A stretch of 64,000 nucleotides of DNA, taken from positions 1 to 64,000 of the forward strand of contig NZ_SSOC01000007.1 of assembly GCF_004801295.1 (NCBI RefSeq), in the 5' to 3' direction. Positions 1-64,000 of this stretch are shown one piece after another. The stretch is from Pseudothauera nasutitermitis. Its GTDB lineage: Bacteria; Pseudomonadota; Gammaproteobacteria; Burkholderiales; Rhodocyclaceae. The position numbers and the translations under genes are program-made. The notes beneath the pieces are model-generated. The model had not been told where the DNA came from and did no database searches. It saw only the letters and a list, made by a program, of their open reading frames with translations. Position 1 is the first letter of the stretch, and every line of letters starts with the position of its first letter.

Positions 1-204
1 ACCAAGCACCCACACTTATCGGTTGTTCAACTTTTTAAAGAACTGCTGCACCAGCAGCGAAGAAGCGAGATTGTGGGGCAATCCAGAAAACTCGTCAACC
101 CCCTCAAACCAACCAACCCCGGACAACTCAAACCAACAAATCGCCCGAAAGCCGCTTCTGCGCTCGATCAGAGGGCCGGAAAACACACCGCCCTGCAGCA
201 AAGA
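1..204 (-). other. Leader of an rRNA operon (16S lies outside the window, to the left)
   Basis: On the minus strand, positions 46 to 1 read GCAGTTCTTTAAAAAG, then TTGAACAACC, then GATAAGTGTGGGTGCTTGGT. This is the block found just upstream of 16S rRNA in many betaproteobacteria. TTCTTTAAAAA resembles the boxA antitermination element. The stretch lies directly downstream of a consensus promoter and holds no credible gene, so I infer it is the transcribed spacer ahead of a leftward rrn operon. The 16S gene itself is not visible. Confidence 0.8.
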
Positions 205-239
205 GCCGCGAATTATAGGCACAGAAAAAAAACTGTCAA
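205..239 (-). promoter_or_regulatory. Consensus sigma-70 promoter of the rRNA operon
   Basis: The minus strand shows a perfect -35 TTGACA (239-234), a 16-base spacer that is mostly T, and a perfect -10 TATAAT (217-212). A GC-rich TCGCGG discriminator follows, as expected for a promoter under stringent (ppGpp/DksA) control. The start of transcription should be near 205. It sits about 40 bases beyond the tyrS stop codon. Confidence 0.85.
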
Positions 240-279
240 CTCGCCGCGCGCGCCATGCGGAAATCCGCGCAGCGCACGT

Positions 280-1479
280 TCAGCCCAGCACAACCGAGGC
301 GAACTTGCGCTTGCCGACTTGCAGCACGACCGTTCCGCCCGACTTGAGCAACAAGCCTTTGTCCTCCACGCGTTCGCCGTTGAGGCGAACCCCGCCCTGA
401 TCGATCATGCGGATCGCCTCGGAGGTGCTTCCGGTCAGGCCTGCCTGCTTGAGTACCTGGAACACCGGCATGCCCTCTGCGCCGACCGACACGACGACCT
501 CGGGCAGATCGTCAGGAATGGCGCCGCGCTGGAAGCGGGCCTCGAAGTCACGCAGCGCATCTTCCGCGGCGGCGGCGCCATGAAAGCGCCCCACGAGTTC
601 CTGGGCGAGCTGGACCTTGGCGTCGCGCGGATTGCGGCCGTCCTCGATCTCGGTGCGCAGCCGGGCGATCTCAGCCTGGGAGCGGAAGGACAGCAGATCG
701 TAGTAGCGCCACATCAGCACGTCGGAGACCGACATGACCTTGCCGAAGATTTCGCGCGCAGGTTCGGCGATGCCGATGTAGTTGCCGAGCGACTTGGACA
801 TCTTGTTGACGCCATCGAGCCCTTCGAGCAGTGGCATCATCACCACGCATTGCGGCGACTGCCCTTCATGCTTCTGGAGTTCACGCCCCATCAGCAGATT
901 GAACTTCTGGTCCGTACCGCCCAGTTCGACGTCTGCACGCATGGCGACCGAGTCGTAGCCTTGGCAAAGCGGATAGAGGAACTCATGGACCGCGATGGGC
1001 TGTTCGTTGGCATAGCGCTTGGCAAAATCATCGCGTTCGAGCATGCGTGCAACCGTGCTGCGTGCAGCCAGGCGGATCATGCCGGCAGCACCGAGATCGT
1101 TCATCCACGTCGAGTTGAAGCAGATTTCGGTACGCTCGGGGTCGAGGATCTTGAACACCTGCTCCTGATAGGTCCGGGCATTTTCCAGAATCTGCTCGCG
1201 GGACAGCGGAGGACGTGTGCTGTTCTTGCCGGAAGGGTCGCCGATCATTCCGGTGAAGTCACCGATCAGGAACAGCACCTGGTGCCCCAGTTCCTGGAAA
1301 TGGCGCATCTTGTTGATCAGCACCGTATGGCCGAGATGCAGGTCCGGCGCGGTGGGGTCGAAACCGGCCTTGATCCGCAGCGGGCGGCCGCTTTTCAGCT
1401 TCTCGGCAAGCTCGGCTTCGATCAGGATTTCATCTGCGCCGCGCTTGATCAGCGCCAGCGCGGAGACAACTTCGCTCAT
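280..1479 (-). CDS. tyrS: Tyrosine--tRNA ligase
   Basis: A 399-aa cytosolic class I aminoacyl-tRNA synthetase that charges tRNA-Tyr. The HIGH signature appears as HLGH (residues 48-51) after [10 protein letters not shown], and the KMSKS loop is intact at 226-230. A C-terminal S4 RNA-binding domain follows from about 335 ([18 protein letters not shown]). The length fits the roughly 400-aa bacterial TyrS class. GGGAGA lies about 11 bases before the ATG. The gene is divergent from the M23 peptidase gene, and its 3' end abuts the rrn promoter, a neighbourhood common in Rhodocyclales. Confidence 0.97.
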
Positions 1480-1502
1480 TTACAAAAAATCTCCCTGCGC
1501 AT

Positions 1503-1530
1503 TTCACGGGAATGCCACAGTTTTTGATAG
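1503..1530 (+). promoter_or_regulatory. Candidate promoter of the M23 peptidase gene
   Basis: TTCACG (1503-1508), a 16-base spacer and TGATAG (1525-1530) give a moderate sigma-70 match. If real, transcription begins near 1537. That would rule out the upstream ATG at 1512 as the start codon and favour 1557 or 1566. Confidence 0.35.
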
Positions 1531-1556
1531 ACTCGCGGGAGTTTTTTTGCCCCCGA

Positions 1557-2888
1557 ATGAGTCCCATGCAGGCCCGAAGAAACAAGATTCTAGCCGATCT
1601 ACCGGCTCATCTTCCGTCCGCTCGGCGCACCTGGATCCTTGCCTCGCTGTTCGGTGTTTCGCTTTTTGGCGTCATGGCCGCCACGGCGACCTCGCCGGAT
1701 GCGCCGCCCCCCTTCCCGCTCGAAACCGTCGTCGAACGACTCGATGTCGCCGCGCAGCAGACCAGCGCGGCCGACGGACTGCCATTTGTTTACGATGAGC
1801 GCGTGCAGCCCGGGGACACTATCCAGTCGATCTTCCGGCGCCTCAACATCGCCGACCAGGAAGCCCTTTCCTTCCTGCTCAACGATGCCCAGGGCAAGAC
1901 CGTGCTGCGCCAACTGCGCTCCGGCCGCTCGGTCACCGCGCTGGTCCGCCCTGACGGACAGTTGCTGACACTGAGCCTGCCGGTGGCCCAGGGCGGCGGA
2001 CGGTTCACCATCGAGCGCGACGAGAACGGTATCCGCGCGCGCGAAAGCAGCGCCGCAGCCCTGTCCACCGTGGTCGAGATGCGCAGCGGCGTGATCCAGC
2101 ACTCGCTGTTCGGCGCCACCGATGCGGTCGGACTGCCGGACAGCGTGGCCACCAAGATGGCGGAGATCTTCGGCACCGAGATCAACTTCCACACCGATCT
2201 GCGCCGCGGCGATTCCTTCAGTGTGGTGTATGAAACGCTGTACGACGAAGGCTCCCCGGTACGCGCCGGCAAGGTGCTCGCGGCCGAATTCGTGAACCAG
2301 GGCAAGCGCCACGTGGTGGTGCTGTTCCGTGGCGAGGATGGCCGCGAGCAGTACTACACCGCCGACGGGCGCAGCCTCCGGCAGGCCTTCCTGCGCTCTC
2401 CGCTGGAATTTTCACGGGTGACCTCCGGATTCGGCCGCCGGCTGCATCCGATCCACCGCAACTGGCGCACGCACGCCGGCGTCGACTTCGCCGCGCCGAC
2501 GGGCACGCCGATCAAGGCCACCTCGGACGGCACGGTCTCCTTCGTGGGCACTCAGCGCGGCTACGGCAACATCGTCATCCTGCAGCATCGCGACCGCTAT
2601 TCGACCGCCTACGCGCACATGAACGGCTTCGCCCGCGGTCTGCGCAAAGGGGACCGCGTGTCCCAGGGCGACGTGATCGGCTATGTGGGCATGACCGGCT
2701 GGGCCACTGGCCCACACCTGCACTACGAGATTCGCATCAACAACGTCGCACACGACCCGATGCGTATCGCTCTGCCGACCGCACAGCCGCTGGGCAAGGG
2801 AGAGCTGGCGCGCTTCAATGCGCAAACCACCCCCCTGCTGGAGCGCATCGCACTGCTCAACCGCACCACGGTGGCCGCGCTGCGCTGA
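1557..2888 (+). CDS. M23 family murein endopeptidase (MepM-like)
   Basis: A 443-aa envelope protein. It has a short cytoplasmic N-terminus, one hydrophobic anchor (WILASLFGVSLFGVMAATA), a LysM/OapA-like segment (GDTIQSIFRRLNI, near residue 90), and a C-terminal LytM/M23 zinc peptidase domain. The zinc ligands are visible as HAGVD (H306, D310) and the HLH triad (H387, H389). The family cleaves peptidoglycan cross-links during wall growth. The start is uncertain: ATG 1512, 1557 and 1566 are in frame, none with a strong ribosome site. I chose 1557 because of the candidate promoter just upstream. It probably acts with the other wall enzyme here, the transglycosylase at 10 kb. Confidence 0.9.
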   Translation: MSPMQARRNKILADLPAHLPSARRTWILASLFGVSLFGVMAATATSPDAPPPFPLETVVERLDVAAQQTSAADGLPFVYDERVQPGDTIQSIFRRLNIADQEALSFLLNDAQGKTVLRQLRSGRSVTALVRPDGQLLTLSLPVAQGGGRFTIERDENGIRARESSAAALSTVVEMRSGVIQHSLFGATDAVGLPDSVATKMAEIFGTEINFHTDLRRGDSFSVVYETLYDEGSPVRAGKVLAAEFVNQGKRHVVVLFRGEDGREQYYTADGRSLRQAFLRSPLEFSRVTSGFGRRLHPIHRNWRTHAGVDFAAPTGTPIKATSDGTVSFVGTQRGYGNIVILQHRDRYSTAYAHMNGFARGLRKGDRVSQGDVIGYVGMTGWATGPHLHYEIRINNVAHDPMRIALPTAQPLGKGELARFNAQTTPLLERIALLNRTTVAALR

Positions 2889-2921
2889 GGCGCATCCAGC
2901 CCCAGAGAGCTGAACGAACAA

Positions 2922-2947
2922 ACGGGGCGCCTCGGCGCCCCGTTTTC
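2922..2947. terminator. Bidirectional rho-independent terminator
   Basis: An 8-bp GC stem CGGGGCGC / GCGCCCCG (2923-2930 / 2935-2942) has a CTCG tetraloop and is followed by TTTT on the plus strand. On the minus strand the exit is GTTTG. It lies between the convergent M23 peptidase and erpA genes and can serve both. Confidence 0.85.
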
Positions 2948-2986
2948 ATTCCACCGACAGCGCCGCATCGCGGCGCCGGATTTCCG

Positions 2987-3337
2987 TCAGGCCGAGAACG
3001 ACGAACCGCAGCCGCAGGTACTTGTGGCGTTGGGATTGCGAATGACGAACTGCGAGCCTTCCAGCCCTTCGGTGTAATCGATCTCGGCACCCAGCAGGTA
3101 CTGGTAGCTCATCGAGTCGATCAGCAGCATCACGCCGTTCTTCTCGAACGAAGTGTCGTCCTCGTTGATCTCTTCATCGAAGGTGAAGCCGTACTGAAAG
3201 CCGGAGCAGCCGCCGCCGGTCACGAAGACACGCAGCTTGAGCGCCGGATTGCCTTCCTCGTCGATCAGTTCCTTCACCTTGTTGGCCGCACTGTCGGTAA
3301 AGACCAGCACTTCCGGGGTTTCAACCACTGCGTTCAT
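2987..3337 (-). CDS. erpA: Iron-sulfur cluster insertion protein ErpA
   Basis: A 116-aa A-type Fe-S carrier that delivers clusters to apoproteins, including enzymes of isoprenoid synthesis and respiration. The three cluster-ligating cysteines are present: C44 in [11 protein letters not shown], and C108 and C110 in STCGCGSSF. The reading frame extends further upstream, but ATG 3337 has an AGAGAGGAGAG ribosome site and gives the family length (about 114 aa in E. coli). argC lies upstream on the same strand. Confidence 0.95.
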
Positions 3338-3426
3338 TGTTCTCTCCTCTCTGCGGGACGGGCCAATGATGCGACATTTGGCCCGCACGGGTGAAAATGG
3401 ATCGTAACAGCCTGCGAAGGTTCCCG

Positions 3427-4455
3427 TCAGGGACTGACCGGCACGAGGTCCAGACCCAGACTTTCCTCAAGACCGAACATGATGTTCATGTTCTGCACGG
3501 CCTGCCCGGCCGCACCCTTGACCAGATTGTCGATGACCGACAGGACCACCACGACGTTGCCGCCCTGCGGGCGATGCACCGCGATGCGGCACAGGTTGGA
3601 GGCGCGCACCGAGCGGGTCTCCGGATGGGCGCCGGCGGGCAGCACATCGACGAAAGGCTCGCTGGCATAACGCTGCTCGAAGAGCGCCTGCAGATCGACC
3701 TCCGTCTTCAATTGTGCGTACAGCGTGGCATGAATGCCACGGATCATCGGCGTCAGGTGCGGCACGAAGGTCAGCCCCACCGGCGCACCGGCGGCACGCG
3801 CCAGCCCCTGGCGGATTTCCGGCAGATGGCGATGGCCCGGCACGCCATAGGCCTTGAAGCTGTCCGCAGCTTCGGAGAACAGCGCATGCACCTCCGCCTT
3901 GCGCCCGGCACCGGACACGCCCGACTTGGCGTCCGCGATCAGGCTTGCGGTATCCACCAGGCCGGCCTCGACCAGAGGCAGGAAGCCCAATTGCACCGCG
4001 GTGGGATAACAGCCCGGATTGGCCAGCACACGCGCCTTGCGGATCTGCTCCCGATTCACTTCAGGCAAGCCATACACTGCCTCGGCGACCAGCTCCGGCG
4101 CGGCATGCTCCATGCCGTACCACTTCTGCCATTCGGCGACGTCGCGGATGCGGAAATCGGCTGCCAGATCGATCACCCGCACGCCAGCAGCCACCAGTTC
4201 CGCCGCCTGCTTCATGGCGATGCCGTTCGGCGTGGCGAAGAACACCACGTCGCATTCGGTCAGCGCAGCATCCTGTGGGGCGACGAAGCGCAGATCCACC
4301 CGCTTGCGCAGACTGGGGAACATGTCGGCCACCGGCAGGCCCGCCTCGCCACGCGAGGTGATCGCCGTCAGGCTCACTTGCGGATGCAGCGCCAGCAGGC
4401 GCAGCAACTCGACGCCGGTATACCCCGTACCCCCAACGACACCAACCTTGATCAT
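3427..4455 (-). CDS. argC: N-acetyl-gamma-glutamyl-phosphate reductase
   Basis: A 342-aa NADPH enzyme for the third step of arginine synthesis, reducing N-acetylglutamyl phosphate to the semialdehyde. The N-terminal nucleotide-binding motif [14 protein letters not shown] and the catalytic cysteine C149 in [13 protein letters not shown] are visible. AAGGAG precedes the ATG by about 6 bases. A terminator separates it from rpsI-rplM upstream, so it should have its own promoter. No other arg gene is in the window. Confidence 0.96.
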
Positions 4456-4524
4456 CTCGACTCCTTGCCGGAAAACCAGCCACCGGGACGATTATCGCAC
4501 CACGGACGGACGCTTTGCTGCCAG

Positions 4525-4552
4525 AAAACACAAAGCCGCCTCGCGGGCGGCC
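4525..4552 (-). terminator. Terminator of the rplM-rpsI operon
   Basis: Read on the minus strand, GCCGCC (4551-4546), a 5-base loop and GGCGGC (4540-4535) are followed by TTTGTGTTTT. It lies just after the rpsI stop codon and before argC. Confidence 0.8.
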
Positions 4553-4577
4553 TTGTACAAGCGGATCGTGAAACGGA

Positions 4578-4970
4578 TCAACGCTTGGAGAATTGCTTGC
4601 GGCGACGGGCCTTGTGGAAGCCGACCTTCTTGCGTTCCACTTCGCGGGCGTCGCGGGTCACGAAACCGGCCTTGCGCAGTTCGGCCTTCAGCTCGGCATC
4701 GTAGTCGATCAGCGCACGGGTGATGCCGTGGCGCACGGCACCGGCTTGGCCGGACTCACCGCCGCCATCCACGTTCACCAGGATGTCGAAGCGGGATTCG
4801 TTGCCGGTGAGCACCAGCGGCTGACGCACGATCATGCGGCCGGTTTCACGGGAGAAGAACTCGTCGAGCGGCTTGCCGTTGACGACGATGTTGCCGGAAC
4901 CCGGCTTGATGAACACACGCGCCACAGCGGTCTTGCGGCGGCCGGTGCCGTAGTTGTAGGTCACAGCCAT
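4578..4970 (-). CDS. rpsI: 30S ribosomal protein S9
   Basis: A 130-aa ribosomal protein with the hallmark N-terminal [16 protein letters not shown] and the basic C-terminal tail [10 protein letters not shown] that reaches the P-site tRNA. The open frame continues upstream, but ATG 4970 follows an excellent AGGAGG and gives the normal S9 length. It lies 14 bases downstream of rplM, in the universal L13-S9 operon order. Confidence 0.98.
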
Positions 4971-4984
4971 GGATCGGCCTCCTG

Positions 4985-5413
4985 TCAGATCTCGAGAACT
5001 TTGGGCTGCTGAGCGGTATGCGGGTGCTCGGCACCGGCGTAGCACTTCAGCTTCTTGAGCATGGCGTAACCCAGCGGACCCTTCGGCAGCATGCCCTTCA
5101 CGGCCTTTTCCAGCACGCGGGCCGGGAAACGCTGTTGCAGCTTGGTGAAGTTGGTCTCATAGATCCCGCCCGGATAACCGGTGTGGCGGTAGTACTTCTT
5201 GTCCAGCGCCTTGTTGCCGGTCACACGCAGCTTGTCGACGTTGACCACGACGATGTAGTCACCGGTATCGACGTGCGGCGTGTAGATGGGTTTGTGCTTG
5301 CCGCGCAGGCGACGGGCCACTTCGGCGGCGAGCCGGCCAAGCACCTTGTCCGTGCCGTCGACAACGAACCAGTCGCGCTGTACCTCGTGCGGCTTGGCAG
5401 AAAACGTTTTCAT
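4985..5413 (-). CDS. rplM: 50S ribosomal protein L13
   Basis: A 142-aa ribosomal protein. [19 protein letters not shown] and the [16 protein letters not shown] segment are typical of L13, which binds 23S rRNA early in 50S assembly. GAGGATT precedes the ATG. It is the first gene of the rplM-rpsI operon. In E. coli L13 represses its own operon through the leader; the roughly 60-base leader here could do the same, but I see no decisive structure. Confidence 0.98.
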
Positions 5414-5473
5414 TCGAATCCTCGATCTTTGTCAGGCCTGGCGAAAACCGGCCACCAAACGGAAAGCTCATAA

Positions 5474-5502
5474 GCTTAATGCGAAGAAGGGTGCCATGTC
5501 AA
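5474..5502 (-). promoter_or_regulatory. Candidate promoter of rplM-rpsI
   Basis: On the minus strand a perfect TTGACA (5502-5497), a 17-base spacer and a weak -10 TTAAGC (5479-5474; TAAGCT is an alternative). It lies about 60 bases before the rplM start and just downstream of a strong terminator, so rplM needs its own promoter here. Confidence 0.5.
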
Positions 5503-5526
5503 TCGCGCCCGCGGGCGGATGCAAGC

Positions 5527-5685
5527 AAAAAAAACGCAGTCCGCTTGGGACTGCGTTAAATCCACACCAAAGGAGGAGGGTGGAGGAGACACCGTTTGGA
5601 CCGCCGAACATTCGCGATCCGACTGAGATGGATTACACCAAACCGGAAAACCCCATGCAAGCACTTTTTGTGCATTGCACTATAA
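5527..5685 (-). ncRNA. Candidate CU-rich small RNA with intrinsic terminator
   Basis: No credible protein is encoded, but the minus strand has the parts of a small RNA gene. (1) An AT-rich promoter region at 5681-5752, with TATAGT or TTTATA as -10. (2) A 5' hairpin, GCAA(U)GCAC-AAAAA-GUGCUUGC, at 5678-5657. (3) An unpaired pyrimidine-rich stretch at about 5594-5570 containing CUCCUCC twice, which is complementary to Shine-Dalgarno sequences. (4) A perfect 10-bp terminator stem AACGCAGTCC / GGACTGCGTT (5557-5548 / 5542-5533) followed by eight Ts. The transcript would be about 140-160 nt and would end just before the rplM promoter. The exact start and any targets are inferred, not seen. Confidence 0.5.
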
Positions 5686-5944
5686 AAGTTTTGATTGGTA
5701 TATCAGCAAATTTTATGTGTTTGCAAATTTATGTTTTATATAAGATTAGCCGATGCAGACGGCCTTTCCCAAGCACGAAAACCCGCTCTCCAAACCCTCT
5801 GGCGAGGCGCCGAAAAGCACCGTTTTCGATGCGCCGGAACCTAGCCTTTCGTCAAACCGCGGCCCCCTGGCGACTCCGGTAGAATGCCCCGACGGACGGC
5901 GGACGCACACCGGTCTGCCGCACCGCAACAAGGAGACCAATCTG

Positions 5945-6367
5945 ATGGAATGCAGCGTGAAATGGGTGGGTACCGACGGCATGAGCTTTCTGGCGGAAAC
6001 CGGCAGCGGTCACCTGGTGACCATGGACGGCGCGCCGGAAGGTGGCGGCCGCGATCTGGCTCCCCGCCCGATGGAGTTGATGCTGGCCGGCGCCGGGGGC
6101 TGCACGGCCTACGACGTGGTGCTCATCCTCAAGCGCGGACGCCACGACATACGCGGCTGCGAGGTAAGACTGAACGCCGAACGCGCGGACACCGACCCAA
6201 AGGTGTTCACCCGCATCGTATTCCACTACACCGTGAGCGGTCGCGGCCTGAAGCCCGAAGCGGTCGAGCGGGCCATCCATCTGTCCGCCGAGAAGTACTG
6301 CTCGGCATCCATCATGCTCGGCAAGACGGCGGAAATCCGCCATGAATGGACCATCGTCGAAGCCTGA
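5945..6367 (+). CDS. OsmC family protein (YhfA-like)
   Basis: A 140-aa protein of the OsmC/Ohr fold. Two conserved cysteines lie in the expected places: AGGCTAYDVV in the first half and EKYCSASIML in the second. The family reduces organic peroxides, or in YhfA-type members has an unknown redox role. The frame runs further upstream, but AAGGAG at 5930 and family length support ATG 5945. Its promoter must lie in the region shared with the candidate small RNA. Confidence 0.9.
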   Translation: MECSVKWVGTDGMSFLAETGSGHLVTMDGAPEGGGRDLAPRPMELMLAGAGGCTAYDVVLILKRGRHDIRGCEVRLNAERADTDPKVFTRIVFHYTVSGRGLKPEAVERAIHLSAEKYCSASIMLGKTAEIRHEWTIVEA

Positions 6368-6375
6368 TGGCCGAT

Positions 6376-6397
6376 GCGGACGCTGACCGGCGTCCGC
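6376..6397. terminator. Hairpin between convergent osmC-type gene and coq7
   Basis: A perfect 8-bp stem GCGGACGC / GCGTCCGC with a 6-base loop lies 9 bases after the OsmC stop codon and 11 before the coq7 stop. There is no real T-run, so it is a weaker terminator candidate acting on either strand. Confidence 0.5.
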
Positions 6398-6407
6398 GTT
6401 CCTGCCG

Positions 6408-7028
6408 TCACACCCAGTAGGCCGTCCGGGTCATCACCCGCGAGGCGAGCTTCATCGCCCCCTTCACCGGCGCCGGCAACTCGTGGGCGCCCAGCGCCAC
6501 GGCGGTATCGGCGTGCTCGGCCTCGTCAATCTTCATCTGCGCAACGATGGCGCGCGATTTCTGATCGGTTTCCGGCAAGGTGTCCAGGTGCCCTTTCAGG
6601 TGCGCCTCGACCTGCCGCTCGGTTTCCGCCAGGAAGCCCAGATTCCAACGGTCGCCGAAACGGCCGGCCAGCAGGCCGATGGCCAGCGCGCCGCCGTACC
6701 ACAACGGGTTGAGCAGGCTCTTGCGGCCCCCCAGTTCGGCGATGCGCTGCTCTGTCCACGCCAGATGCTCGGTCTCCTCGTCGGAGGCCTGACGCAGCGC
6801 ATCGCGGATCGCGGGATCGCGGGACATCATCGCCTGCCCCTGGTAAAGCGCCTGCGCGCAGATCTCGCCGCAATGGTTGATGCGCATCAGCGCGGCGGCG
6901 TGCTGCTTCTCCTCGTCGGCCAGCGCCGTATCGGGCAACTCGCCGCCGGGTACCGGGCGCACGCTGTGGGCAGGCGCGAAGACCGTGCGCAGGGCGCGGT
7001 CGAACTGGAGGATGAACTGGTCGATCAT
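6408..7028 (-). CDS. coq7: Ubiquinone biosynthesis hydroxylase Coq7 (di-iron)
   Basis: A 206-aa membrane-associated di-iron monooxygenase that hydroxylates the demethoxyubiquinol ring in ubiquinone synthesis. Iron-ligand motifs are visible: [14 protein letters not shown] near residue 51, EETEH at 84-88 and DEAEHADTA near 174, in the two-repeat ExxH pattern. Betaproteobacteria often use Coq7 in place of UbiF. It overlaps the upstream CNP1-like gene by 4 bases, so the two are probably translationally coupled. Confidence 0.93.
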
Positions 7029-7576
7029 CGCACGATCCCCTCATGGAGATGGCGGAACCCCGGCTGACTGGTCTTCAGCAGCTTCAGCGCCGCGGCGCGA
7101 TTGCGCGGCGGCGCGGGGCCGTCACACAGATAATCATAGGCCAGCGCGGCACGCGGGCGGTCATAGGAGTTGTCGACGATCGGCTCCCACGCGCTGTTGC
7201 GCGCCGGCGACCATTCGCCGTTCGCACGCCCCGAAGCATAGAGGCGGCGCTCACCGGTGACGCAGCGGATGCCTTCGAAGGTGACGTTGGTGGCCCCGCC
7301 CGCGCTGCGCACGACCAGCACGAAACGCACCACCCCATCCTCGCCCACGCTCAGGCTGTCCTCGTCCACATAGAAGCGGTGCGGCGTGGTGGCGGATACC
7401 GAGAACTCCCGCAGCGCGGCCTCCCTGGGCGCCGCGGGCAGGGTGTACTCCTCTTCCTTCCAGTTCTCGTTGGGATCGCTGAGCAGTTGGGCGGACGAGG
7501 GCGCGGACAGGCAAGCGAGAGCCAGCAGGCCCCCGCGCAATGTGATGGACAGGATATTCAACGCAGATCTCCACAC
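7025..7576 (-). CDS. CNP1-like family secreted protein
   Basis: A 183-aa protein with an N-terminal signal (hydrophobic [14 protein letters not shown], then a likely cleavage after SSAQ) and a compact body with [29 protein letters not shown] and an [14 protein letters not shown] core. This matches the CNP1-like family of beta- and gammaproteobacteria, which has no established function. Two cysteines (in IRCVTG and YLCDGP) could form a disulfide. It is the first gene of the pair with coq7 (4-base overlap). Confidence 0.8.
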
Positions 7577-7603
7577 AGGCGGCCGGACCGCTGACGCCCC
7601 GGC

Positions 7604-8128
7604 TCAGGAAGGCCCCACCGAGGTCAGGTATTCGCGCGGCAGTTCGCGGGGGCGACTACGGAACAGCAGACGGGACAGTTCGGTGAGCGCCTGCTGATAG
7701 ACGCCACGCTTGAACTCGATCACCGCATCGAGTGGTACCCAGTATTCGCTCCAGCGCCAGGCATCGAATTCCGGATGGCTGCTCGCGCGCAGGCTGACGT
7801 CGCTGTCGCGCCCCACCAGGCGCAGCAGGAACCAGATCTGCTTCTGCCCGCGGTAGGTGTTGCGCCACTCCCGTTTGATCCAGTGCTTGGGAACGTCGTA
7901 GCGCAACCAGCCTCGCGTGCGGCCGAGAATCTTCACGTGCTCGGGACGCAGTCCGACTTCCTCGAACAGTTCGCGATACATGGCCTGCTCGGGTGTTTCA
8001 CCGTGCTTGATGCCACCTTGCGGAAACTGCCAGGAGTGTTCTCGGATGCGCTTGCCCCAGAAGACCTCGTTGCGTGCATTGACCAGAATGATGCCGACGT
8101 TCGGGCGGTAGCCTTCACGGTCGAGCAT
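7604..8128 (-). CDS. rppH: RNA pyrophosphohydrolase (Nudix)
   Basis: A 174-aa Nudix hydrolase that removes pyrophosphate from 5'-triphosphorylated mRNA and so triggers RNase E-dependent decay. The Nudix box ([20 protein letters not shown], residues 38-57, then VGL) is intact, and the start [20 protein letters not shown] is characteristic of RppH/NudH. It is divergent from proS, the usual neighbour in betaproteobacteria. Confidence 0.95.
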
Positions 8129-8288
8129 GGTGAACCTTCAATTTTTCATGGACTGTGGCAGATTTTTCCACACTTGCCCAAGCTTGGAAAGCGAGCCCGC
8201 CGGGAACGTTCCGCCAGCGGGCGGCCATGCGTCCTGCCCCTTGCGCTAGAATCGCCGGCTCCGTCATCGTCCGTTCGTGGATTCCAGC

Positions 8289-10046
8289 ATGCGTGCCTCC
8301 CAGTACTTCGTCTCCACCCTCAAGGAAGCTCCGTCCGACGCGGAGATCGCCAGCCACAAGCTGATGCTGCGCGCCGGGCTGATCCGCAAGGTCGCGGCGG
8401 GCATCTACACCTACATGCCGATGGGCCTGCGGGTGATCCGCAAGGTGGAGAACATCGTGCGCGAAGAGATGGACCGCGCCGGCGCCATGGAGCTCGCCAT
8501 GCCCATGGTGCAGCCCGCCGAGCTGTGGCAGGAAACCGGACGCTGGGACAAGATGGGCGAGGAACTGCTGCGCTTCAAGGACCGCCACGCACGCGACTTC
8601 GCCCTGCAGCCGACCTCCGAGGAGGTGGTCACCGACATCGCCCGCCAGGAGCTGAAGAGCTACCGGCAGTTGCCGAAGAACTTCTACCAGATCCAGACCA
8701 AGTTCCGCGACGAGCGCCGGCCGCGTTTCGGCGTGATGCGCGGCCGCGAATTCACCATGAAGGACGCCTACTCCTTCGACCGCGACGTGGAAGGCGCCGG
8801 CAGGAGCTACGACATCATGTACGCCGCCTACTCGCGCATCTTCGACCGCCTGGGGCTGGCCTACCGCGCGGTGGCCGCGGATACCGGCGCCATCGGCGGC
8901 GACCGTTCGCATGAATTCCAAGTCATCGCCGACACCGGCGAGGATGCCATCGTGTACTGCCCGCAGTCGGACTACGCTGCCAACATCGAACTGGCCGAGG
9001 CCGTCTCCCTGCTTGCCGGCCGCGTCGCGCCCGCCGCCGCGCTGACCAGGACGCCCACGCCGGGCAAGGCGACCTGCGCCGACGTCGCTGCCCTGCTCGG
9101 CGTGCCGCTGGAAACCACCGTGAAGTCGCTGGTGCTGGCCACCGACGACGTCGATGAAAAGGGCCAGCCCGCCGGCGTCACCGTGTGGTTGCTGCTGGTG
9201 CGCGGCGACCACGATCTCAACGAGGTCAAGGCCGGCAAGCTGGAAGGCCTGAAGAACGGCTTCCGCTTCGCCACCGAGGCGGAGATCGTCGAACACTTCG
9301 GCTGCAAGCCGGGCTACCTGGGCCCCATCGGCCTGAAAAAGCCGGTGAAGGTCATCGCCGACCGCACGGTCGCCGACATGGCGGACTTCATCTGCGGGGC
9401 CAACGAGGCCGATTTCCACTTCACCGGGGCGAACTGGGGCCGCGACCTGCCCGAGCCCGATCTGATCGCCGACCTCCGCAACGTGGTCGAAGGCGACCCC
9501 AGCCCGGACGGCAAGGGCACCCTGGCCATCCAGCGCGGCATCGAGGTGGGCCACGTGTTCTACCTGGGTACCAAGTATTCGAAGGCAATGAACGCCACCT
9601 TCCTCGACGAGGACGGCCGCCCCAAGCCCTTCGAAATGGGCTGCTACGGCATCGGCATCACCCGCATCCCGGGTGCGGCCATCGAGCAGAACCACGACGA
9701 GCGCGGCATCATCTGGCCGGACGCCATCGCCCCCTTCCAGGTGGTGATCTGCCCGGTGGGCTGGAGCCGTTCCGAAGCCGTGCGCGACACCGCCACCGCC
9801 CTCTACGAGACGCTGCGCGCCGCCGGCGTGGATGCCATCCTGGACGACCGCGACGAACGCCCGGGCGTGATGTTCGCAGACTGGGAACTGATCGGCGTGC
9901 CGCACCGCGTGACCATCGGCGATCGTGGGCTGAAGGAGGGCCAGGCCGAATACCAGGGCCGGCGCGACGCGGAAGCCGCCAGGATCGCCATCGACGGCCT
10001 GGCCGATGCCGTTCTGGCTAGACTTGGCGCGCGCCGGGGTTTATAA
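8289..10046 (+). CDS. proS: Proline--tRNA ligase
   Basis: A 585-aa class II synthetase of the bacterial type, with an editing (INS) domain inserted between motifs 2 and 3. [20 protein letters not shown] is the canonical N-terminus. Motif 2 lies in [20 protein letters not shown]. The INS domain occupies roughly residues 230-400, and motif 3 is in GCYGIGITR. An ATG four codons earlier (8277) is possible, but ATG 8289 matches the family start. Confidence 0.97.
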
Positions 10047-10053
10047 CTCCGTC

Positions 10054-10698
10054 ATGAGCCCCACCGCCCGCACGCTCCGCATCCTGGCCGCAACCGCCGC
10101 CCTGCTCGGCAGCGCAGCCGGCTGGGCGGGCAACCAGATGTACGAGCCCATGGCCGCCAGCGTGCGTGCCGCGCTGCACGCGGCGGTTTCCGACGCCGGC
10201 GCGCCGCGCCTGATGATCGCTGACACGGCGGAAGCCGAACGCTGGCTGGCCGACATGTCGCGCCGGCTGGAGCGCCGCATCCCCGACGCCAACTACCGCC
10301 GCGAACTGCTCACCACGGTGCATTACGAGGCCACCCGCGCCGGCCTCGATCCACAGCTGGTGCTCGGGCTGATCCAGGTGGAAAGCAACTTCCGCAAATA
10401 CGCCGTATCCACCGCCGGCGCACGCGGCTACATGCAGGTCATGCCGTTCTGGACGGAGGTCATCGGCACCTCCGCCGACAACCTCTTCCACCTGCGCACC
10501 AACCTGCGTTACGGCTGCACCATCCTGCGCCACTACCTGGATATCGAGAAAGGCGATCTGTTCCGCGCCCTGGGCCGCTACAACGGCAGCCTGGGCAAGG
10601 CGCACTACCCCAACCTGGTGCGCACCGCCTGGGAGCGCGACTGGTCTTGGACGAACCCGCAGCTGGTCGCCAACATCACCTCACCCCCGACCCAATGA
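10054..10698 (+). CDS. Lytic transglycosylase (SLT domain)
   Basis: A 214-aa periplasmic peptidoglycan lytic transglycosylase. A signal peptide (residues 1-26, cleavage near GWA) is followed by a Slt70-like domain. The catalytic glutamate is E110 in GLIQVESNFRKYA, followed by GARGYMQVMPFW and the YNGS motif. It starts 8 bases after proS, so it is probably cotranscribed with it, as in many Rhodocyclales. An in-frame ATG at 10006 inside proS is less likely because it would bury the signal peptide. Confidence 0.92.
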   Translation: MSPTARTLRILAATAALLGSAAGWAGNQMYEPMAASVRAALHAAVSDAGAPRLMIADTAEAERWLADMSRRLERRIPDANYRRELLTTVHYEATRAGLDPQLVLGLIQVESNFRKYAVSTAGARGYMQVMPFWTEVIGTSADNLFHLRTNLRYGCTILRHYLDIEKGDLFRALGRYNGSLGKAHYPNLVRTAWERDWSWTNPQLVANITSPPTQ

Positions 10699-10721
10699 TC
10701 GCGCCAGGGAGCCTGCCGTCC

Positions 10722-11081
10722 ATGGACAACCGCCTATTCCGCCGCCGCTCCATCTCCATCAACTTCCGCACCTTCGACCAGGCGGACGACCGCTTCCTCG
10801 GCCGTCTCGGCGACCTCAGCCCGGGTGGCTTCATGCTGTACGGCACAGAGCGGATTCCACTCGACAAGCTGTACGACCTGCGCGTGGATTACCCCGACGA
10901 AGCCGGCAAGCCGCGCAGCGCGCACTTTTCCGCCAAGGCCGTGTGGTCCGGCGTCGACCTGAATCCGGATCTGCTGATCACCGGCTTCCGCTTCTACGAC
11001 CTCGACTCCCCCACCACCCGCGCAGCCCTGCATGAACTGCTGCACCGCTTCACCGTGGGCGAGGAACACGAAGAGGATTAG
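10722..11081 (+). CDS. PilZ domain protein (c-di-GMP receptor)
   Basis: A 119-aa single-domain PilZ protein. The c-di-GMP motifs are present: an arginine-rich RRRS near the N-terminus and DLSPGG (the DxSxxG signature) near residue 30. An AGGGAG site 10 bases upstream favours ATG 10722. ATG 10695 overlaps the transglycosylase stop codon and would add 9 residues. It is the only free-standing c-di-GMP receptor in a window with three diguanylate cyclases. Confidence 0.85.
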   Translation: MDNRLFRRRSISINFRTFDQADDRFLGRLGDLSPGGFMLYGTERIPLDKLYDLRVDYPDEAGKPRSAHFSAKAVWSGVDLNPDLLITGFRFYDLDSPTTRAALHELLHRFTVGEEHEED

Positions 11082-11166
11082 GGCATGCCGCCGCTATCCG
11101 CGGCCGGTGTGAGCACGTCCTGATCCGGAAAGCGCCGACCAGGGACACCCCGGCCGGCGCCCCGCT

Positions 11167-11751
11167 TCAACCGGCGGCGGCCACCACGCGCGGCGGCGCG
11201 GCAGCCTCGCGCTCCGGCGTACGCCCGGTCTGCTGCGCGGCGGACAGGGACTGCACGTCGCCGGAGATCTCTCCACCTTCCTCGATGAAGATCTTGCCGT
11301 AGCGGATCTTGCCGCTGACCCGTCCGGTGGCATGCACGATGAGCTGCTGGCGGGCGGTCAGCTCGCCGTCGAAACGTCCGTGGATTTCCGCCACATCGAT
11401 GCCCACCGTGCCGGCGAACGCGCCGTTCTCGGCGATACGGATCACCCGGCTGTCCATCGTCGCCTCCACCCGGCCTTCCACCACCAGGGTGTCGCAATCG
11501 AGAATCTCGGCGCCCTTGAGCTTGACCTCGGGGCCGACGATCAGACGATTGCCGCCGGTCTGCACGGCCGCCTCACTGCTCTTCGGCGCCTCCGCCGGTT
11601 CGGGCGCCGGTACGGGATCGCGCGCCACCGTGGTCGAGGAAGCCCCCGCCAGATGCGCCGGCGTACCGCCCGAAGGCGTGGACACGGTACGCACGCCGCG
11701 CGCGGTCTGGGGTTCCGGGGTCTTGGGGAACAGAGCGGGCTTGTTGAACAT
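11167..11751 (-). CDS. Bactofilin (polymer-forming cytoskeletal protein)
   Basis: A 194-aa bactofilin. A proline-rich N-terminal arm (about 1-65) is followed by the DUF583 right-handed beta-helix (about 70-165; NRLIVGPEVKLKG, VRIAENGAF, GRFDGELTARQQLIVHATG). Bactofilins self-polymerise without nucleotide and organise wall synthesis, stalks or polar complexes. CAGGAGAG precedes ATG 11751; the frame continues upstream but with no better start. It is transcribed divergently from a sigma-54 activator and has a sigma-54 promoter motif 60-74 bases upstream. Confidence 0.9.
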   Translation of the reverse strand: MFNKPALFPKTPEPQTARGVRTVSTPSGGTPAHLAGASSTTVARDPVPAPEPAEAPKSSEAAVQTGGNRLIVGPEVKLKGAEILDCDTLVVEGRVEATMDSRVIRIAENGAFAGTVGIDVAEIHGRFDGELTARQQLIVHATGRVSGKIRYGKIFIEEGGEISGDVQSLSAAQQTGRTPEREAAAPPRVVAAAG

Positions 11752-11810
11752 GATCTCTCCTGAAGGTGTGTCCGGCGCCCGGAGCGCGCGCCGCGAACCG
11801 CTTTCCCATG

Positions 11811-11825
11811 GCAAGGGCCATGCCA
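11811..11825 (-). promoter_or_regulatory. Sigma-54 (-24/-12) promoter of the bactofilin gene
   Basis: The minus strand reads TGGCATG-GCCC-TTGC, matching the RpoN consensus TGGCACG-N4-TTGC at 10 of 11 fixed positions with exact GG-to-GC spacing. It predicts a transcript start near 11799 and a leader of about 48 bases. Because the element is partly palindromic, the plus strand also reads TGGCAAG-GGCC-ATGC (11809-11823), a weaker sigma-54 match facing the activator gene. Confidence 0.75.
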
Positions 11826-11900
11826 CCCAGGAAATTTCCTTTGCATTCATGGTTTTGCCCAAACACATCGAAGCCAACAGACGGCCCCGGATGCTGAAAC

Positions 11901-11987
11901 CGTCGCCCAGTCGCGACAAAGCACTTCAAATAAAATCTTCAAAGCAATGAAAATAAACGATTTTTTGAATGTCTCCAAACAGCGACA
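11901..11987. promoter_or_regulatory. Two candidate activator-binding sites (TGTC-N10-GACA type)
   Basis: CGTC-N10-GACA at 11901-11918 and TGTC-N10-GACA at 11970-11987 share the same half-sites and spacing, 69 bases apart. They sit about 90-165 bases upstream of the bactofilin -24 element, a normal distance for a sigma-54 enhancer. E. coli GlrR, the closest family match to the neighbouring activator, binds TGTC-N12-GACA. Confidence 0.45.
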
Positions 11988-12032
11988 AGTCGTTTCAGGG
12001 AAACATTGCCTTGCACTTGCTTACCCAGTCGC

Positions 12033-12049
12033 GTAGGTGCTCCACCTAC
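12033..12049. repeat. Perfect inverted repeat upstream of the activator gene
   Basis: GTAGGTG-CTC-CACCTAC, 7-bp arms and a 3-base loop, 50 bases before the activator ATG. It overlaps the -10 of a weak candidate promoter (TTGCAC 12011, 17 bases, TAGGTG 12034). It could be an autoregulatory operator or a leader hairpin. Confidence 0.4.
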
Positions 12050-12100
12050 ACTGCTCCGCACCCTTCCCCCACCCGCAGCACGCCCATCGCCCCTATTCCC

Positions 12101-13495
12101 ATGATCGATTCGTCCGTCCGCCCGTCTCCCGCGCACCTTCTGCTGGTGGACGGCGGCCACGAACCGGTCGCGGCACTCGCCGCCACGCTCGTCGCGCACG
12201 CATACCGGGTCGATCGCGTCACCGACGCCGGCACCGCGCACACGCACTTGGCGGCCCGCCACTACGACCTGCTGCTCAGTGCCACCCGCCTGCCCGCCGG
12301 GCACAGCGGGCTGGCGCTGTTCGAAACGGCGCGCGCCCGCCATCCGGCCCTGCCGACCATCCTGCTGGCCCAGCCGGGCAGCATCGCCGAAGCGGTGGAT
12401 GCGGTATCGCGCGGGGTCTCCGGCTATCTGCCCGCCCCCTTCGAACCGGCCGCACTGCTCGCACAGCTTGCCCAGGCCCTGCGCTGGCGCGGCGACGGCG
12501 GCACGCAGCGGGACGCCTGGCGCACGGACATCGTCAGCCGCAGCACGCACATGGCCCGTTTGCTGGAAGAAGCCCGCCTGGTGGCTGCCACCGAGGCCAG
12601 TGTGCTGATCCATGGCGACAGCGGCACCGGCAAGGAACTCCTCGCGCGCGCCATCCACCGCGCCAGCGCACGGGCAAACGGCCCCTTCATCGCGGTGAAT
12701 TGCGCGGCGATTCCGGAGCAGTTGCTGGAATCCGAACTGTTCGGCCACCGGCGCGGCGCGTTCACCGGCGCGGTCAGCGACCAGCGCGGGCTGTTCCGCC
12801 AGGCACACGGCGGCACGCTGTTCCTCGATGAAATCGGCGACATGCCGCTGCCCCTGCAGGTCAAGCTGCTGCGCGTCCTGCAGGAGCGCGCGGTGCGCCC
12901 GGTGGGCGCCGGCAGCGCCGAGGCGGTCGACGTGCGCATCCTCTCCGCCACCCACCGCGATCTGGAACGCGCGCTGGCCGAGGGGCGCTTCCGCGAGGAT
13001 CTGTACTACCGCCTCAACGTGGTCGGCCTGCATCTGCCGTCCCTCGACGAACGCCGCGAGGACATCCCGCTGCTCGCCGCGCATTTCCTCGCCCAGGTGG
13101 CGCAACGCTACGGCCGTCCGTGCCGCGCGTTCGCCACCGATGCGCTGGAACTGCTGGCCACCGCCGCATGGCCGGGCAATCTGCGCCAGTTGCAGAACGT
13201 CGTGGAACAGGCCTGCGCGCTCAGCACCTCAGCGCTGATTCCGCGCGCCCTGGTGGAGCGCGCGCTGCAGCGCAGCGGCGCGGTCTCGCTGAACTACGCG
13301 GAGGCCAAGCAGCAGTTCGAGCGCGACTATCTGGTCGGCCTGCTCAAGCTCACCGCCGGCAACGTCTCCGACGCGGCACGTCTGGCCGGGCGCAACCGCA
13401 CCGAGTTCTACCGTCTGATGCAGCGCAACGCGCTGAGCGCGGAGCTGTTCCGCCCCGCCCAGGCCGGCGAAGGCAGCGGGCTGGCGTGGCACTGA
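12101..13495 (+). CDS. Sigma-54-dependent activator, GlrR/QseF-like, with degenerate receiver
   Basis: A 464-aa regulator in three parts. A receiver-like domain spans about 11-130. An AAA+ domain spans about 140-375, with Walker A GDSGTGKE (172-179), GAFTGA (219-224) and Walker B FLDEIGD (241-247). A Fis-type HTH closes the protein. The C-terminus (GNVSDAARLAGRNRTEFYRLM) is strikingly like E. coli GlrR. The receiver has lost its phosphorylation chemistry: the acceptor aspartate position is alanine (A61 in LLLSATRLP), the switch Thr/Ser is alanine (LLAQPGS), and the invariant lysine is alanine (YLPAPF). It is probably not controlled by phosphorylation. No kinase gene is adjacent. The earlier in-frame ATG at 11969 overlaps the putative operator and is less likely. 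Confidence 0.9.
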   Translation: MIDSSVRPSPAHLLLVDGGHEPVAALAATLVAHAYRVDRVTDAGTAHTHLAARHYDLLLSATRLPAGHSGLALFETARARHPALPTILLAQPGSIAEAVDAVSRGVSGYLPAPFEPAALLAQLAQALRWRGDGGTQRDAWRTDIVSRSTHMARLLEEARLVAATEASVLIHGDSGTGKELLARAIHRASARANGPFIAVNCAAIPEQLLESELFGHRRGAFTGAVSDQRGLFRQAHGGTLFLDEIGDMPLPLQVKLLRVLQERAVRPVGAGSAEAVDVRILSATHRDLERALAEGRFREDLYYRLNVVGLHLPSLDERREDIPLLAAHFLAQVAQRYGRPCRAFATDALELLATAAWPGNLRQLQNVVEQACALSTSALIPRALVERALQRSGAVSLNYAEAKQQFERDYLVGLLKLTAGNVSDAARLAGRNRTEFYRLMQRNALSAELFRPAQAGEGSGLAWH

Positions 13496-13500
13496 GATGT

Positions 13501-15429
13501 TCAGCGCAGCAGGCCGCGCAGGCGGCGGTTGAGTTCTTCCTTCAGAGCGTCTTCGGGACGCGCATCGGCGCCGGATTCACCGCCGCCCAGGCGCTCGTTG
13601 AGGCGTTCACTCAGGGCGCGCCGCGCGGCCTCGCCGGCCACCTCCGACCACAGCACCTGCGTGGCCGGCGAGGCCAGCGGGCCGCTGATGCGCACCGGCA
13701 CGGTCAGTCCGCGCAGCTGGTCCAGCCCCGCGCCGCCCTGCCCCTCGGCACTGGCCACCACGCTGGCGCGCAGGGTGTAATCGATGCGTTCCTGGCCGAT
13801 GTCGATGGCCCCCGCGCCCCCCACGCGCAGCAACGGGCTCAGCAGCGCCAGGTCGTCGTTGCGTGCCACCCCGCCGGCGATGCGGAAACTGGCGTCGAGC
13901 GCGCTGAAATCGGTCTGTTCGACGCTGCGGAACTGGTGAGACTGGTCGCGCCGCGCGCTCAGCAGGGCCTGGCCGTCGCGCAGGATCTGGCCGATGTTGA
14001 CGCCCTTCACCGCGCCATCGCGCAGGGCGAGCGCGGCATTTCCGGCCAGGGCACGCTTCAGCTCGCCGACGCTGCGGCCGCGGGTGTCCAGTTCCAGCTG
14101 CAGGCGGCCGCGCCCTTCGAGCACGTCCTGGTCGGCCAGATCGCGCAGCAGCGGGCCGATCTGGATGTCGGTATAGGTCTGCCGGGTACGTACGCGGCTG
14201 GCCTCGCCATCGATGCGCAGTTCGCCTTCCACCCGGCCGCCATAGCCGTTCGCCGAGAACGGTGCGAGTGTGAGCGTGCGCCCGTCGCCCTGGATGGCGG
14301 CGCTGAGCATGCTCAGGCGCAGGCCGGCGGCCTGCAGTTCGCCTACTTCGAGGCGCCCTGCCAGCGGCTGGCCGGCGGCGAAGGACAGATCGACCGGCGG
14401 ATCGGCGGCATCGCGGCCTTGCGGAGCACCCGGGGCGCCTTCGCCGCTCGCGTTTTCACTTGCCGGACGGGCGGCCGCGGAAACCTGCGTGCCGGCGGCG
14501 TAGCGGTCCACATCCAGACGATCGAGTTTCAGTTCGAAACGCAAGGGCTGGCCGCCGGCCGCCTGGAAGCCGCCTTCCAGGCGGCTGCCGTCCAGCGTGC
14601 CGTTGAATGCGCCGCGCGTGGCGCTGGCGGCGCTGTCGTGGGCCAATTCCCCTCGTAGTGCGAGCACGACGGGCGCGGCGCCCGCCGGCTGTAGGTTCAG
14701 GTCGACCGCCAGACCGTCCAGCGCAATCCGGCCGCCCTGCACCCCCAGATCGCCGCGCAGCGCCAGGGTGCCACGCAGTGCGGGGCGCGTGAGGGCGAAG
14801 GCGCTATCCAGGGTCAGCGGCGCGGCCACGCCGGGGGCCAGACGGCCGAGTTTCAGGTCCAGCGCGCCGATCTCGCCCTGTAAGCCTGCCTGCGCATCAT
14901 CCGCGAGAATGCGCGCGCCGCTGAGTTCGATGCCCTGGATGTCGAAGACCGGTTCCCGCCCGCCCCCCTGGTTTCCAGCCCGTTCGCCGGCGGGCTTGTC
15001 CGCGGGCTCCTGCGAGGAACCTGCGCCCGCCGCAGCGCCCAACAGATCGTCGAAATTGCTACGCCCGTCGGCCGTGCGGCGGTAATGCAGCACAGGCTGA
15101 ATCAGGCGCGCGCGCTCGACCTCCACCGCGCCGCGCAGCAGCGGCAGCACGCGCACGGCCAGTTCCACTTCCTCAATGGCGGCGAACGGCGTGCGGCCAT
15201 CCGGGTCGCTCAGATGCAGGCCGCCGGCGGTCAGCGCCAGGCGCGGGAACAGGGCGAGGCCCAGATCGCCTTCGATACGCAGTTCGCGGCCGGACTGCTC
15301 GCGCACCATGCGCACCAGTTCGTCCTTGTGCCGGTTGGCATCGAAGGTGGCGAGCAGATAGGCGGCCACGCCGCCCACCAGCAACACCACGACGAGCACG
15401 GCCAGCAGGCCGATGCGGATTGCCTTCAT
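13501..15429 (-). CDS. AsmA family protein
   Basis: A 642-aa inner-membrane-anchored protein with one N-terminal TM helix (about 5-27) and a long periplasmic beta-rich region. The paired AsmA blocks include GRELRIEGDLGLALFPRLAL near the start and AGNAALALRDGAVKGVNIGQ in the C-terminal domain. AsmA-like proteins are thought to bridge inner and outer membranes and move phospholipids. A low-complexity linker rich in A, G and E (about 145-165) interrupts the N-terminal half. It is last in the leftward yhdP-nitrilase-tldD-asmA cluster. Confidence 0.9.
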   Translation of the reverse strand: MKAIRIGLLAVLVVVLLVGGVAAYLLATFDANRHKDELVRMVREQSGRELRIEGDLGLALFPRLALTAGGLHLSDPDGRTPFAAIEEVELAVRVLPLLRGAVEVERARLIQPVLHYRRTADGRSNFDDLLGAAAGAGSSQEPADKPAGERAGNQGGGREPVFDIQGIELSGARILADDAQAGLQGEIGALDLKLGRLAPGVAAPLTLDSAFALTRPALRGTLALRGDLGVQGGRIALDGLAVDLNLQPAGAAPVVLALRGELAHDSAASATRGAFNGTLDGSRLEGGFQAAGGQPLRFELKLDRLDVDRYAAGTQVSAAARPASENASGEGAPGAPQGRDAADPPVDLSFAAGQPLAGRLEVGELQAAGLRLSMLSAAIQGDGRTLTLAPFSANGYGGRVEGELRIDGEASRVRTRQTYTDIQIGPLLRDLADQDVLEGRGRLQLELDTRGRSVGELKRALAGNAALALRDGAVKGVNIGQILRDGQALLSARRDQSHQFRSVEQTDFSALDASFRIAGGVARNDDLALLSPLLRVGGAGAIDIGQERIDYTLRASVVASAEGQGGAGLDQLRGLTVPVRISGPLASPATQVLWSEVAGEAARRALSERLNERLGGGESGADARPEDALKEELNRRLRGLLR

Positions 15430-15495
15430 TCTTCCCTCCCTCGCGCCGCCGTGGGCGCCCGGGCGGGCGGCGCCGAACAGAGCCCCTCTCCGCTC

Positions 15496-16941
15496 TCAGG
15501 CCGTGCCGCCCACCGTCAGGCCGTCGATGCGCAGGGTGGGCTGGCCCACGCCCACCGGCACGCTCTGGCCGTCCTTGCCGCAGGTACCCACGCCGGGGTC
15601 GAGCGCCATGTCGTTGCCGATCATCGACACGCGGGTCAGCGCGTCCGGACCGTTGCCGATCAGTGTGGCGCCCTTGACCGGGCGGGTGACCTTGCCGTTT
15701 TCGATCAGATAGGCCTCGGCGGTGGAGAACACGAACTTGCCGGAGGTGATGTCCACCTGCCCGCCGCCGAAGTTCGCCGCGTACAGCCCCTTCTTCACCG
15801 ATTTGATGATTTCCGCCGGATCACGCTCGCCGTTGAGCATGTAGGTGTTGGTCATGCGTGGCATCGGCAGGTGGGCGTAGGATTCGCGCCGGCCGTTGCC
15901 GGTGGGCGCCATGCCCATCAGGCGGGCGTTGATCTGGTCCTGCATGTAGCCGGTGAGGATGCCGTCCTCGATCAGCACGGTGCGCTGGGTGGGATGGCCT
16001 TCGTCGTCGATGGTCAGCGAGCCGCGCCGGTCCGGCAGCGTGCCGTCATCCACCACGGTGACGCCCTTGGCGGCGACCTGCTGGCCGATGCGCCCGGAAA
16101 ACGCCGAACTGCCCTTGCGGTTGAAATCGCCTTCCAGCCCGTGGCCGATGGCCTCGTGCAGCAGGATGCCGGGCCAGCCGGGGCCGAGCACCACGCTCAT
16201 GGTGCCGGCCGGCGCGGGCGCGGCGTCGAGGTTGGTGCGCGCCTGATGCACGGCGGCGCGCGCGTAGTCGCGCAGCAGTTCATCGGAAAAATGGCCGTAG
16301 TCGAAGCGCCCGCCGCCGCCGGCGCTGCCCTGCTCGCGGCGGCCGCCGTCTTCCAGGATCACGGTGATCGACACACGCACCAGCGGGCGCACGTCGGCGG
16401 CCAGATGGCCGTCGCTGCGCGCCACCAGCACCACTTCCCAGGAGCCGGCCAGGTGCGCCATGACCTGCGCGACGCGCGGGTCCTCGGCGCGCGCCAGGCC
16501 CTCCAGGCGTTCGAGCAGCTTGACCTTGGCGGTGTCTTCCAGCGAATCGAGCGGATCGTCGTCGCGGTACAGGCGGCGCGGGGAGCGCGCGGCGGCCACG
16601 GCCACCTTGCGGCGCGCGCCGGCCGCGGCGATCGCGCGGGTGGCGGTGGCGGCGTCGAGCAGCGCGTTCAGCGAGATGTCGTCGGAGTAGGCGAAGGCGG
16701 TCTTTTCGCCGCTCACCGCGCGCACGCCCACGCCCTGCTCGATGTCGAAGCTGCCGGACTTGACGATGCCCTCTTCCAGGCTCCAGGCCTCGCCGCGGTG
16801 GTACTGGAAGTACAGGTCGGCATGGTCGATGTCGTGGCGCATCAGCTTGCGGAAGACCTTCTCCAGACTGGCGGAATCCAGCTCATAGGGCTTCAGCAGA
16901 TAACGGTCGGCGACTTTCAGCGCATTCTGGGTCTTGCTCAT
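15496..16941 (-). CDS. tldD: Metalloprotease TldD
   Basis: A 481-aa TldD subunit of the TldD/TldE peptidase, which trims modified peptides and degrades unfolded ones. The zinc site HEAIGH (262-267) is intact, followed by [16 protein letters not shown]. The C-terminal segment with [19 protein letters not shown] is also typical. TldE (PmbA) is not in the window. It is downstream of the nitrilase and yhdP, a conserved proteobacterial arrangement. Confidence 0.96.
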
Positions 16942-17010
16942 GAAAAATCCTGTCGGGTGTCCGGCGGGTTGGACCCCGCGCGGGCGGAAAGGGTCAATCG
17001 AGACGGCGCC

Positions 17011-17829
17011 TCACAGGCGGCGGTGGCGCAGCGCGGGCAGGCTTTCGCGCACCGCGGCGATGCGTTCGGGATCGAGTTCGGCCACCACCACGCCGGGGCC
17101 CTCTGCGCGGCAGGCCAGCACCTCGCCCCAGGGGTCGGCGATCAGACTGTGCCCCCAGGTCACCCGGCCGCCGGGGTGGCGGCCGCCCTGCGCGGGGGCC
17201 AGCACGTAGCACTGGTTTTCGATGGCGCGCGCACACAGCAGCACTTCCCAGTGCGCGCGGCCGGTGGTGTGGGTGAACGCGGCGGGCAGGACGATCAGAT
17301 CCACCTCGCCCATGGCGCGGAAAAGCTCGGGGAAGCGCAGGTCGTAGCACACCGACAGGCCAGTGCGCCCGGCGGGCGAGTCGAACACCACCACGTCGCC
17401 GCCGCGCTCGATGGTGGCGGCTTCGTCGTAGCGCTCCTCGCCCTTGCGGAAGCCGAACAGGTGGATCTTGTCGTAGCGCGCGATGCGCTCGCCGCGCTCG
17501 TCATACACCAGCGTGGCATTGCGCACCTTACCGTCGTCGTCCGCCACCAGCGGAATGGTGCCGCCCACCAGGCAGATGCCGTGGCGCCGCGCGCACGCGC
17601 GCAGGAAGTCCTGCAGCGGCCCTTCGCCATCGCGCTCGCGGATGCGCACCTTGGCGGTTTCGTCGGGAGAGATCAGCGGAAAGTATTCGGGCAGCGCGAC
17701 CAGGCGCGCGCCCTGGGTGGCGGCCTCGGCGATCAGTTCGCCGGCGATGCGCAGGTTTTCCGCCACGTCCGGGCCGGAGACGGTCTGCACGGCGGCAATG
17801 CGCACCGGGGCGGAAATCGGTGAGGTCAT
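17011..17829 (-). CDS. Carbon-nitrogen hydrolase (Nit1/Nit2-type amidase)
   Basis: A 272-aa nitrilase-superfamily amidase with the full catalytic triad: E48 (LPEYFPL), K121 (RYDKIHLFGF) and C161 (SVCYDLRFPELFR). Members adjacent to tldD and yhdP resemble deaminated-glutathione amidase or omega-amidase, repair enzymes for transaminase by-products. The exact substrate is inferred. It starts 22 bases after yhdP. Confidence 0.9.
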   Translation of the reverse strand: MTSPISAPVRIAAVQTVSGPDVAENLRIAGELIAEAATQGARLVALPEYFPLISPDETAKVRIRERDGEGPLQDFLRACARRHGICLVGGTIPLVADDDGKVRNATLVYDERGERIARYDKIHLFGFRKGEERYDEAATIERGGDVVVFDSPAGRTGLSVCYDLRFPELFRAMGEVDLIVLPAAFTHTTGRAHWEVLLCARAIENQCYVLAPAQGGRHPGGRVTWGHSLIADPWGEVLACRAEGPGVVVAELDPERIAAVRESLPALRHRRL

Positions 17830-17851
17830 CGGCGGGGAGGTTTCCTTGAAG

Positions 17852-20800
17852 TCATTCGATGGGGGTTGTTGCGCGCGCCTCGCGTCCGGTGAGTTTCTCG
17901 ACCTTCGGCTCGCTCCACGGGCCGCTGACCGCGTAATCGAAGGCCAGCAGCTTCTCGATCGGATCGCTGAGCGCCTTCTGGGCGATGTAGGTCACCACCC
18001 CGGCCACCGGGTTGATCAGCCCCGCCGCCGCGCCGATGGCGATCGATTCGCTCAGCGTGGGCTGCACGGTGACCCGCAGATCCTGACTCTCAGCCTGCAG
18101 ATCGACGCTGCCGCGCAGGGCGATGCGCGCCGCCGGCCCGCGGATCAGCAGGTCTTCGGTACGCATCACGCCCGCATCCACGGCGATGCTACCCGAAACC
18201 CGGTCGAAGGCGAATCCTTCAGAGAATACGTCGCGGAAATCCAGGTTGATGCGGCGCGGCAGCGATTGCAGGCTGAGCACGCCGAGCAGGCGGCCGACGC
18301 CCGGCTCGAGCTTGTTGAACTGGCCGCTTTCCGCCTCCAATTTCATCTCGCCGGACAGCGAGGGGTAATCCACCGTGAGCGGATGGCCGCGCCAGTCGAG
18401 CTTGCCTTCGAGCCGCGCGCGGCCGTCGCGCACCGCGTCGGGATAGCCCAGGCGGCGCAGCAGGCGACCGACGTTGTCCGCTTCCAGGTTGAAATCCATC
18501 CGGGTGACCGGACGCAGCCCCGGACGCCAGGCGCCCTGGCCGCTCAGACGTCCGTCGGCATTGCGCACGCCGAGCGTTTCCAGCAACCACTCTCCACTGC
18601 GGTTGACCGCCTTGACTTCCAGCTCGCCGAAATCCCGTTCGCCAAAGGTGAACGCATCGACCAGCAGATCGACCGCCGGCAGGCGGCGGGGGCCTTCCTC
18701 GGCGGCGGAGGCATCCTCCACCCGCGCCGACGCTTCCGCCTCGGCCGGGCTCAGATGCAGACGCGCGAGCCGGGCACGCAGGGCGCCGGCCCCGGCGCCC
18801 AGCCAATCGAACTGCCCGGCGGCCTCGCGGCTTTCCAGCGTGCCCTGCCAGTCGGCTGCGTGCGCGCTGGCGCGCAGTTCCAGATCATGCAGGGTCCGGC
18901 CAAAGGCCAACAGGCGCCCCGTGCTCAGATTCACGCCGGCCAGCGGCAAGCCGCCCCCCGCCGACTCCCCTTCGCCCAATGCGCGGCGCCAGGCATCGAC
19001 ATCCAGTTCGTCCAGGCGCGCATCCACCTGCACCCCGCCAGCCACCGGACGCGCCGGGCGGAACACCCCCAGCCCGCCACGCTCGACCGCCCAGCCCAGC
19101 GGCGTGGACTGGCGTTCCAGCATCAGCGCGAGGCGCTCGCCCAGCGAGGCGGTGACGCGCTGGCGCTGGCCGCCGGCCAGCGAGTCGACCTCCACCTGGA
19201 GCGGCCAGCGCTCCGTCGCGGATTTGTTCAGCGGTGCGGGCAGACTGGCGGACAGCCCGACCAGTTCGGACTGCACATGCACCCGCGTACCGTCCTTGCG
19301 CAACTGGATGTCGGTCTGCCAGGGGGTGACGCCGGACACGTGCTCCAGCACCGGCCAGCCCAGTTCCTGGCGCAGCGCGGCGGCATTCAGCATACCGCTG
19401 GCGGAGAACCCGACCACGCCGTCGGCGCCGGTGCGCGCGCTGAGGGTCAGCGGTTCGCCGAGCAGGCGCGCGCGCGCCTCGGGAATGGCCAGGGTATCGC
19501 CGGTGAAGCGCAGCTGCCCGCTGGCGGATTCCAGCGGGGGCAGGCCGTCCACCACCCAAAGGCGGTTGTCGGCGAAGCGGAAGCTGCCTGCTACCGTGGT
19601 GTTGATGGCCTTGCGCAGCGGCATCACCAGGGTCAGGTCGAGATCGCCGTTGCCCTCGGCGCGCATGGCGTCGGTGAACCGGTCGATGCGCCCGGCCACC
19701 GGGCTGTTGGCGACGAAGCGCAGGAAATCGGCGGTGGGACCCGCCGCGTGCCCGCGGATGGTCATGGTCTCCTCGCCATGGGCTTCCAGATCGGGCAGAT
19801 CGGCGCTCACCCCGGATAGGTGCACGCCGTAGATGCTGCCGCGCTCGGCGGTGATGCGCATCGAGGCGCCTTCGAAGCGCAGTTCGCCGTCGATGCCCTC
19901 GATGGACGGCCAGCCCTCGGCATAGTCCAGGCGCGCGCCGGCCACCTTGGCGGTCACCAGGAACTGCCCACCCACCCCGTCGCGGAACGGAAACCTGGCC
20001 AGATCGCCATGCAGGCGCAGGCGCGCTTCCGGCGCGCTGCCGCCGACGATGCCGTGGCGCAGCCAGGTGCGCGTGTCCTGGTTGACCACCAGCGGCATGT
20101 AGCGCCACACCGCCGGGCCGTCGGCGCGCGTCAGACGCGCGTTCAGGTCGATCTCCCCCGGCCCGCCGGCCGCCGGCCAGTAGCGCCCGGAGGCGCTGCC
20201 GGCCGCATCCGGATTCTCGAACACGGCGGAATCCAGTTCCAGTGTGAATCGCCCGTTGCGCCGCGTCCAGCCGCCTTCCGCGCGCAACATGGAAAAACTC
20301 AGGCGCGGTTCGGGAAACACCTTGGGCAGATCGAGCCAGGCATCGCTGCCGGCGATGCGGTAGCGCCCGCCGCGCTCGTCGCCATCCACCTCGCCGGACA
20401 GGCCGCCCAGACCGGGCAGCACGCCCTGCGCCGCCAGCCCGATGCCGTCGAAACGGCCTCGCAGGCTCCAGCGCTCTGGCGCCGCCACATCTCCCTGCCA
20501 GCCCACGTGCACCCCGTTCGCCATGCCGCGCGGGTCGAAGGCGGCCAGCCGCGCGCGGGTACTGTCGTCGAGCGGCAGATGCGCCGCCAGGCGCGCCAGC
20601 GCGGCGAAATCGAGCTGGCTGGCCTGGAACTCCCCGCCCTCGCCGTCCGCCGCGCCGGCGTCGCGCAGCGTCAGATCGAGATCGACCGGCGCGAGCGCCA
20701 CGCCGTCGCCGGTCTGCAGGCCCAGTTCGCGTGCCTGCAACGCCAGCGTGCCCAGGCCCCGGCGGACATCCAGACGGCCGCGCAGGCTGGCCAGATCGAG

Positions 20801-21721
20801 TACCGGCAGTTCGGGCGCCAGGCGCGTGCTCACCCCGTCGAGCGCCAGATTCACCGCCAGGCTGTTGCGCTCCGCGCCCTCCAGGCCGATCCAGGCGCGC
20901 ACCCCGCCGCTGCCGGAGAGCTCCACCGGATAATCCAGCCACGGGCGCCAGGCGCCCAGTTCGGCGTGGTCGAGGGCCAGGTACAGCTCGCCCCGCCAGT
21001 CCGCCGGATCCTCGCCGCCCGCGGCCGCCAGGCGGCCGCGCAGATCCAGGCGCGAGGCCAGGCCGGCGGGCGGCTCGGCGGTGAGGCCGAAGCGGTGGCG
21101 CCCGACGCGCCGTTCGAGGCGGAAGGACACCCGTTCCAGGCGCAGTTCGGGCGCGCCGCGCAACTCGTCGGTCCACCCCAGCACGGCGTCGCGGATGAGG
21201 ATTTCACGCTGTGCCAGCAGCCAGTCGAGCGCGCCGCCGTCGCTGTCGCCGGCCCCCGGGTCGACCTCCAGGCCGGCGACGAAGAAGCGCCCCTGCGCGT
21301 CGCGGCGGATCGCCAGTTCGGGGGAGAACAGTTCGAGACGGTGGAAATACGGCCCCAGACGCAGCAGCGAAGACCAGGCCAGCACCGCATCCACGCGTTC
21401 GAAGCGCAGCGCGGCGCTGCCGTCCGCCTCGCTGATCTGCAGCCCGCCGATGTGCAGGCGCGGGCGCAGCCCGGACCAGTCCGCGCTCAGTTCATCGATG
21501 CGCACCGGCAGGCCGATGGCCGCGCCCAGCGCCGCCTCGATGCGCGGCCGGTACTCCGCCACGCGGGGCACGGCGACCTCGCGCACGAACAGGAACAGCC
21601 CGCCGGCGATGAAATACAGCAGCACCGCCAGACGCAGCGCGAAGCGCCCGAGCCTCCGCGCATCGCGCACGGGCGAGGCGGCCGGCGCGGCGGTCGGAGG
21701 CGGTACGGGCGAATCGCTCAT
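17852..21721 (-). CDS. YhdP family AsmA-like envelope protein
   Basis: A 1289-aa protein, the usual size for YhdP. One N-terminal TM helix (LGRFALRLAVLLYFIAGGLF) is followed by a very long periplasmic repeat region typical of the AsmA-like bridge proteins (DUF3971 then an AsmA C-terminal domain). The C-terminus contains GLINPVAGVVTYIAQKALSD, a family signature. YhdP helps carry phospholipid to the outer membrane. I place the start at ATG 21721 (MSDSPVPPP) because the upstream extension has no hydrophobic or conserved character. It is first in its operon and divergent from glnE. Confidence 0.92.
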   Translation of the reverse strand: MSDSPVPPPTAAPAASPVRDARRLGRFALRLAVLLYFIAGGLFLFVREVAVPRVAEYRPRIEAALGAAIGLPVRIDELSADWSGLRPRLHIGGLQISEADGSAALRFERVDAVLAWSSLLRLGPYFHRLELFSPELAIRRDAQGRFFVAGLEVDPGAGDSDGGALDWLLAQREILIRDAVLGWTDELRGAPELRLERVSFRLERRVGRHRFGLTAEPPAGLASRLDLRGRLAAAGGEDPADWRGELYLALDHAELGAWRPWLDYPVELSGSGGVRAWIGLEGAERNSLAVNLALDGVSTRLAPELPVLDLASLRGRLDVRRGLGTLALQARELGLQTGDGVALAPVDLDLTLRDAGAADGEGGEFQASQLDFAALARLAAHLPLDDSTRARLAAFDPRGMANGVHVGWQGDVAAPERWSLRGRFDGIGLAAQGVLPGLGGLSGEVDGDERGGRYRIAGSDAWLDLPKVFPEPRLSFSMLRAEGGWTRRNGRFTLELDSAVFENPDAAGSASGRYWPAAGGPGEIDLNARLTRADGPAVWRYMPLVVNQDTRTWLRHGIVGGSAPEARLRLHGDLARFPFRDGVGGQFLVTAKVAGARLDYAEGWPSIEGIDGELRFEGASMRITAERGSIYGVHLSGVSADLPDLEAHGEETMTIRGHAAGPTADFLRFVANSPVAGRIDRFTDAMRAEGNGDLDLTLVMPLRKAINTTVAGSFRFADNRLWVVDGLPPLESASGQLRFTGDTLAIPEARARLLGEPLTLSARTGADGVVGFSASGMLNAAALRQELGWPVLEHVSGVTPWQTDIQLRKDGTRVHVQSELVGLSASLPAPLNKSATERWPLQVEVDSLAGGQRQRVTASLGERLALMLERQSTPLGWAVERGGLGVFRPARPVAGGVQVDARLDELDVDAWRRALGEGESAGGGLPLAGVNLSTGRLLAFGRTLHDLELRASAHAADWQGTLESREAAGQFDWLGAGAGALRARLARLHLSPAEAEASARVEDASAAEEGPRRLPAVDLLVDAFTFGERDFGELEVKAVNRSGEWLLETLGVRNADGRLSGQGAWRPGLRPVTRMDFNLEADNVGRLLRRLGYPDAVRDGRARLEGKLDWRGHPLTVDYPSLSGEMKLEAESGQFNKLEPGVGRLLGVLSLQSLPRRINLDFRDVFSEGFAFDRVSGSIAVDAGVMRTEDLLIRGPAARIALRGSVDLQAESQDLRVTVQPTLSESIAIGAAAGLINPVAGVVTYIAQKALSDPIEKLLAFDYAVSGPWSEPKVEKLTGREARATTPIE

Positions 21722-21888
21722 CGATGGCGGAAAGAGATGGATGGCAGGGCGGACAAACCGGGCGAAAGGCCGTGGCAGGGCCCGGGCCCGGCCAGCTTGG
21801 CTACAATCATCGTCGCGTCCGCTGTGCGCCGGCAATCTCAAAATGCAACGGGCGACGGATTCTAACAATCTTGGAGCACCCGCCACCC

Positions 21889-24573
21889 ATGTCCAGCGAG
21901 CTTTCCGACCTGCCCGACGACCTCCGCGAAGCCGCCACGCTGTCGCGCTTCCTGCGCCGCATGCTGGCCTGCCGCCCGTGGCTCGGCGAACGCCTGGCCG
22001 CCACGCTGGATCGTCCGGCGGACGCTGCCGCCATGCAGGCCTTCCTGGACGAACGCGAACCCGGCGCGGACACCCTCAAGGCCGCACTGCGCGACCTGCG
22101 CACCTGGGTGATCTGCCACATCATGACGCGCGACCTGAACGGCCGCGCGGATCTCGCCGAAGTCACCGAAAGCATGACGGTGCTGGCCGAGGTCGCCGTG
22201 CGCAGCGCGCACGACGTGCTGCGCGAGAACCTGGTGCGGCGCTACGGCCTGCCGCTGTCACCCACCGGCTGGGAGCAGGAACTGCTGGTGATCGGCATGG
22301 GCAAGCTGGGCGGGCGCGAACTCAACGTGTCCTCCGACATCGACCTGATCTTCGTCTACCCGGAAGACGGCGACACCGGCGGCGAAAAGGTCATCAGCAA
22401 CTTCGAGTTCTTCGAGAGGCTCGGCAAGCAGCTCATCCAGGCGCTCGCCGAGGTCACCGAGCACGGCCAGGTGTTCCGCGTGGACATGCGCCTGCGCCCC
22501 AACGGCGATTCCGGCCCGCTGGTGGCCAGCTTCGACATGCTGGAGAACTACTTCATCACCCAGGGCCGCGAGTGGGAACGCTACGCCTGGATCAAGGCGC
22601 GCGTGCTCAACGGCGAACGCTGGCGCGAACTGGAGAACATCGCCCGCCCCTTCGTGTTCCGCAAGTACCTGGATTTCGGCGCGATCAACGCCATGCGCGA
22701 CCTGCACGCGCAGATCCGCCGCGAGGTGGCACGGCGCGACCGCGCGCACAACATCAAGCTGGGGCCGGGCGGCATCCGCGAGATCGAATTCATCGCCCAG
22801 GTGTTCCAGTTGATCCGCGGCGGACGCGACAGCGGCCTGCAGGTGCGCCCCACCCTGCGGGTGCTCGCCGGCCTGGCCGAACGCGGCCTGCTGGCGCCCG
22901 CCTCGGTCGAGGCGTTGACCGCGGCCTATGTCTTCCTGCGCCGCCTGGAGCACCGCCTGCAATACCTCGACGACGCGCAGACCCACGACCTGCCGGAAAA
23001 CCCCGAAGACCGCGCGCTGATCGCCCGGTCCATGGGCCACGCCGACTGGGACGCGCTGCTCGCCGAACTGGACGGCCACCGCGCCGTGGTCGGCCGGCAC
23101 TTCGACGAAGTGTTCGGCGACCCCAGCGAGGAAGGCCACCGCCTGGACGACGTGTGGGCCTGCGCCGGCGACGCCGAACGCTGCACCCCGGATCTCGCCG
23201 AACTGGGCTACCGCCACCCGCGCGCCGCCGCCGAGCGCCTCGCCGCCATCCACGCCGGCCCGCGCTACCGCCAGCTGCCCGACCACATCCGCAGCAGGCT
23301 CGACGCGCTGATGCCACGCGTGGTGGAAACCGCCGCGCGCTGCAAGGGCCCGGACGAAACCCTGGCGCGCTGCCTGGACCTGATGGAAGCGATCAGCCGG
23401 CGCGGCGCCTACCTGGCCCTGCTGCAGCAGTATCCCCAGGCCCTGCGGCGGGTCGCCGACCTGATGGGTGCCTCGCGCTGGGCCGCGCAGTTCCTCACCC
23501 GCCACCCCATCCTGCTCGACGAACTGCTCGACGACCGCAATCTGGAAACCGCCCCGGACTTCGCTGCCTTCCGCGCGCAGTTGGCCGAACAGCTCGACGC
23601 CGTCGAACCGGACATGGAGCGCCAGATGGACCTGATGCGCGAACAGCACCACGCCCGCGTGTTCCAGCTGCTCACTCAGGACATCGCCGGCCTGCTCACC
23701 GTGGAAAAGCTCGCCGACCACCTCTCCGAGCTGGCCGACACCCTGCTCGCCCTGACCCTGCCGGTGGTCTGGCGCAAGATCAAGATCCGCCACCGCGACG
23801 ACCCGCGCTTCGCGGTGATCAGCTACGGCAAGCTGGGCGGCAAGGAACTGGGCTACGCCTCCGACCTCGACATCGTCTACCTCTACGACGACGATGCGCC
23901 GGAAGCCGCCGAGGTGTACTCGCGCCTCGCCCAGCGCACCAACAGCTGGCTGTCCAGCCAGACCGCCGCCGGCATCCTGTTCGAAACCGACCTGCGCCTG
24001 CGCCCCAACGGCGACGCCGGGCTGATCGCCTGCTCGCTCGAGGCCTTCCGCAAGTACCAGCTCGAATCCGCCTGGGTGTGGGAGCACCAGGCCCTCACCC
24101 GCGCGCGCTTCTCCGCCGGCGACCCGGCGCTCGGCGCGGCCTTCGAGCGCATCCGCGAGGAAGTCCTGCGCCTGCCGCGTGACCTCGCCGAACTGCGCCG
24201 CGAAGTGCTCGCCATGCGCAGGAAGATGCGCGACGCGCACGCCGGCAAGAGCGAGCTGTTCGACCTCAAGCATGACGAGGGCGGTCTGATCGACGTGGAA
24301 TTCCTCGTGCAGTACCTCGTGCTCGGCCACGCCCACGCGCACCCGCGCCTCACCGGCAACCTCGGCAACATCGCCCTGCTGCGCATCGCCGCGGAACTCG
24401 GGCTGATTCCCGCCGGCCTGGCCGCCGCCTGCGGCGACAGCTACCGTCTGTTCCGCCGCCTGCAGCACCGCCAGCGCCTCAACGACCAGCCCTCGCGCGT
24501 CGATCCCGACGAAGCCGAGGCCGCCCGCGCGCCCGTGCGCACGCTCTGGGCCCAGGTATTCGGCACCGATTGA
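21889..24573 (+). CDS. glnE: Bifunctional glutamine synthetase adenylyltransferase/deadenylase
   Basis: An 894-aa enzyme that adds AMP to, and removes it from, glutamine synthetase in response to PII and glutamine. Two nucleotidyltransferase domains are visible. The N-terminal deadenylase has MGKLGGRELNVSSDIDLIF (about 137-155). The C-terminal adenylylase has YGKLGGKELGYASDLDIVYL (about 645-664). Each is followed by a helical domain. TTGGAG lies 12 bases before ATG 21889. A TACAAT -10-like element is seen near 21800 in the gap shared with yhdP. Confidence 0.96.
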   Translation: MSSELSDLPDDLREAATLSRFLRRMLACRPWLGERLAATLDRPADAAAMQAFLDEREPGADTLKAALRDLRTWVICHIMTRDLNGRADLAEVTESMTVLAEVAVRSAHDVLRENLVRRYGLPLSPTGWEQELLVIGMGKLGGRELNVSSDIDLIFVYPEDGDTGGEKVISNFEFFERLGKQLIQALAEVTEHGQVFRVDMRLRPNGDSGPLVASFDMLENYFITQGREWERYAWIKARVLNGERWRELENIARPFVFRKYLDFGAINAMRDLHAQIRREVARRDRAHNIKLGPGGIREIEFIAQVFQLIRGGRDSGLQVRPTLRVLAGLAERGLLAPASVEALTAAYVFLRRLEHRLQYLDDAQTHDLPENPEDRALIARSMGHADWDALLAELDGHRAVVGRHFDEVFGDPSEEGHRLDDVWACAGDAERCTPDLAELGYRHPRAAAERLAAIHAGPRYRQLPDHIRSRLDALMPRVVETAARCKGPDETLARCLDLMEAISRRGAYLALLQQYPQALRRVADLMGASRWAAQFLTRHPILLDELLDDRNLETAPDFAAFRAQLAEQLDAVEPDMERQMDLMREQHHARVFQLLTQDIAGLLTVEKLADHLSELADTLLALTLPVVWRKIKIRHRDDPRFAVISYGKLGGKELGYASDLDIVYLYDDDAPEAAEVYSRLAQRTNSWLSSQTAAGILFETDLRLRPNGDAGLIACSLEAFRKYQLESAWVWEHQALTRARFSAGDPALGAAFERIREEVLRLPRDLAELRREVLAMRRKMRDAHAGKSELFDLKHDEGGLIDVEFLVQYLVLGHAHAHPRLTGNLGNIALLRIAAELGLIPAGLAAACGDSYRLFRRLQHRQRLNDQPSRVDPDEAEAARAPVRTLWAQVFGTD

Positions 24574-24617
24574 ACCAAGCGCGCGCCGATATAACCAAGG
24601 ATTCAAAGGACAACACC

Positions 24618-24638
24618 CCCGGGCCCTTCCGGCCCGGG
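24618..24638. terminator. GC-rich hairpin after glnE
   Basis: A perfect 8-bp stem CCCGGGCC / GGCCCGGG with a 5-base loop, 45 bases after the glnE stop codon. No T-run follows on either strand, so it may be a weak terminator, a pause or an mRNA-end stabiliser. Confidence 0.4.
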
Positions 24639-24682
24639 ACCGAACCCCGGACAATACCGTCATCAACCCGAACCGGAATCCC

Positions 24683-25135
24683 ATGAACCGACGACGTTTC
24701 CTCCACCACTGCGCCGCCCTCGGCGCCCTGCTGGCCGGCGGCCTGCCGCTCGCCGCGCGGGCCGCCGGCCTTGCCGCGCGCCCGCCGTTCGAGGCCAAGA
24801 CCCTGGCCGCCGCCCTGCAGGCACTCGGCGCCAGCGAAACCCGCAGCAGCGCCGACCTGCTCCTCGAAGCGCCGGACGTCGCCGAGAACGGCGCCAGCGT
24901 GCCGCTCGACATCACCAGCAAGCTGCCCGACACCCGGCGCATCTCCGTGCTGGTGGATGACAACCCGCAGCCGCTGGCCATGCAGCTGGAGTTCTCCCCC
25001 GGCGTGCAGGCGCGCTTCCACGGGCGCGTCAAGCTCAACCGCAGTTCCACGGTGCGCGTGCTGGCGGAAGCCGGCGACGCCAAGTATCTCGTCTCGCGCC
25101 CGGTCCAGGTCACCATCGGCGGCTGCGGCGTCTGA
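24683..25135 (+). CDS. soxY: Thiosulfate oxidation carrier protein SoxY
   Basis: A 150-aa periplasmic SoxY. A twin-arginine-type leader (MNRRRFLHH, then a hydrophobic run) is cut near ARA. The C-terminal swinging arm carries the substrate cysteine C148 in GGCGV. SoxYZ carries sulfur intermediates on this cysteine while other Sox enzymes act on them. The classic ending is GGCGG; here the last residue is Val. It is followed at 14 bases by soxZ. No soxA, B, X, C or D is nearby. Confidence 0.93.
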   Translation: MNRRRFLHHCAALGALLAGGLPLAARAAGLAARPPFEAKTLAAALQALGASETRSSADLLLEAPDVAENGASVPLDITSKLPDTRRISVLVDDNPQPLAMQLEFSPGVQARFHGRVKLNRSSTVRVLAEAGDAKYLVSRPVQVTIGGCGV

Positions 25136-25149
25136 GGAGGAAACCACTG

Positions 25150-25461
25150 ATGAGCAACGAAATCCGCATCCGCGCCATGGTGCGCAACGGCGCCGGCGAG
25201 ATCCGCGTACTGATGCCCCACCCGATGGAATCCGGCCTGCGCCGTGGTCCCTCCGGCGATCTGATCCCCGCCCACTACATCCGCGATCTGCTCGTCGAGC
25301 ACAACGGCAAGGTGATCGTGCGCGGCCAGCTCGGCCCCGCCGTGTCGCCCAACCCGCTGTTCGCCTTCTATCTCGACAGCGCCAAGGCCGGCGACCGCGT
25401 CAAGGTCAGCTGGACCGACAACCAGGGTCAGCAAGCCAGCCAGGAGGCCGCTTTCGGCTGA
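25150..25461 (+). CDS. soxZ: Thiosulfate oxidation carrier complex protein SoxZ
   Basis: A 103-aa SoxZ, the immunoglobulin-fold partner that dimerises with SoxY. It has no signal peptide, consistent with export piggy-backed on SoxY through the Tat system. Family features include MPHPMESGLRR and PAHYIRDL. GAGGAGG lies about 9 bases before the ATG. Confidence 0.93.
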   Translation: MSNEIRIRAMVRNGAGEIRVLMPHPMESGLRRGPSGDLIPAHYIRDLLVEHNGKVIVRGQLGPAVSPNPLFAFYLDSAKAGDRVKVSWTDNQGQQASQEAAFG

Positions 25462-25545
25462 ATGCCCGGAGCATTGCCCGCTGTAATGTGACATGTAATA
25501 TTTCCGAGCATGACGCGCGGGCAGCGGACGGCTAGAATCGGCTGC

Positions 25546-27057
25546 ATGAGCGAGGAAATTGAACTCAAGCTGAGTCTGCCGCCCAGGGCCCTCGCGGCCC
25601 TGCGCCGCCACCCCCTGGTCGCCGGTGCCGAGAAGCTCGGCAACGCGGTCACCCTGGACAACACCTACCACGACACCGCCGACCTCGCCCTCAAGGCGCG
25701 CAAGGTCGCCGTGCGCATCCGCCGCCGTGGGCGGGTCCTGCTGCAGACCGTCAAATGCGCCGCACAGTCGGCCGGCGGCCTGTCCAGCCGGCCCGAGTGG
25801 GAACAGCCCTACCGCGACGCCTTCGATTTCTCCCAGGTCGACGACCCCGCCACCGCCAAGCTGCTCGCCCGCCACGCTGCCACCCTGGTGCCGGTGTTCA
25901 ACACCCGTTTCCGCCGCGAGACCCGCCTGCACCGTGCCGCCAACGGCGCCGAAATCCTGCTGATGATCGATCGCGGCGAAGTCATCGCCGGCGATCGCCG
26001 CGCGCCGATCTGCGAACTGGAACTCGAACTGCAGTCCGGCCGCGCCACCGACCTGCTCGAACTGGCCTGCGAACTGGCGCGCGGCGTGCCGCTGATGCCC
26101 AACGACATGTCCAAGGCCGAGCGCGGATACCGCCTGTTCCTCGACCAGCATGCCCGCCCGGCACGCGCGGAAGCCTCAACGATCAACGCGCGCATGGACC
26201 CGGTGGAAGCCTTCCGCACGCTGGCCTTCTCCGCCCTGCGCCAATGGCAGGCCAATACCCACGGCGCGGCCGGGCACAACGACGACGCCCCCGAGTTCAT
26301 CCACCAGCTGCGCATCGCCACCCGCCGCCTGCGCTCCTTGCTGCGCCTGTTCGAACCGGCCCTGCCGGCCGGCTTCACCGACACCTGGGGCGAGCGCCTG
26401 CGCGAAACCGCCGAGCGCTTCGGCAGCGCACGCGACCTCGACGTGCTGAACACCGAACTGCTCGACCCGCTGGTGCCCGACTGGCTCACCGAGGGCGACG
26501 CCCTGCCCCGCCTGCTGGAAGTGGCGCGCGCCGCGCGCGCCGAAGCCCGCCAGGCCGCCGTGCGCGGCCTGGACGCCGCCGGTCAGGGACGGCTGATGCT
26601 CGAATTCACCCTGGCGCTGCACTGCCTGCCGACCAATCCGCTGATCGATTCCGCCGATCTGGTCACCTTCTCCCGCCTGCGCCTGAGCCGCCTGCGCAAG
26701 CGTGCGCGGCGCCGCTTCGAAGCTTCCGACAGCCTCATCCCGGCACGCCTGCACGCCCTGCGCATCGCCCTCAAGCAACTGCGCTACGGCGTCGAATTCT
26801 TCGCCCCGCTGCTGCCCGCCAAATCCACCGCGCGCTACCTGGACACGCTGGTGCGCGCGCAGGACACCCTGGGCTTCCTCAACGACGTAGACGTGGCGCG
26901 CGGCCGCCTGGACAACTGGGCGGAGGAAGACGAAAGCCTGCGCCCGGCCACCGCCTTCGTGGCCGGCTGGCACGGCCCGCGCTATGCCCGCCTGCGCCGG
27001 CGCACGTTGCAGGAAGTCCGCCCGCTGCTGTGGGGCCGCGCGCCCTGGCGGACCTGA
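25546..27057 (+). CDS. CYTH-CHAD inorganic triphosphatase (YgiF-like)
   Basis: A 503-aa two-domain protein. The CYTH triphosphate-tunnel domain (1-200) opens with EIELKL, the ExExK metal/phosphate signature (E4, E6, K8). A CHAD helical domain (about 218-500) has conserved His and Arg in EFIHQLRIATRRLRSLLR and RIALKQLRYGVEFF, which bind polyphosphate. YgiF of E. coli with the same order hydrolyses tripolyphosphate. ATG 25546 places the signature at the very N-terminus, as in the family. Confidence 0.93.
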   Translation: MSEEIELKLSLPPRALAALRRHPLVAGAEKLGNAVTLDNTYHDTADLALKARKVAVRIRRRGRVLLQTVKCAAQSAGGLSSRPEWEQPYRDAFDFSQVDDPATAKLLARHAATLVPVFNTRFRRETRLHRAANGAEILLMIDRGEVIAGDRRAPICELELELQSGRATDLLELACELARGVPLMPNDMSKAERGYRLFLDQHARPARAEASTINARMDPVEAFRTLAFSALRQWQANTHGAAGHNDDAPEFIHQLRIATRRLRSLLRLFEPALPAGFTDTWGERLRETAERFGSARDLDVLNTELLDPLVPDWLTEGDALPRLLEVARAARAEARQAAVRGLDAAGQGRLMLEFTLALHCLPTNPLIDSADLVTFSRLRLSRLRKRARRRFEASDSLIPARLHALRIALKQLRYGVEFFAPLLPAKSTARYLDTLVRAQDTLGFLNDVDVARGRLDNWAEEDESLRPATAFVAGWHGPRYARLRRRTLQEVRPLLWGRAPWRT

Positions 27058-27129
27058 GTGGCTGCGGGCGCTTCATCGCCATGTAATATCGCGCGCCCAG
27101 ACTATGCGCCCTGCCAAACGGAGGAATGC

Positions 27130-27582
27130 ATGGATCTGTTGTTGTGGCGTCACGCCGAAGCCATCGAAGGCATGCCCGATCTCGCCCGCGAACTGACCGA
27201 GCGCGGCCGCAAACAGGCCCGCGCGGTGGCGCAATGGCTGCACGCGCACCAACCGAAACGCCTGCGCGTGCTGAGCAGCCCCGCCGTGCGCACGCGGCAG
27301 ACCGCGAAGGCCTTCACCGACAACTTCGAAGTGGCCAACGGACTGGGCCCGGACGGCAACGTCGCCGACCTGCTCGCCGCCACCGGCTGGCCCGATGCCG
27401 GCGGTTCGGTGCTGGTGGTCGGCCATCAGCCCGCGCTCGGCCACCTGGCCTCCCTGCTGCTGGCCGGCACCGAGGCCGACTGGACCATCAAGAAAGGCGC
27501 GCTGTGGTGGTTCACCAATCGCGTGCGCGATGGTGAAACGCAGACCGTGCTGCGCGCGGTGATCCCCGCCGATTTCGCCTGA
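27130..27582 (+). CDS. sixA: Phosphohistidine phosphatase SixA
   Basis: A 150-aa histidine phosphatase of the RHG superfamily, reported to remove phosphate from histidine in HPt/PTS proteins. MDLLLWRHAEA places the nucleophile H8 at the N-terminus, and VVGHQPALGHLASLLL carries the second catalytic histidine. CGGAGG precedes ATG 27130. It lies right after the CYTH-CHAD gene, a frequent pairing that suggests a shared phosphate-related role. Confidence 0.92.
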   Translation: MDLLLWRHAEAIEGMPDLARELTERGRKQARAVAQWLHAHQPKRLRVLSSPAVRTRQTAKAFTDNFEVANGLGPDGNVADLLAATGWPDAGGSVLVVGHQPALGHLASLLLAGTEADWTIKKGALWWFTNRVRDGETQTVLRAVIPADFA

Positions 27583-27738
27583 ACACGCCCCGGCCACGGG
27601 CACTTCCACCCCCATCCGCTGGTCTACGTCGGCGTCGGGCACGCACCCCGGCCCCACGGGCTCGACATTGCACTGCACAAACGGGGCTTTATTAGCCTAC
27701 ACTTGCCCAACATGAAGGCAAGGAAGACGCTCTCAGCA

Positions 27739-28677
27739 ATGGAAACGCCCATCGCCAATGGCACCGTCCGCGACATCGACGGGGTTCAGCGCGTGTATTA
27801 CGACGGCTACTGGATCAAGACCTACGACCCCCCGGCCGACACCCTGCAGGCCAAGAAAGCCTTGATCGGCGCGCTCACGCGCCGGCTGTTCAACCACGTC
27901 GAGCACGGCATCAACATTCCCGGCCGGCGCGTGGGCGAAGCCCGCGCGGCCTTCGAAAGCGAAGTCGACCCGGCGCGCAAGCGCGTCATGGGCGCGATGC
28001 TGGCCGGCGCCTTGTTCAACCGCGCCACCGACATCTTCACCAAGCTGGTCGAACTGCAGGAACAGGGCGTGGAGATCGACCAGGACAACGCCCTGATGCG
28101 CGAATGCGGCGACTGCCTGCAGGAAGCACTCACCCTGGGCAAACTGGTGCTGCACCGCAGCGGCGACGAAGGCATCGACGAACTGTGGGGCGAACCGTTC
28201 CGCGCGTTCTCGATTCCGGTCGAGTCCTTCTACGAGAGCCGCTACATCAAGATCGCCCAGACCCTGCGCGACATCGACCGCATCGCCGCGGTGATGATCT
28301 CGGTGTTCAGCGGCTGCCCCTTGTTCGACGACATCGCGGAACACATCCGCCACTTCGCCACGGCGGCCAAGATCAAGTGCGAGACGCTGCGCACCGACCA
28401 CGCCATCTTCGCGGTCTGGGCGGATTTCGTGGTCGCTTCCGAAACCCTCGGTGCCTGTGCGCCGCGCATCACCCCGACCTCGCCGAAGGAAGCCCTGCAG
28501 TTCGCCAGTGAAGGACAGCGGCTGCTGTGCGAAGGCCGCGACCTGGTCACCTACATCACCCGCGCGCGGGTGCCGATGCCCAAGAGCACGCGCGAGTTCA
28601 TCGCGCGCTGCGAGGCCTTCGGCGCCCTGTGCCGCGACCATCTCCACGGCACGCCCGCCGCGCTGCCGCTACCCTGA
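27739..28677 (+). CDS. Conserved hypothetical protein, possibly Rhodocyclales-specific
   Basis: I do not recognise this 312-aa protein. It has no signal peptide or TM segment and is largely helical. Visible features are an N-terminal RVYYDGYWIKTYDPP segment, two cysteines in ECGDCLQ, and a C-terminal basic/helical part (STREFIARCEAFGALC). Starts at ATG 27712 (MKARK) and 27739 (METPI) are both possible; AGGAAG at 27721 favours 27739. A weak promoter (TTGCAC 27669, 16 bases, TATTAG) lies in the 156-base upstream gap. Its codon use looks like that of its neighbours. Confidence 0.7.
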   Translation: METPIANGTVRDIDGVQRVYYDGYWIKTYDPPADTLQAKKALIGALTRRLFNHVEHGINIPGRRVGEARAAFESEVDPARKRVMGAMLAGALFNRATDIFTKLVELQEQGVEIDQDNALMRECGDCLQEALTLGKLVLHRSGDEGIDELWGEPFRAFSIPVESFYESRYIKIAQTLRDIDRIAAVMISVFSGCPLFDDIAEHIRHFATAAKIKCETLRTDHAIFAVWADFVVASETLGACAPRITPTSPKEALQFASEGQRLLCEGRDLVTYITRARVPMPKSTREFIARCEAFGALCRDHLHGTPAALPLP

Positions 28678-28693
28678 ACGATCCACCGCGCCG

Positions 28694-28888
28694 ATGAAAC
28701 GCACCGACCTCGAAAAGCTCAAGGGCCTGAAGATCAACAACCGCATGAAAGGCGCCCCGTCGCCTTCGCGCTTCGGCGCGGCCTCCGGCGGCGGGCAGGC
28801 CGCCGCCAAGGTCAATCCGCTGGTCGCCAGGCTGCTCGGCCAGCACGCCGCCGAAACGGCCGCCGAGGACGACAAGCCGCAGGACTGA
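28694..28888 (+). CDS. Small conserved hypothetical protein (64 aa)
   Basis: A 64-aa basic, hydrophilic protein starting MKRTDLEKLKGLKINNRMK, followed by a Gly/Ala-rich linker and an acidic tail (AAEDDKPQD). It follows the 312-aa gene by 16 bases and converges on mnmA. The charge pattern and clean start and stop suggest a real gene; the function is unknown. Confidence 0.6.
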   Translation: MKRTDLEKLKGLKINNRMKGAPSPSRFGAASGGGQAAAKVNPLVARLLGQHAAETAAEDDKPQD

Positions 28889-28907
28889 GGCGCACGGCGC
28901 GGCGGGC

Positions 28908-30047
28908 TCAGACGATGATGCCGCCGCCCAGACAGACCCGGGATTCGTACACCGCCACACTCTGCCCGGGGGTCAGCGCCCACTGCGGCTCGGCGAAGAC
29001 GATCTCCGCGCGTTCGGCGTCGACGCGCTCGATCTGGCAGGGCATGTCCGGCGTGCGGTAGCGCGGCTTGGCGGTATACACCCAGTGGGTACGCGGCGTG
29101 CGCCCGGCGACCCAGTTGAGGTCGGCCGCCTCCAGGCGCTCGCGGCGCAGCGCGGGGTGGTCGTGCCCCTGCACCACGTAGAGCACGTTGGCCTTCACGT
29201 CCTTCTTCGCCACGTACCAGGCCTCGTGCTCGCCGGCTTCGTCCTGGTTGCCCTTGATGCCGCCGATCAGCAGGCCCTTGCGCTGGCCGATGGTGTGGTA
29301 CATCAGCCCCTGGTGTTCGCCGAGCACACGGCCGTCGTCGAGCGCGCGGATCTCGCCCGGCTGGGTGGGCAGATAGCGCATCAGGAATTCGCGGAAGGGA
29401 CGCTCGCCGATGAAGCAGATACCGGTGGAATCCTTCTTGGCAGCGACGTGCAGGCCGGCCCGTTCGGCGATCGCGCGCACCTCGCGCTTGTACAGCGCGC
29501 CGAGCGGGAACAGCGTGCGGGACAGCTGTTCCTGGTTGAGCCGGTAGAGGAAGTAGCTCTGGTCCTTGGTGCCGTCCTCGGCCTTCAGCAGTTGATATTC
29601 GCTGCGCCCGTCGTTGGTCCATTTACGCACCTGGGCGTAGTGTCCGGTGGCGATGCGCTCCGCGCCCAGTTGCATGGCATGGTCGAGGAAGCAGCGGAAC
29701 TTGATCTCGGAATTGCACAGCACGTCCGGGTTGGGCGTGCGACCGGCCTCGTATTCGCGCAGGAAGTCGGCGAACACGCGCTCCTTGTATTCCTTGCTGA
29801 AATTCACCACTTCCAGGTCGATGCCGATGACGTCGCACACCGAGGCGACGTCCACCAGATCCTGCCGGGTGGAACAGTATTCGGAATCGTCATCGTCCTC
29901 CCAGTTCTTCATGAACAGGCCGGTGACCTGGTAGCCCTGCTGCTTGAGCAGCAATGCGGTCACGGACGAATCGACGCCGCCGGACATGCCGACGACCACC
30001 TTCATGCCCTGCCCATCGGCGGCAGGCTTCACAGATTCACTGGACAT
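28908..30047 (-). CDS. mnmA: tRNA-specific 2-thiouridylase MnmA
   Basis: A 379-aa enzyme that puts sulfur on uridine 34 of Lys, Glu and Gln tRNAs. The ATP-binding PP-loop SGGVDSS (22-28), the first catalytic cysteine C111 in [11 protein letters not shown], and the second in [10 protein letters not shown] are all present. ATG 30047 has a GGAGAAGGA ribosome site and overlaps the upstream gene's end by 11 bases. An in-frame ATG at 30062 is a less supported alternative, and a later one lies at 30005. Confidence 0.96.
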
Positions 30048-30705
30048 TCGGTCCTTCTCCATTCAACCAGTCCTGCAGCGGCAGCACCACGGCCGGTTCG
30101 CCGTTGTCGACGAACCAGCTGTCCACCACGAAGCGCGCGCCGGGGTTGCCGGGCGGCGGCGCAGGCGGGCGCGGGATGTCGTCGAGCACTTCGGCACAAT
30201 CGCAAGCCGCCAGCAGCAGGCCGACATGGTCGGGCACCGCGACCGGCTCCGCAAGGGGCGCGACGGGCTCGATCTCCTCGATCACCGCGGAGAAGTGCTG
30301 CAGGATGAAGCGGGTGCGGCGGGCAGGCTCCAGCACCCGGTGAAAGCGCAGGCTGCCCCGCGTCTCCAGCATGCGCAGCAATGCGGTGGTGGAGGTGGAA
30401 TGGTCGATGCAGTCCATGCGTCCCTCCACGCCGGCGTCCAGCAGGTTGCCGGCGCGATCCGCCCCCACCGGGGTCTGCTCGCCGGCCAGGCGATACAGGC
30501 CGCCGAGCACCACGGCCAGCGCGGCGCGCTCTTCCTCCGCACGCTCTGCCGCGCGCAGGCCGTCCACCAGCGCCTCGAGCCGCGCCGGGGCGAAGCGCAC
30601 CTCGGCACGCTGCACACAGCCATAGTTGTAGCAGACCTCGACCACCGGCGCGGCCTGGGCGCTGCCCAGCACCGCCAGCGCGAAAATCGGTATCGCCCGC
30701 TTCAT
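30037..30705 (-). CDS. Secreted protein of unknown function, possible transglutaminase-like fold
   Basis: A 222-aa protein with a clear signal peptide ([18 protein letters not shown]). I do not recognise a named family. Three spaced motifs recall papain/transglutaminase-like folds: a cysteine in [12 protein letters not shown], a histidine in [11 protein letters not shown], and an aspartate in [18 protein letters not shown]. That reading is inference. It overlaps nudJ (4 bases) and mnmA (11 bases), so all three are likely translated together. Confidence 0.75.
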
Positions 30706-31160
30706 GCCGCGTCGTAGTGGCGGATGAGGTCCAGCGCATGGCGGCGTCCCGCCAGCCAGTCGTCCACGCACTGCATCACCAGCGGGCTGCGGTGGCGGTC
30801 GGCGCAGGCCTGCATTTCTTCCGGGGTGAGCCACACCGCGCGCACGATCCCGGCATCCAGCGTACGGCCGCTTTCCTCGCCCGCCACCCGGCCGCCGAAG
30901 GCAAAGCGCAGGTAGGTCAGATCGCCCTGCGGGCGCGGCCATTGGTAGACCCCGACCAGACAGTCCGGCATGAAGTGGTGGGCGGTTTCCTCCAGCGTTT
31001 CGCGCACGCTGGCGGCGAGCAGCGATTCGCCCTCCTCCAGATGGCCTGCGGGCTGGTTGAAGCGCAGCCCCTCCGCAGTCTCCTCCTCCACCAGCAGGAA
31101 GCGGCCATCGCGTTCGATGACCGCGGCCACGGTGACGTTGGGTTTCCAGTTGCGCTGCAT
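30702..31160 (-). CDS. nudJ: Nudix phosphatase NudJ
   Basis: A 152-aa Nudix hydrolase. The Nudix box starts at G39 (GHLEEGESLLAASVRETLEE, then TAH) and is intact. MQRNWKPNVTVAAVIERDGR and FLLVEEE are typical of NudJ, which acts on HMP-pyrophosphate and nucleoside di/triphosphates. The NudJ-MnmA neighbourhood is conserved (also in E. coli, as nudJ-mnmA). It is first in its operon. Confidence 0.92.
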   Translation of the reverse strand: MQRNWKPNVTVAAVIERDGRFLLVEEETAEGLRFNQPAGHLEEGESLLAASVRETLEETAHHFMPDCLVGVYQWPRPQGDLTYLRFAFGGRVAGEESGRTLDAGIVRAVWLTPEEMQACADRHRSPLVMQCVDDWLAGRRHALDLIRHYDAA

Positions 31161-31417
31161 CTTGGCGGCTCGGCAAAAACCGGGATTCTACCGCCCCGGC
31201 CGGCGCACCGTCCCATCCGGTCCACCGGCGCCCGCAGGACCTTCCCGCGGCCCGCATGATCCCGGGGTATTGTTGACGGTCCCGGGCCACACCGCCATGC
31301 TGCTGTCGTAAACGTGTGACAGCCCGGCGCGGGAGTGCCGGTCCGGCGCATGCATGCATCGAACCGAAGTGGTCTGGAGCCGTGAGAAATCGTGAATCAA
31401 CGCTTGAAGGGCGCAGG

Positions 31418-32962
31418 ATGCATGCCCCGGTGAGCAGCAGGGCGAATGCGGCGGCCGCGCCGCACCGCGCGGGCGCCCATATGCGGTACCGGGCGCTGGT
31501 GTGGGCGCTGGCCGCCAGCGCATGCGCCCCTACCGCCTGGGCGCACGAGGCCGCCGAAGCGGCCCCGCCTTACACCGCGCCCGCCGCAACAGACGCTGCA
31601 CGCGCACCGGCCCCCATCCCCCCCACACCGGTCACCTTCGAACAGGCGCGCGACTGGCTCTACGCCCGCTCCGACCAGTTGGCGGCGGCCAACGAAGCGA
31701 TCGAAAGCGCCCGCCTGCGCCGCGAGGGCATGCAAAGGCTGGGCGGCCCCTCGGTGGCGTTCACCGGGCTGGGCTATGCCTATTCGACCAACGTCGATCT
31801 GGACCTGGACCCGGCGCGCCGGGCCTTGGGAGGCGCGGTGGGCCAGTTGCCGACGCAGGTCGGCGGTGCGGTCGGGCAGTTGCCCAGCCTGCCCAACTCG
31901 TACAACCTGCAGCGCAAGGACGAAAATGCCACGGCCAGCCTGTCGGTCGTCTGGCCGCTCTACGTGGGCGGCTTTTCCGACGCGGTGCGCGGCGAACTCG
32001 ACGCGCTGACCGACGAGGCGCTGGCCGACGCCGCCGGCAATCGGCACGCGCTGGCCTCGCTGCTGGTGCAGCGCTACTTCGGTGCGCAACTGGCCGAGCG
32101 CGCCGCGCAATTGCACGAGCGCGCGCTGGACGCGGTGCGCGAACACGATGCCGCCGCGCAGGGCCTGCTCGACGCGGGCATGATTTCCCAGGTGGAGCGG
32201 CTGCAGGCGCAGGCGGCGCTGGCCGACGCGCGGCATCAGGCCCGCCAGGCACGCGACGCCGCCGAACTGGCCGCCACCGCACTGGCCCGCAGCCTGAAGG
32301 CCCACGACGGCGTGCAACCGGCCTCGCCGCTGTTCGTACACAGCCGGCCGCTGCCACCGCTGGCGCAGTTCATCGAGGCCGCGCAGCGCCAGCACCCGGG
32401 GCTGGACAAGGTGCAGGCCAAGAAGCGCCAGGCCGAATTCCTGCACGAGGCCCAGGAGGCCCTGCGCAGGCCGCAGGTGCTGGCCTTCGGTTCGCACGAA
32501 GTGAACACGGTCGGCAAGCCCAACTGGGTGGCGGGCGTCGCCGTACGCTGGTCGCTGTGGGACAGCATCGACCGCAATACCCTGGCCCGTGCCTCGCTGC
32601 ACAAGGTCGCGCAGGCCGAACGCAGCCACGACCAGGCGCTCAGCGACATCGCCCTGCTGGTCGAGAAGAACTGGCTGGACGTGGAACACGCCCGCGGCCA
32701 GTACCTGGCGCAGCAGACCCGGGAAGATCTGGCGCGTGAAGTGCTGCGCCTGCGCACGGCCGGCCTGCGCGAAGGCACCAGCACCACGCTGGAACTGATC
32801 GATGCCCAGCTCGATCTGGCCAGGGTCCAGACCCAACGTGCCGCCACGGCCAATCAATACGTGCAGGCGCTGGCCGCCCTGCTAGAAAGCACCGGCCAGT
32901 CCGAGCAGTTCCCCCAGTACCTGGCGCAGGCCGACATCCTGATCTCCCCCCGCGCACCCTGA
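31418..32962 (+). CDS. TolC family outer membrane efflux protein
   Basis: A 514-aa (or 493-aa) outer-membrane channel. A signal sequence (MRYRALVWALAASACAP, cut after AWA) precedes two OEP repeats rich in long helices (for example LAERAAQLHERALDAVREHD and GLREGTSTTLELIDAQLDLA). The start is ambiguous: ATG 31418 has AAGGGCGCAGG upstream but gives a long pre-signal leader, while ATG 31481 gives a standard signal peptide. It is first of four genes for an envelope-spanning exporter. Confidence 0.9.
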   Translation: MHAPVSSRANAAAAPHRAGAHMRYRALVWALAASACAPTAWAHEAAEAAPPYTAPAATDAARAPAPIPPTPVTFEQARDWLYARSDQLAAANEAIESARLRREGMQRLGGPSVAFTGLGYAYSTNVDLDLDPARRALGGAVGQLPTQVGGAVGQLPSLPNSYNLQRKDENATASLSVVWPLYVGGFSDAVRGELDALTDEALADAAGNRHALASLLVQRYFGAQLAERAAQLHERALDAVREHDAAAQGLLDAGMISQVERLQAQAALADARHQARQARDAAELAATALARSLKAHDGVQPASPLFVHSRPLPPLAQFIEAAQRQHPGLDKVQAKKRQAEFLHEAQEALRRPQVLAFGSHEVNTVGKPNWVAGVAVRWSLWDSIDRNTLARASLHKVAQAERSHDQALSDIALLVEKNWLDVEHARGQYLAQQTREDLAREVLRLRTAGLREGTSTTLELIDAQLDLARVQTQRAATANQYVQALAALLESTGQSEQFPQYLAQADILISPRAP

Positions 32963-32981
32963 ATCCACTCTGAACCCGCCC

Positions 32982-33977
32982 ATGAGCAGCAACCGATCCC
33001 GCACCGTCCCCATCGTCACGGCCCTCGCGGCGCTGGGCATCCTGGTCTTCGTCGCCTGGGGCTTCTGGCGCGCCGCGCAGCCCGCGCCAGCCTATTTCCA
33101 GGGCCAGATGGAAGCGCGCGAAACCGACGTCGCGCCCAAGGTCACCGCCCGTATCGCCCAGGTGCTGGTGGAAGAAGGCCAGCAGATCCGGGCCGGCGAC
33201 CTGCTGGTCGAAATGGACAGCCCCGAAGTCGAAGCCAAACTGGCCCAGGCCCAGGCGGCGCAGGCCGCCGCGCAGGCAGTGGCCGACAAGGCCAACAAGG
33301 GCGCCCGCCCGGAGGAAATCCAGATGGCGCGGCTGAACTGGCAGCGCGCGCAAACCGCCGCCGAACTGGCCGAAATTTCCTACCGGCGCGTCGACAACCT
33401 GTTCGCCCAAGGGCTGGTGGCCGAGCAGAAACGCGACGAGGCGCGCGCCAACCACCGCGCGGCGCGCGACCAGGCTGCTGCGGCCAGGGCGCAGTACGAA
33501 CTGGCGCTGGCCGGCGCGCGCGAGGAAGACCGCGCCGCCGCCGAGGCCCAGGCCCGCCAGGTCGAGGGGGTGATCGCCGAGGTGGAGGCCGCACGTGTCG
33601 AAACCCGCCTGCGCAGCCCCGTGGGCGGCGAAGTGGCGCAGGTGCTGGCCCGGGTCGGCGAGCTCTCGCCCCAGGGCGTGGCGGTGGTCACCGTGGTGGA
33701 TCTGAACGACCAGTGGGTGGTGCTGCACGTGCGCGAGGAGCATCTGGGCCGTTTCGCCAAGGGCAGCCGCTTCACCGGACGCCTGCCGGCCCTGGAGCGG
33801 CACGAGGCCACCTTCGAAGTGTATTACCTCGGCGTGCTGCCGGACTTCGCCACCTGGCGCGCCACCCGGGCCGGACAGGGCTTCGATGCGCGCACCTTCG
33901 AAGTGCGCGCCCGTCCGCTCGAACCCATCGAAGGCGCACGCCCCGGCATGAGCGTGGTGGTCGGGGATGGCATCTGA
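32982..33977 (+). CDS. HlyD family periplasmic adaptor
   Basis: A 331-aa membrane fusion protein. It has an N-terminal anchor (VPIVTALAALGILVFVAWGF), a lipoyl-like half (ARETDVAPKVTARIAQVLVE), a long Ala/Gln/Glu-rich coiled coil (about 80-200) and a second lipoyl/beta-barrel half (VETRLRSPVGGEVAQVLARV). It couples an inner-membrane transporter to the TolC protein encoded 19 bases upstream. It overlaps the next gene by 11 bases. Confidence 0.92.
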   Translation: MSSNRSRTVPIVTALAALGILVFVAWGFWRAAQPAPAYFQGQMEARETDVAPKVTARIAQVLVEEGQQIRAGDLLVEMDSPEVEAKLAQAQAAQAAAQAVADKANKGARPEEIQMARLNWQRAQTAAELAEISYRRVDNLFAQGLVAEQKRDEARANHRAARDQAAAARAQYELALAGAREEDRAAAEAQARQVEGVIAEVEAARVETRLRSPVGGEVAQVLARVGELSPQGVAVVTVVDLNDQWVVLHVREEHLGRFAKGSRFTGRLPALERHEATFEVYYLGVLPDFATWRATRAGQGFDARTFEVRARPLEPIEGARPGMSVVVGDGI

Positions 33978-35145
33978 GGCGGCGCTGGCCAGCCTGCGGC
34001 GCGAATGGCGCCTGCTGCGCGCCCGCCCCTGGGATCTGGCGATGGTCTTCTGGGTGCCGGCGCTGGCCGTGCTGCTGATGTGCTGGATCTTCGCCGCCGG
34101 GCTGCCCCAGCGCCTGCCCGTCGCCGTGTGGGACGAAGACCACACCAGCCTGTCGCGCGAGTTGACCCGCATGCTGGACGCCGCGCCCGGCCTGTCCGTC
34201 GCGCAGCCGGTACTCAACGGCGCCGAGGCGCAATGGGCGCTGCAGTCCATGGCGGTCTACGGCGTGGTGCACATCCCGCACAGCACCACGCGCGACGTCA
34301 AGCAGGGCAAGGCCGGGCAGGTCACGCTGCTGCACAACGCGCAACTGGCCACCCACTCCAGCCTGATCCAGCGCGACGTGCGCCAGGTCGTCGCCACCCT
34401 GTCGGCCGGCATCGAAATGCGCGCCCGCGCCCGGCGCGGCGACCCGCAGCAGGTGCTGCAGGTGCGCATGGAGCCGATCAAGACCAATCTGATCGCGCTG
34501 TTCAACATTTCCACCAACTATGAACAGTTCCTCGCCGCGGCGCTGGTCCCGGCGATACTGCACATCCTGGCGATGACCGCGGGGGCCTGGTCGGTAGGAC
34601 GGGAATTGCGCGACCGCAGCCTGGGCGCCTGGCTGCGCGGCGGCGACTGGAGCCAGACGCTGGCCGCGCTGGCCGGCAAGCTGGCCCTGCCCTGGCTGTC
34701 GATGAGCGCAATCGGCCTCGCCGCCCTGCTGTTCCTGACCCTGGCGCGCGGCTGGCACGTGGCCGGCAGCCTGGCCTGGGTGGGCGTCGCGCTCGCCGCG
34801 CTGGTGGCCGTCAGCCTGGCTGCCGGCGCCCTGCTCGCCGCCGCCACGCTGTCGCTGCGCACCGCGCTGTCCGGCGCGGGCCTGCTGTCAGCGCCGGCCT
34901 TCGCCTTCAGCGGCGTGGGCTTTCCGCTGCTGGCCATGTCGGATTCCGCCCGCGGCTGGGCCGTCTCCATGCCCTACACCCACTATGCCCGCCTGCAGAT
35001 CGAACAACTGCAGGCCGGCGCCCCCATCGCCCAGAGCCTGCCGGTGGTGGCGGGCATGACCCTGGCCACCCTGATCCTGCTCGCCCTGGCCGCCTGGGGC
35101 CTGCGCCGTGCGCTGGCGCGGCCGGACAAATGGGGCGGACGCTGA
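33967..35145 (+). CDS. ABC-2 type permease
   Basis: A 392-aa membrane protein with an N-terminal TM (about 24-43), a long periplasmic domain (about 45-190) and five C-terminal TM helices (from AALVPAILHILAMTAGAW on). This is the ABC2_membrane_3 / YhhJ-type layout. It overlaps the adaptor gene by 11 bases and is followed after one base by a second permease. No ATP-binding subunit is encoded nearby. Confidence 0.88.
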   Translation: MASEAALASLRREWRLLRARPWDLAMVFWVPALAVLLMCWIFAAGLPQRLPVAVWDEDHTSLSRELTRMLDAAPGLSVAQPVLNGAEAQWALQSMAVYGVVHIPHSTTRDVKQGKAGQVTLLHNAQLATHSSLIQRDVRQVVATLSAGIEMRARARRGDPQQVLQVRMEPIKTNLIALFNISTNYEQFLAAALVPAILHILAMTAGAWSVGRELRDRSLGAWLRGGDWSQTLAALAGKLALPWLSMSAIGLAALLFLTLARGWHVAGSLAWVGVALAALVAVSLAAGALLAAATLSLRTALSGAGLLSAPAFAFSGVGFPLLAMSDSARGWAVSMPYTHYARLQIEQLQAGAPIAQSLPVVAGMTLATLILLALAAWGLRRALARPDKWGGR

Positions 35146-35146
35146 A

Positions 35147-36295
35147 ATGCAAACGCCCCCAATGGCCCGCCAGGCCGACCCCCCTTCCGGCTTCCTGGCC
35201 GCCTGGCTGCAGACCCTGAACGCACTGCTGCGGGACAAGGGCGTGGTCCTGCTGCTGGTGGGCGCACCGGTGCTGTACGGCTTCTTCTACCCCTGGTTCT
35301 ACGGCCAGGAAGTGGTGCAGCGCGTGCCGGTGGCCGTGGTGGCGCAGGACAACAGCAGCCTGGCGCGGCAGATGGCGCGTTTCGCCGACGCCAGCCCGCG
35401 CATCGCGGTGGTGCTGGTCACCGGCGACGAAGCGCAGGCCCGGCAGGCCCTGCTGCGCGGGGACATCTACGGCTATGCGCTACTGCACCGCGGCCTCAAG
35501 CGCAGCGTGGTGCGCACCGAGGAGGTGGTCATCCCGGTCTATGCGCACGGCGGCTATCCGCTGGTCAGCAAGCAGGTGCAGTACGGCTTCGCGGAAGCCT
35601 TCGGCACCGTCTCGGCCGGCGTGGAACTGCGCCGCCTGCAGGCCGGCGGGCAGAGCGCCCTGCAGGCGGAAGCCAGCCGCTCGCCGCTGAACCTGCAGAT
35701 GGAGGCCCTGTTCAACCCCACCGAGGGCTACGGCAGCTTCGTCGTGGCCGCCGTGGCGCTGCTGATCCTGCAGCAGACGCTGCTGATGGGCGGCGCCCTG
35801 CTGGTCGGCACCTGGCGCGAACAGGGCCTGGCGCACGCCGGCACCACGACATGGACCGCGCGCCTGCTGGCGCTGTGCGTGCCGGGCTGGGTCTCGGGGC
35901 TGTACTACTTCGGCTGGGTCTTCGTCTGGCACGGCTACCCCAGCGGCGGCAATCCGCTGGGCGCGCTCGCCCTGCTGGCGGTGTTCGTCCCCGCCGTGGC
36001 CGGCTGCGCGGCGCTGCTCGGCTGGTGGTTTGCCGAGCGCGAACGGGCCCTGCAGGTGGTGTTGTTCACCAGCCTGCCGCTGGCCTTCCTGGGCGGCTTC
36101 TCCTGGCCCGCCGAAGCGCTGCCCGCGCCGCTGGAATGGCTGCGCTGGCTGTCGCCCAGCACCGCGGCCATCCAGGCTTCGCTGCGCCTCAACCAGGTCG
36201 GCGCCCCCCTCGCCGCCGCCCTGCCGCAGCTTCTGACGCTGGCCTGCCTGGCGCTGGCGAGCTGGCTGGCCGTGCTGGCAGTCGCACGCCGGTAA
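35147..36295 (+). CDS. ABC-2 type permease (second subunit)
   Basis: A 382-aa protein with the same architecture as its upstream neighbour: one TM (VVLLLVGAPVLYGFFYPWFY), a periplasmic domain starting VPVAVVAQDNSSLARQMARF, and five TM helices near the C-terminus. The two permeases probably form a heterodimer. ATG 35147 lies one base past the previous stop codon, indicating translational coupling. The substrate is unknown. Confidence 0.88.
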   Translation: MQTPPMARQADPPSGFLAAWLQTLNALLRDKGVVLLLVGAPVLYGFFYPWFYGQEVVQRVPVAVVAQDNSSLARQMARFADASPRIAVVLVTGDEAQARQALLRGDIYGYALLHRGLKRSVVRTEEVVIPVYAHGGYPLVSKQVQYGFAEAFGTVSAGVELRRLQAGGQSALQAEASRSPLNLQMEALFNPTEGYGSFVVAAVALLILQQTLLMGGALLVGTWREQGLAHAGTTTWTARLLALCVPGWVSGLYYFGWVFVWHGYPSGGNPLGALALLAVFVPAVAGCAALLGWWFAERERALQVVLFTSLPLAFLGGFSWPAEALPAPLEWLRWLSPSTAAIQASLRLNQVGAPLAAALPQLLTLACLALASWLAVLAVARR

Positions 36296-36326
36296 GGCCG
36301 GCGCAGCCCCAGGTCCGACGTCCGGG

Positions 36327-36350
36327 GTCACGACGGTGACGGATTTGTAA
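36327..36350 (+). promoter_or_regulatory. Candidate operator and -10 of the copper ATPase gene
   Basis: A perfect inverted repeat GTCAC-GACG-GTGAC (36327-36340) lies 4 bases before TGTAAT (36345-36350), a good -10. An operator placed at the spacer/-10 suits a metal-responsive regulator, but I cannot assign a family. No regulator gene is adjacent. Confidence 0.35.
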
Positions 36351-36449
36351 TGCAGCGGTCAGCGGTCGGCAAGCATGCGGGGCGTAGCCTGTGTGCAAAG
36401 CACTGCGCCTGTGCCTGTATTCGGCAACGGAAAAACAGGGAGAAGCGGC

Positions 36450-38629
36450 ATGTCCCATGAGCCTGTGCATGGCACGCACTCCGGCCATGCCCATCATCAC
36501 GACCATCGACCGGCCGTCGCAGTCGACCCCGGCGCGGAATACACCTGCCCGATGCACCCGGAGATTCGCCAGACCGGCCCGGGCACCTGCCCGAAATGCG
36601 GCATGGCGCTCGAACCGGTGATGCCAGGCGCTGCGGACGGGGACAATGCGGAACTTGCCGATTTTCGCCACCGGTTCTGGCGGACCCTGCCGCTCACCGT
36701 GCTCGTCACGGTGATTGCGATGTCCGGAGGGGTCTTCGATCCCTTGTTCGGTGCGGCCCGTCCATGGGTCGAACTGGCGCTGGCCACACCCGTCGTCCTC
36801 TGGTCGGGCCGGCCCTTCTTCGTGCGCTGTGCGCAGTCGATCCGTAACCGCAGCCCCAACATGTGGACGCTGATCGGCCTGGGCACCGGCGCGGCCTACA
36901 CGTATAGCGTGATCGCCACCGTCGCCCCGGAAGTGTTTCCGGCCTCATTCCGGATGGGCGAACACGTCGCGGTGTACTTCGAGGCGGCGGCCGTCATCAT
37001 CTCGCTGACGCTCCTCGGCCAGGTGATGGAGCTGAAGGCGCGCGCGCAAACCGGTGCGGCAATCAAGGCGCTGCTCGGCCTGGCCCCCAAGACCGCCCGC
37101 CGCATCCGCCCGGACGGCGGCGAGGAGGACATTCCGCTGACGCACGTGCATCCCGGCGACCGGCTGCGTATCCGCCCGGGCGAAAAAGTGCCGGTCGATG
37201 GCGTGGTCGCCGAAGGCGAGAGCGCGGTGGACGAGTCCATGCTGACCGGCGAGCCGATTCCGCTGACCAAGCGGGCCGGCGACAAGGTGATCGGCGCCAC
37301 GCTCAACACCAGCGGCACCCTGGTCATGGTGGCGGAAAGGATCGGTACGCAGACGATGCTGTCCCAGATCGTCCAGATGGTCGCGCAGGCGCAGCGCTCG
37401 CGCGCGCCGATGCAGCGCCTGGCCGACGTCGTCGCCGGCTGGTTCGTCAGCGTCGTGGTCCTCGTCGCGATCGCCACCTTCCTTGGATGGGGGTTCTTCG
37501 GTCCCCAGCCGAGTTGGGCCTACGGCCTCATCAACGCGGTGGCGGTGCTGATCATCGCCTGCCCGTGCGCCCTCGGCCTGGCCACGCCGATGTCCGTGAT
37601 GGTGGCCACGGGCAAAGCCGCCACCCATGGCGTTCTGTTCCGCGACGCGGCGGCCATCGAGGCGCTCCGCAAGGTCGACACGCTGATCGTCGACAAGACG
37701 GGCACCCTGACCGAAGGGCGCCCCGCCTTCCACGGCATCGTCGCGGCCCCCGCCTGGAGCGAATCCGAGGTGCTCCGCATCGCGGCCAGCCTCGACCAGG
37801 GGAGCGAACATCCGCTGGCCCATGCCATCGTCGCCGAGGCCCGCCGGCGCGGGCTCGCGCTCGGCAAGCCGGAGAGCTTCGAGTCCTCATCCGGGATCGG
37901 CGTGCGCGGCAGCGTGGACGGCCGCCGCGTGGCCCTGGGCAACACGGCGCTGATGGCGGACGAACAGGTGGCCTGGCAAACCCTCGCCGAACGCGCCGAG
38001 GCCTTGCGGCTCCAGGGAGCCAGCGTGATGTATCTGGCCGTCGACGGTGAGCCCGCCGGCCTGATCGCGGTCGCCGATCCGCTCAAGGCGTCCACGCCGG
38101 AAGCCCTCGAAGCACTGCGGGCAAGCGGGCTGCGGATCATCATGGCCACGGGCGACGGCCTGACCACGGCACGCGCGGTCGGTGCCCGCCTGGGCATAGA
38201 CGAGGTCCATGGCGAAGTCAGACCTGCCGACAAGGACGATCTGGTCGGCAAGTTCCAGGCCGAAGGCCGCATCGTCGCCATGGCCGGCGACGGCATCAAT
38301 GACGCCCCGGCGCTCGCGCGCTCGAATGTCGGCATCGCATGGGTACCGGAACCGATGTCGCGATGAGCAGCGCCCATCTGACCCTGGTCAAGGGCGATCT
38401 GCGCGGCATCGTGACCGCCCGCAACCTGTCCGTCGCCACGGTCGGGAACATGCGCCAGAACCTGTTGTTCGCCTTTCTCTACAACGCACTGGGGGTGCCC
38501 GTCGCGGCCGGGCTGCTCTACCCCGCCTTCGGCCTGCTGCTGTCACCGTTGATTGCGGCGCTCGCCATGAGCCTCAGCTCCGCCTCCGTGGTCGGCAACG
38601 CGCTGCGCCTCGGTCGGGCGAAGGTCTGA
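36450..38629 (+). pseudogene. copA: Copper-translocating P-type ATPase, frameshifted near the 3' end
   Basis: A P1B ATPase exporting Cu(I). It has a His-rich N-terminus (HAHHHDH), a heavy-metal-binding YTCPMHPEI...CPKCGM segment (31-51), the CPC ion site ([11 protein letters not shown]), phosphorylation motif DKTGTLTEG, the SEHPLAH loop and GDGINDAP. After VGIA the frame shifts. The first frame stops at 38366 (WVPEPMSR). The other frame starts at ATG 38339 and supplies the expected MGTGTDVAM and last two TM helices, ending at 38629. Restoring one base near 38337 gives a full 726-aa protein (2180 bases plus 1). It is either a real one-base deletion or a sequencing error. AGGGAG precedes ATG 36450. 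Confidence 0.88.
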
Positions 38630-38633
38630 ACGG

Positions 38634-38671
38634 GTCCGCCCCGCCCGCGGACAGTGGCGCTCGGGGCGGAC
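38634..38671. terminator. Inverted repeat after the copper ATPase
   Basis: Perfect 10-bp arms GTCCGCCCCG / CGGGGCGGAC separated by 18 bases, starting 5 bases after the stop codon. There is no T-run. It is a likely end-of-transcript hairpin. Confidence 0.4.
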
Positions 38672-38807
38672 GGTGTGACGGCCGGTTGCGCTCCGGCCGG
38701 GCTGCCGGGCGGCGGGTCCGGCACCCGGGCTTTGCGTTAGAATTGCGCGGTTGCATCCGCCTGCCGGCGGACGCCCGCACAACTACACACCGCTGGAGAT
38801 CCACACC

Positions 38808-39728
38808 ATGTCGATGGCAGACCGCGACGGCTTCATCTGGTACGACGGCAAGCTCGTGCCGTGGCGCGAAGCGAACACCCACGTGCTCACCCATTCGCTG
38901 CACTACGGCCTGGCCGTGTTCGAGGGCGTGCGCGCCTACAAGACGGACAACGGCACCGCCATCTACCGTCTGGCCGAGCACACCCAGCGGCTGATCAACT
39001 CCGCCAAGATCTACATGATGGACATTCCGTACAGCAAGGAAGTGCTGATGGAAGCGCAGAAGGAAGTGGTGCGCGCCAACAAGCTGGAATCGTGTTACCT
39101 GCGCCCGATCGCCTTCTACGGCTCCGAAAAGATGGGCATCTCCACGGTCGGCTCCACCGTGCACGTGGCCATCGCCGCCTGGCCGTGGGGCGCCTACCTG
39201 GGCGAGGAAGGCCTGGAAAAGGGCATCCGCGTGAAGACCTCGTCCTACACGCGCCACCACGTCAATTCCACCATGCCGCGCGCCAAGCTGGCCGGCACCT
39301 ACCCCAACTCCATCCTGGCCAACCTGGAAGTCACCAAGCAGGGCTACGACGAGGCGCTGCTGCTCGACAACCAGGGTTTCGTCGCCGAGGGCGCGGGCGA
39401 GAACCTGTTCGTCATCAAGGACAACAAGATCTACGAACCCGAGATCGCCTCCGCGCTGACCGGCATCACCCGCGACTCGGTGATCCAGATCGCCCGTGAA
39501 TTCGGCTACGAAGTGCAGGCCAAGCGCCTCACCCGCGACGACATCTACATCGCCGACGAAGCCTTCTTCACCGGCACCGCCGCCGAAGTCACGCCGATCC
39601 GCGAGCTCGACGACCGCGGCATCGGCGAAGGCCGGCGTGGCCCGCTCACCACCCGCATCCAGGCGCGCTTCTTCGACGTGGTCGGCGGCCGCGCGCCGGA
39701 ATACCAGCACTGGCTGGCCTACGTCTGA
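38808..39728 (+). CDS. ilvE: Branched-chain amino acid aminotransferase
   Basis: A 306-aa fold-type IV PLP transaminase for the last step of Ile, Val and Leu synthesis. The PLP lysine is K160 in MPRAKLAGTYPNS. VFEGVRAY and the EGAGENLFV and FTGTAAEVTPI motifs are typical. The N-terminus MSMADRDGFIWYDG fits the family. An earlier in-frame ATG at 38751 is unlikely. A TTAGAAT -10-like element lies at 38738. Confidence 0.96.
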   Translation: MSMADRDGFIWYDGKLVPWREANTHVLTHSLHYGLAVFEGVRAYKTDNGTAIYRLAEHTQRLINSAKIYMMDIPYSKEVLMEAQKEVVRANKLESCYLRPIAFYGSEKMGISTVGSTVHVAIAAWPWGAYLGEEGLEKGIRVKTSSYTRHHVNSTMPRAKLAGTYPNSILANLEVTKQGYDEALLLDNQGFVAEGAGENLFVIKDNKIYEPEIASALTGITRDSVIQIAREFGYEVQAKRLTRDDIYIADEAFFTGTAAEVTPIRELDDRGIGEGRRGPLTTRIQARFFDVVGGRAPEYQHWLAYV

Positions 39729-39740
39729 ACGGAGCCCATC

Positions 39741-39941
39741 ATGGCCGAAAACACCGACAAGAATCACGCGGTCGAGGTGACCGCGCACGATCTGCCGCTG
39801 CACTGTCCGCAACCCGACGCCCCACTGTGGGCGCGCCATCCGCGCGTGTTCCTCGACGTGCTGAAGGAAGGCCAGGCCACCTGCCCGTACTGCAGCGCGC
39901 ACTACGTGTTCACCGGCGAGCGGCCGGCCGGCCACCACTGA
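39741..39941 (+). CDS. Small zinc-finger protein (zf-CHCC type)
   Basis: A 66-aa protein with a C/H...CxxC zinc site: LHCPQPDAPLWARHPRVFLD followed by ATCPYCSAHYVF. This is the short CHCC domain also seen in the NDUFS6 subunit of complex I. Bacterial copies are common beside ilvE in betaproteobacteria. The function is unknown. It is 12 bases after ilvE with a GGAGC site, so it is cotranscribed. Confidence 0.88.
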   Translation: MAENTDKNHAVEVTAHDLPLHCPQPDAPLWARHPRVFLDVLKEGQATCPYCSAHYVFTGERPAGHH

Positions 39942-40020
39942 GCCCGCGCGCCGTGCCCGGGGCATGCACCCGGTACGGCGGCGCCAGACCACCTGGCCCG
40001 GCCGCCCCGGAGTGCATCGA

Positions 40021-40983
40021 GTGAGCACCTTCCGTACCCCGTTCTGGCTGCCCGGCGCGCATGCGCAGACCCTCTGGCCACTGGCCCGCAAGGGCCACGC
40101 CCCCGCCCTGCGCCGCGAGCGCTGGGACACCCCGGACGGCGACTTCATCGACCTCGACTGGCTCGCCGCCCCGCACGGCGCCGACCGCCCGCTGGTCGTA
40201 CTGTTCCACGGCCTGGAAGGCAGCAGCCGCTCGCACTACGCGCGGGCCCTGCTGCGCGCCCTGGACGCGCGCGGCTGGCGCGGCGTGGTACCGCATTTCC
40301 GCGGCTGCTCGGGCGAGCCGAACCGGCTCGCGCGCGCCTACCATTCCGGCGACAGCGCGGAAATCGACTGGATCCTGCGCCGCATGGCCCCGCTGGCCGG
40401 CGGCGCGCCGCTGTTCGCCGCCGGCGTCTCGCTGGGCGGCAACGCCCTGCTGAAATGGCTGGGCGAACGCGCCGAAGAGGCCACCGGGCTGGTCGCCGGC
40501 GCGGCGGCGGTCTGCCCGCCGCTCGACCTGAGCATCTCCGGGCGCGCCCTCGGCCAGGGCTTCAACCGGCTGTACAGCGAACACTTCCTGCGCACGCTGC
40601 GCGGCAAGGCGCTCGCCAAGCACGCCCGCCACCCCGGCCTGTTCGACGCCCAGCGGGTACGCCGCGCACGCAGCCTGTACGAATTCGACGACGTGTATAC
40701 CGGCCCGGTGCACGGCTATGCCGGCGCCGACGACTACTGGCGGCGCGCCTCCAGCCGCCCGTGGCTGGGCGGCATCCGCGTGCCCACCCTGCTGCTCAAC
40801 GCCCGCAACGACCCCTTCGTGCCGCCGGCCGCGCTGCCGCAGGCGGGCGAACTGTCCCCCGCGGTGCGCTTCGAATGTCCCAGGCATGGCGGCCACGTCG
40901 GCTTCCTGCACGGCGCCTTCCCCGGCCGTATCGACTGGCTGCCCGCCCGCCTGCTGCAATACTTCGACACCCTTTCGCGCTGA
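40021..40983 (+). CDS. Alpha/beta hydrolase (YheT-like)
   Basis: A 320-aa hydrolase of the YheT/ABHD type. FRTPFWLPGAHAQTLWP is the family N-terminus. HGLEGSSRSHYARALL supplies the oxyanion region. The nucleophile serine is in GVSLGGNALLKWLG, with the late acid in NARNDPF and histidine in RHGGHVGFL. The substrate is unknown (a lipid esterase activity is suspected for the family). I chose GTG 40021 because GGAG lies 9 bases upstream and it gives the standard start; ATG 39964 is an alternative. Confidence 0.9.
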   Translation: MSTFRTPFWLPGAHAQTLWPLARKGHAPALRRERWDTPDGDFIDLDWLAAPHGADRPLVVLFHGLEGSSRSHYARALLRALDARGWRGVVPHFRGCSGEPNRLARAYHSGDSAEIDWILRRMAPLAGGAPLFAAGVSLGGNALLKWLGERAEEATGLVAGAAAVCPPLDLSISGRALGQGFNRLYSEHFLRTLRGKALAKHARHPGLFDAQRVRRARSLYEFDDVYTGPVHGYAGADDYWRRASSRPWLGGIRVPTLLLNARNDPFVPPAALPQAGELSPAVRFECPRHGGHVGFLHGAFPGRIDWLPARLLQYFDTLSR

Positions 40984-41099
40984 GAAAGGCGGCCCTGCGC
41001 GCTGCGGCGGGTTCAAGCGCCCGGCCGGCTCTGGAATAATGGGCCCCGCGCGCCATTCCCGGCGCGCCCACGCCCGCCGCCACCTGCCACGGACCCTCC

Positions 41100-42488
41100 A
41101 TGACCACCGCACACGCCCTGCCCGCCGCCGAAATCTTCAAAGCCTATGACATTCGCGGCATCGTCGACAAAACCCTCACCGAGGACGCCGTGCGCGCCAT
41201 CGGCCACGCCCTCGGTTCCGAAGCCGTGGCACGCGGCCAGCGCGAGATCGCCGTGGGCCGCGACGGCCGCCTGTCCGGCCCGGCGCTCGCCGGCGCGCTG
41301 GCCGACGGCATCCGCGCCGCCGGGGTGGACGTGGTCGACATCGGCTGCGTGCCCACGCCGCTGAGCTACTTCGCCGCCTGGGAGCTGGGCACCGACTCCT
41401 GCGTGAGCGTCACCGGCAGCCACAACCCGCCGGACTACAACGGCCTGAAGATGGTGCTGGGCGGCCACACCCTGTACGGCGAACAGATCCAGGCCCTGCG
41501 CCGGCGCATCGCCGACAACGCGCTCACCCACGGTGCCGGCGGGCTGCGCCGGGCCGACGTGCGCGCCGCCTACCTGGACCGCGTGTGCGGCGACGTGAAG
41601 CTCGCACGACCGATGAAGATCGTCATCGACTGCGGCAACGGCGTGGCCGGCGGCATCGCCCCGCAACTGTTCCGCCGCCTGGGCTGCGAGGTGGTCGAAC
41701 TGTTCTGCGAGGTGGACGGCCGCTTCCCCAACCACCATCCGGACCCCTCGCGCCCGGAAAACCTGCAGGACGTCATCCGCGCCCTGCGCGACACCGACGC
41801 CGAACTGGGCCTGGCCTTCGACGGCGACGGCGACCGCCTGGGCGTGGTCACCAAGGACGGCGAGATCATCTACCCCGACCGCCAGCTCATGCTGTTCGCC
41901 GCCGACGTGCTGGCGCGCGTGCCGGGCGGGCAGATTCTCTACGACGTCAAATGCACCCGCAACCTGGACGGCTGGGTGCGCCGGCACGGCGGCGAACCGC
42001 TGATGTGGAACACCGGCCACGCGCTGGTCAAGGCCAAGCTCAAGGCAACCGGCGCGCCGCTGGCCGGCGAGATGAGCGGCCACGTGTTCTTCAAGGAACG
42101 CTGGTACGGCTTCGACGACGGCCTGTACGCCGGCGCCCGCCTGCTGGAGATCCTCTCGCGCAACGCCGACCCCAGCGCGGTGCTGAAGGCGCTGCCGGAC
42201 GCGGTGAGCACCCCGGAACTGAACATCCGCATGAACGAGGGCGAACCCTTCGAACTGGTGCACCGCCTGCGCGAACAGGCCCGCTTCGCGGGCGCCGACC
42301 GGGTCATCACCATCGACGGCGTGCGGGTGGAATACCCGGACGGCTTCGGCCTGGCCCGCCCGTCCAACACCACGCCGGTGGTCGTGCTGCGCTTCGAGGC
42401 CGACGACGAGGCCGCGCTGGCGCGCATCCAGGATGACTTCCGCGGCGCACTGAACGCCGTGTGGCCGGGCGTGCAGCTGCCCTACTGA
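41100..42488 (+). CDS. Phosphomannomutase/phosphoglucomutase (AlgC-like)
   Basis: A 462-aa phosphohexomutase that interconverts 6-P and 1-P forms of mannose or glucose for exopolysaccharide and LPS precursors. It has KAYDIRGIVD at the N-terminus, the phosphoserine loop TGSHNPPDYNGLK (S107), the metal loop DGDGDRLG (about 241) and the sugar loop GEMSGHVFF. The C-terminal phosphate-binding loop is RPSNTTP. Four-domain length fits AlgC. It is monocistronic by spacing. Confidence 0.94.
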   Translation: MTTAHALPAAEIFKAYDIRGIVDKTLTEDAVRAIGHALGSEAVARGQREIAVGRDGRLSGPALAGALADGIRAAGVDVVDIGCVPTPLSYFAAWELGTDSCVSVTGSHNPPDYNGLKMVLGGHTLYGEQIQALRRRIADNALTHGAGGLRRADVRAAYLDRVCGDVKLARPMKIVIDCGNGVAGGIAPQLFRRLGCEVVELFCEVDGRFPNHHPDPSRPENLQDVIRALRDTDAELGLAFDGDGDRLGVVTKDGEIIYPDRQLMLFAADVLARVPGGQILYDVKCTRNLDGWVRRHGGEPLMWNTGHALVKAKLKATGAPLAGEMSGHVFFKERWYGFDDGLYAGARLLEILSRNADPSAVLKALPDAVSTPELNIRMNEGEPFELVHRLREQARFAGADRVITIDGVRVEYPDGFGLARPSNTTPVVVLRFEADDEAALARIQDDFRGALNAVWPGVQLPY

Positions 42489-42593
42489 TATACGGAAAAC
42501 GGCTCCACTGCGTAATCTGCACGGAATCGGAGGCCGGCCGGCATGGTATGCTGTCGGCCTGATTCCGCTGACAAGCCACCATTTCCCACAGCC

Positions 42594-43457
42594 ATGCAGA
42601 GCACGGAAGAATCCCTGGCCGACGACGCCCTGCGCGACGTCAACATCCCCGCCTGTCCCGCCGTCCTCGCCCAGGTCATGGAGGAACTGCGCAAACCCCT
42701 GACCAACGGCAAGCGCGTCGCCCAGCTGATCGGCCAGGACGTCGGCCTTGCGGCCGTCGTGGTGCGCTCGGCAAACTCCCCGCTGCTCGGCGTGCGGCGC
42801 AAGATCGCCTCGGTGGACGAAGCCACCCGTCTGCTCGGCTTCGGCCTGCTGACCAACCTGGTGCAGGAAGCCCTGCTGCGCAGTTCCATCACCGCCACCG
42901 ATGCCTCGCTCGAACGCTTCTGGGACAGTTCGCGCTACACCGCCGCGGCCAGCGCCGAACTCGCCCGCGTGGTCGGCGGCGCGCGCCCGGAAACCGCCTA
43001 CACCTTCGGGCTGTTCCGCGACTGCGGCATTCCCCTGCTGGTCCAGCGCTTTCCCAACTACAAGGACGTCCTGCGGGTGGCCAACCAGACCACCGACCGC
43101 TGGTTCACCGAAGTCGAGGACGAGGCGCTGAGCACCAACCACGCGGTCATCGGTTATCTGCTGGCGCGCTCCTGGGGGCTGGCCGACGAGGTCAGCCAGG
43201 GCATCCTGTCCCATCACGACTATTCGATCTTCGCCGCCGGCGGAGGGCCGGGCGGCGAGGCCCGCACGCTGGTGGCGATCAACCTGATCGCCGAGCACGT
43301 GGTCGGCACCTACCTGCGGACCTCGCAGGACGCCGAGTGGGTGAAGGGCCGCGAGCCGGCCGCGCGCTTCCTGGGCTATTCGCAGACCGAGCTGGACGAC
43401 ATCACCGACGACCTGCTGTACTGGCTGGACGAGCAGAAGAGCGAAGGCAACGCCTGA
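42594..43457 (+). CDS. HDOD domain protein
   Basis: A 287-aa single-domain HDOD signalling protein, a catalytically silent relative of HD phosphohydrolases. LGFGLLTNLVQEALL, AYTFGLFRDCGIPLL and TNHAVIGYLLARSW follow the HDOD pattern. Such proteins act in c-di-GMP, chemotaxis or stress signalling by protein contacts. It converges on a PAS-GGDEF gene 18 bases away. ATG 42594 removes an unconserved upstream extension. Confidence 0.88.
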   Translation: MQSTEESLADDALRDVNIPACPAVLAQVMEELRKPLTNGKRVAQLIGQDVGLAAVVVRSANSPLLGVRRKIASVDEATRLLGFGLLTNLVQEALLRSSITATDASLERFWDSSRYTAAASAELARVVGGARPETAYTFGLFRDCGIPLLVQRFPNYKDVLRVANQTTDRWFTEVEDEALSTNHAVIGYLLARSWGLADEVSQGILSHHDYSIFAAGGGPGGEARTLVAINLIAEHVVGTYLRTSQDAEWVKGREPAARFLGYSQTELDDITDDLLYWLDEQKSEGNA

Positions 43458-43475
43458 CCCCGCCGCGCGCGGCCC

Positions 43476-45089
43476 TCAGCCGCCGACGATCTCGTCCTCG
43501 GCGGCCCACTCCACCCGGTTGCGTCCGCCCTCCTTGGCGCGGTAGAGCGCACGGTCGGCACGCGCCGTCAGCGTGGAGAAATTCTCCCCGGGCTTGAACT
43601 CGGCCACGCCGAAACTCGCGGTCAGACTGCCTACGCCGGGAAACGGCTCGCCCTCGATCAGGCGGCGCATCTTCTCCGCCAGCACCAGCGCCTCGGCCAG
43701 CCCGGTGGCCGAGGCCAGCAGCAGGAATTCCTCGCCGCCCCAGCGCGCCAGCAGATCCGAAGCGCGCACCCGCGCGCCGAGCCGCTGCGCCACCTCGCGC
43801 AATACCGCGTCGCCGGCCTCGTGGCCGTGGCGGTCGTTCACCATCTTGAACCAGTCGATGTCGAACAGCACCACGCTCAACGGGTCGAGGTGGCGGCGCG
43901 CGCGCGCCATCTCGGCCTCGGCGCCCTCTTCCAGGCGGCGGCGGTTGGCCAGGCCGGTGAGCCGGTCGGTGGAGGCGGCCTGGGCCAGTTCGGCGTTGGC
44001 GCGGCGCATCTGCTGGTTGGCCTGCTCCAGCTCCTGGCGGGCCTGCTCCAGTTCTTCCTCGATCCGCCGGCGCGCGGTGATGTCGCTGATCGCCGTGATC
44101 ACCGCCGGCCGGCCGCCGAACTCGCCGGGCATGGCGGACAGCAGCGCCCACAGCGGTTCGCCGCTGGCGCGCAGCAGGCAGACCTCCAGATCGTTCACCG
44201 CACCGTGCTGGTTGAGCAGCTGCAGCACGCGCACGCGATCCTCGTCGAGCAGGAAGAAATCCGCCGACGAACCGCCGAGCAACTGCTCGGCGCCGACGCC
44301 GGCCATTTCCTCGGCCTTCGGATTGACGAACAGCACCTGCCCGTCGCGCGCGTCCGACACCACGATGGCCGTGGGCGCCAGCGCCAGCACCCGGCGCAGG
44401 CGCTCTTCGCTGTTGCGCAGTACCTCGCCGGCGCGGTGCTGCTCGGTGACGTCGGAGATGGTGCGCACGAAGCCGCCGCCCGGCAGCGGAACGTGCTTGC
44501 CCTCATAGTCCCGCCCGTGGTGCACGAAGGTATGGCGGAAGGCCTTGCCGTCGCGCGCGCGCGCCATGGCGCGCTCCAGCACGCGCTCGGACAGCGCGTT
44601 CTCGCCGGCCCAAAGCCGCAGCACGTCGGCGAAGGGCGGCTGGCCGAGCAGGAATTCCTGGTCGAAGCCGGTGATCTCGGCGAAGCGCTGGTTGAAACTC
44701 GCCAGGCGCTGCTTGCCATCGACCATGATCACCGCCTCGGCCATGTTCTCCATGGTCGAACGCATGATCGCCGCGTCCCGCCGGCGCTCGGCCAGCAGAC
44801 GGAGCAGACGGCGGTTGGCGCGCAGCAGCGCCCACACCGAGCCGGCAAGCACCAGCAGGCCGATCACGGCCGCGCACAGCAGATACAGGCTGGTGGTGGA
44901 AAAGGTTTCCAGCCAGCGTTCGATGAACCCCGGGCCGGCCGCCCGGGCCGCGGATGCCGGGAGCGTACAGAAAGCCATGCCGGCCGCGAGGCGGCCGGCA
45001 GATGAAAGCGGGAAACGGCGGGAAGAGCAGCGGTCGACAGCCTCGCGGCCGGCGCTCCGGCGGACGCTGCTGGCGAAGCACTTCGCCAC
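43476..45089 (-). CDS. Membrane PAS-GGDEF diguanylate cyclase
   Basis: A 537-aa protein that should make c-di-GMP. A signal-like hydrophobic region (LAAGMAFCTLPASAARA) and a TM helix (SLYLLCAAVIGLLVLAGSVW, about 67-86) are followed by two PAS domains (about 105-215 and 230-350), a coiled-coil linker and a GGDEF domain (about 370-530). The active site is GGEEF, preceded by the RxxD inhibitory site (RASD). The start is GTG 45089, with GGGGAG upstream, 18 bases after alaS; it is likely read through from alaS. Confidence 0.92.
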   Translation of the reverse strand: MAKCFASSVRRSAGREAVDRCSSRRFPLSSAGRLAAGMAFCTLPASAARAAGPGFIERWLETFSTTSLYLLCAAVIGLLVLAGSVWALLRANRRLLRLLAERRRDAAIMRSTMENMAEAVIMVDGKQRLASFNQRFAEITGFDQEFLLGQPPFADVLRLWAGENALSERVLERAMARARDGKAFRHTFVHHGRDYEGKHVPLPGGGFVRTISDVTEQHRAGEVLRNSEERLRRVLALAPTAIVVSDARDGQVLFVNPKAEEMAGVGAEQLLGGSSADFFLLDEDRVRVLQLLNQHGAVNDLEVCLLRASGEPLWALLSAMPGEFGGRPAVITAISDITARRRIEEELEQARQELEQANQQMRRANAELAQAASTDRLTGLANRRRLEEGAEAEMARARRHLDPLSVVLFDIDWFKMVNDRHGHEAGDAVLREVAQRLGARVRASDLLARWGGEEFLLLASATGLAEALVLAEKMRRLIEGEPFPGVGSLTASFGVAEFKPGENFSTLTARADRALYRAKEGGRNRVEWAAEDEIVGG

Positions 45090-45107
45090 GTCCGCTCCCC
45101 GCCGCGC

Positions 45108-47729
<2,622 letters not shown>

Positions 47730-47735
47730 TTCAGC

Positions 47736-48152
47736 TCAGTGAGATACCAATACGTTGTTGAAGCGGGAACGGTCCGGAAGGCAGTAAACGTCGAAATCCC
47801 GGTCGAAGGTAAGAATATCGCGCACGCCCGATTCGCTGGCGAGCACGATGAGGGAGCCGTCCGCCACGTCCATCGGCAGATCGCGGTACTGGTCGGTCAT
47901 CTGCCGGATCAGCGCGACGGCGCCCGCCCCCGGCGCGACGACCTCCACACCGCCGCGCTCCACCCATTGCAGAAAGGCCAGTTGGCGATCCACGCTGTGG
48001 CCGAGCAGATGGCCGACTTCGGTCAGCACCGGCCAGGTGGTCAGCAGGCTGCCCTGATAGGTTTCGATGAACGCGCGCGCCAGTCCGTGGCGCCGGTCCG
48101 TCGGCTCGAAGAGCGCGATCAGCGGGCCGGAGTCAGCGATCGTTCTCTGCAC
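47736..48152 (-). CDS. PIN domain toxin (VapC-like)
   Basis: A 138-aa PIN-domain ribonuclease, the likely toxin of a toxin-antitoxin pair. Acidic active-site residues are visible in IADSGPLIALF (first Asp), LTEVGHLL (Glu), DVADGSLIVLA and TFDRDFDVY. The start is GTG 48152, overlapping the antitoxin stop codon by 20 bases, as is typical of coupled TA genes. It may be a chromosomal module without toxicity; the sequence alone cannot say. Confidence 0.85.
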   Translation of the reverse strand: MQRTIADSGPLIALFEPTDRRHGLARAFIETYQGSLLTTWPVLTEVGHLLGHSVDRQLAFLQWVERGGVEVVAPGAGAVALIRQMTDQYRDLPMDVADGSLIVLASESGVRDILTFDRDFDVYCLPDRSRFNNVLVSH

Positions 48153-48390
48153 GCAGGCGTTCCACGATGATGCGGCGGGTGGTTTCCTTGCCGGAGAAAT
48201 CGGCACTGCCGCCTTCCCCGTCGCCGAACAGATCCTTGCCCAGTTCGTAAGGCGTTTTCTTGGGCACCACGCGGGCAAGGTATTCCCGCAACCCGGCCTT
48301 GACCAGTTCGCTCTTGCTGCGCCCCGTCTGCGCGGCGGCGCGGGCCAGTTCGGCTTCCAGTTCGGGATCGAGGCGGATCGACAGGGTCAT
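48133..48390 (-). CDS. Ribbon-helix-helix antitoxin
   Basis: An 85-aa RHH (CopG/MetJ-type) protein: MTLSIRLDPELEAELARAA forms the DNA-binding strand and first helix, and GRSKSELVKAGLREYLA the second. The C-terminal half (DFSGKETTRRIIVERL) would wrap the toxin. AAGGACTGG lies upstream of ATG 48390. The frame runs further upstream but without the RHH pattern. It overlaps the PIN gene and presumably represses the pair. Confidence 0.85.
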   Translation of the reverse strand: MTLSIRLDPELEAELARAAAQTGRSKSELVKAGLREYLARVVPKKTPYELGKDLFGDGEGGSADFSGKETTRRIIVERLRAENDR

Positions 48391-48415
48391 CTGCACCAGT
48401 CCTTGTAATACACAG

Positions 48416-48430
48416 CGTATCGCATCGTAT
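48416..48430 (-). promoter_or_regulatory. Candidate RHH operator (10-bp direct repeat)
   Basis: CGTAT occurs at 48416-48420 and again at 48426-48430, exactly one helical turn apart, 26-40 bases upstream of the antitoxin start. Tandem short boxes at this spacing suit two RHH dimers side by side. Confidence 0.4.
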
Positions 48431-48471
48431 GCCGCACCTCCGTGCAAGTCAATCCGGCGGCCGCTTGCCCC

Positions 48472-48477
48472 TATAAT
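48472..48477 (+). promoter_or_regulatory. -10 element of the adenosyltransferase gene
   Basis: A perfect TATAAT 32 bases before ATG 48509. No good -35 is visible at 16-18 bases upstream. Confidence 0.5.
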
Positions 48478-48508
48478 TCGCGGTTCCACCCACCCGCCGG
48501 AGCACAGC

Positions 48509-49060
48509 ATGGGACACCGCCTTTCCAAGATCTACACCCGCACCGGCGATGCCGGCACCACCGGCCTGGGGGACGGCAAGCGCGTCTCCAAGAACAGCCT
48601 GCGCATCCACGCGCTGGGCGAGGTGGACGAGGCCAACGCCATCATCGGCGTGCTGCTCTGCGAGGATCTTCCCGAGGCGGTGCGCGCGCTGCTCACCGAC
48701 GTGCAGCACGATCTGTTCGATCTGGGCGGCGAAGTGTGCATTCCCGGCATGAGCATGATCACCGGCAAGCAGGTGACCCATCTGGAGAACCAGCTGGACG
48801 CCTTCAACGCGGAGCTGGAGCCGCTCAAGGACTTCATCCTGCCGGGCGGCACCCGCGCCGCCGCGCTCGCCCATCACGCGCGCACCGTATGCCGCCGGGC
48901 CGAACGGGCGCTGGTCGCGCTGACCCAGGAAGAGGCGGTGAACGACGGCCCCCGCCAGTATCTCAACCGCCTCTCCGACCTGCTGTTCGTGCTCGGCCGC
49001 GCGCTCAACCGCGCCGGCGGCCGGGGCGATGTGCTGTGGCAGAAACGCAAGAACGCGTAA
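48509..49060 (+). CDS. Corrinoid adenosyltransferase (PduO-type ATR)
   Basis: A 183-aa ATP:cob(I)alamin adenosyltransferase that makes coenzyme B12. The ATP-binding N-terminus KIYTRTGDAGTTGLGDGKRV is canonical, as are LPGGTRAAALAHHARTVCRR and LNRLSDLLFVLGR near the C-terminus. GGAG lies 8 bases before ATG 48509. It is divergent from the TA pair. No cobalamin synthesis gene or riboswitch is visible. Confidence 0.94.
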   Translation: MGHRLSKIYTRTGDAGTTGLGDGKRVSKNSLRIHALGEVDEANAIIGVLLCEDLPEAVRALLTDVQHDLFDLGGEVCIPGMSMITGKQVTHLENQLDAFNAELEPLKDFILPGGTRAAALAHHARTVCRRAERALVALTQEEAVNDGPRQYLNRLSDLLFVLGRALNRAGGRGDVLWQKRKNA

Positions 49061-49129
49061 ACGCAAGAACGCCGGCGGGCCTCCGTGGATATTGCTGACG
49101 CATGATTGTTGGCATACCATCGGCAAATC

Positions 49130-49151
49130 GATATTTGCATTGATGCATATC
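49130..49151. repeat. AT-rich imperfect palindrome upstream of the first sensor cyclase
   Basis: GATATTTGCAT-TG-ATGCATATC: the two arms match except for a two-base bulge. It lies in a 279-base gap (49061-49339) that is clearly AT-richer than its surroundings, so a regulator site is plausible. TTGTTG (49118), 18 bases and GATATT give a possible promoter that overlaps it. Confidence 0.35.
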
Positions 49152-49339
49152 CTTTTGGCATCGGGCAACCCAAAATAGTCAGTCCGCTTTTCCGGTACTC
49201 ACGACTTTCGTCATATCATCCGGCGTCACCGGACGTTTCATCATGCAGAAACACGCGCCTCATCCAGGCCGGCCGCTTTCCTGCATCCGGACCGCCCCGC
49301 TACCAAGGGGCCGGCACCTCCCTCTCCGCCGATACGCCC

Positions 49340-51961
49340 ATGCCTCTGCACCACGCCGCCTCCTTCGCCACGAACAAGCTCCGCAGCGTTCTGGCCCACA
49401 TCACCCCGCGTTCGCTCGCGGTCATGGCGGTGCTGGTTCTGGCATTCCTGGTGTACTGGGCGATGCTGCTGGACTCGCAGCACAAGCAACTGGCCCATTC
49501 CGAAGAGCAGGCCCGCCTGCGCGCCACGCAGATGTCCGCCACGCTGGCCGTGCAGGTCGAAACCCTGGTCACCGGGCTGGAGCACCTGGCGCGCAGCCTG
49601 GCCGCCGAATACGCCAGTTCGCCGACGAGCTACTTCAAGCGCTCGGTGCACACCGCGCTGACGGTATTCCCGCCGGGCAGCATCACCCAGATCGCGGTGG
49701 CGGACGGGGACGGGCGCATCGTTTATTCCAACCTCGCCCCGTCGCAGGGGCAGTCCTCGGTTTCCATCGCCGACCGCGAGCACTTCCGCGTGCACCGGGA
49801 CAGGGCGGCCGATCCCCGCCTGTTCATCAGCCACCCTGTTCTCGGGCGGGTTTCCGGCCTATGGACCATCCAGTTCTCCTACCCCATCCTCGATCCACGG
49901 GGCGCGTTCGCCGGGGCCGTCGTGCTGTCGGTTGCGCCGGACTACATCTCCGGCTACTTCCGCGAAGTGTTCGCCACCGACACCGACGTCGCCATGCTGC
50001 TGCACGGCGACGGCACCTACCTCGCGCGCTCCGCCACGCAGAGCCGGGTGCTGGGCAGCCGGGTACCGCCGGAACGCGAATTCCTGCGTGCTCCGCAAGC
50101 ACGCAGCGGCGAATATTTCATCACGGCGCCGGTCGATGGCGTGCTGCGCTACTACGCCTGGCACCGGGTCCGCGAGTACCCGCTGGTGGTCAGCGTCGGC
50201 CTGAGCCAGGAGCAGGCCCTGGCATCCGTGCGCGCCAACCTGCGCGACAGCCTGCGGCGCAACGTCATCGGCACGCTGCTCGTGCTGGGCGCCTCGTTCT
50301 GGATCGTGCTGCTGTTCGCCCGGCTGCGCCACGACCGCCAACTGCTCGCCGAGGGCGAGGAACGCTTCAAGCTGGCGCTGGAGGGCGGCAACCTGGGCGC
50401 GTGGGATTGGAACATCCGCAGCGGCCGGCTGATCTTCGACGAACGCTGGTGCAGGATGCTCGGCTACCGATCCGGCATGCTCGAGGCCGAACTGGAAACG
50501 GTGCGCCGCCTGGCCCACCCGGACGACTGGGTGAAGATCCAGGCCGCCCTCAATACCCATCTGTACGGCCGCAGCGAACTGTTCGAGATCGAACACCGCG
50601 CCCGCCACCGCGACGGCCACTGGATCTGGGTGCATGCGCGCGGGCGGGTCACCCACCGCAGCGCCGAAGGCCAGCCGCTGCGCATGGCCGGCACCCAGGC
50701 CGACATCAGCCAGCGCGTGGCCGAAACCCTGCTGCGCCGCGCGCTGCTCGACAACACCGGCGCGGAGATCTTCCTGGCCACCCCGGGGCGCGACATCCGC
50801 TTTTCCAACCAGCGCGCCATCGAGACCTTCTCGCCGGACGGCCGCTCGCTGGACGGCCGGAGCATGCGCGCGATCCACTGCGACGACGGCGCCTATGCGG
50901 ACTTTCAGCTCCACTACACGGCGCTGCGCGCCGGCAAGAGCATCCGCACCGAGTACCGCCTGCGCACCGCCTCCGGCGAGCCGCGCTGGTTCAGCATTCA
51001 CGGCACGCTGCTGGACCCGAACCAGACGGATGGCGACGTGATCTGGACGATGATCGACGTCACCGAGCGCAAGCAGGCGGAAGAGGCGCTCGGCGCAGCG
51101 CGCGGGCGCCTGAGCCAGATCATCGAGCACTTCCCCGGCGGCATCCTGGTGGAGAACGAAGACGGCCGCGTGGTGGTGGCCAACCAGGCCCTGTGCGACC
51201 TGTTCGCCTCCGTCCCCACGCCCGCCGCCAGCCTGGTCGGCCAGGAGCATGTAGCGCTGCGCCGTCTGTTCCCCCGCGAGGTGCTGGACATCGTGCTCTC
51301 CAACGAGACCACCAGCCCGAGCGAAACCCTGCTGGCCGACGGCCGCAACATCCGCGCCACGCGGATTCCCATCCGGCACGGCACGCAGGGCGTCGACCGC
51401 CTGTGGATCGTGCATGACGTCACCGAGCAGCGCCGCCACGAACAGGTGCTCGAACAGCTTGCCTCCACCGACGCGCTGACCGGCCTGGCCAACCGCCACA
51501 CCTTCCTGGAACGCCTGGAGATCGAACTGGCGCGCATCGCCCGCGGCGGCCTCGGCGGCATGGTGGCCATGCTCGACCTGGATCACTTCAAGCGGGTCAA
51601 TGATCGCTACGGCCATGCCGCCGGCGATGCCGTGCTGGCCCATCTGGCCGGCATCCTGCGCCGCGTGCTGCGCCGCGAGGACATGGCCGCGCGCCTGGGC
51701 GGCGAGGAATTCGCCCTGCTGCTGCCCGGCGCCGACCCGGCCGGCGCGGCCGCGCTCAGCGAGCGCCTGCGCGCCGCGCTGGAGCAGAGCCACATCGAAA
51801 CCCTGAGGGGCGACATCCGCATCACCACCAGCATCGGCCTGACCTCGCTGGCCGGCGACGCCAAGACGCTGCTCGCACGCGCAGACGCCGCGCTCTACCG
51901 GGCCAAGAACAGCGGGCGCAACCGCGTGGTCATGGCGTCGGACGAGGACGTGCCCGCCTGA
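49340..51961 (+). CDS. Cache-PAS-GGDEF sensor diguanylate cyclase (first of tandem pair)
   Basis: An 873-aa membrane sensor. TM1 (SLAVMAVLVLAFLVYWAML, about 25-43), a periplasmic double-Cache-like domain (about 45-300) and TM2 (NVIGTLLVLGASFWIVLLFA, near 307) are followed by three PAS domains (the first with WNIRSG and WIWVHARGRV) and a GGDEF domain. The active site is GGEEF (about 788) with the RxxD inhibition site RRED. It should make c-di-GMP in response to an outside ligand. The start lacks a good ribosome site; ATG 49340 puts TM1 close to the N-terminus. Confidence 0.92.
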   Translation: MPLHHAASFATNKLRSVLAHITPRSLAVMAVLVLAFLVYWAMLLDSQHKQLAHSEEQARLRATQMSATLAVQVETLVTGLEHLARSLAAEYASSPTSYFKRSVHTALTVFPPGSITQIAVADGDGRIVYSNLAPSQGQSSVSIADREHFRVHRDRAADPRLFISHPVLGRVSGLWTIQFSYPILDPRGAFAGAVVLSVAPDYISGYFREVFATDTDVAMLLHGDGTYLARSATQSRVLGSRVPPEREFLRAPQARSGEYFITAPVDGVLRYYAWHRVREYPLVVSVGLSQEQALASVRANLRDSLRRNVIGTLLVLGASFWIVLLFARLRHDRQLLAEGEERFKLALEGGNLGAWDWNIRSGRLIFDERWCRMLGYRSGMLEAELETVRRLAHPDDWVKIQAALNTHLYGRSELFEIEHRARHRDGHWIWVHARGRVTHRSAEGQPLRMAGTQADISQRVAETLLRRALLDNTGAEIFLATPGRDIRFSNQRAIETFSPDGRSLDGRSMRAIHCDDGAYADFQLHYTALRAGKSIRTEYRLRTASGEPRWFSIHGTLLDPNQTDGDVIWTMIDVTERKQAEEALGAARGRLSQIIEHFPGGILVENEDGRVVVANQALCDLFASVPTPAASLVGQEHVALRRLFPREVLDIVLSNETTSPSETLLADGRNIRATRIPIRHGTQGVDRLWIVHDVTEQRRHEQVLEQLASTDALTGLANRHTFLERLEIELARIARGGLGGMVAMLDLDHFKRVNDRYGHAAGDAVLAHLAGILRRVLRREDMAARLGGEEFALLLPGADPAGAAALSERLRAALEQSHIETLRGDIRITTSIGLTSLAGDAKTLLARADAALYRAKNSGRNRVVMASDEDVPA

Positions 51962-52209
51962 CCGCCGGCGAAGGGGCACCCCGGGCGAAACGGCGGCGGG
52001 GCCACCGCCGCGCGCGGCCCACGCCCGCGCCAGAGCGTGTCCGGGCGCACGACGCGGCCGGGAAACCCGCATCAATCCTCCCCGCCCGGCGATGATTGGC
52101 CCTGACATCTCTTTCGCCTACCATCGCGCTGCGGCAGGACGGCCTGCCCCTGCCTGCCCCCCGGCCGTACGCATGGCGGCCGCCAGCCAACGCCCTTCCC
52201 CGGACCACC

Positions 52210-54849
52210 ATGGTGACGACTCCAGCAACCGGCCGCTCCGCACCGCCTCTGCGTGCAGCACGCATGCTGCTCCGGCATGTCACGCCGCGCTCGCTCGCCG
52301 CACTGCTCGCGATGGCGCTGGCCTGCCTGCTGTACTGGTTGCTGCTGCTCGATTCGCAACGCGGGCAACTGGCCCAGACCGAGGCGCAGGCCCGCCTGCG
52401 CGCCACGCAGATGTCGGCCACGCTGGCCATCCAGGTCGAAACCCTGGTCACCGGGCTGGAGCATCTGCTGCGCAGTCTGTCCACCGGGTACATGAACTCA
52501 TCGAAGCGCGACTTCGAACACGCCGTCCGCTCCGCGCTCACCATCTTTCCGCCCGGCAGCATCAGCCAGATCGGCGTGGCCGACGCACAGGGCCGGTTGG
52601 TCTATTTCAGCCAGTCGCACAACGCTCCGCCCAACGGCCCCGCGACGATCTCCGTGGCCGACCGCGACTATTTCCACCTCCACGCCACGCGCGACACCCC
52701 GCGCCTGCACATCGCCCAGCCGCTGCTCGGACGCGTTTCCGGGCAGTGGGTCATCCCGTTCTCCTACCCCTTGCTGACGCAGGATGGGCGGTTCGCCGGG
52801 GTGGTGGCGCTGTCGGTCTCGCCGGACTACATCTCCGGCTATTTCCGCGAGGTGCTCGCCACCAACCGCGACGTCGCCGTGCTGCTGCTCGACGACGGCG
52901 CCTACCTGGCGCGCTCGTCGATGCAGAACGACGTGCTGACCAGGCGCGTTCCGCCGGACCGCGAATTCCTACGCACCCCTTCGCAGCGCCACGGCGAGTA
53001 CCGGCTCCCCTCGCCCGTGGACGGCGTCGAACGCTACTACGCCTGGCACCGCGTGACGCACTATCCACTGGTGGTCAGCATCGGCCTGGACCGCGAACAC
53101 GCGCTGCAGCGCACCCGCGACACCCTGCGCGACAGCCTGTGGCGCAACGTCCTGGGCACCGTGCTGATCCTGTGCGCCGCGCTGTGGATCGTCCTGCTGT
53201 TCGCCCGCCAGCACCGCAACCACGAACTGCTCGCGGAAAGCGGGGAACGCCACAAGCTGGCCCTGGAAGGCGGCAGCCTGGGCTCCTGGGACTGGGACGT
53301 CGGCAACGACCACATGATCTTCGACCCGCAATGGTGCGCCATGCTGGGCTACGCGCCCGGGGAACTGGCGCCGACCCTCGACACCGTCCGGCGCCTGGCC
53401 CACCCCGACGACCGCGACAAGGTTCTGGGCAGCCTCGACGCGCACGTGCGCGGGCAGACGGAGGTCTTCGAAGCCGAGCACCGCGTCCGCCACCGCGACG
53501 GCCGCTGGATCTGGGTGCATGCGCGCGGCCGCGCGACCCATCGCACGAATGACGGCCTCGCGCTGCGCGTCACCGGCACCCAGGCCGACATCAGCCAGCG
53601 CGTGACCGAGACCCTGCTGCGCCGCGCCTTGCTCGACAACACCGGCGCCGCCATCTTCCTGGCCACGCCGGAGCGCAGCATCCGCTTCTCCAACCAGCGC
53701 GCCATCGACATCTTCTCCGACGACGGACGCCCGCTGGACGGCCGGAGCATGCGCGTGATCCACTGCGACGACAACGCCTACGAAACCTTCCAGGTCCACT
53801 ACCGCCAACTGCGCGAAGGGGGCGGCAGCGTGCGCATGGAAAGCCGCCTGCGCACCCGCCACGACGAAATCCGCTGGTTCAACCTGCACGGCACCCTGCT
53901 GGACCCGGTCCAGCCCGACGGCGACGTGATCTGGACGATGATCGACGTCACCGAGCGGCGGCGCGCGGAAGAAGCCCTGAGCGCGGCGCGCGGGCGCCTG
54001 GGGCAGATCATCGAGCACTTCCCCGGCGGCATCCTGGTGGAGAACGAGGACGGCCGCGTGGTGGTGGCCAACCAGACCCTGTGCGACCTGTTCGCCACCA
54101 CGCCGACCCCGGCCGCCGGCCTGATCGGCCTGCAGCACGCCGCGCTGCGCCAGCGCTTCCCCCGCGAAGTGCTGGACACCGTGCTTTCCCACCAGACCAC
54201 CAGCCCGGGCGAGGCCCTGCTGGCCGACGGACGCAGCCTGCACGCCACGCGGATTCCCATCCGCCATGCCACTGAAGGCGTCGACCAGCTCTGGATCGTC
54301 CATGACGTCACCGAACAGCGCCGCCACGAACAGACCCTGGAACGCCTGGCCTCCACCGACACGCTGACCGGCCTCGCCAACCGCCACACTTTCCTGGAGC
54401 GCCTGGAGATCGAACTGGCGCGCATCGCCCGCGGCGGCCCCGGCGGCATGGTGGCCATGCTCGACCTGGACCACTTCAAGCGGGTCAACGACGGCTATGG
54501 CCACGCCGCCGGCGATGCCGTGCTGGTCCATCTGGCCGGCATCCTGCGCCGCGTACTGCGCCGCGAGGACATGGCCGCGCGCCTGGGCGGCGAGGAATTC
54601 GCCCTGCTGCTGCCGGGCACCGACGCGGCGGGCGCGGCGACACTCGGCGAACGCCTGCGCAGCGCGCTGGAGCACAGCCGCATCGAGACGTTCAAGGGCG
54701 ACATCCACGTCACCACCAGCATCGGCCTGGCCCCACTGGCCGGCGACGCCAGGACGCTGCTCGCGCGCGCCGACGCCGCGCTCTACCAGGCCAAGAACGA
54801 GGGCCGCAACCGCGTGGCCATGGCACCGGACGAGGACGTGCCCGCCTGA
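52210..54849 (+). CDS. Cache-PAS-GGDEF sensor diguanylate cyclase (second of tandem pair)
   Basis: An 879-aa paralogue of the preceding gene with the same order: TM1 (SLAALLAMALACLLYWLLLL), Cache, TM2 (NVLGTVLILCAALWIVLLFA), three PAS and GGDEF with GGEEF and RRED. The second half is almost identical to its neighbour (for example IIEHFPGGILVENEDGRVVV in both). The periplasmic sensor diverges more, suggesting ligand specialisation after duplication. ATG 52210 (MVTTPATGRS) is the best start. ATG 52096 is in frame, but its extension has no counterpart in the paralogue. Confidence 0.92.
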   Translation: MVTTPATGRSAPPLRAARMLLRHVTPRSLAALLAMALACLLYWLLLLDSQRGQLAQTEAQARLRATQMSATLAIQVETLVTGLEHLLRSLSTGYMNSSKRDFEHAVRSALTIFPPGSISQIGVADAQGRLVYFSQSHNAPPNGPATISVADRDYFHLHATRDTPRLHIAQPLLGRVSGQWVIPFSYPLLTQDGRFAGVVALSVSPDYISGYFREVLATNRDVAVLLLDDGAYLARSSMQNDVLTRRVPPDREFLRTPSQRHGEYRLPSPVDGVERYYAWHRVTHYPLVVSIGLDREHALQRTRDTLRDSLWRNVLGTVLILCAALWIVLLFARQHRNHELLAESGERHKLALEGGSLGSWDWDVGNDHMIFDPQWCAMLGYAPGELAPTLDTVRRLAHPDDRDKVLGSLDAHVRGQTEVFEAEHRVRHRDGRWIWVHARGRATHRTNDGLALRVTGTQADISQRVTETLLRRALLDNTGAAIFLATPERSIRFSNQRAIDIFSDDGRPLDGRSMRVIHCDDNAYETFQVHYRQLREGGGSVRMESRLRTRHDEIRWFNLHGTLLDPVQPDGDVIWTMIDVTERRRAEEALSAARGRLGQIIEHFPGGILVENEDGRVVVANQTLCDLFATTPTPAAGLIGLQHAALRQRFPREVLDTVLSHQTTSPGEALLADGRSLHATRIPIRHATEGVDQLWIVHDVTEQRRHEQTLERLASTDTLTGLANRHTFLERLEIELARIARGGPGGMVAMLDLDHFKRVNDGYGHAAGDAVLVHLAGILRRVLRREDMAARLGGEEFALLLPGTDAAGAATLGERLRSALEHSRIETFKGDIHVTTSIGLAPLAGDARTLLARADAALYQAKNEGRNRVAMAPDEDVPA

Positions 54850-54870
54850 GCGGAACGGGCAGTGCGCAAA

Positions 54871-55974
<1,104 letters not shown>

Positions 55975-56207
55975 AGTGGCCGCCGTGCGCGACGGAATCC
56001 AGTTCAATTGCCCAAAATCTGCCCGCGGACCCGGGATGCGGAACAGCCCCCGGAACACCCGCCCGCGGGATGATCGGGCAATTCGCCAAAAGTGCCAATG
56101 ACTAGGGCGTGTTCACACTATCCGCGGCGGATCGCGTGGGTCTGTGTAGCCGTCTGGCCGCATGGATACCTGCCTACCTCCCCCTCAGAGCCCGTCCCGA
56201 TCCCCGC

Positions 56208-57830
56208 TCAGCAACGGAAGCGCTCCACCATGCCATTGAGCTCATCCGCCACCCGCTCGGCGGACTTGGCGGAATCCGCGGTGCTGGCCATGGCAGCGCT
56301 GGTCTCTTCCACCATCTGGGCGATACTCTCCACCTGCTGGGCGATGGCGGTGCTCGCAGCACTCTGCTCCCGGGTGGCCAACGCGACGTCACGGATGCGC
56401 TCCAGCGTGACCGCAGCCCCCTCGCGGATCGCCCGCAGCGATCCTGCCGCATCATGCGCCAGACCGACACCGTGCTCCACCTTGGGCAGCACTGCATCCA
56501 TGGCGGAGACCGCGGAACCGGTCTCGTTCTGGATCGCACCGACCATTTCACCAATCTGCACGGTCGCTGCGGCGGTGCGTTCGGCCAGGCCGCGCACCTC
56601 ATCGGCCACCACGGCAAAGCCACGGCCCTGCTCACCGGCACGGGCGGCCTCGATGGCCGCGTTGAGCGCCAGCAGGTTGGTCTGCGCGGCGATGTCACGA
56701 ATCACGCCCGTGACGGTACTGATTTCTTCGGCACGCGCTTCCAGCTGACGAATCGCCGTTGCCGCAGTGTTGACACTGTCGGCAATCTTGCCGATTTCAT
56801 CGGCCGCCTGACTCACCCGGTGCTCACCTTCCTCAGCCATGTCGGCCGCCGTGGCAGAACTGTGCTCCGTGTCTTGCGCGCTTTGGGAGATGTGGCTGAT
56901 GCTCACCGTCATCTGCTCCACTGCCGCCGCCATTGCCGAAGTGGCATCGGACTGGTTGCGCGCGGCGATCGCCACCTGGTCCGCGGCCTCGGCAATGTGC
57001 GCGGCATTGCCGATCAGCGTGTGGGCGCTGTTGCCCACTCCGCCCACCATTTCGCGCAGCCCGTTGATCATGGTTTGCAGAGACGCCAGCAGGCTGCCCG
57101 GGGATGCCTGGCCGACGCCGGCGCTGAGGTCGCCCTGACTGGCACGCTCCATCAAGCGCATCGCCAGCAACGGTTCGCCACCGATCTGGTTGAAGATGGC
57201 GCGTGCGATCACCCACGCAGCCACCCCCACCAACAGGCTGGCAACCAGCACGCCGATGACGGATTTCAACAGCTGGCCCCGGAAGGTACGGTCCAGATCG
57301 TCGATGTAGAGTCCGGTTCCCACCACCCAGTCCCAAGGCTGGAAATGCTCCAGGTAATGCAGCTTGGGCACCTGCTCATCGCTGCCGGGACGGGCGGTCC
57401 AGGTTTGCACGTAACCGTTGCCTGTCAGCGCGCCATCGACCAGCGCCCGTATCACGTACTGGCCGGATTTGTCCTTGCGCTCCCAGTGGCTCACCCCCAC
57501 GTAGCCGGGCTGTATGGGATGCATGACCCCCATGGCCTTGCTGTCATAGACGTAGAAGTACTCATTGCCGAGAAAACGCATGTCACGCAACACGTCGGCC
57601 GCACGGCGCTGCGCCTCTTCCCGGGTCATCTCTCCTCTGTCTTCCCTGGCCTGAAAGGATTTGACCGTGGACATGGCGAGATCTATGGTCGCCACCAGGG
57701 TCGCCTTGCGATCGTCGATCAGTTGGGTACGCAGATGCAGTGCCTGCACGCTGGCAAGACCGGCCAGCCCGGCCAGGGCGACCGCAACAAGAATGAGCAG
57801 GCGCCCTCTCAGCCCCAGATTTCGAAACAT
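56208..57830 (-). CDS. Methyl-accepting chemotaxis protein with sCache sensor
   Basis: A 540-aa chemoreceptor. TM1 ([18 protein letters not shown]), a single-Cache domain (about 35-185; [31 protein letters not shown]), TM2 ([20 protein letters not shown]) and a HAMP-like stretch lead into the signalling domain. The hairpin tip [20 protein letters not shown] is intact. There is no C-terminal CheR-binding pentapeptide (it ends MVERFRC). GGAGGTG precedes the ATG. No che gene is nearby. Confidence 0.94.
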
Positions 57831-58149
57831 GACACGGCACCTCCATGTAAAACGAATGAGTCGTACCGATGACAGGCGTACCCGGCGAATTTAGCCCTAA
57901 CGGATATTGCCGTTATTGATCCAGGGCAACTGCCTCCACCCGCCACAGCGGAGCCGGGAGAACAGGAATCTGCAAGGGAAGAGACCGCCACGGCCGCCAT
58001 GCATGCCGGCACGGCGGCGGTGCTTCTGGTATGGTGGCCACGGGTCGAGCGCAGTCCCCGCCATTCATGGCGGGGACTGCGAGACCAGCGTGCCCGGCGC
58101 CAGCCAAATCGACCCTCCCCGCCCGATCCGCAACTACGAGGAATCACTC
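57831..58149. other. Intergenic region between chemoreceptor and uspA
   Basis: A 319-base gap between divergent genes, with no credible coding region. Its MCP-proximal end is AT-richer (57840-57920). Its uspA-proximal end holds a 30-base perfect palindrome, listed separately. I see no sigma-28 motif for the chemoreceptor. Confidence 0.6.
58051..58080. repeat. 30-base perfect palindrome upstream of uspA
   Basis: GCAGTCCCCGCCAT and its exact complement ATGGCGGGGACTGC flank a two-base TC spacer, about 70 bases before the uspA ATG. No T-run follows on either strand, so it is not a standard terminator. It is a strong candidate operator or leader hairpin. Confidence 0.75.
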
Positions 58150-58587
58150 ATGGCAGAGATCAAGACCATCCTGTTCGCCACCGATTTTTCCGACGGCGCC
58201 GCGCGCGCCTGCGACCTCGCCAGCTCGCTGGCCAAACTCGCCGGCGCCAGGGTGCACGTGCTCCACGTGATCGCGGAACTCACCGAGCGCCGCGCCCACC
58301 GCCTGCCGGCGGAGGTCATCGACATCCTCGTGCGCGACGTGGAAGCCCACGCCATCGAGGACATGCAGAAGTTCATCGACACCCACTTCGCCAGCCTGGC
58401 GACCAGCAACGCAATCGTCATCGGCACCGCCCACGAGGAAATCGTCCGCGAAGCCATCAAGATCGATGCCGACCTGATCGTCATGGGCACCCACGGGCGT
58501 ACCGGCCTGGAAAAGATGCTGGTCGGCTCCACCGCCGAAAAGGTCGTGCGCAGCTCGCCGATTCCGGTGCTCACCATCCGCGAGTGA
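58150..58587 (+). CDS. Universal stress protein (UspA family)
   Basis: A 145-aa UspA-fold protein. MAEIKTILFATDFSDGAARA is the family start, and GTHGRTGLEKMLVGSTAEKV matches the ATP-binding G-x2-G-x9-GS motif, so it is probably an ATP-binding Usp. Its role in stress survival is family knowledge, not visible here. GAGG lies 9 bases before ATG 58150. It is monocistronic. Confidence 0.93.
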   Translation: MAEIKTILFATDFSDGAARACDLASSLAKLAGARVHVLHVIAELTERRAHRLPAEVIDILVRDVEAHAIEDMQKFIDTHFASLATSNAIVIGTAHEEIVREAIKIDADLIVMGTHGRTGLEKMLVGSTAEKVVRSSPIPVLTIRE

Positions 58588-58619
58588 ATCGCCCCCATCG
58601 GCGGGCCGGCCACGGCCGG

Positions 58620-58666
58620 TCTGCCGGCGGGTTGCTCTAGGGTGTGCGCCGGCGCCCGCCGGCAGA
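58620..58666. terminator. Inverted repeat between convergent uspA and eamA-type gene
   Basis: Perfect 12-bp arms TCTGCCGGCGGG (58620-58631) and CCCGCCGGCAGA (58655-58666) with a 23-base loop, between two stop codons. No T-run. It is a plausible two-way transcript end. Confidence 0.5.
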
Positions 58667-58672
58667 CGCTGC

Positions 58673-59536
58673 TCAGTTGGCGAAGCGCCGCGCCCCGGCC
58701 ACGCAGGCCACCGCGCCCAGCGTGCCGGCCAGCATCCCCCAGCTCACCGTCTCGTGCAGCAGCAGGGCCGCCAGCGCAAGGCCGAGGAACGGCTGCAGCA
58801 ACTGCAGTTGCCCCACTGCCGCGATGCCGCCCTGCGCCAGGCCGCGATACCAGAACACGAAGCCGATCAGCATGCTGAACAGCGACACGTAGGCCAGCCC
58901 CAGCCACGCCGGCGCGCCGACCCGCGCGAAGGATTCCGGCAGGCTGAGCAGGCCCAGCGGCAGCATCACCGGCAGCGCCAGCACCAGCGCCCAGCTGATC
59001 ACCTGCCAGCCGCCCAGGCGGCGGGACAGCCGGGCGCCCTCCGCATAGCCCAGCCCGCACACCACGATGGCGCCGAGCATCAGCAGATTGCCGCGCGCGG
59101 AAGCCTCCACGCCCCCGCGCAGCGCATAGCCCGCCACGCACAGGCTGCCCAGCAGCGCGAACACCCAGAACGCCGGGCGCGGGCGCTCGCCCGCGCGCAG
59201 CACGGCGAAGATGGCCGTGCCCAAGGGCAGCAGGCCGAGGAAGACGATGGAATGCGCCGAGGACACCTCGCGCAGCGCCAGCGCGGTGAGCAGCGGAAAG
59301 CCAACCACCACGCCCAGCGCCGTGACGGCGAGCGCAGGCAAGTCCGCGGGCGACGGCCGGCGCGCGCGCAGCAGCCAGAGCAGCGCCCAGCCCGCCACGG
59401 CGGCGATGCTCGCCCGCGCGCAGGTGAGGAACACAGGGTCCAGATCCATCACCGCCACGCGGGTGGCCGGCAGCGAGCCGGCAAAGATCAGCACGCCGAT
59501 CAGCCCGTTGATCCAACCGCTCGCCATCCTGTCCAT
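58673..59536 (-). CDS. EamA family (DMT) transporter
   Basis: A 287-aa inner-membrane protein with about ten TM helices in two EamA repeats, for example WINGLIGVLIFAGSLPATRV and FLTCARASIAAVAGWALLW in the first, and AWLGLAYVSLFSMLIGFVFW in the second. DMT transporters export metabolites or amino acids. It is divergent from a MocR-type regulator with a 130-base shared control region. ATG 59536 follows AGGGGGGCG. Confidence 0.88.
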   Translation of the reverse strand: MDRMASGWINGLIGVLIFAGSLPATRVAVMDLDPVFLTCARASIAAVAGWALLWLLRARRPSPADLPALAVTALGVVVGFPLLTALALREVSSAHSIVFLGLLPLGTAIFAVLRAGERPRPAFWVFALLGSLCVAGYALRGGVEASARGNLLMLGAIVVCGLGYAEGARLSRRLGGWQVISWALVLALPVMLPLGLLSLPESFARVGAPAWLGLAYVSLFSMLIGFVFWYRGLAQGGIAAVGQLQLLQPFLGLALAALLLHETVSWGMLAGTLGAVACVAGARRFAN

Positions 59537-59551
59537 GCGCCCCCCTGCGTT

Positions 59552-59649
59552 CCGTATGCCCCGCAGTACATCACGGCGCATGGAAGCCCCACCACATACG
59601 GAGCAGTACGATTCCCGATAACTGTTATGCTTTCCTGAGCAACACAGTT
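59552..59649. promoter_or_regulatory. Candidate MocR operator region (repeat cluster)
   Basis: CCGTATG (59552) pairs with CATACGG (59595) as an inverted repeat. GCAGTAC recurs as a direct repeat at 59563 and 59603, each just after one of those arms. AACTGT (59620) and ACAGTT (59644) form a further inverted pair around a TATGCT -10-like element. Such repeat mixtures are typical of MocR-regulated divergent promoters. Confidence 0.4.
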
Positions 59650-59666
59650 CGCCGAGAACGCTGCCG

Positions 59667-61052
59667 ATGAGCAAGCCCCCCACCCGCATCGACGCTGTCA
59701 TGGAGGCCGTCCGCACCCGGATCGCCTCGCGCGCCTATCCGCCCGGCACGCGCCTGCCCTCGGTGCGCGCGCAGGCCAAAGCCATGGGGCTGTCGGTGTC
59801 CACCGTGGTGGAAGCCTACGAGCGCCTGGTCGCCGAGGGCGTCCTGCGCGCGCGGCCCGGTTCCGGCTTCTACGCCGCCGGGGCCGCCGCGCCGCTGGCC
59901 CTCGCGGAACTCGTCCCGCGCCTCGACCGGGAGATCGATCCGCTGTGGATCTCGCGCCAGTCGCTGGAAGCCGGCGCCGCCGCGCTGATGCCCGGCTGCG
60001 GCTGGCTGCCGGCCGACTGGATGTACGAGGCCGGCATGCGCCGCGCGCTGCGCGCGGCCGCACGCGCGCCCGCCGGCGTGCTGGCGGACTACGCCACGCC
60101 GCTCGGCCTGCCCGCGCTGCGCCAGTTGCTCGCCCGGCGCATGGCGGCCACGGATGTGGAAGCCGCGCCCGAGCAGATATTGCTGACCGAATCCGGCACC
60201 CACGCCATCGACCTGATCTGCCGCTTCCTGCTGCAGCCGGGCGACACCGTGCTGGTGGACGACCCCTGCTACTTCAACTTCCACGCCCTGCTGCGCGCCC
60301 ACCGGACCAAGGCCGTGGGCGTACCCTTCACCCCCAGCGGGCCGGACCTCGACGCCTTCGCGGCCGCGCTGCGCGAACACGCGCCACGGCTGTACATCAC
60401 CAACTCCGGCCTCCACAACCCCACCGGCGCGGCGCTCTCGCCGCCGGTCGCGCACCGCCTGCTCAAGCTCGCCGAGGCCGCCGACCTGGCAATCGTCGAG
60501 GACGACATCTTCACCGACTTCGAGATCGACCCGGCCCCCCGGCTGGCCGCCTTCGACGGCCTGTCGCGGGTGATCCAGATCGGCAGCTTCTCCAAGACCC
60601 TCTCCGCCGCGCTACGCTGCGGCTACATCGCCGCGCGCGCCGACTGGATCGAAGCGCTCGCCGATCTCAAGATCGCCACCACCTTCAGCGGCAGCCAGCT
60701 GTCCGCCGGCATCCTGTTCGACGCACTGACCGGCAGCGGCTACCGCAAGCACATGGAAAGCGTGCGCCTGCGCCTGGCCCGGGCGATGGCGCAGACCATC
60801 ACCCGGCTGCGCGCGCTGGGCATCGAGCCCTGGGTGGTGCCGCGCGCCGGCCTGTTCGTCTGGTGCCGGCTGCCGGCAGGCATCGACGCCGCCGACGTCG
60901 CACGCGCCTGCCTGCGCGACGGCGTGGTGCTGGCGCCCGGCAACGCCTTCAGCCAGTCCCAGCGCGCCGGCGGCTTCCTGCGCTTCAACGTGGCGCAATG
61001 CAGCGACGAGCGGGTGTTCGAGGTGCTGGCGCGGGCCTTGTCGGCGGGCTGA
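59667..61052 (+). CDS. MocR-type regulator (GntR HTH plus aminotransferase domain)
   Basis: A 461-aa fusion. An N-terminal GntR winged helix (about 5-72; YPPGTRLPSVRAQAKAMGLS, then VSTVVEAYERLVAEGVL) is joined to a fold-type I PLP domain (about 95-460). The PLP lysine lies in IGSFSKTLSAALRCGYIA, and NPTGAALSPP and the EDDIFTDFE motif are intact. MocR proteins sense PLP-amino compounds and control neighbouring genes, here probably the divergent EamA exporter. The target metabolite is unknown. Confidence 0.93.
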   Translation: MSKPPTRIDAVMEAVRTRIASRAYPPGTRLPSVRAQAKAMGLSVSTVVEAYERLVAEGVLRARPGSGFYAAGAAAPLALAELVPRLDREIDPLWISRQSLEAGAAALMPGCGWLPADWMYEAGMRRALRAAARAPAGVLADYATPLGLPALRQLLARRMAATDVEAAPEQILLTESGTHAIDLICRFLLQPGDTVLVDDPCYFNFHALLRAHRTKAVGVPFTPSGPDLDAFAAALREHAPRLYITNSGLHNPTGAALSPPVAHRLLKLAEAADLAIVEDDIFTDFEIDPAPRLAAFDGLSRVIQIGSFSKTLSAALRCGYIAARADWIEALADLKIATTFSGSQLSAGILFDALTGSGYRKHMESVRLRLARAMAQTITRLRALGIEPWVVPRAGLFVWCRLPAGIDAADVARACLRDGVVLAPGNAFSQSQRAGGFLRFNVAQCSDERVFEVLARALSAG

Positions 61053-61059
61053 AGCGGTC

Positions 61060-61176
61060 GCCCCCTCTCCCCGACCCTCTCCCGCGAGGGGAGAGGGAGA
61101 AAACCAGCGTCCACGGAATATCCCGGGGCCGAAACTCCCCTCTCCCCTCGCGGGAGAGGGGCTGGGGGAGAGGGGC
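61060..61176. repeat. MITE-like long inverted repeat
   Basis: Two arms of about 40 bases, rich in CCCTCTCCC and GAGGGGAGAGGG (61060-61100 and 61135-61176), are near-perfect reverse complements around a 34-base loop. Each arm also carries its own short palindrome around CTCCCGCGAGGGGAG. This CTCTCCC family of intergenic palindromes is widespread in high-GC proteobacteria. It fills most of the 216-base gap between the MocR and FAD genes and could also end transcription. Confidence 0.75.
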
Positions 61177-61268
61177 GCCCCGCAGGGGCGATGCCTTGTG
61201 TCGGATAGGCGACAGACACCCTCGCCCCACCCCGTTATCGTCCTCCGCAAAAGCACGGAGGAGACACC

Positions 61269-62867
61269 GTGGAACACACCGACATCCTCATCGTCGGCGG
61301 CGGCATCGCCGGTATCTGCGCGGCCATCGAGGCGCTCGCCGCCGGCCGCCGCGTGCTGCTCGTCGACCGCGACCGCGCCGAGAACCTCGGCGGGCTGGCG
61401 CGCGAGAGCTTCGGCGGCATGTTTCTCGTCGACACGCCCGAACAACGCCGCCAGGGCCTGCACGACAGCCCGGTCCTTGCCCTGGAAGACTGGCAGGCCT
61501 TCGCCCAGTTCGGCGCCGACGAGCACTGGCCGCGCGCCTGGGCCGAAGCCTACGTGCACCGCTGCACCGCCGAGGTGGGCGGCTGGCTGCGCGCCGCCGG
61601 CGTGCGCTACTTTCCCGTGCCCAACTGGGTGGAGCGCGGCCTGGATACTCAGGGCAACAGCGTGCCGCGCTTCCACATGGTGTGGGGCACCGGGCAGGCG
61701 CTCACCGACCGGCTCATCGCCCGCCTGCGCGCCGTGGCCGCCGGCCGCCTCGACCTGCGCTTCGGCCTGCGCGTGGAGCGCCTGCTGAGCCGAGACGGGC
61801 GCATCTGCGGGGTGGCCGGCGTGCGCGAGGACGACAGCGAAGCCTTCGAACTGCACGCCGGCGCGGTCATCGTCGCCAGCGGCGGCATCAACGGCGACCT
61901 CGACCGCGTGCGCCGCCACTGGCATGCGGACTGGGGCGAGCCGCCGGCCACCCTGCTGAACGGCTCGCACCGCTACGCCGACGGCCGCCTGCACGACGCC
62001 GTGGGCGCGCTCGGCGGCGCCGTGACCCACCTCGACCGCATGTGGAACTACGCCGCCGGCGTGCACCACCCGTGCCCGCGCAAGCCCCGGCACGGCCTCT
62101 CCCTGGTGCCGCCGCGCTCCGCACTGTGGCTGGACGCCCGCGGCGCACGCATCGGCCCGCGCCCGCTGGTCACCGGCTTCGACACCCGCGACCTGGTCAC
62201 CCAGGTCTGCCGGGGGCGGCCGGCGCATTCCTGGCAGTTGATGAACCGGCGCATCGCGCTGAAGGAACTGGCCGTCTCCGGCGCCGAATTCAACCCGTCG
62301 ATCCGCGAGCGCCGCCCGCTCGCCTTCCTGCGCGACCTGCTGTTCGGCAACCGCTGGCTGTACGAACAGATGGTCGGCCCGTGCCTCGACTTCGTCACTG
62401 CGGACACCCTGCCCGAACTGGTCGCGCGCATGAACGCGCTCAACGGCGACGACGCCGTCGACCCGACCGCCGTGCGCGCCGCCGCCGAAGCCTACGACGC
62501 GGCCATCGACCGCGGCCCGCCCTACGCCGACGAACAGCTCCAGCGCATCGAACTGCTGCGGCGCTGGAAGGGCGACCGCATCCGCACCTGCAGATTCCAG
62601 AAGATCCTCGACCCGCGCGCCGGCCCGCTGATCGCCGTGCGCGAATTCATCATCAGCCGCAAGAGCCTGGGCGGCATCCAGACCGATCTCGACTGCCGCG
62701 TGCTCGACCTCGGCGGCCGGCCGATTCCCGGCCTCTACGCCGCCGGCGAGGCGGCCGGTTTCGGCGGCGGCGGCATGCACGGCCTGCGCGCGCTGGAAGG
62801 CACCTTCCTCGGCGGCTGCGTGCTCGGCGGGCGCATCGCCGGGCAACAGGCCGCACGCGACACCTGA
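61269..62867 (+). CDS. FAD-dependent flavoprotein (fumarate reductase/KstD-type)
   Basis: A 532-aa cytosolic flavoprotein. It has a Rossmann FAD site ILIVGGGIAGICAAIEA at the N-terminus and a C-terminal FAD loop PIPGLYAAGEAAGFGGGG. GVREDDSEAF and AVIVASGGINGD are typical of the fumarate reductase / 3-ketosteroid dehydrogenase superfamily. The true substrate is unknown. The start is GTG 61269 with a GGAGGAG site. The next gene, a ThDP enzyme, starts 14 bases on, so they probably share an operon and a pathway. Confidence 0.9.
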   Translation: MEHTDILIVGGGIAGICAAIEALAAGRRVLLVDRDRAENLGGLARESFGGMFLVDTPEQRRQGLHDSPVLALEDWQAFAQFGADEHWPRAWAEAYVHRCTAEVGGWLRAAGVRYFPVPNWVERGLDTQGNSVPRFHMVWGTGQALTDRLIARLRAVAAGRLDLRFGLRVERLLSRDGRICGVAGVREDDSEAFELHAGAVIVASGGINGDLDRVRRHWHADWGEPPATLLNGSHRYADGRLHDAVGALGGAVTHLDRMWNYAAGVHHPCPRKPRHGLSLVPPRSALWLDARGARIGPRPLVTGFDTRDLVTQVCRGRPAHSWQLMNRRIALKELAVSGAEFNPSIRERRPLAFLRDLLFGNRWLYEQMVGPCLDFVTADTLPELVARMNALNGDDAVDPTAVRAAAEAYDAAIDRGPPYADEQLQRIELLRRWKGDRIRTCRFQKILDPRAGPLIAVREFIISRKSLGGIQTDLDCRVLDLGGRPIPGLYAAGEAAGFGGGGMHGLRALEGTFLGGCVLGGRIAGQQAARDT

Positions 62868-62881
62868 ACAGGAGACCCCCC

Positions 62882-64000
62882 ATGAAGAAGACCGGCGCCT
62901 GGCTGGCCGTACACGCCCTGGAACGGCTCGGCATCCGCTACACCTTCGGCATTCCCGGCGTGCACAACACCGAGCTGTACGACGAACTCAACAACTCCGC
63001 GCACATCACCCCCGTGCTGGTCACCCACGAGGGCGGCGGCGCCTTCATGGCCGACGCGGTGAGCCGCTGCGGCGACCACACCGGCACGCTGGTGATCGTG
63101 CCCGCGGCCGGCGCCACGCATGCCGCCAGCGGCATCGGCGAAGCCTTTCTCGACGGCATTCCCATGCTGGTGCTGTGCGGCGGCATCCGTACCGATCTGG
63201 ACAAACGCTACCAGCTTCACGAGATCGACCAGCACGCCTTCCTCAAGCCGCTCACCAAGGCCACCTTCAGGATCGAGCGGCACGCCGACATCGTGCCCAC
63301 GCTGTACGAGGCCCACCGCATCGCCAACGCGGACGAGCCGGGGCCGGTGTTCGTGGAAATCCCGGTGAACCTGCAACTCTTTCCCGGCGAGGTGGACGCC
63401 CTGCCCGAACCGCCCGCGCCCGCCGCGCCGCCACTGCCCGATGCGGAACAGATCCGCCGCGCCGCCGACCTGCTGCTCGGCGCGCGCAGCCCCGGCCTGT
63501 TCGTCGGCTGGGGCGCGCGCCACGCCGAGGCGGAAACGCGCGCCATCGCCGAATGGCTGCAGGCTCCGGTGGCCACCACCCTGCAGGGGCTGGCCGCCTT
63601 CCATGCCGACCATCCGCTGCATGCCGGCTTCGGCTTCGGTCCCGCCGCCGTGCCCGCCGCGCGCAAAGCCTTTGCCGGCTGCGACGCCCTGCTCGCCGTG
63701 GGCACGCGCTTCGGCGAGATCGCCACCGGCAGCTTCGGCGTGGAAGTGCCCGAGGCGCTGATCCACGCGGACATCAACCCCGCCGTGTTCGACGCCAACT
63801 ACCCCGCCGCCGTGCGCCTGCCCGGCGACGCCCGCGCGGTACTCGGCGCGCTGCTCGCCGAACTGCGCGCACGCGGCGCCGCGCGTCCGCACAACCAGGC
63901 CCTGCACGCGCAACTGCAGCGCGACAAGGCCGCCTATGCGGACGAATGGCTGCGCCACGACAGCGCCGGGCGGGTCAACCCGGCGCGCTTCTTCGCCGCC
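62882..64000 (+). CDS. Thiamine-diphosphate-dependent enzyme (acetolactate synthase-like), cut by window end
   Basis: The first 373 codons of a ThDP enzyme; the rest lies beyond the window. The N-terminal pyrimidine-binding domain shows the catalytic glutamate E50 in VTHEGGGAFMADAVSRCG, followed by the AASGIGEAF helix. A central domain begins near 180 (AADLLLGARSPGLFVGWGAR). It could be an acetolactate synthase-like, benzoylformate decarboxylase-like or cyclic-dione hydrolase enzyme. The ThDP-binding GDG domain is not visible. ACAGGAG precedes the ATG. Confidence 0.88.
   Translation, partial: MKKTGAWLAVHALERLGIRYTFGIPGVHNTELYDELNNSAHITPVLVTHEGGGAFMADAVSRCGDHTGTLVIVPAAGATHAASGIGEAFLDGIPMLVLCGGIRTDLDKRYQLHEIDQHAFLKPLTKATFRIERHADIVPTLYEAHRIANADEPGPVFVEIPVNLQLFPGEVDALPEPPAPAAPPLPDAEQIRRAADLLLGARSPGLFVGWGARHAEAETRAIAEWLQAPVATTLQGLAAFHADHPLHAGFGFGPAAVPAARKAFAGCDALLAVGTRFGEIATGSFGVEVPEALIHADINPAVFDANYPAAVRLPGDARAVLGALLAELRARGAARPHNQALHAQLQRDKAAYADEWLRHDSAGRVNPARFFAA

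Follow-up and report, generated by a model that had tools for sequence, protein, structure and literature searches.

Two questions are raised by the divergent gene pair near the start of a 64-kb stretch of Pseudothauera nasutitermitis DNA (the window, by which we mean the whole stretch that was analysed): what drives transcription of its bactofilin gene, and how could the regulator encoded next door do so when it has neither a kinase beside it nor a phosphorylation site? We propose, at a probability of roughly 0.8, that the neighbouring activator, a divergently encoded GlrR derivative, drives the bactofilin gene through a sigma-54 promoter and would now work without phosphorylation.

A predicted sigma-54 promoter and paired upstream sites

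An earlier note on this DNA had placed a near-consensus -24/-12 element at 11811-11825, 60-74 bases above the bactofilin start, and two TGTC/CGTC-N10-GACA sites between the divergent genes. All three are confirmed: the element is on the minus strand above the ATG at 11751, and the sites lie at 11901-11918 and 11970-11987 (Table 1). The gene product belongs to the bactofilin family (PF04519 at 63.4 bits, cut-off 27.9), and the bactofilins of relatives share its gene start and N terminus. Sigma-54 promoters carry GG-N10-GC at -24/-12 in a TGGCAC and TTGC context. The element at 11811-11825 has the GG-N10-GC in such a context and is conserved in relatives (in a scan of relatives that required the GG and the GC), with an equivalent element in each of the four genus relatives possessing the locus. 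The bactofilin promoter element is the sole match to the TGGCAYGNNNNTTGC pattern in the 64 kb, where 0.19 are expected and 16 of 100 shuffles give at least one. A start near 11799, as the earlier note predicted, agrees with the element if its last C is taken as -12.

Table 1. Features of the bactofilin-activator locus, in window coordinates
Feature	Position	Strand	Basis
Bactofilin gene, 194 aa, starts MFNKPALF	11167-11751	-	PF04519
Ribosome-binding site AGGAGA	11756-11761	-	read off the sequence
Predicted sigma-54 start (+1) of bactofilin	11799	-	inferred from the -12 GC at 11811-11812
Sigma-54 -24/-12 element TGGCATGGCCCTTGC (TGGCATG-GCCC-TTGC)	11811-11825	-	pattern match
UAS2, putative activator site, CGTC-N10-GACA, TGTCGCGACTGGGCGACG (plus strand CGTCGCCCAGTCGCGACA)	11901-11918	-	
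Weak IHF-like stretch TTTCATTGCTTTG, between UAS1 and UAS2	11940-11952	-	2 mismatches to WATCARNNNNTTR, hand count
UAS1, putative activator site, TGTC-N10-GACA, TGTCGCTGTTTGGAGACA	11970-11987	-	
GlrR/QseF-derived sigma-54 activator, 464 aa, divergent from bactofilin	12101-13495	+	NCBIfam GlrR NF011695
Pseudo-receiver domain, residues 14-123	12140-12469	+	Response_reg 39.7 bits
Sigma-54-interacting AAA+ domain, GAFTGA and Walker A GDSGTGKE	12530-13030	+	
Helix-turn-helix region GNVSDAARLAGRNRTEFYRLMQR, closely resembling that of canonical GlrR	13295-13432	+	alignment

UAS2 is separated from the -24 element by a gap of 75 bp, with its centre at about -110, and UAS1 lies 69 bp from UAS2, with its centre at about -179. 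The weak IHF-like stretch between them was judged against WATCARNNNNTTR, which we take to be the IHF consensus, and occupies the same place as better matches in some relatives; the window's module holds no IHF match with one mismatch or fewer. Both sites are of the TGTC-N10-GACA type, the motif given for QseF/GlrR in excerpts of two papers (PMC4987338; PMC8745638). Such sites alone are hardly rarer than chance, with 22 in the window at no more than one mismatch against 16.7 expected, and 53 exact TGTC-N10-GACA sites in the whole genome against 39 for a reversed control, and hence the case rests on their arrangement and conservation. The combination of two sites with a -24/-12 element occurs a single time in the 4.7-Mb genome. 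A single site plus promoter has five matches there against none for the control, four of the five being matches other than the bactofilin promoter. The genome's second bactofilin (C1:333747) has no -24/-12 element with two mismatches or fewer in the 6 kb scanned.

Two further blocks, at 12004-12027 (CATTGCCTTGCACTTGCTTACCCA) and 12045-12054 (CCTACACTGC), fall between UAS1 and the start of the activator gene, appear by eye to be conserved in the genus, and are perhaps the activator's own promoter. Outside the bactofilin locus, the window has another exact TGTC-N10-GACA site (TGTCGTAAACGTGTGACA) at 31304-31321.

Conservation of the module and its association with GlrR

A scan based on a bactofilin alignment covered 80 named loci, the top 80 among 524 confirmed relatives; judged by their titles, most belong to the Rhodocyclales. 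With the window and the genus member G005 these gave 82 upstream regions; site spacings of 60-72 and gaps of 60-95 were allowed. In this set (best 80 of 524 relatives, window and G005) a full module precedes 60 of the 82 bactofilins and at least one site with a promoter precedes 69, counts that come from related genomes and are not independent. In the modules found, the sites are 65-69 bp apart and a gap of 63-88 bp leads to the -24/-12 element, the site consensus from the 60 modules being approximately TGTCGC-N6-GCGACA. Where the match starts within the gene, as it does at a small number of loci, the region taken as upstream is displaced and a module could go unnoticed. IHF matches with one mismatch or fewer lie between the sites in 17 of the 60 modules, against a mean of 3.9 after single-base shuffling, and between UAS2 and the -24 element in 36 of the 60, against a shuffled mean of 6.7. 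Across 399 genomes of the order, the double-site pattern in its exact form matched 41 times, in 30 genomes; six of the 41 matches precede bactofilins, by the calls of a rough gene finder that must be in error for some of them.

The arrangement seen in the window is far beyond chance. A very improbable alternative is that its motifs are accidental and that a sigma-70 promoter serves bactofilin: it is true that single sites are no rarity in the window, but a chance origin of the module is rejected by its conservation together with its absence from all 1640 dinucleotide shuffles, its presence in one of the 1114 regions that precede other ORFs at these loci, and a reversed control with no match in the 399 genomes. 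A simple, crude scan of 11000-12150 likewise turned up no sigma-70-like promoter. The single control region that carries a full module is on the minus strand of locus L148, which has glrR and a bactofilin lacking the module.

Matches to both glrK and glrR are found in 53 of the 80 named loci (best 80 of 524 relatives), five have glrR alone and 22 have neither. In 52 of the 53 the pair lies upstream of, and divergent from, bactofilin, which argues that bactofilin is a conserved GlrR target, a predicted relationship of which we found no earlier report. RpoN control of a bactofilin, which the earlier note considered unusual, appears instead to be the common state among relatives; the real oddity is that the output half of a two-component system has outlived its input. 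The order tldD-glrR-glrK-bactofilin-slt-proS occurs in at least 17 loci (Thauera, Aromatoleum and kin). The window reads proS, slt, pilZ, bactofilin, activator, asmA and tldD, and since this matches the ancestral order, the locus is in the ancestral place with the kinase gene gone. The named genus loci (L083-L085) have no GlrK match either, and at L150 the glr genes are missing between tldD and bactofilin.

Co-occurrence was scored in 61 relatives with thresholds of 450 bits or more for GlrR and an E value of 1e-40 or less for bactofilin; two genomes whose best activator matches (317-329 bits) are not GlrR-grade, G003 and G028, were counted as lacking GlrR, and one with a weak bactofilin match (4.5e-14, G058) as lacking bactofilin. 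Both genes are present in 23 genomes, GlrR only in nine, bactofilin only in one and neither in 28 (Fisher p 2.7e-8, uncorrected for descent). The genomes with neither include G003, itself a Pseudothauera. Twelve of the 24 bactofilins of these relatives have the module, three have a single site and nine have none, the last group including that of the GlrR-less genome G043. Similarly, the bactofilins at L145, L150 and L154 lack the module and their genomes lack GlrR. At five loci (L113, L124, L140, L157 and L158) bactofilin is far from glrR and has the module, and a GlrR-grade protein (579-666 bits) is encoded elsewhere in each genome. The association is not complete: a full module is missing from 22 of the 82 upstream regions, 19 of which come from genomes that do have GlrR. 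One locus, L127, has a full module in a genome with no GlrR-grade protein (best 314 bits), which may reflect an assembly gap, and another, L104, has the module and glrK on a contig that ends there, GlrR not being found. The gene for sigma-54, rpoN, was present in all eight genomes searched.

A GlrR derivative without a kinase or a phosphorylation site

The divergent neighbour is, as had been noted, a GAFTGA-bearing sigma-54 activator (Sigma54_activat, 243.5 bits). The earlier note had neither its descent from GlrR nor the loss of its receiver phosphorylation site. GlrR NF011695 is its best NCBIfam model at 531 bits, followed by NtrC at 370, and it falls below the GlrR equivalog cut-off of 763 bits (the window protein being the only one scored). 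It has the AAA+ domain with GAFTGA and the GlrR-type helix-turn-helix of this family; a receiver with the phospho-acceptor Asp, Thr and Lys is lacking, as is a kinase gene alongside at the window locus. No Pfam helix-turn-helix model matches the region at 13295-13432, which is presumably of the Fis type.

The decay of the receiver is shared by all genus members that have the activator. In the window protein the alignment shows replacement of the second residue of the acidic pair, the phospho-Asp, the Thr and the Lys. Five of the six genus genomes have the activator (the window and four orthologues), and phospho-Asp, Thr and Lys are replaced in all five, while the acidic pair is broken in four and retained in G005. 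A change of the phospho-Asp to Ser was also considered and rejected, as the alignment has Ala there. Each of the five proteins has an intact Walker A and GAFTGA, and their mean identity is 41% in the receiver against 80% across the AAA+ domain and 77% across the helix-turn-helix region; in three canonical GlrR sets receiver identity is 78-88%. The Response_reg score of 39.7 bits in the window protein is accompanied by 48.1, 41.1, 24.0 and 25.6 in the orthologues, of which 24.0 and 25.6 miss the cut-off of 30.2, whereas the intact GlrR of the same genome scores 97.

Canonical receiver residues are present in 64 of 74 aligned rows, and the other ten represent seven derived proteins, three of them appearing twice; every GlrR row beyond these seven retains the residues. 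Besides the five genus activators, the derived set includes the proteins beside bactofilin in two other Zoogloeaceae, an Azoarcus MAG (L114) and Parazoarcus communis (L133), which have no receiver match at all, at loci where glrK is absent and the gene order is otherwise unchanged. In a tree of 71 GlrR-type rows without an outgroup (L083-L085, copies of L066, L067 and L077, were left out), the five genus activators form one clade (100/99) and the seven derived proteins need two changes. The proteins of L114, L133 and G002 are long branches, however, and their positions in the tree are thus unsure.

The description of the circuit as self-contained stands for P. lacus (G002), G005 and Parazoarcus communis, which keep only the derived GlrR: in these genomes the next-best match to GlrR reaches 327-333 bits, short of GlrR grade, and GlrK matches do not rise above background (82-88 bits), the completeness of the Parazoarcus communis genome not being stated. 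The window's own genome differs in having an intact glrK-glrR pair on another contig, C1. This second GlrR has all of the receiver phosphorylation residues and is 64-65% identical to the window activator, and a GlrK-like kinase gene lies upstream of it, with a short gene between that is taken by position to encode a QseG-like lipoprotein. An intact-length GlrR and a GlrK match accompany the derived protein in G000, G001, G004 and the L114 genome. Because the C1 pair is intact and its GlrR has a DNA-binding helix very similar to that of the window activator, cross-control of bactofilin is possible. We nevertheless consider it unlikely that the C1 pair is what drives the bactofilin promoter, with the neighbouring derivative as a helper, a competitor or a gene on its way out, since bactofilin, its module and the derived activator all persist in P. 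lacus, G005 and Parazoarcus communis, where there is no other GlrR and no GlrK, and since the derivative retains its ATPase motifs and the high AAA+ and helix-turn-helix identity given above. The C1 pair also has an adjacent candidate target of its own. In L069 (C1:160000-170000; region 546-1368) a PRC-barrel gene lies next to the intact glrK-glrR. It has two GlrR-type sites 66 bp apart, each with a single mismatch but in opposite halves, and 112 bp beyond them, at L069 742, a -24/-12 element; it is likely a second GlrR target, to judge from this arrangement. The idea that the derived activator requires an intact GlrR for mixed oligomers was rejected, there being no such need in genomes without one. 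The reading of the divergent gene product as a dedicated activator of bactofilin appears to hold.

A proposed phosphate-independent switch for a cytoskeletal gene

We suggest that in the ancestor bactofilin would have been an output of GlrK-GlrR (QseE-QseF), encoded in an operon divergent to it, and that in Pseudothauera the kinase gene at the locus would have been lost and the receiver would have lost its Asp, Thr and Lys. In the present-day locus, sigma-54 RNA polymerase would transcribe bactofilin from the element at 11811-11825, the GlrR-derived activator would bind UAS1 and UAS2, the DNA would loop, perhaps with the help of IHF, and the GAFTGA ATPase would open the promoter. This control of bactofilin by RpoN through the neighbouring activator, as the earlier note had it, is strongly supported, rather than proven, by the conservation of the module and by the published GlrR site.

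According to an excerpt on E. coli QseF, phosphorylation of Asp56 is needed for strong activity and a D56A protein has only partial activity, when overproduced (PMC6075780), and hence the derived protein must act without phosphate or answer to something else. It may be phosphate-independent and always on, set by its own amount, or responsive to another input. The receiver-less form arose on a separate branch, which favours phosphate-independent activity. It is possible, if doubtful, that the activator is not constitutive and that its pseudo-receiver, like that of FleQ, takes another input, for instance a small molecule or a partner protein. AlphaFold still predicts a receiver fold (block mean pLDDT 67-92 over residues 11-130, in a model of the whole activator with pLDDT 65.6 and pTM 0.41, from an input alignment that included canonical receivers), none of the five genus members has lost the domain, and FleQ itself offers a precedent, FleQ/FlrA being described in part of one account as sigma-54 activators with a receiver-like domain that cannot be phosphorylated (PMC10723142). 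However, the low receiver identity and Pfam scores are what relaxed constraint would be expected to give, and the proteins of L114 and L133 have no receiver match. FleQ is also of a different family, has other DNA sites and targets, and is controlled by FleN and c-di-GMP. For a phosphate-independent activator a comparison with the PspF type is apt in the case of the receiver-less proteins of L114 and L133. PspF lacks a receiver and is held by PspA.

As far as the excerpts consulted go, the locus resembles the enterobacterial GlrR/QseF targets glmY and rpoE P2 in its activator family, its sigma-54 promoter, its several upstream TGTC-N10-GACA-type sites and its envelope theme, and glmY adjoins the regulator operon much as bactofilin adjoins the activator (PMC6075780; PMC4987338; PMC8745638). 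Control of E. coli glmY is described there as involving QseF at upstream sites, IHF and sigma-54 (PMC6075780). The bactofilin locus differs in its target, which in those enterobacterial cases is an sRNA or a sigma factor, in that there are two sites 65-69 bp apart rather than the three of glmY, and in the missing kinase and phosphorylation site. In the open-licence literature we found no bactofilin linked with QseF or GlrR, and, in the parts of it available, no control of a bactofilin by sigma-54, rpoN or an enhancer-binding protein. The parts of two other accounts that touch on bactofilin regulation contain no paired-site sigma-54 module and no GlrR: in Rhodobacter sphaeroides NtrX has a ChIP peak at a bactofilin operon, with bactofilin not significantly changed in the NtrX table (0.06, P 0.99; PMC7240162), and bacA of Caulobacter goes up when cytoplasmic phosphate is low (PMC11208175).

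Our analysis adds a conserved, testable regulatory input for a bactofilin, little having been found on the transcriptional control of this protein, and ties it to GlrK-GlrR, whose known role in enterobacteria is in envelope homeostasis. Behind modules at other loci (L168-L208) seven non-bactofilin candidate targets, partly cut, gave Pfam matches to BON domains (three), EF-hands (two, one below the cut-off), a WecG glycosyltransferase (one) and nothing (one), which suggests a wider envelope regulon. Tentatively, and at somewhat less than even odds, the output side of an envelope two-component system may have been freed from its kinase at least twice in the Zoogloeaceae to become a private, phosphate-independent switch for a cytoskeletal gene, possibly with feedback from bactofilin or the state of the cell wall on the pseudo-receiver. 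The relatives form a natural series, from the intact system through a receiver without a phosphorylation site and no receiver at all to the joint loss of regulator and sites, that lets one study how a phosphorylation-dependent activator becomes autonomous.
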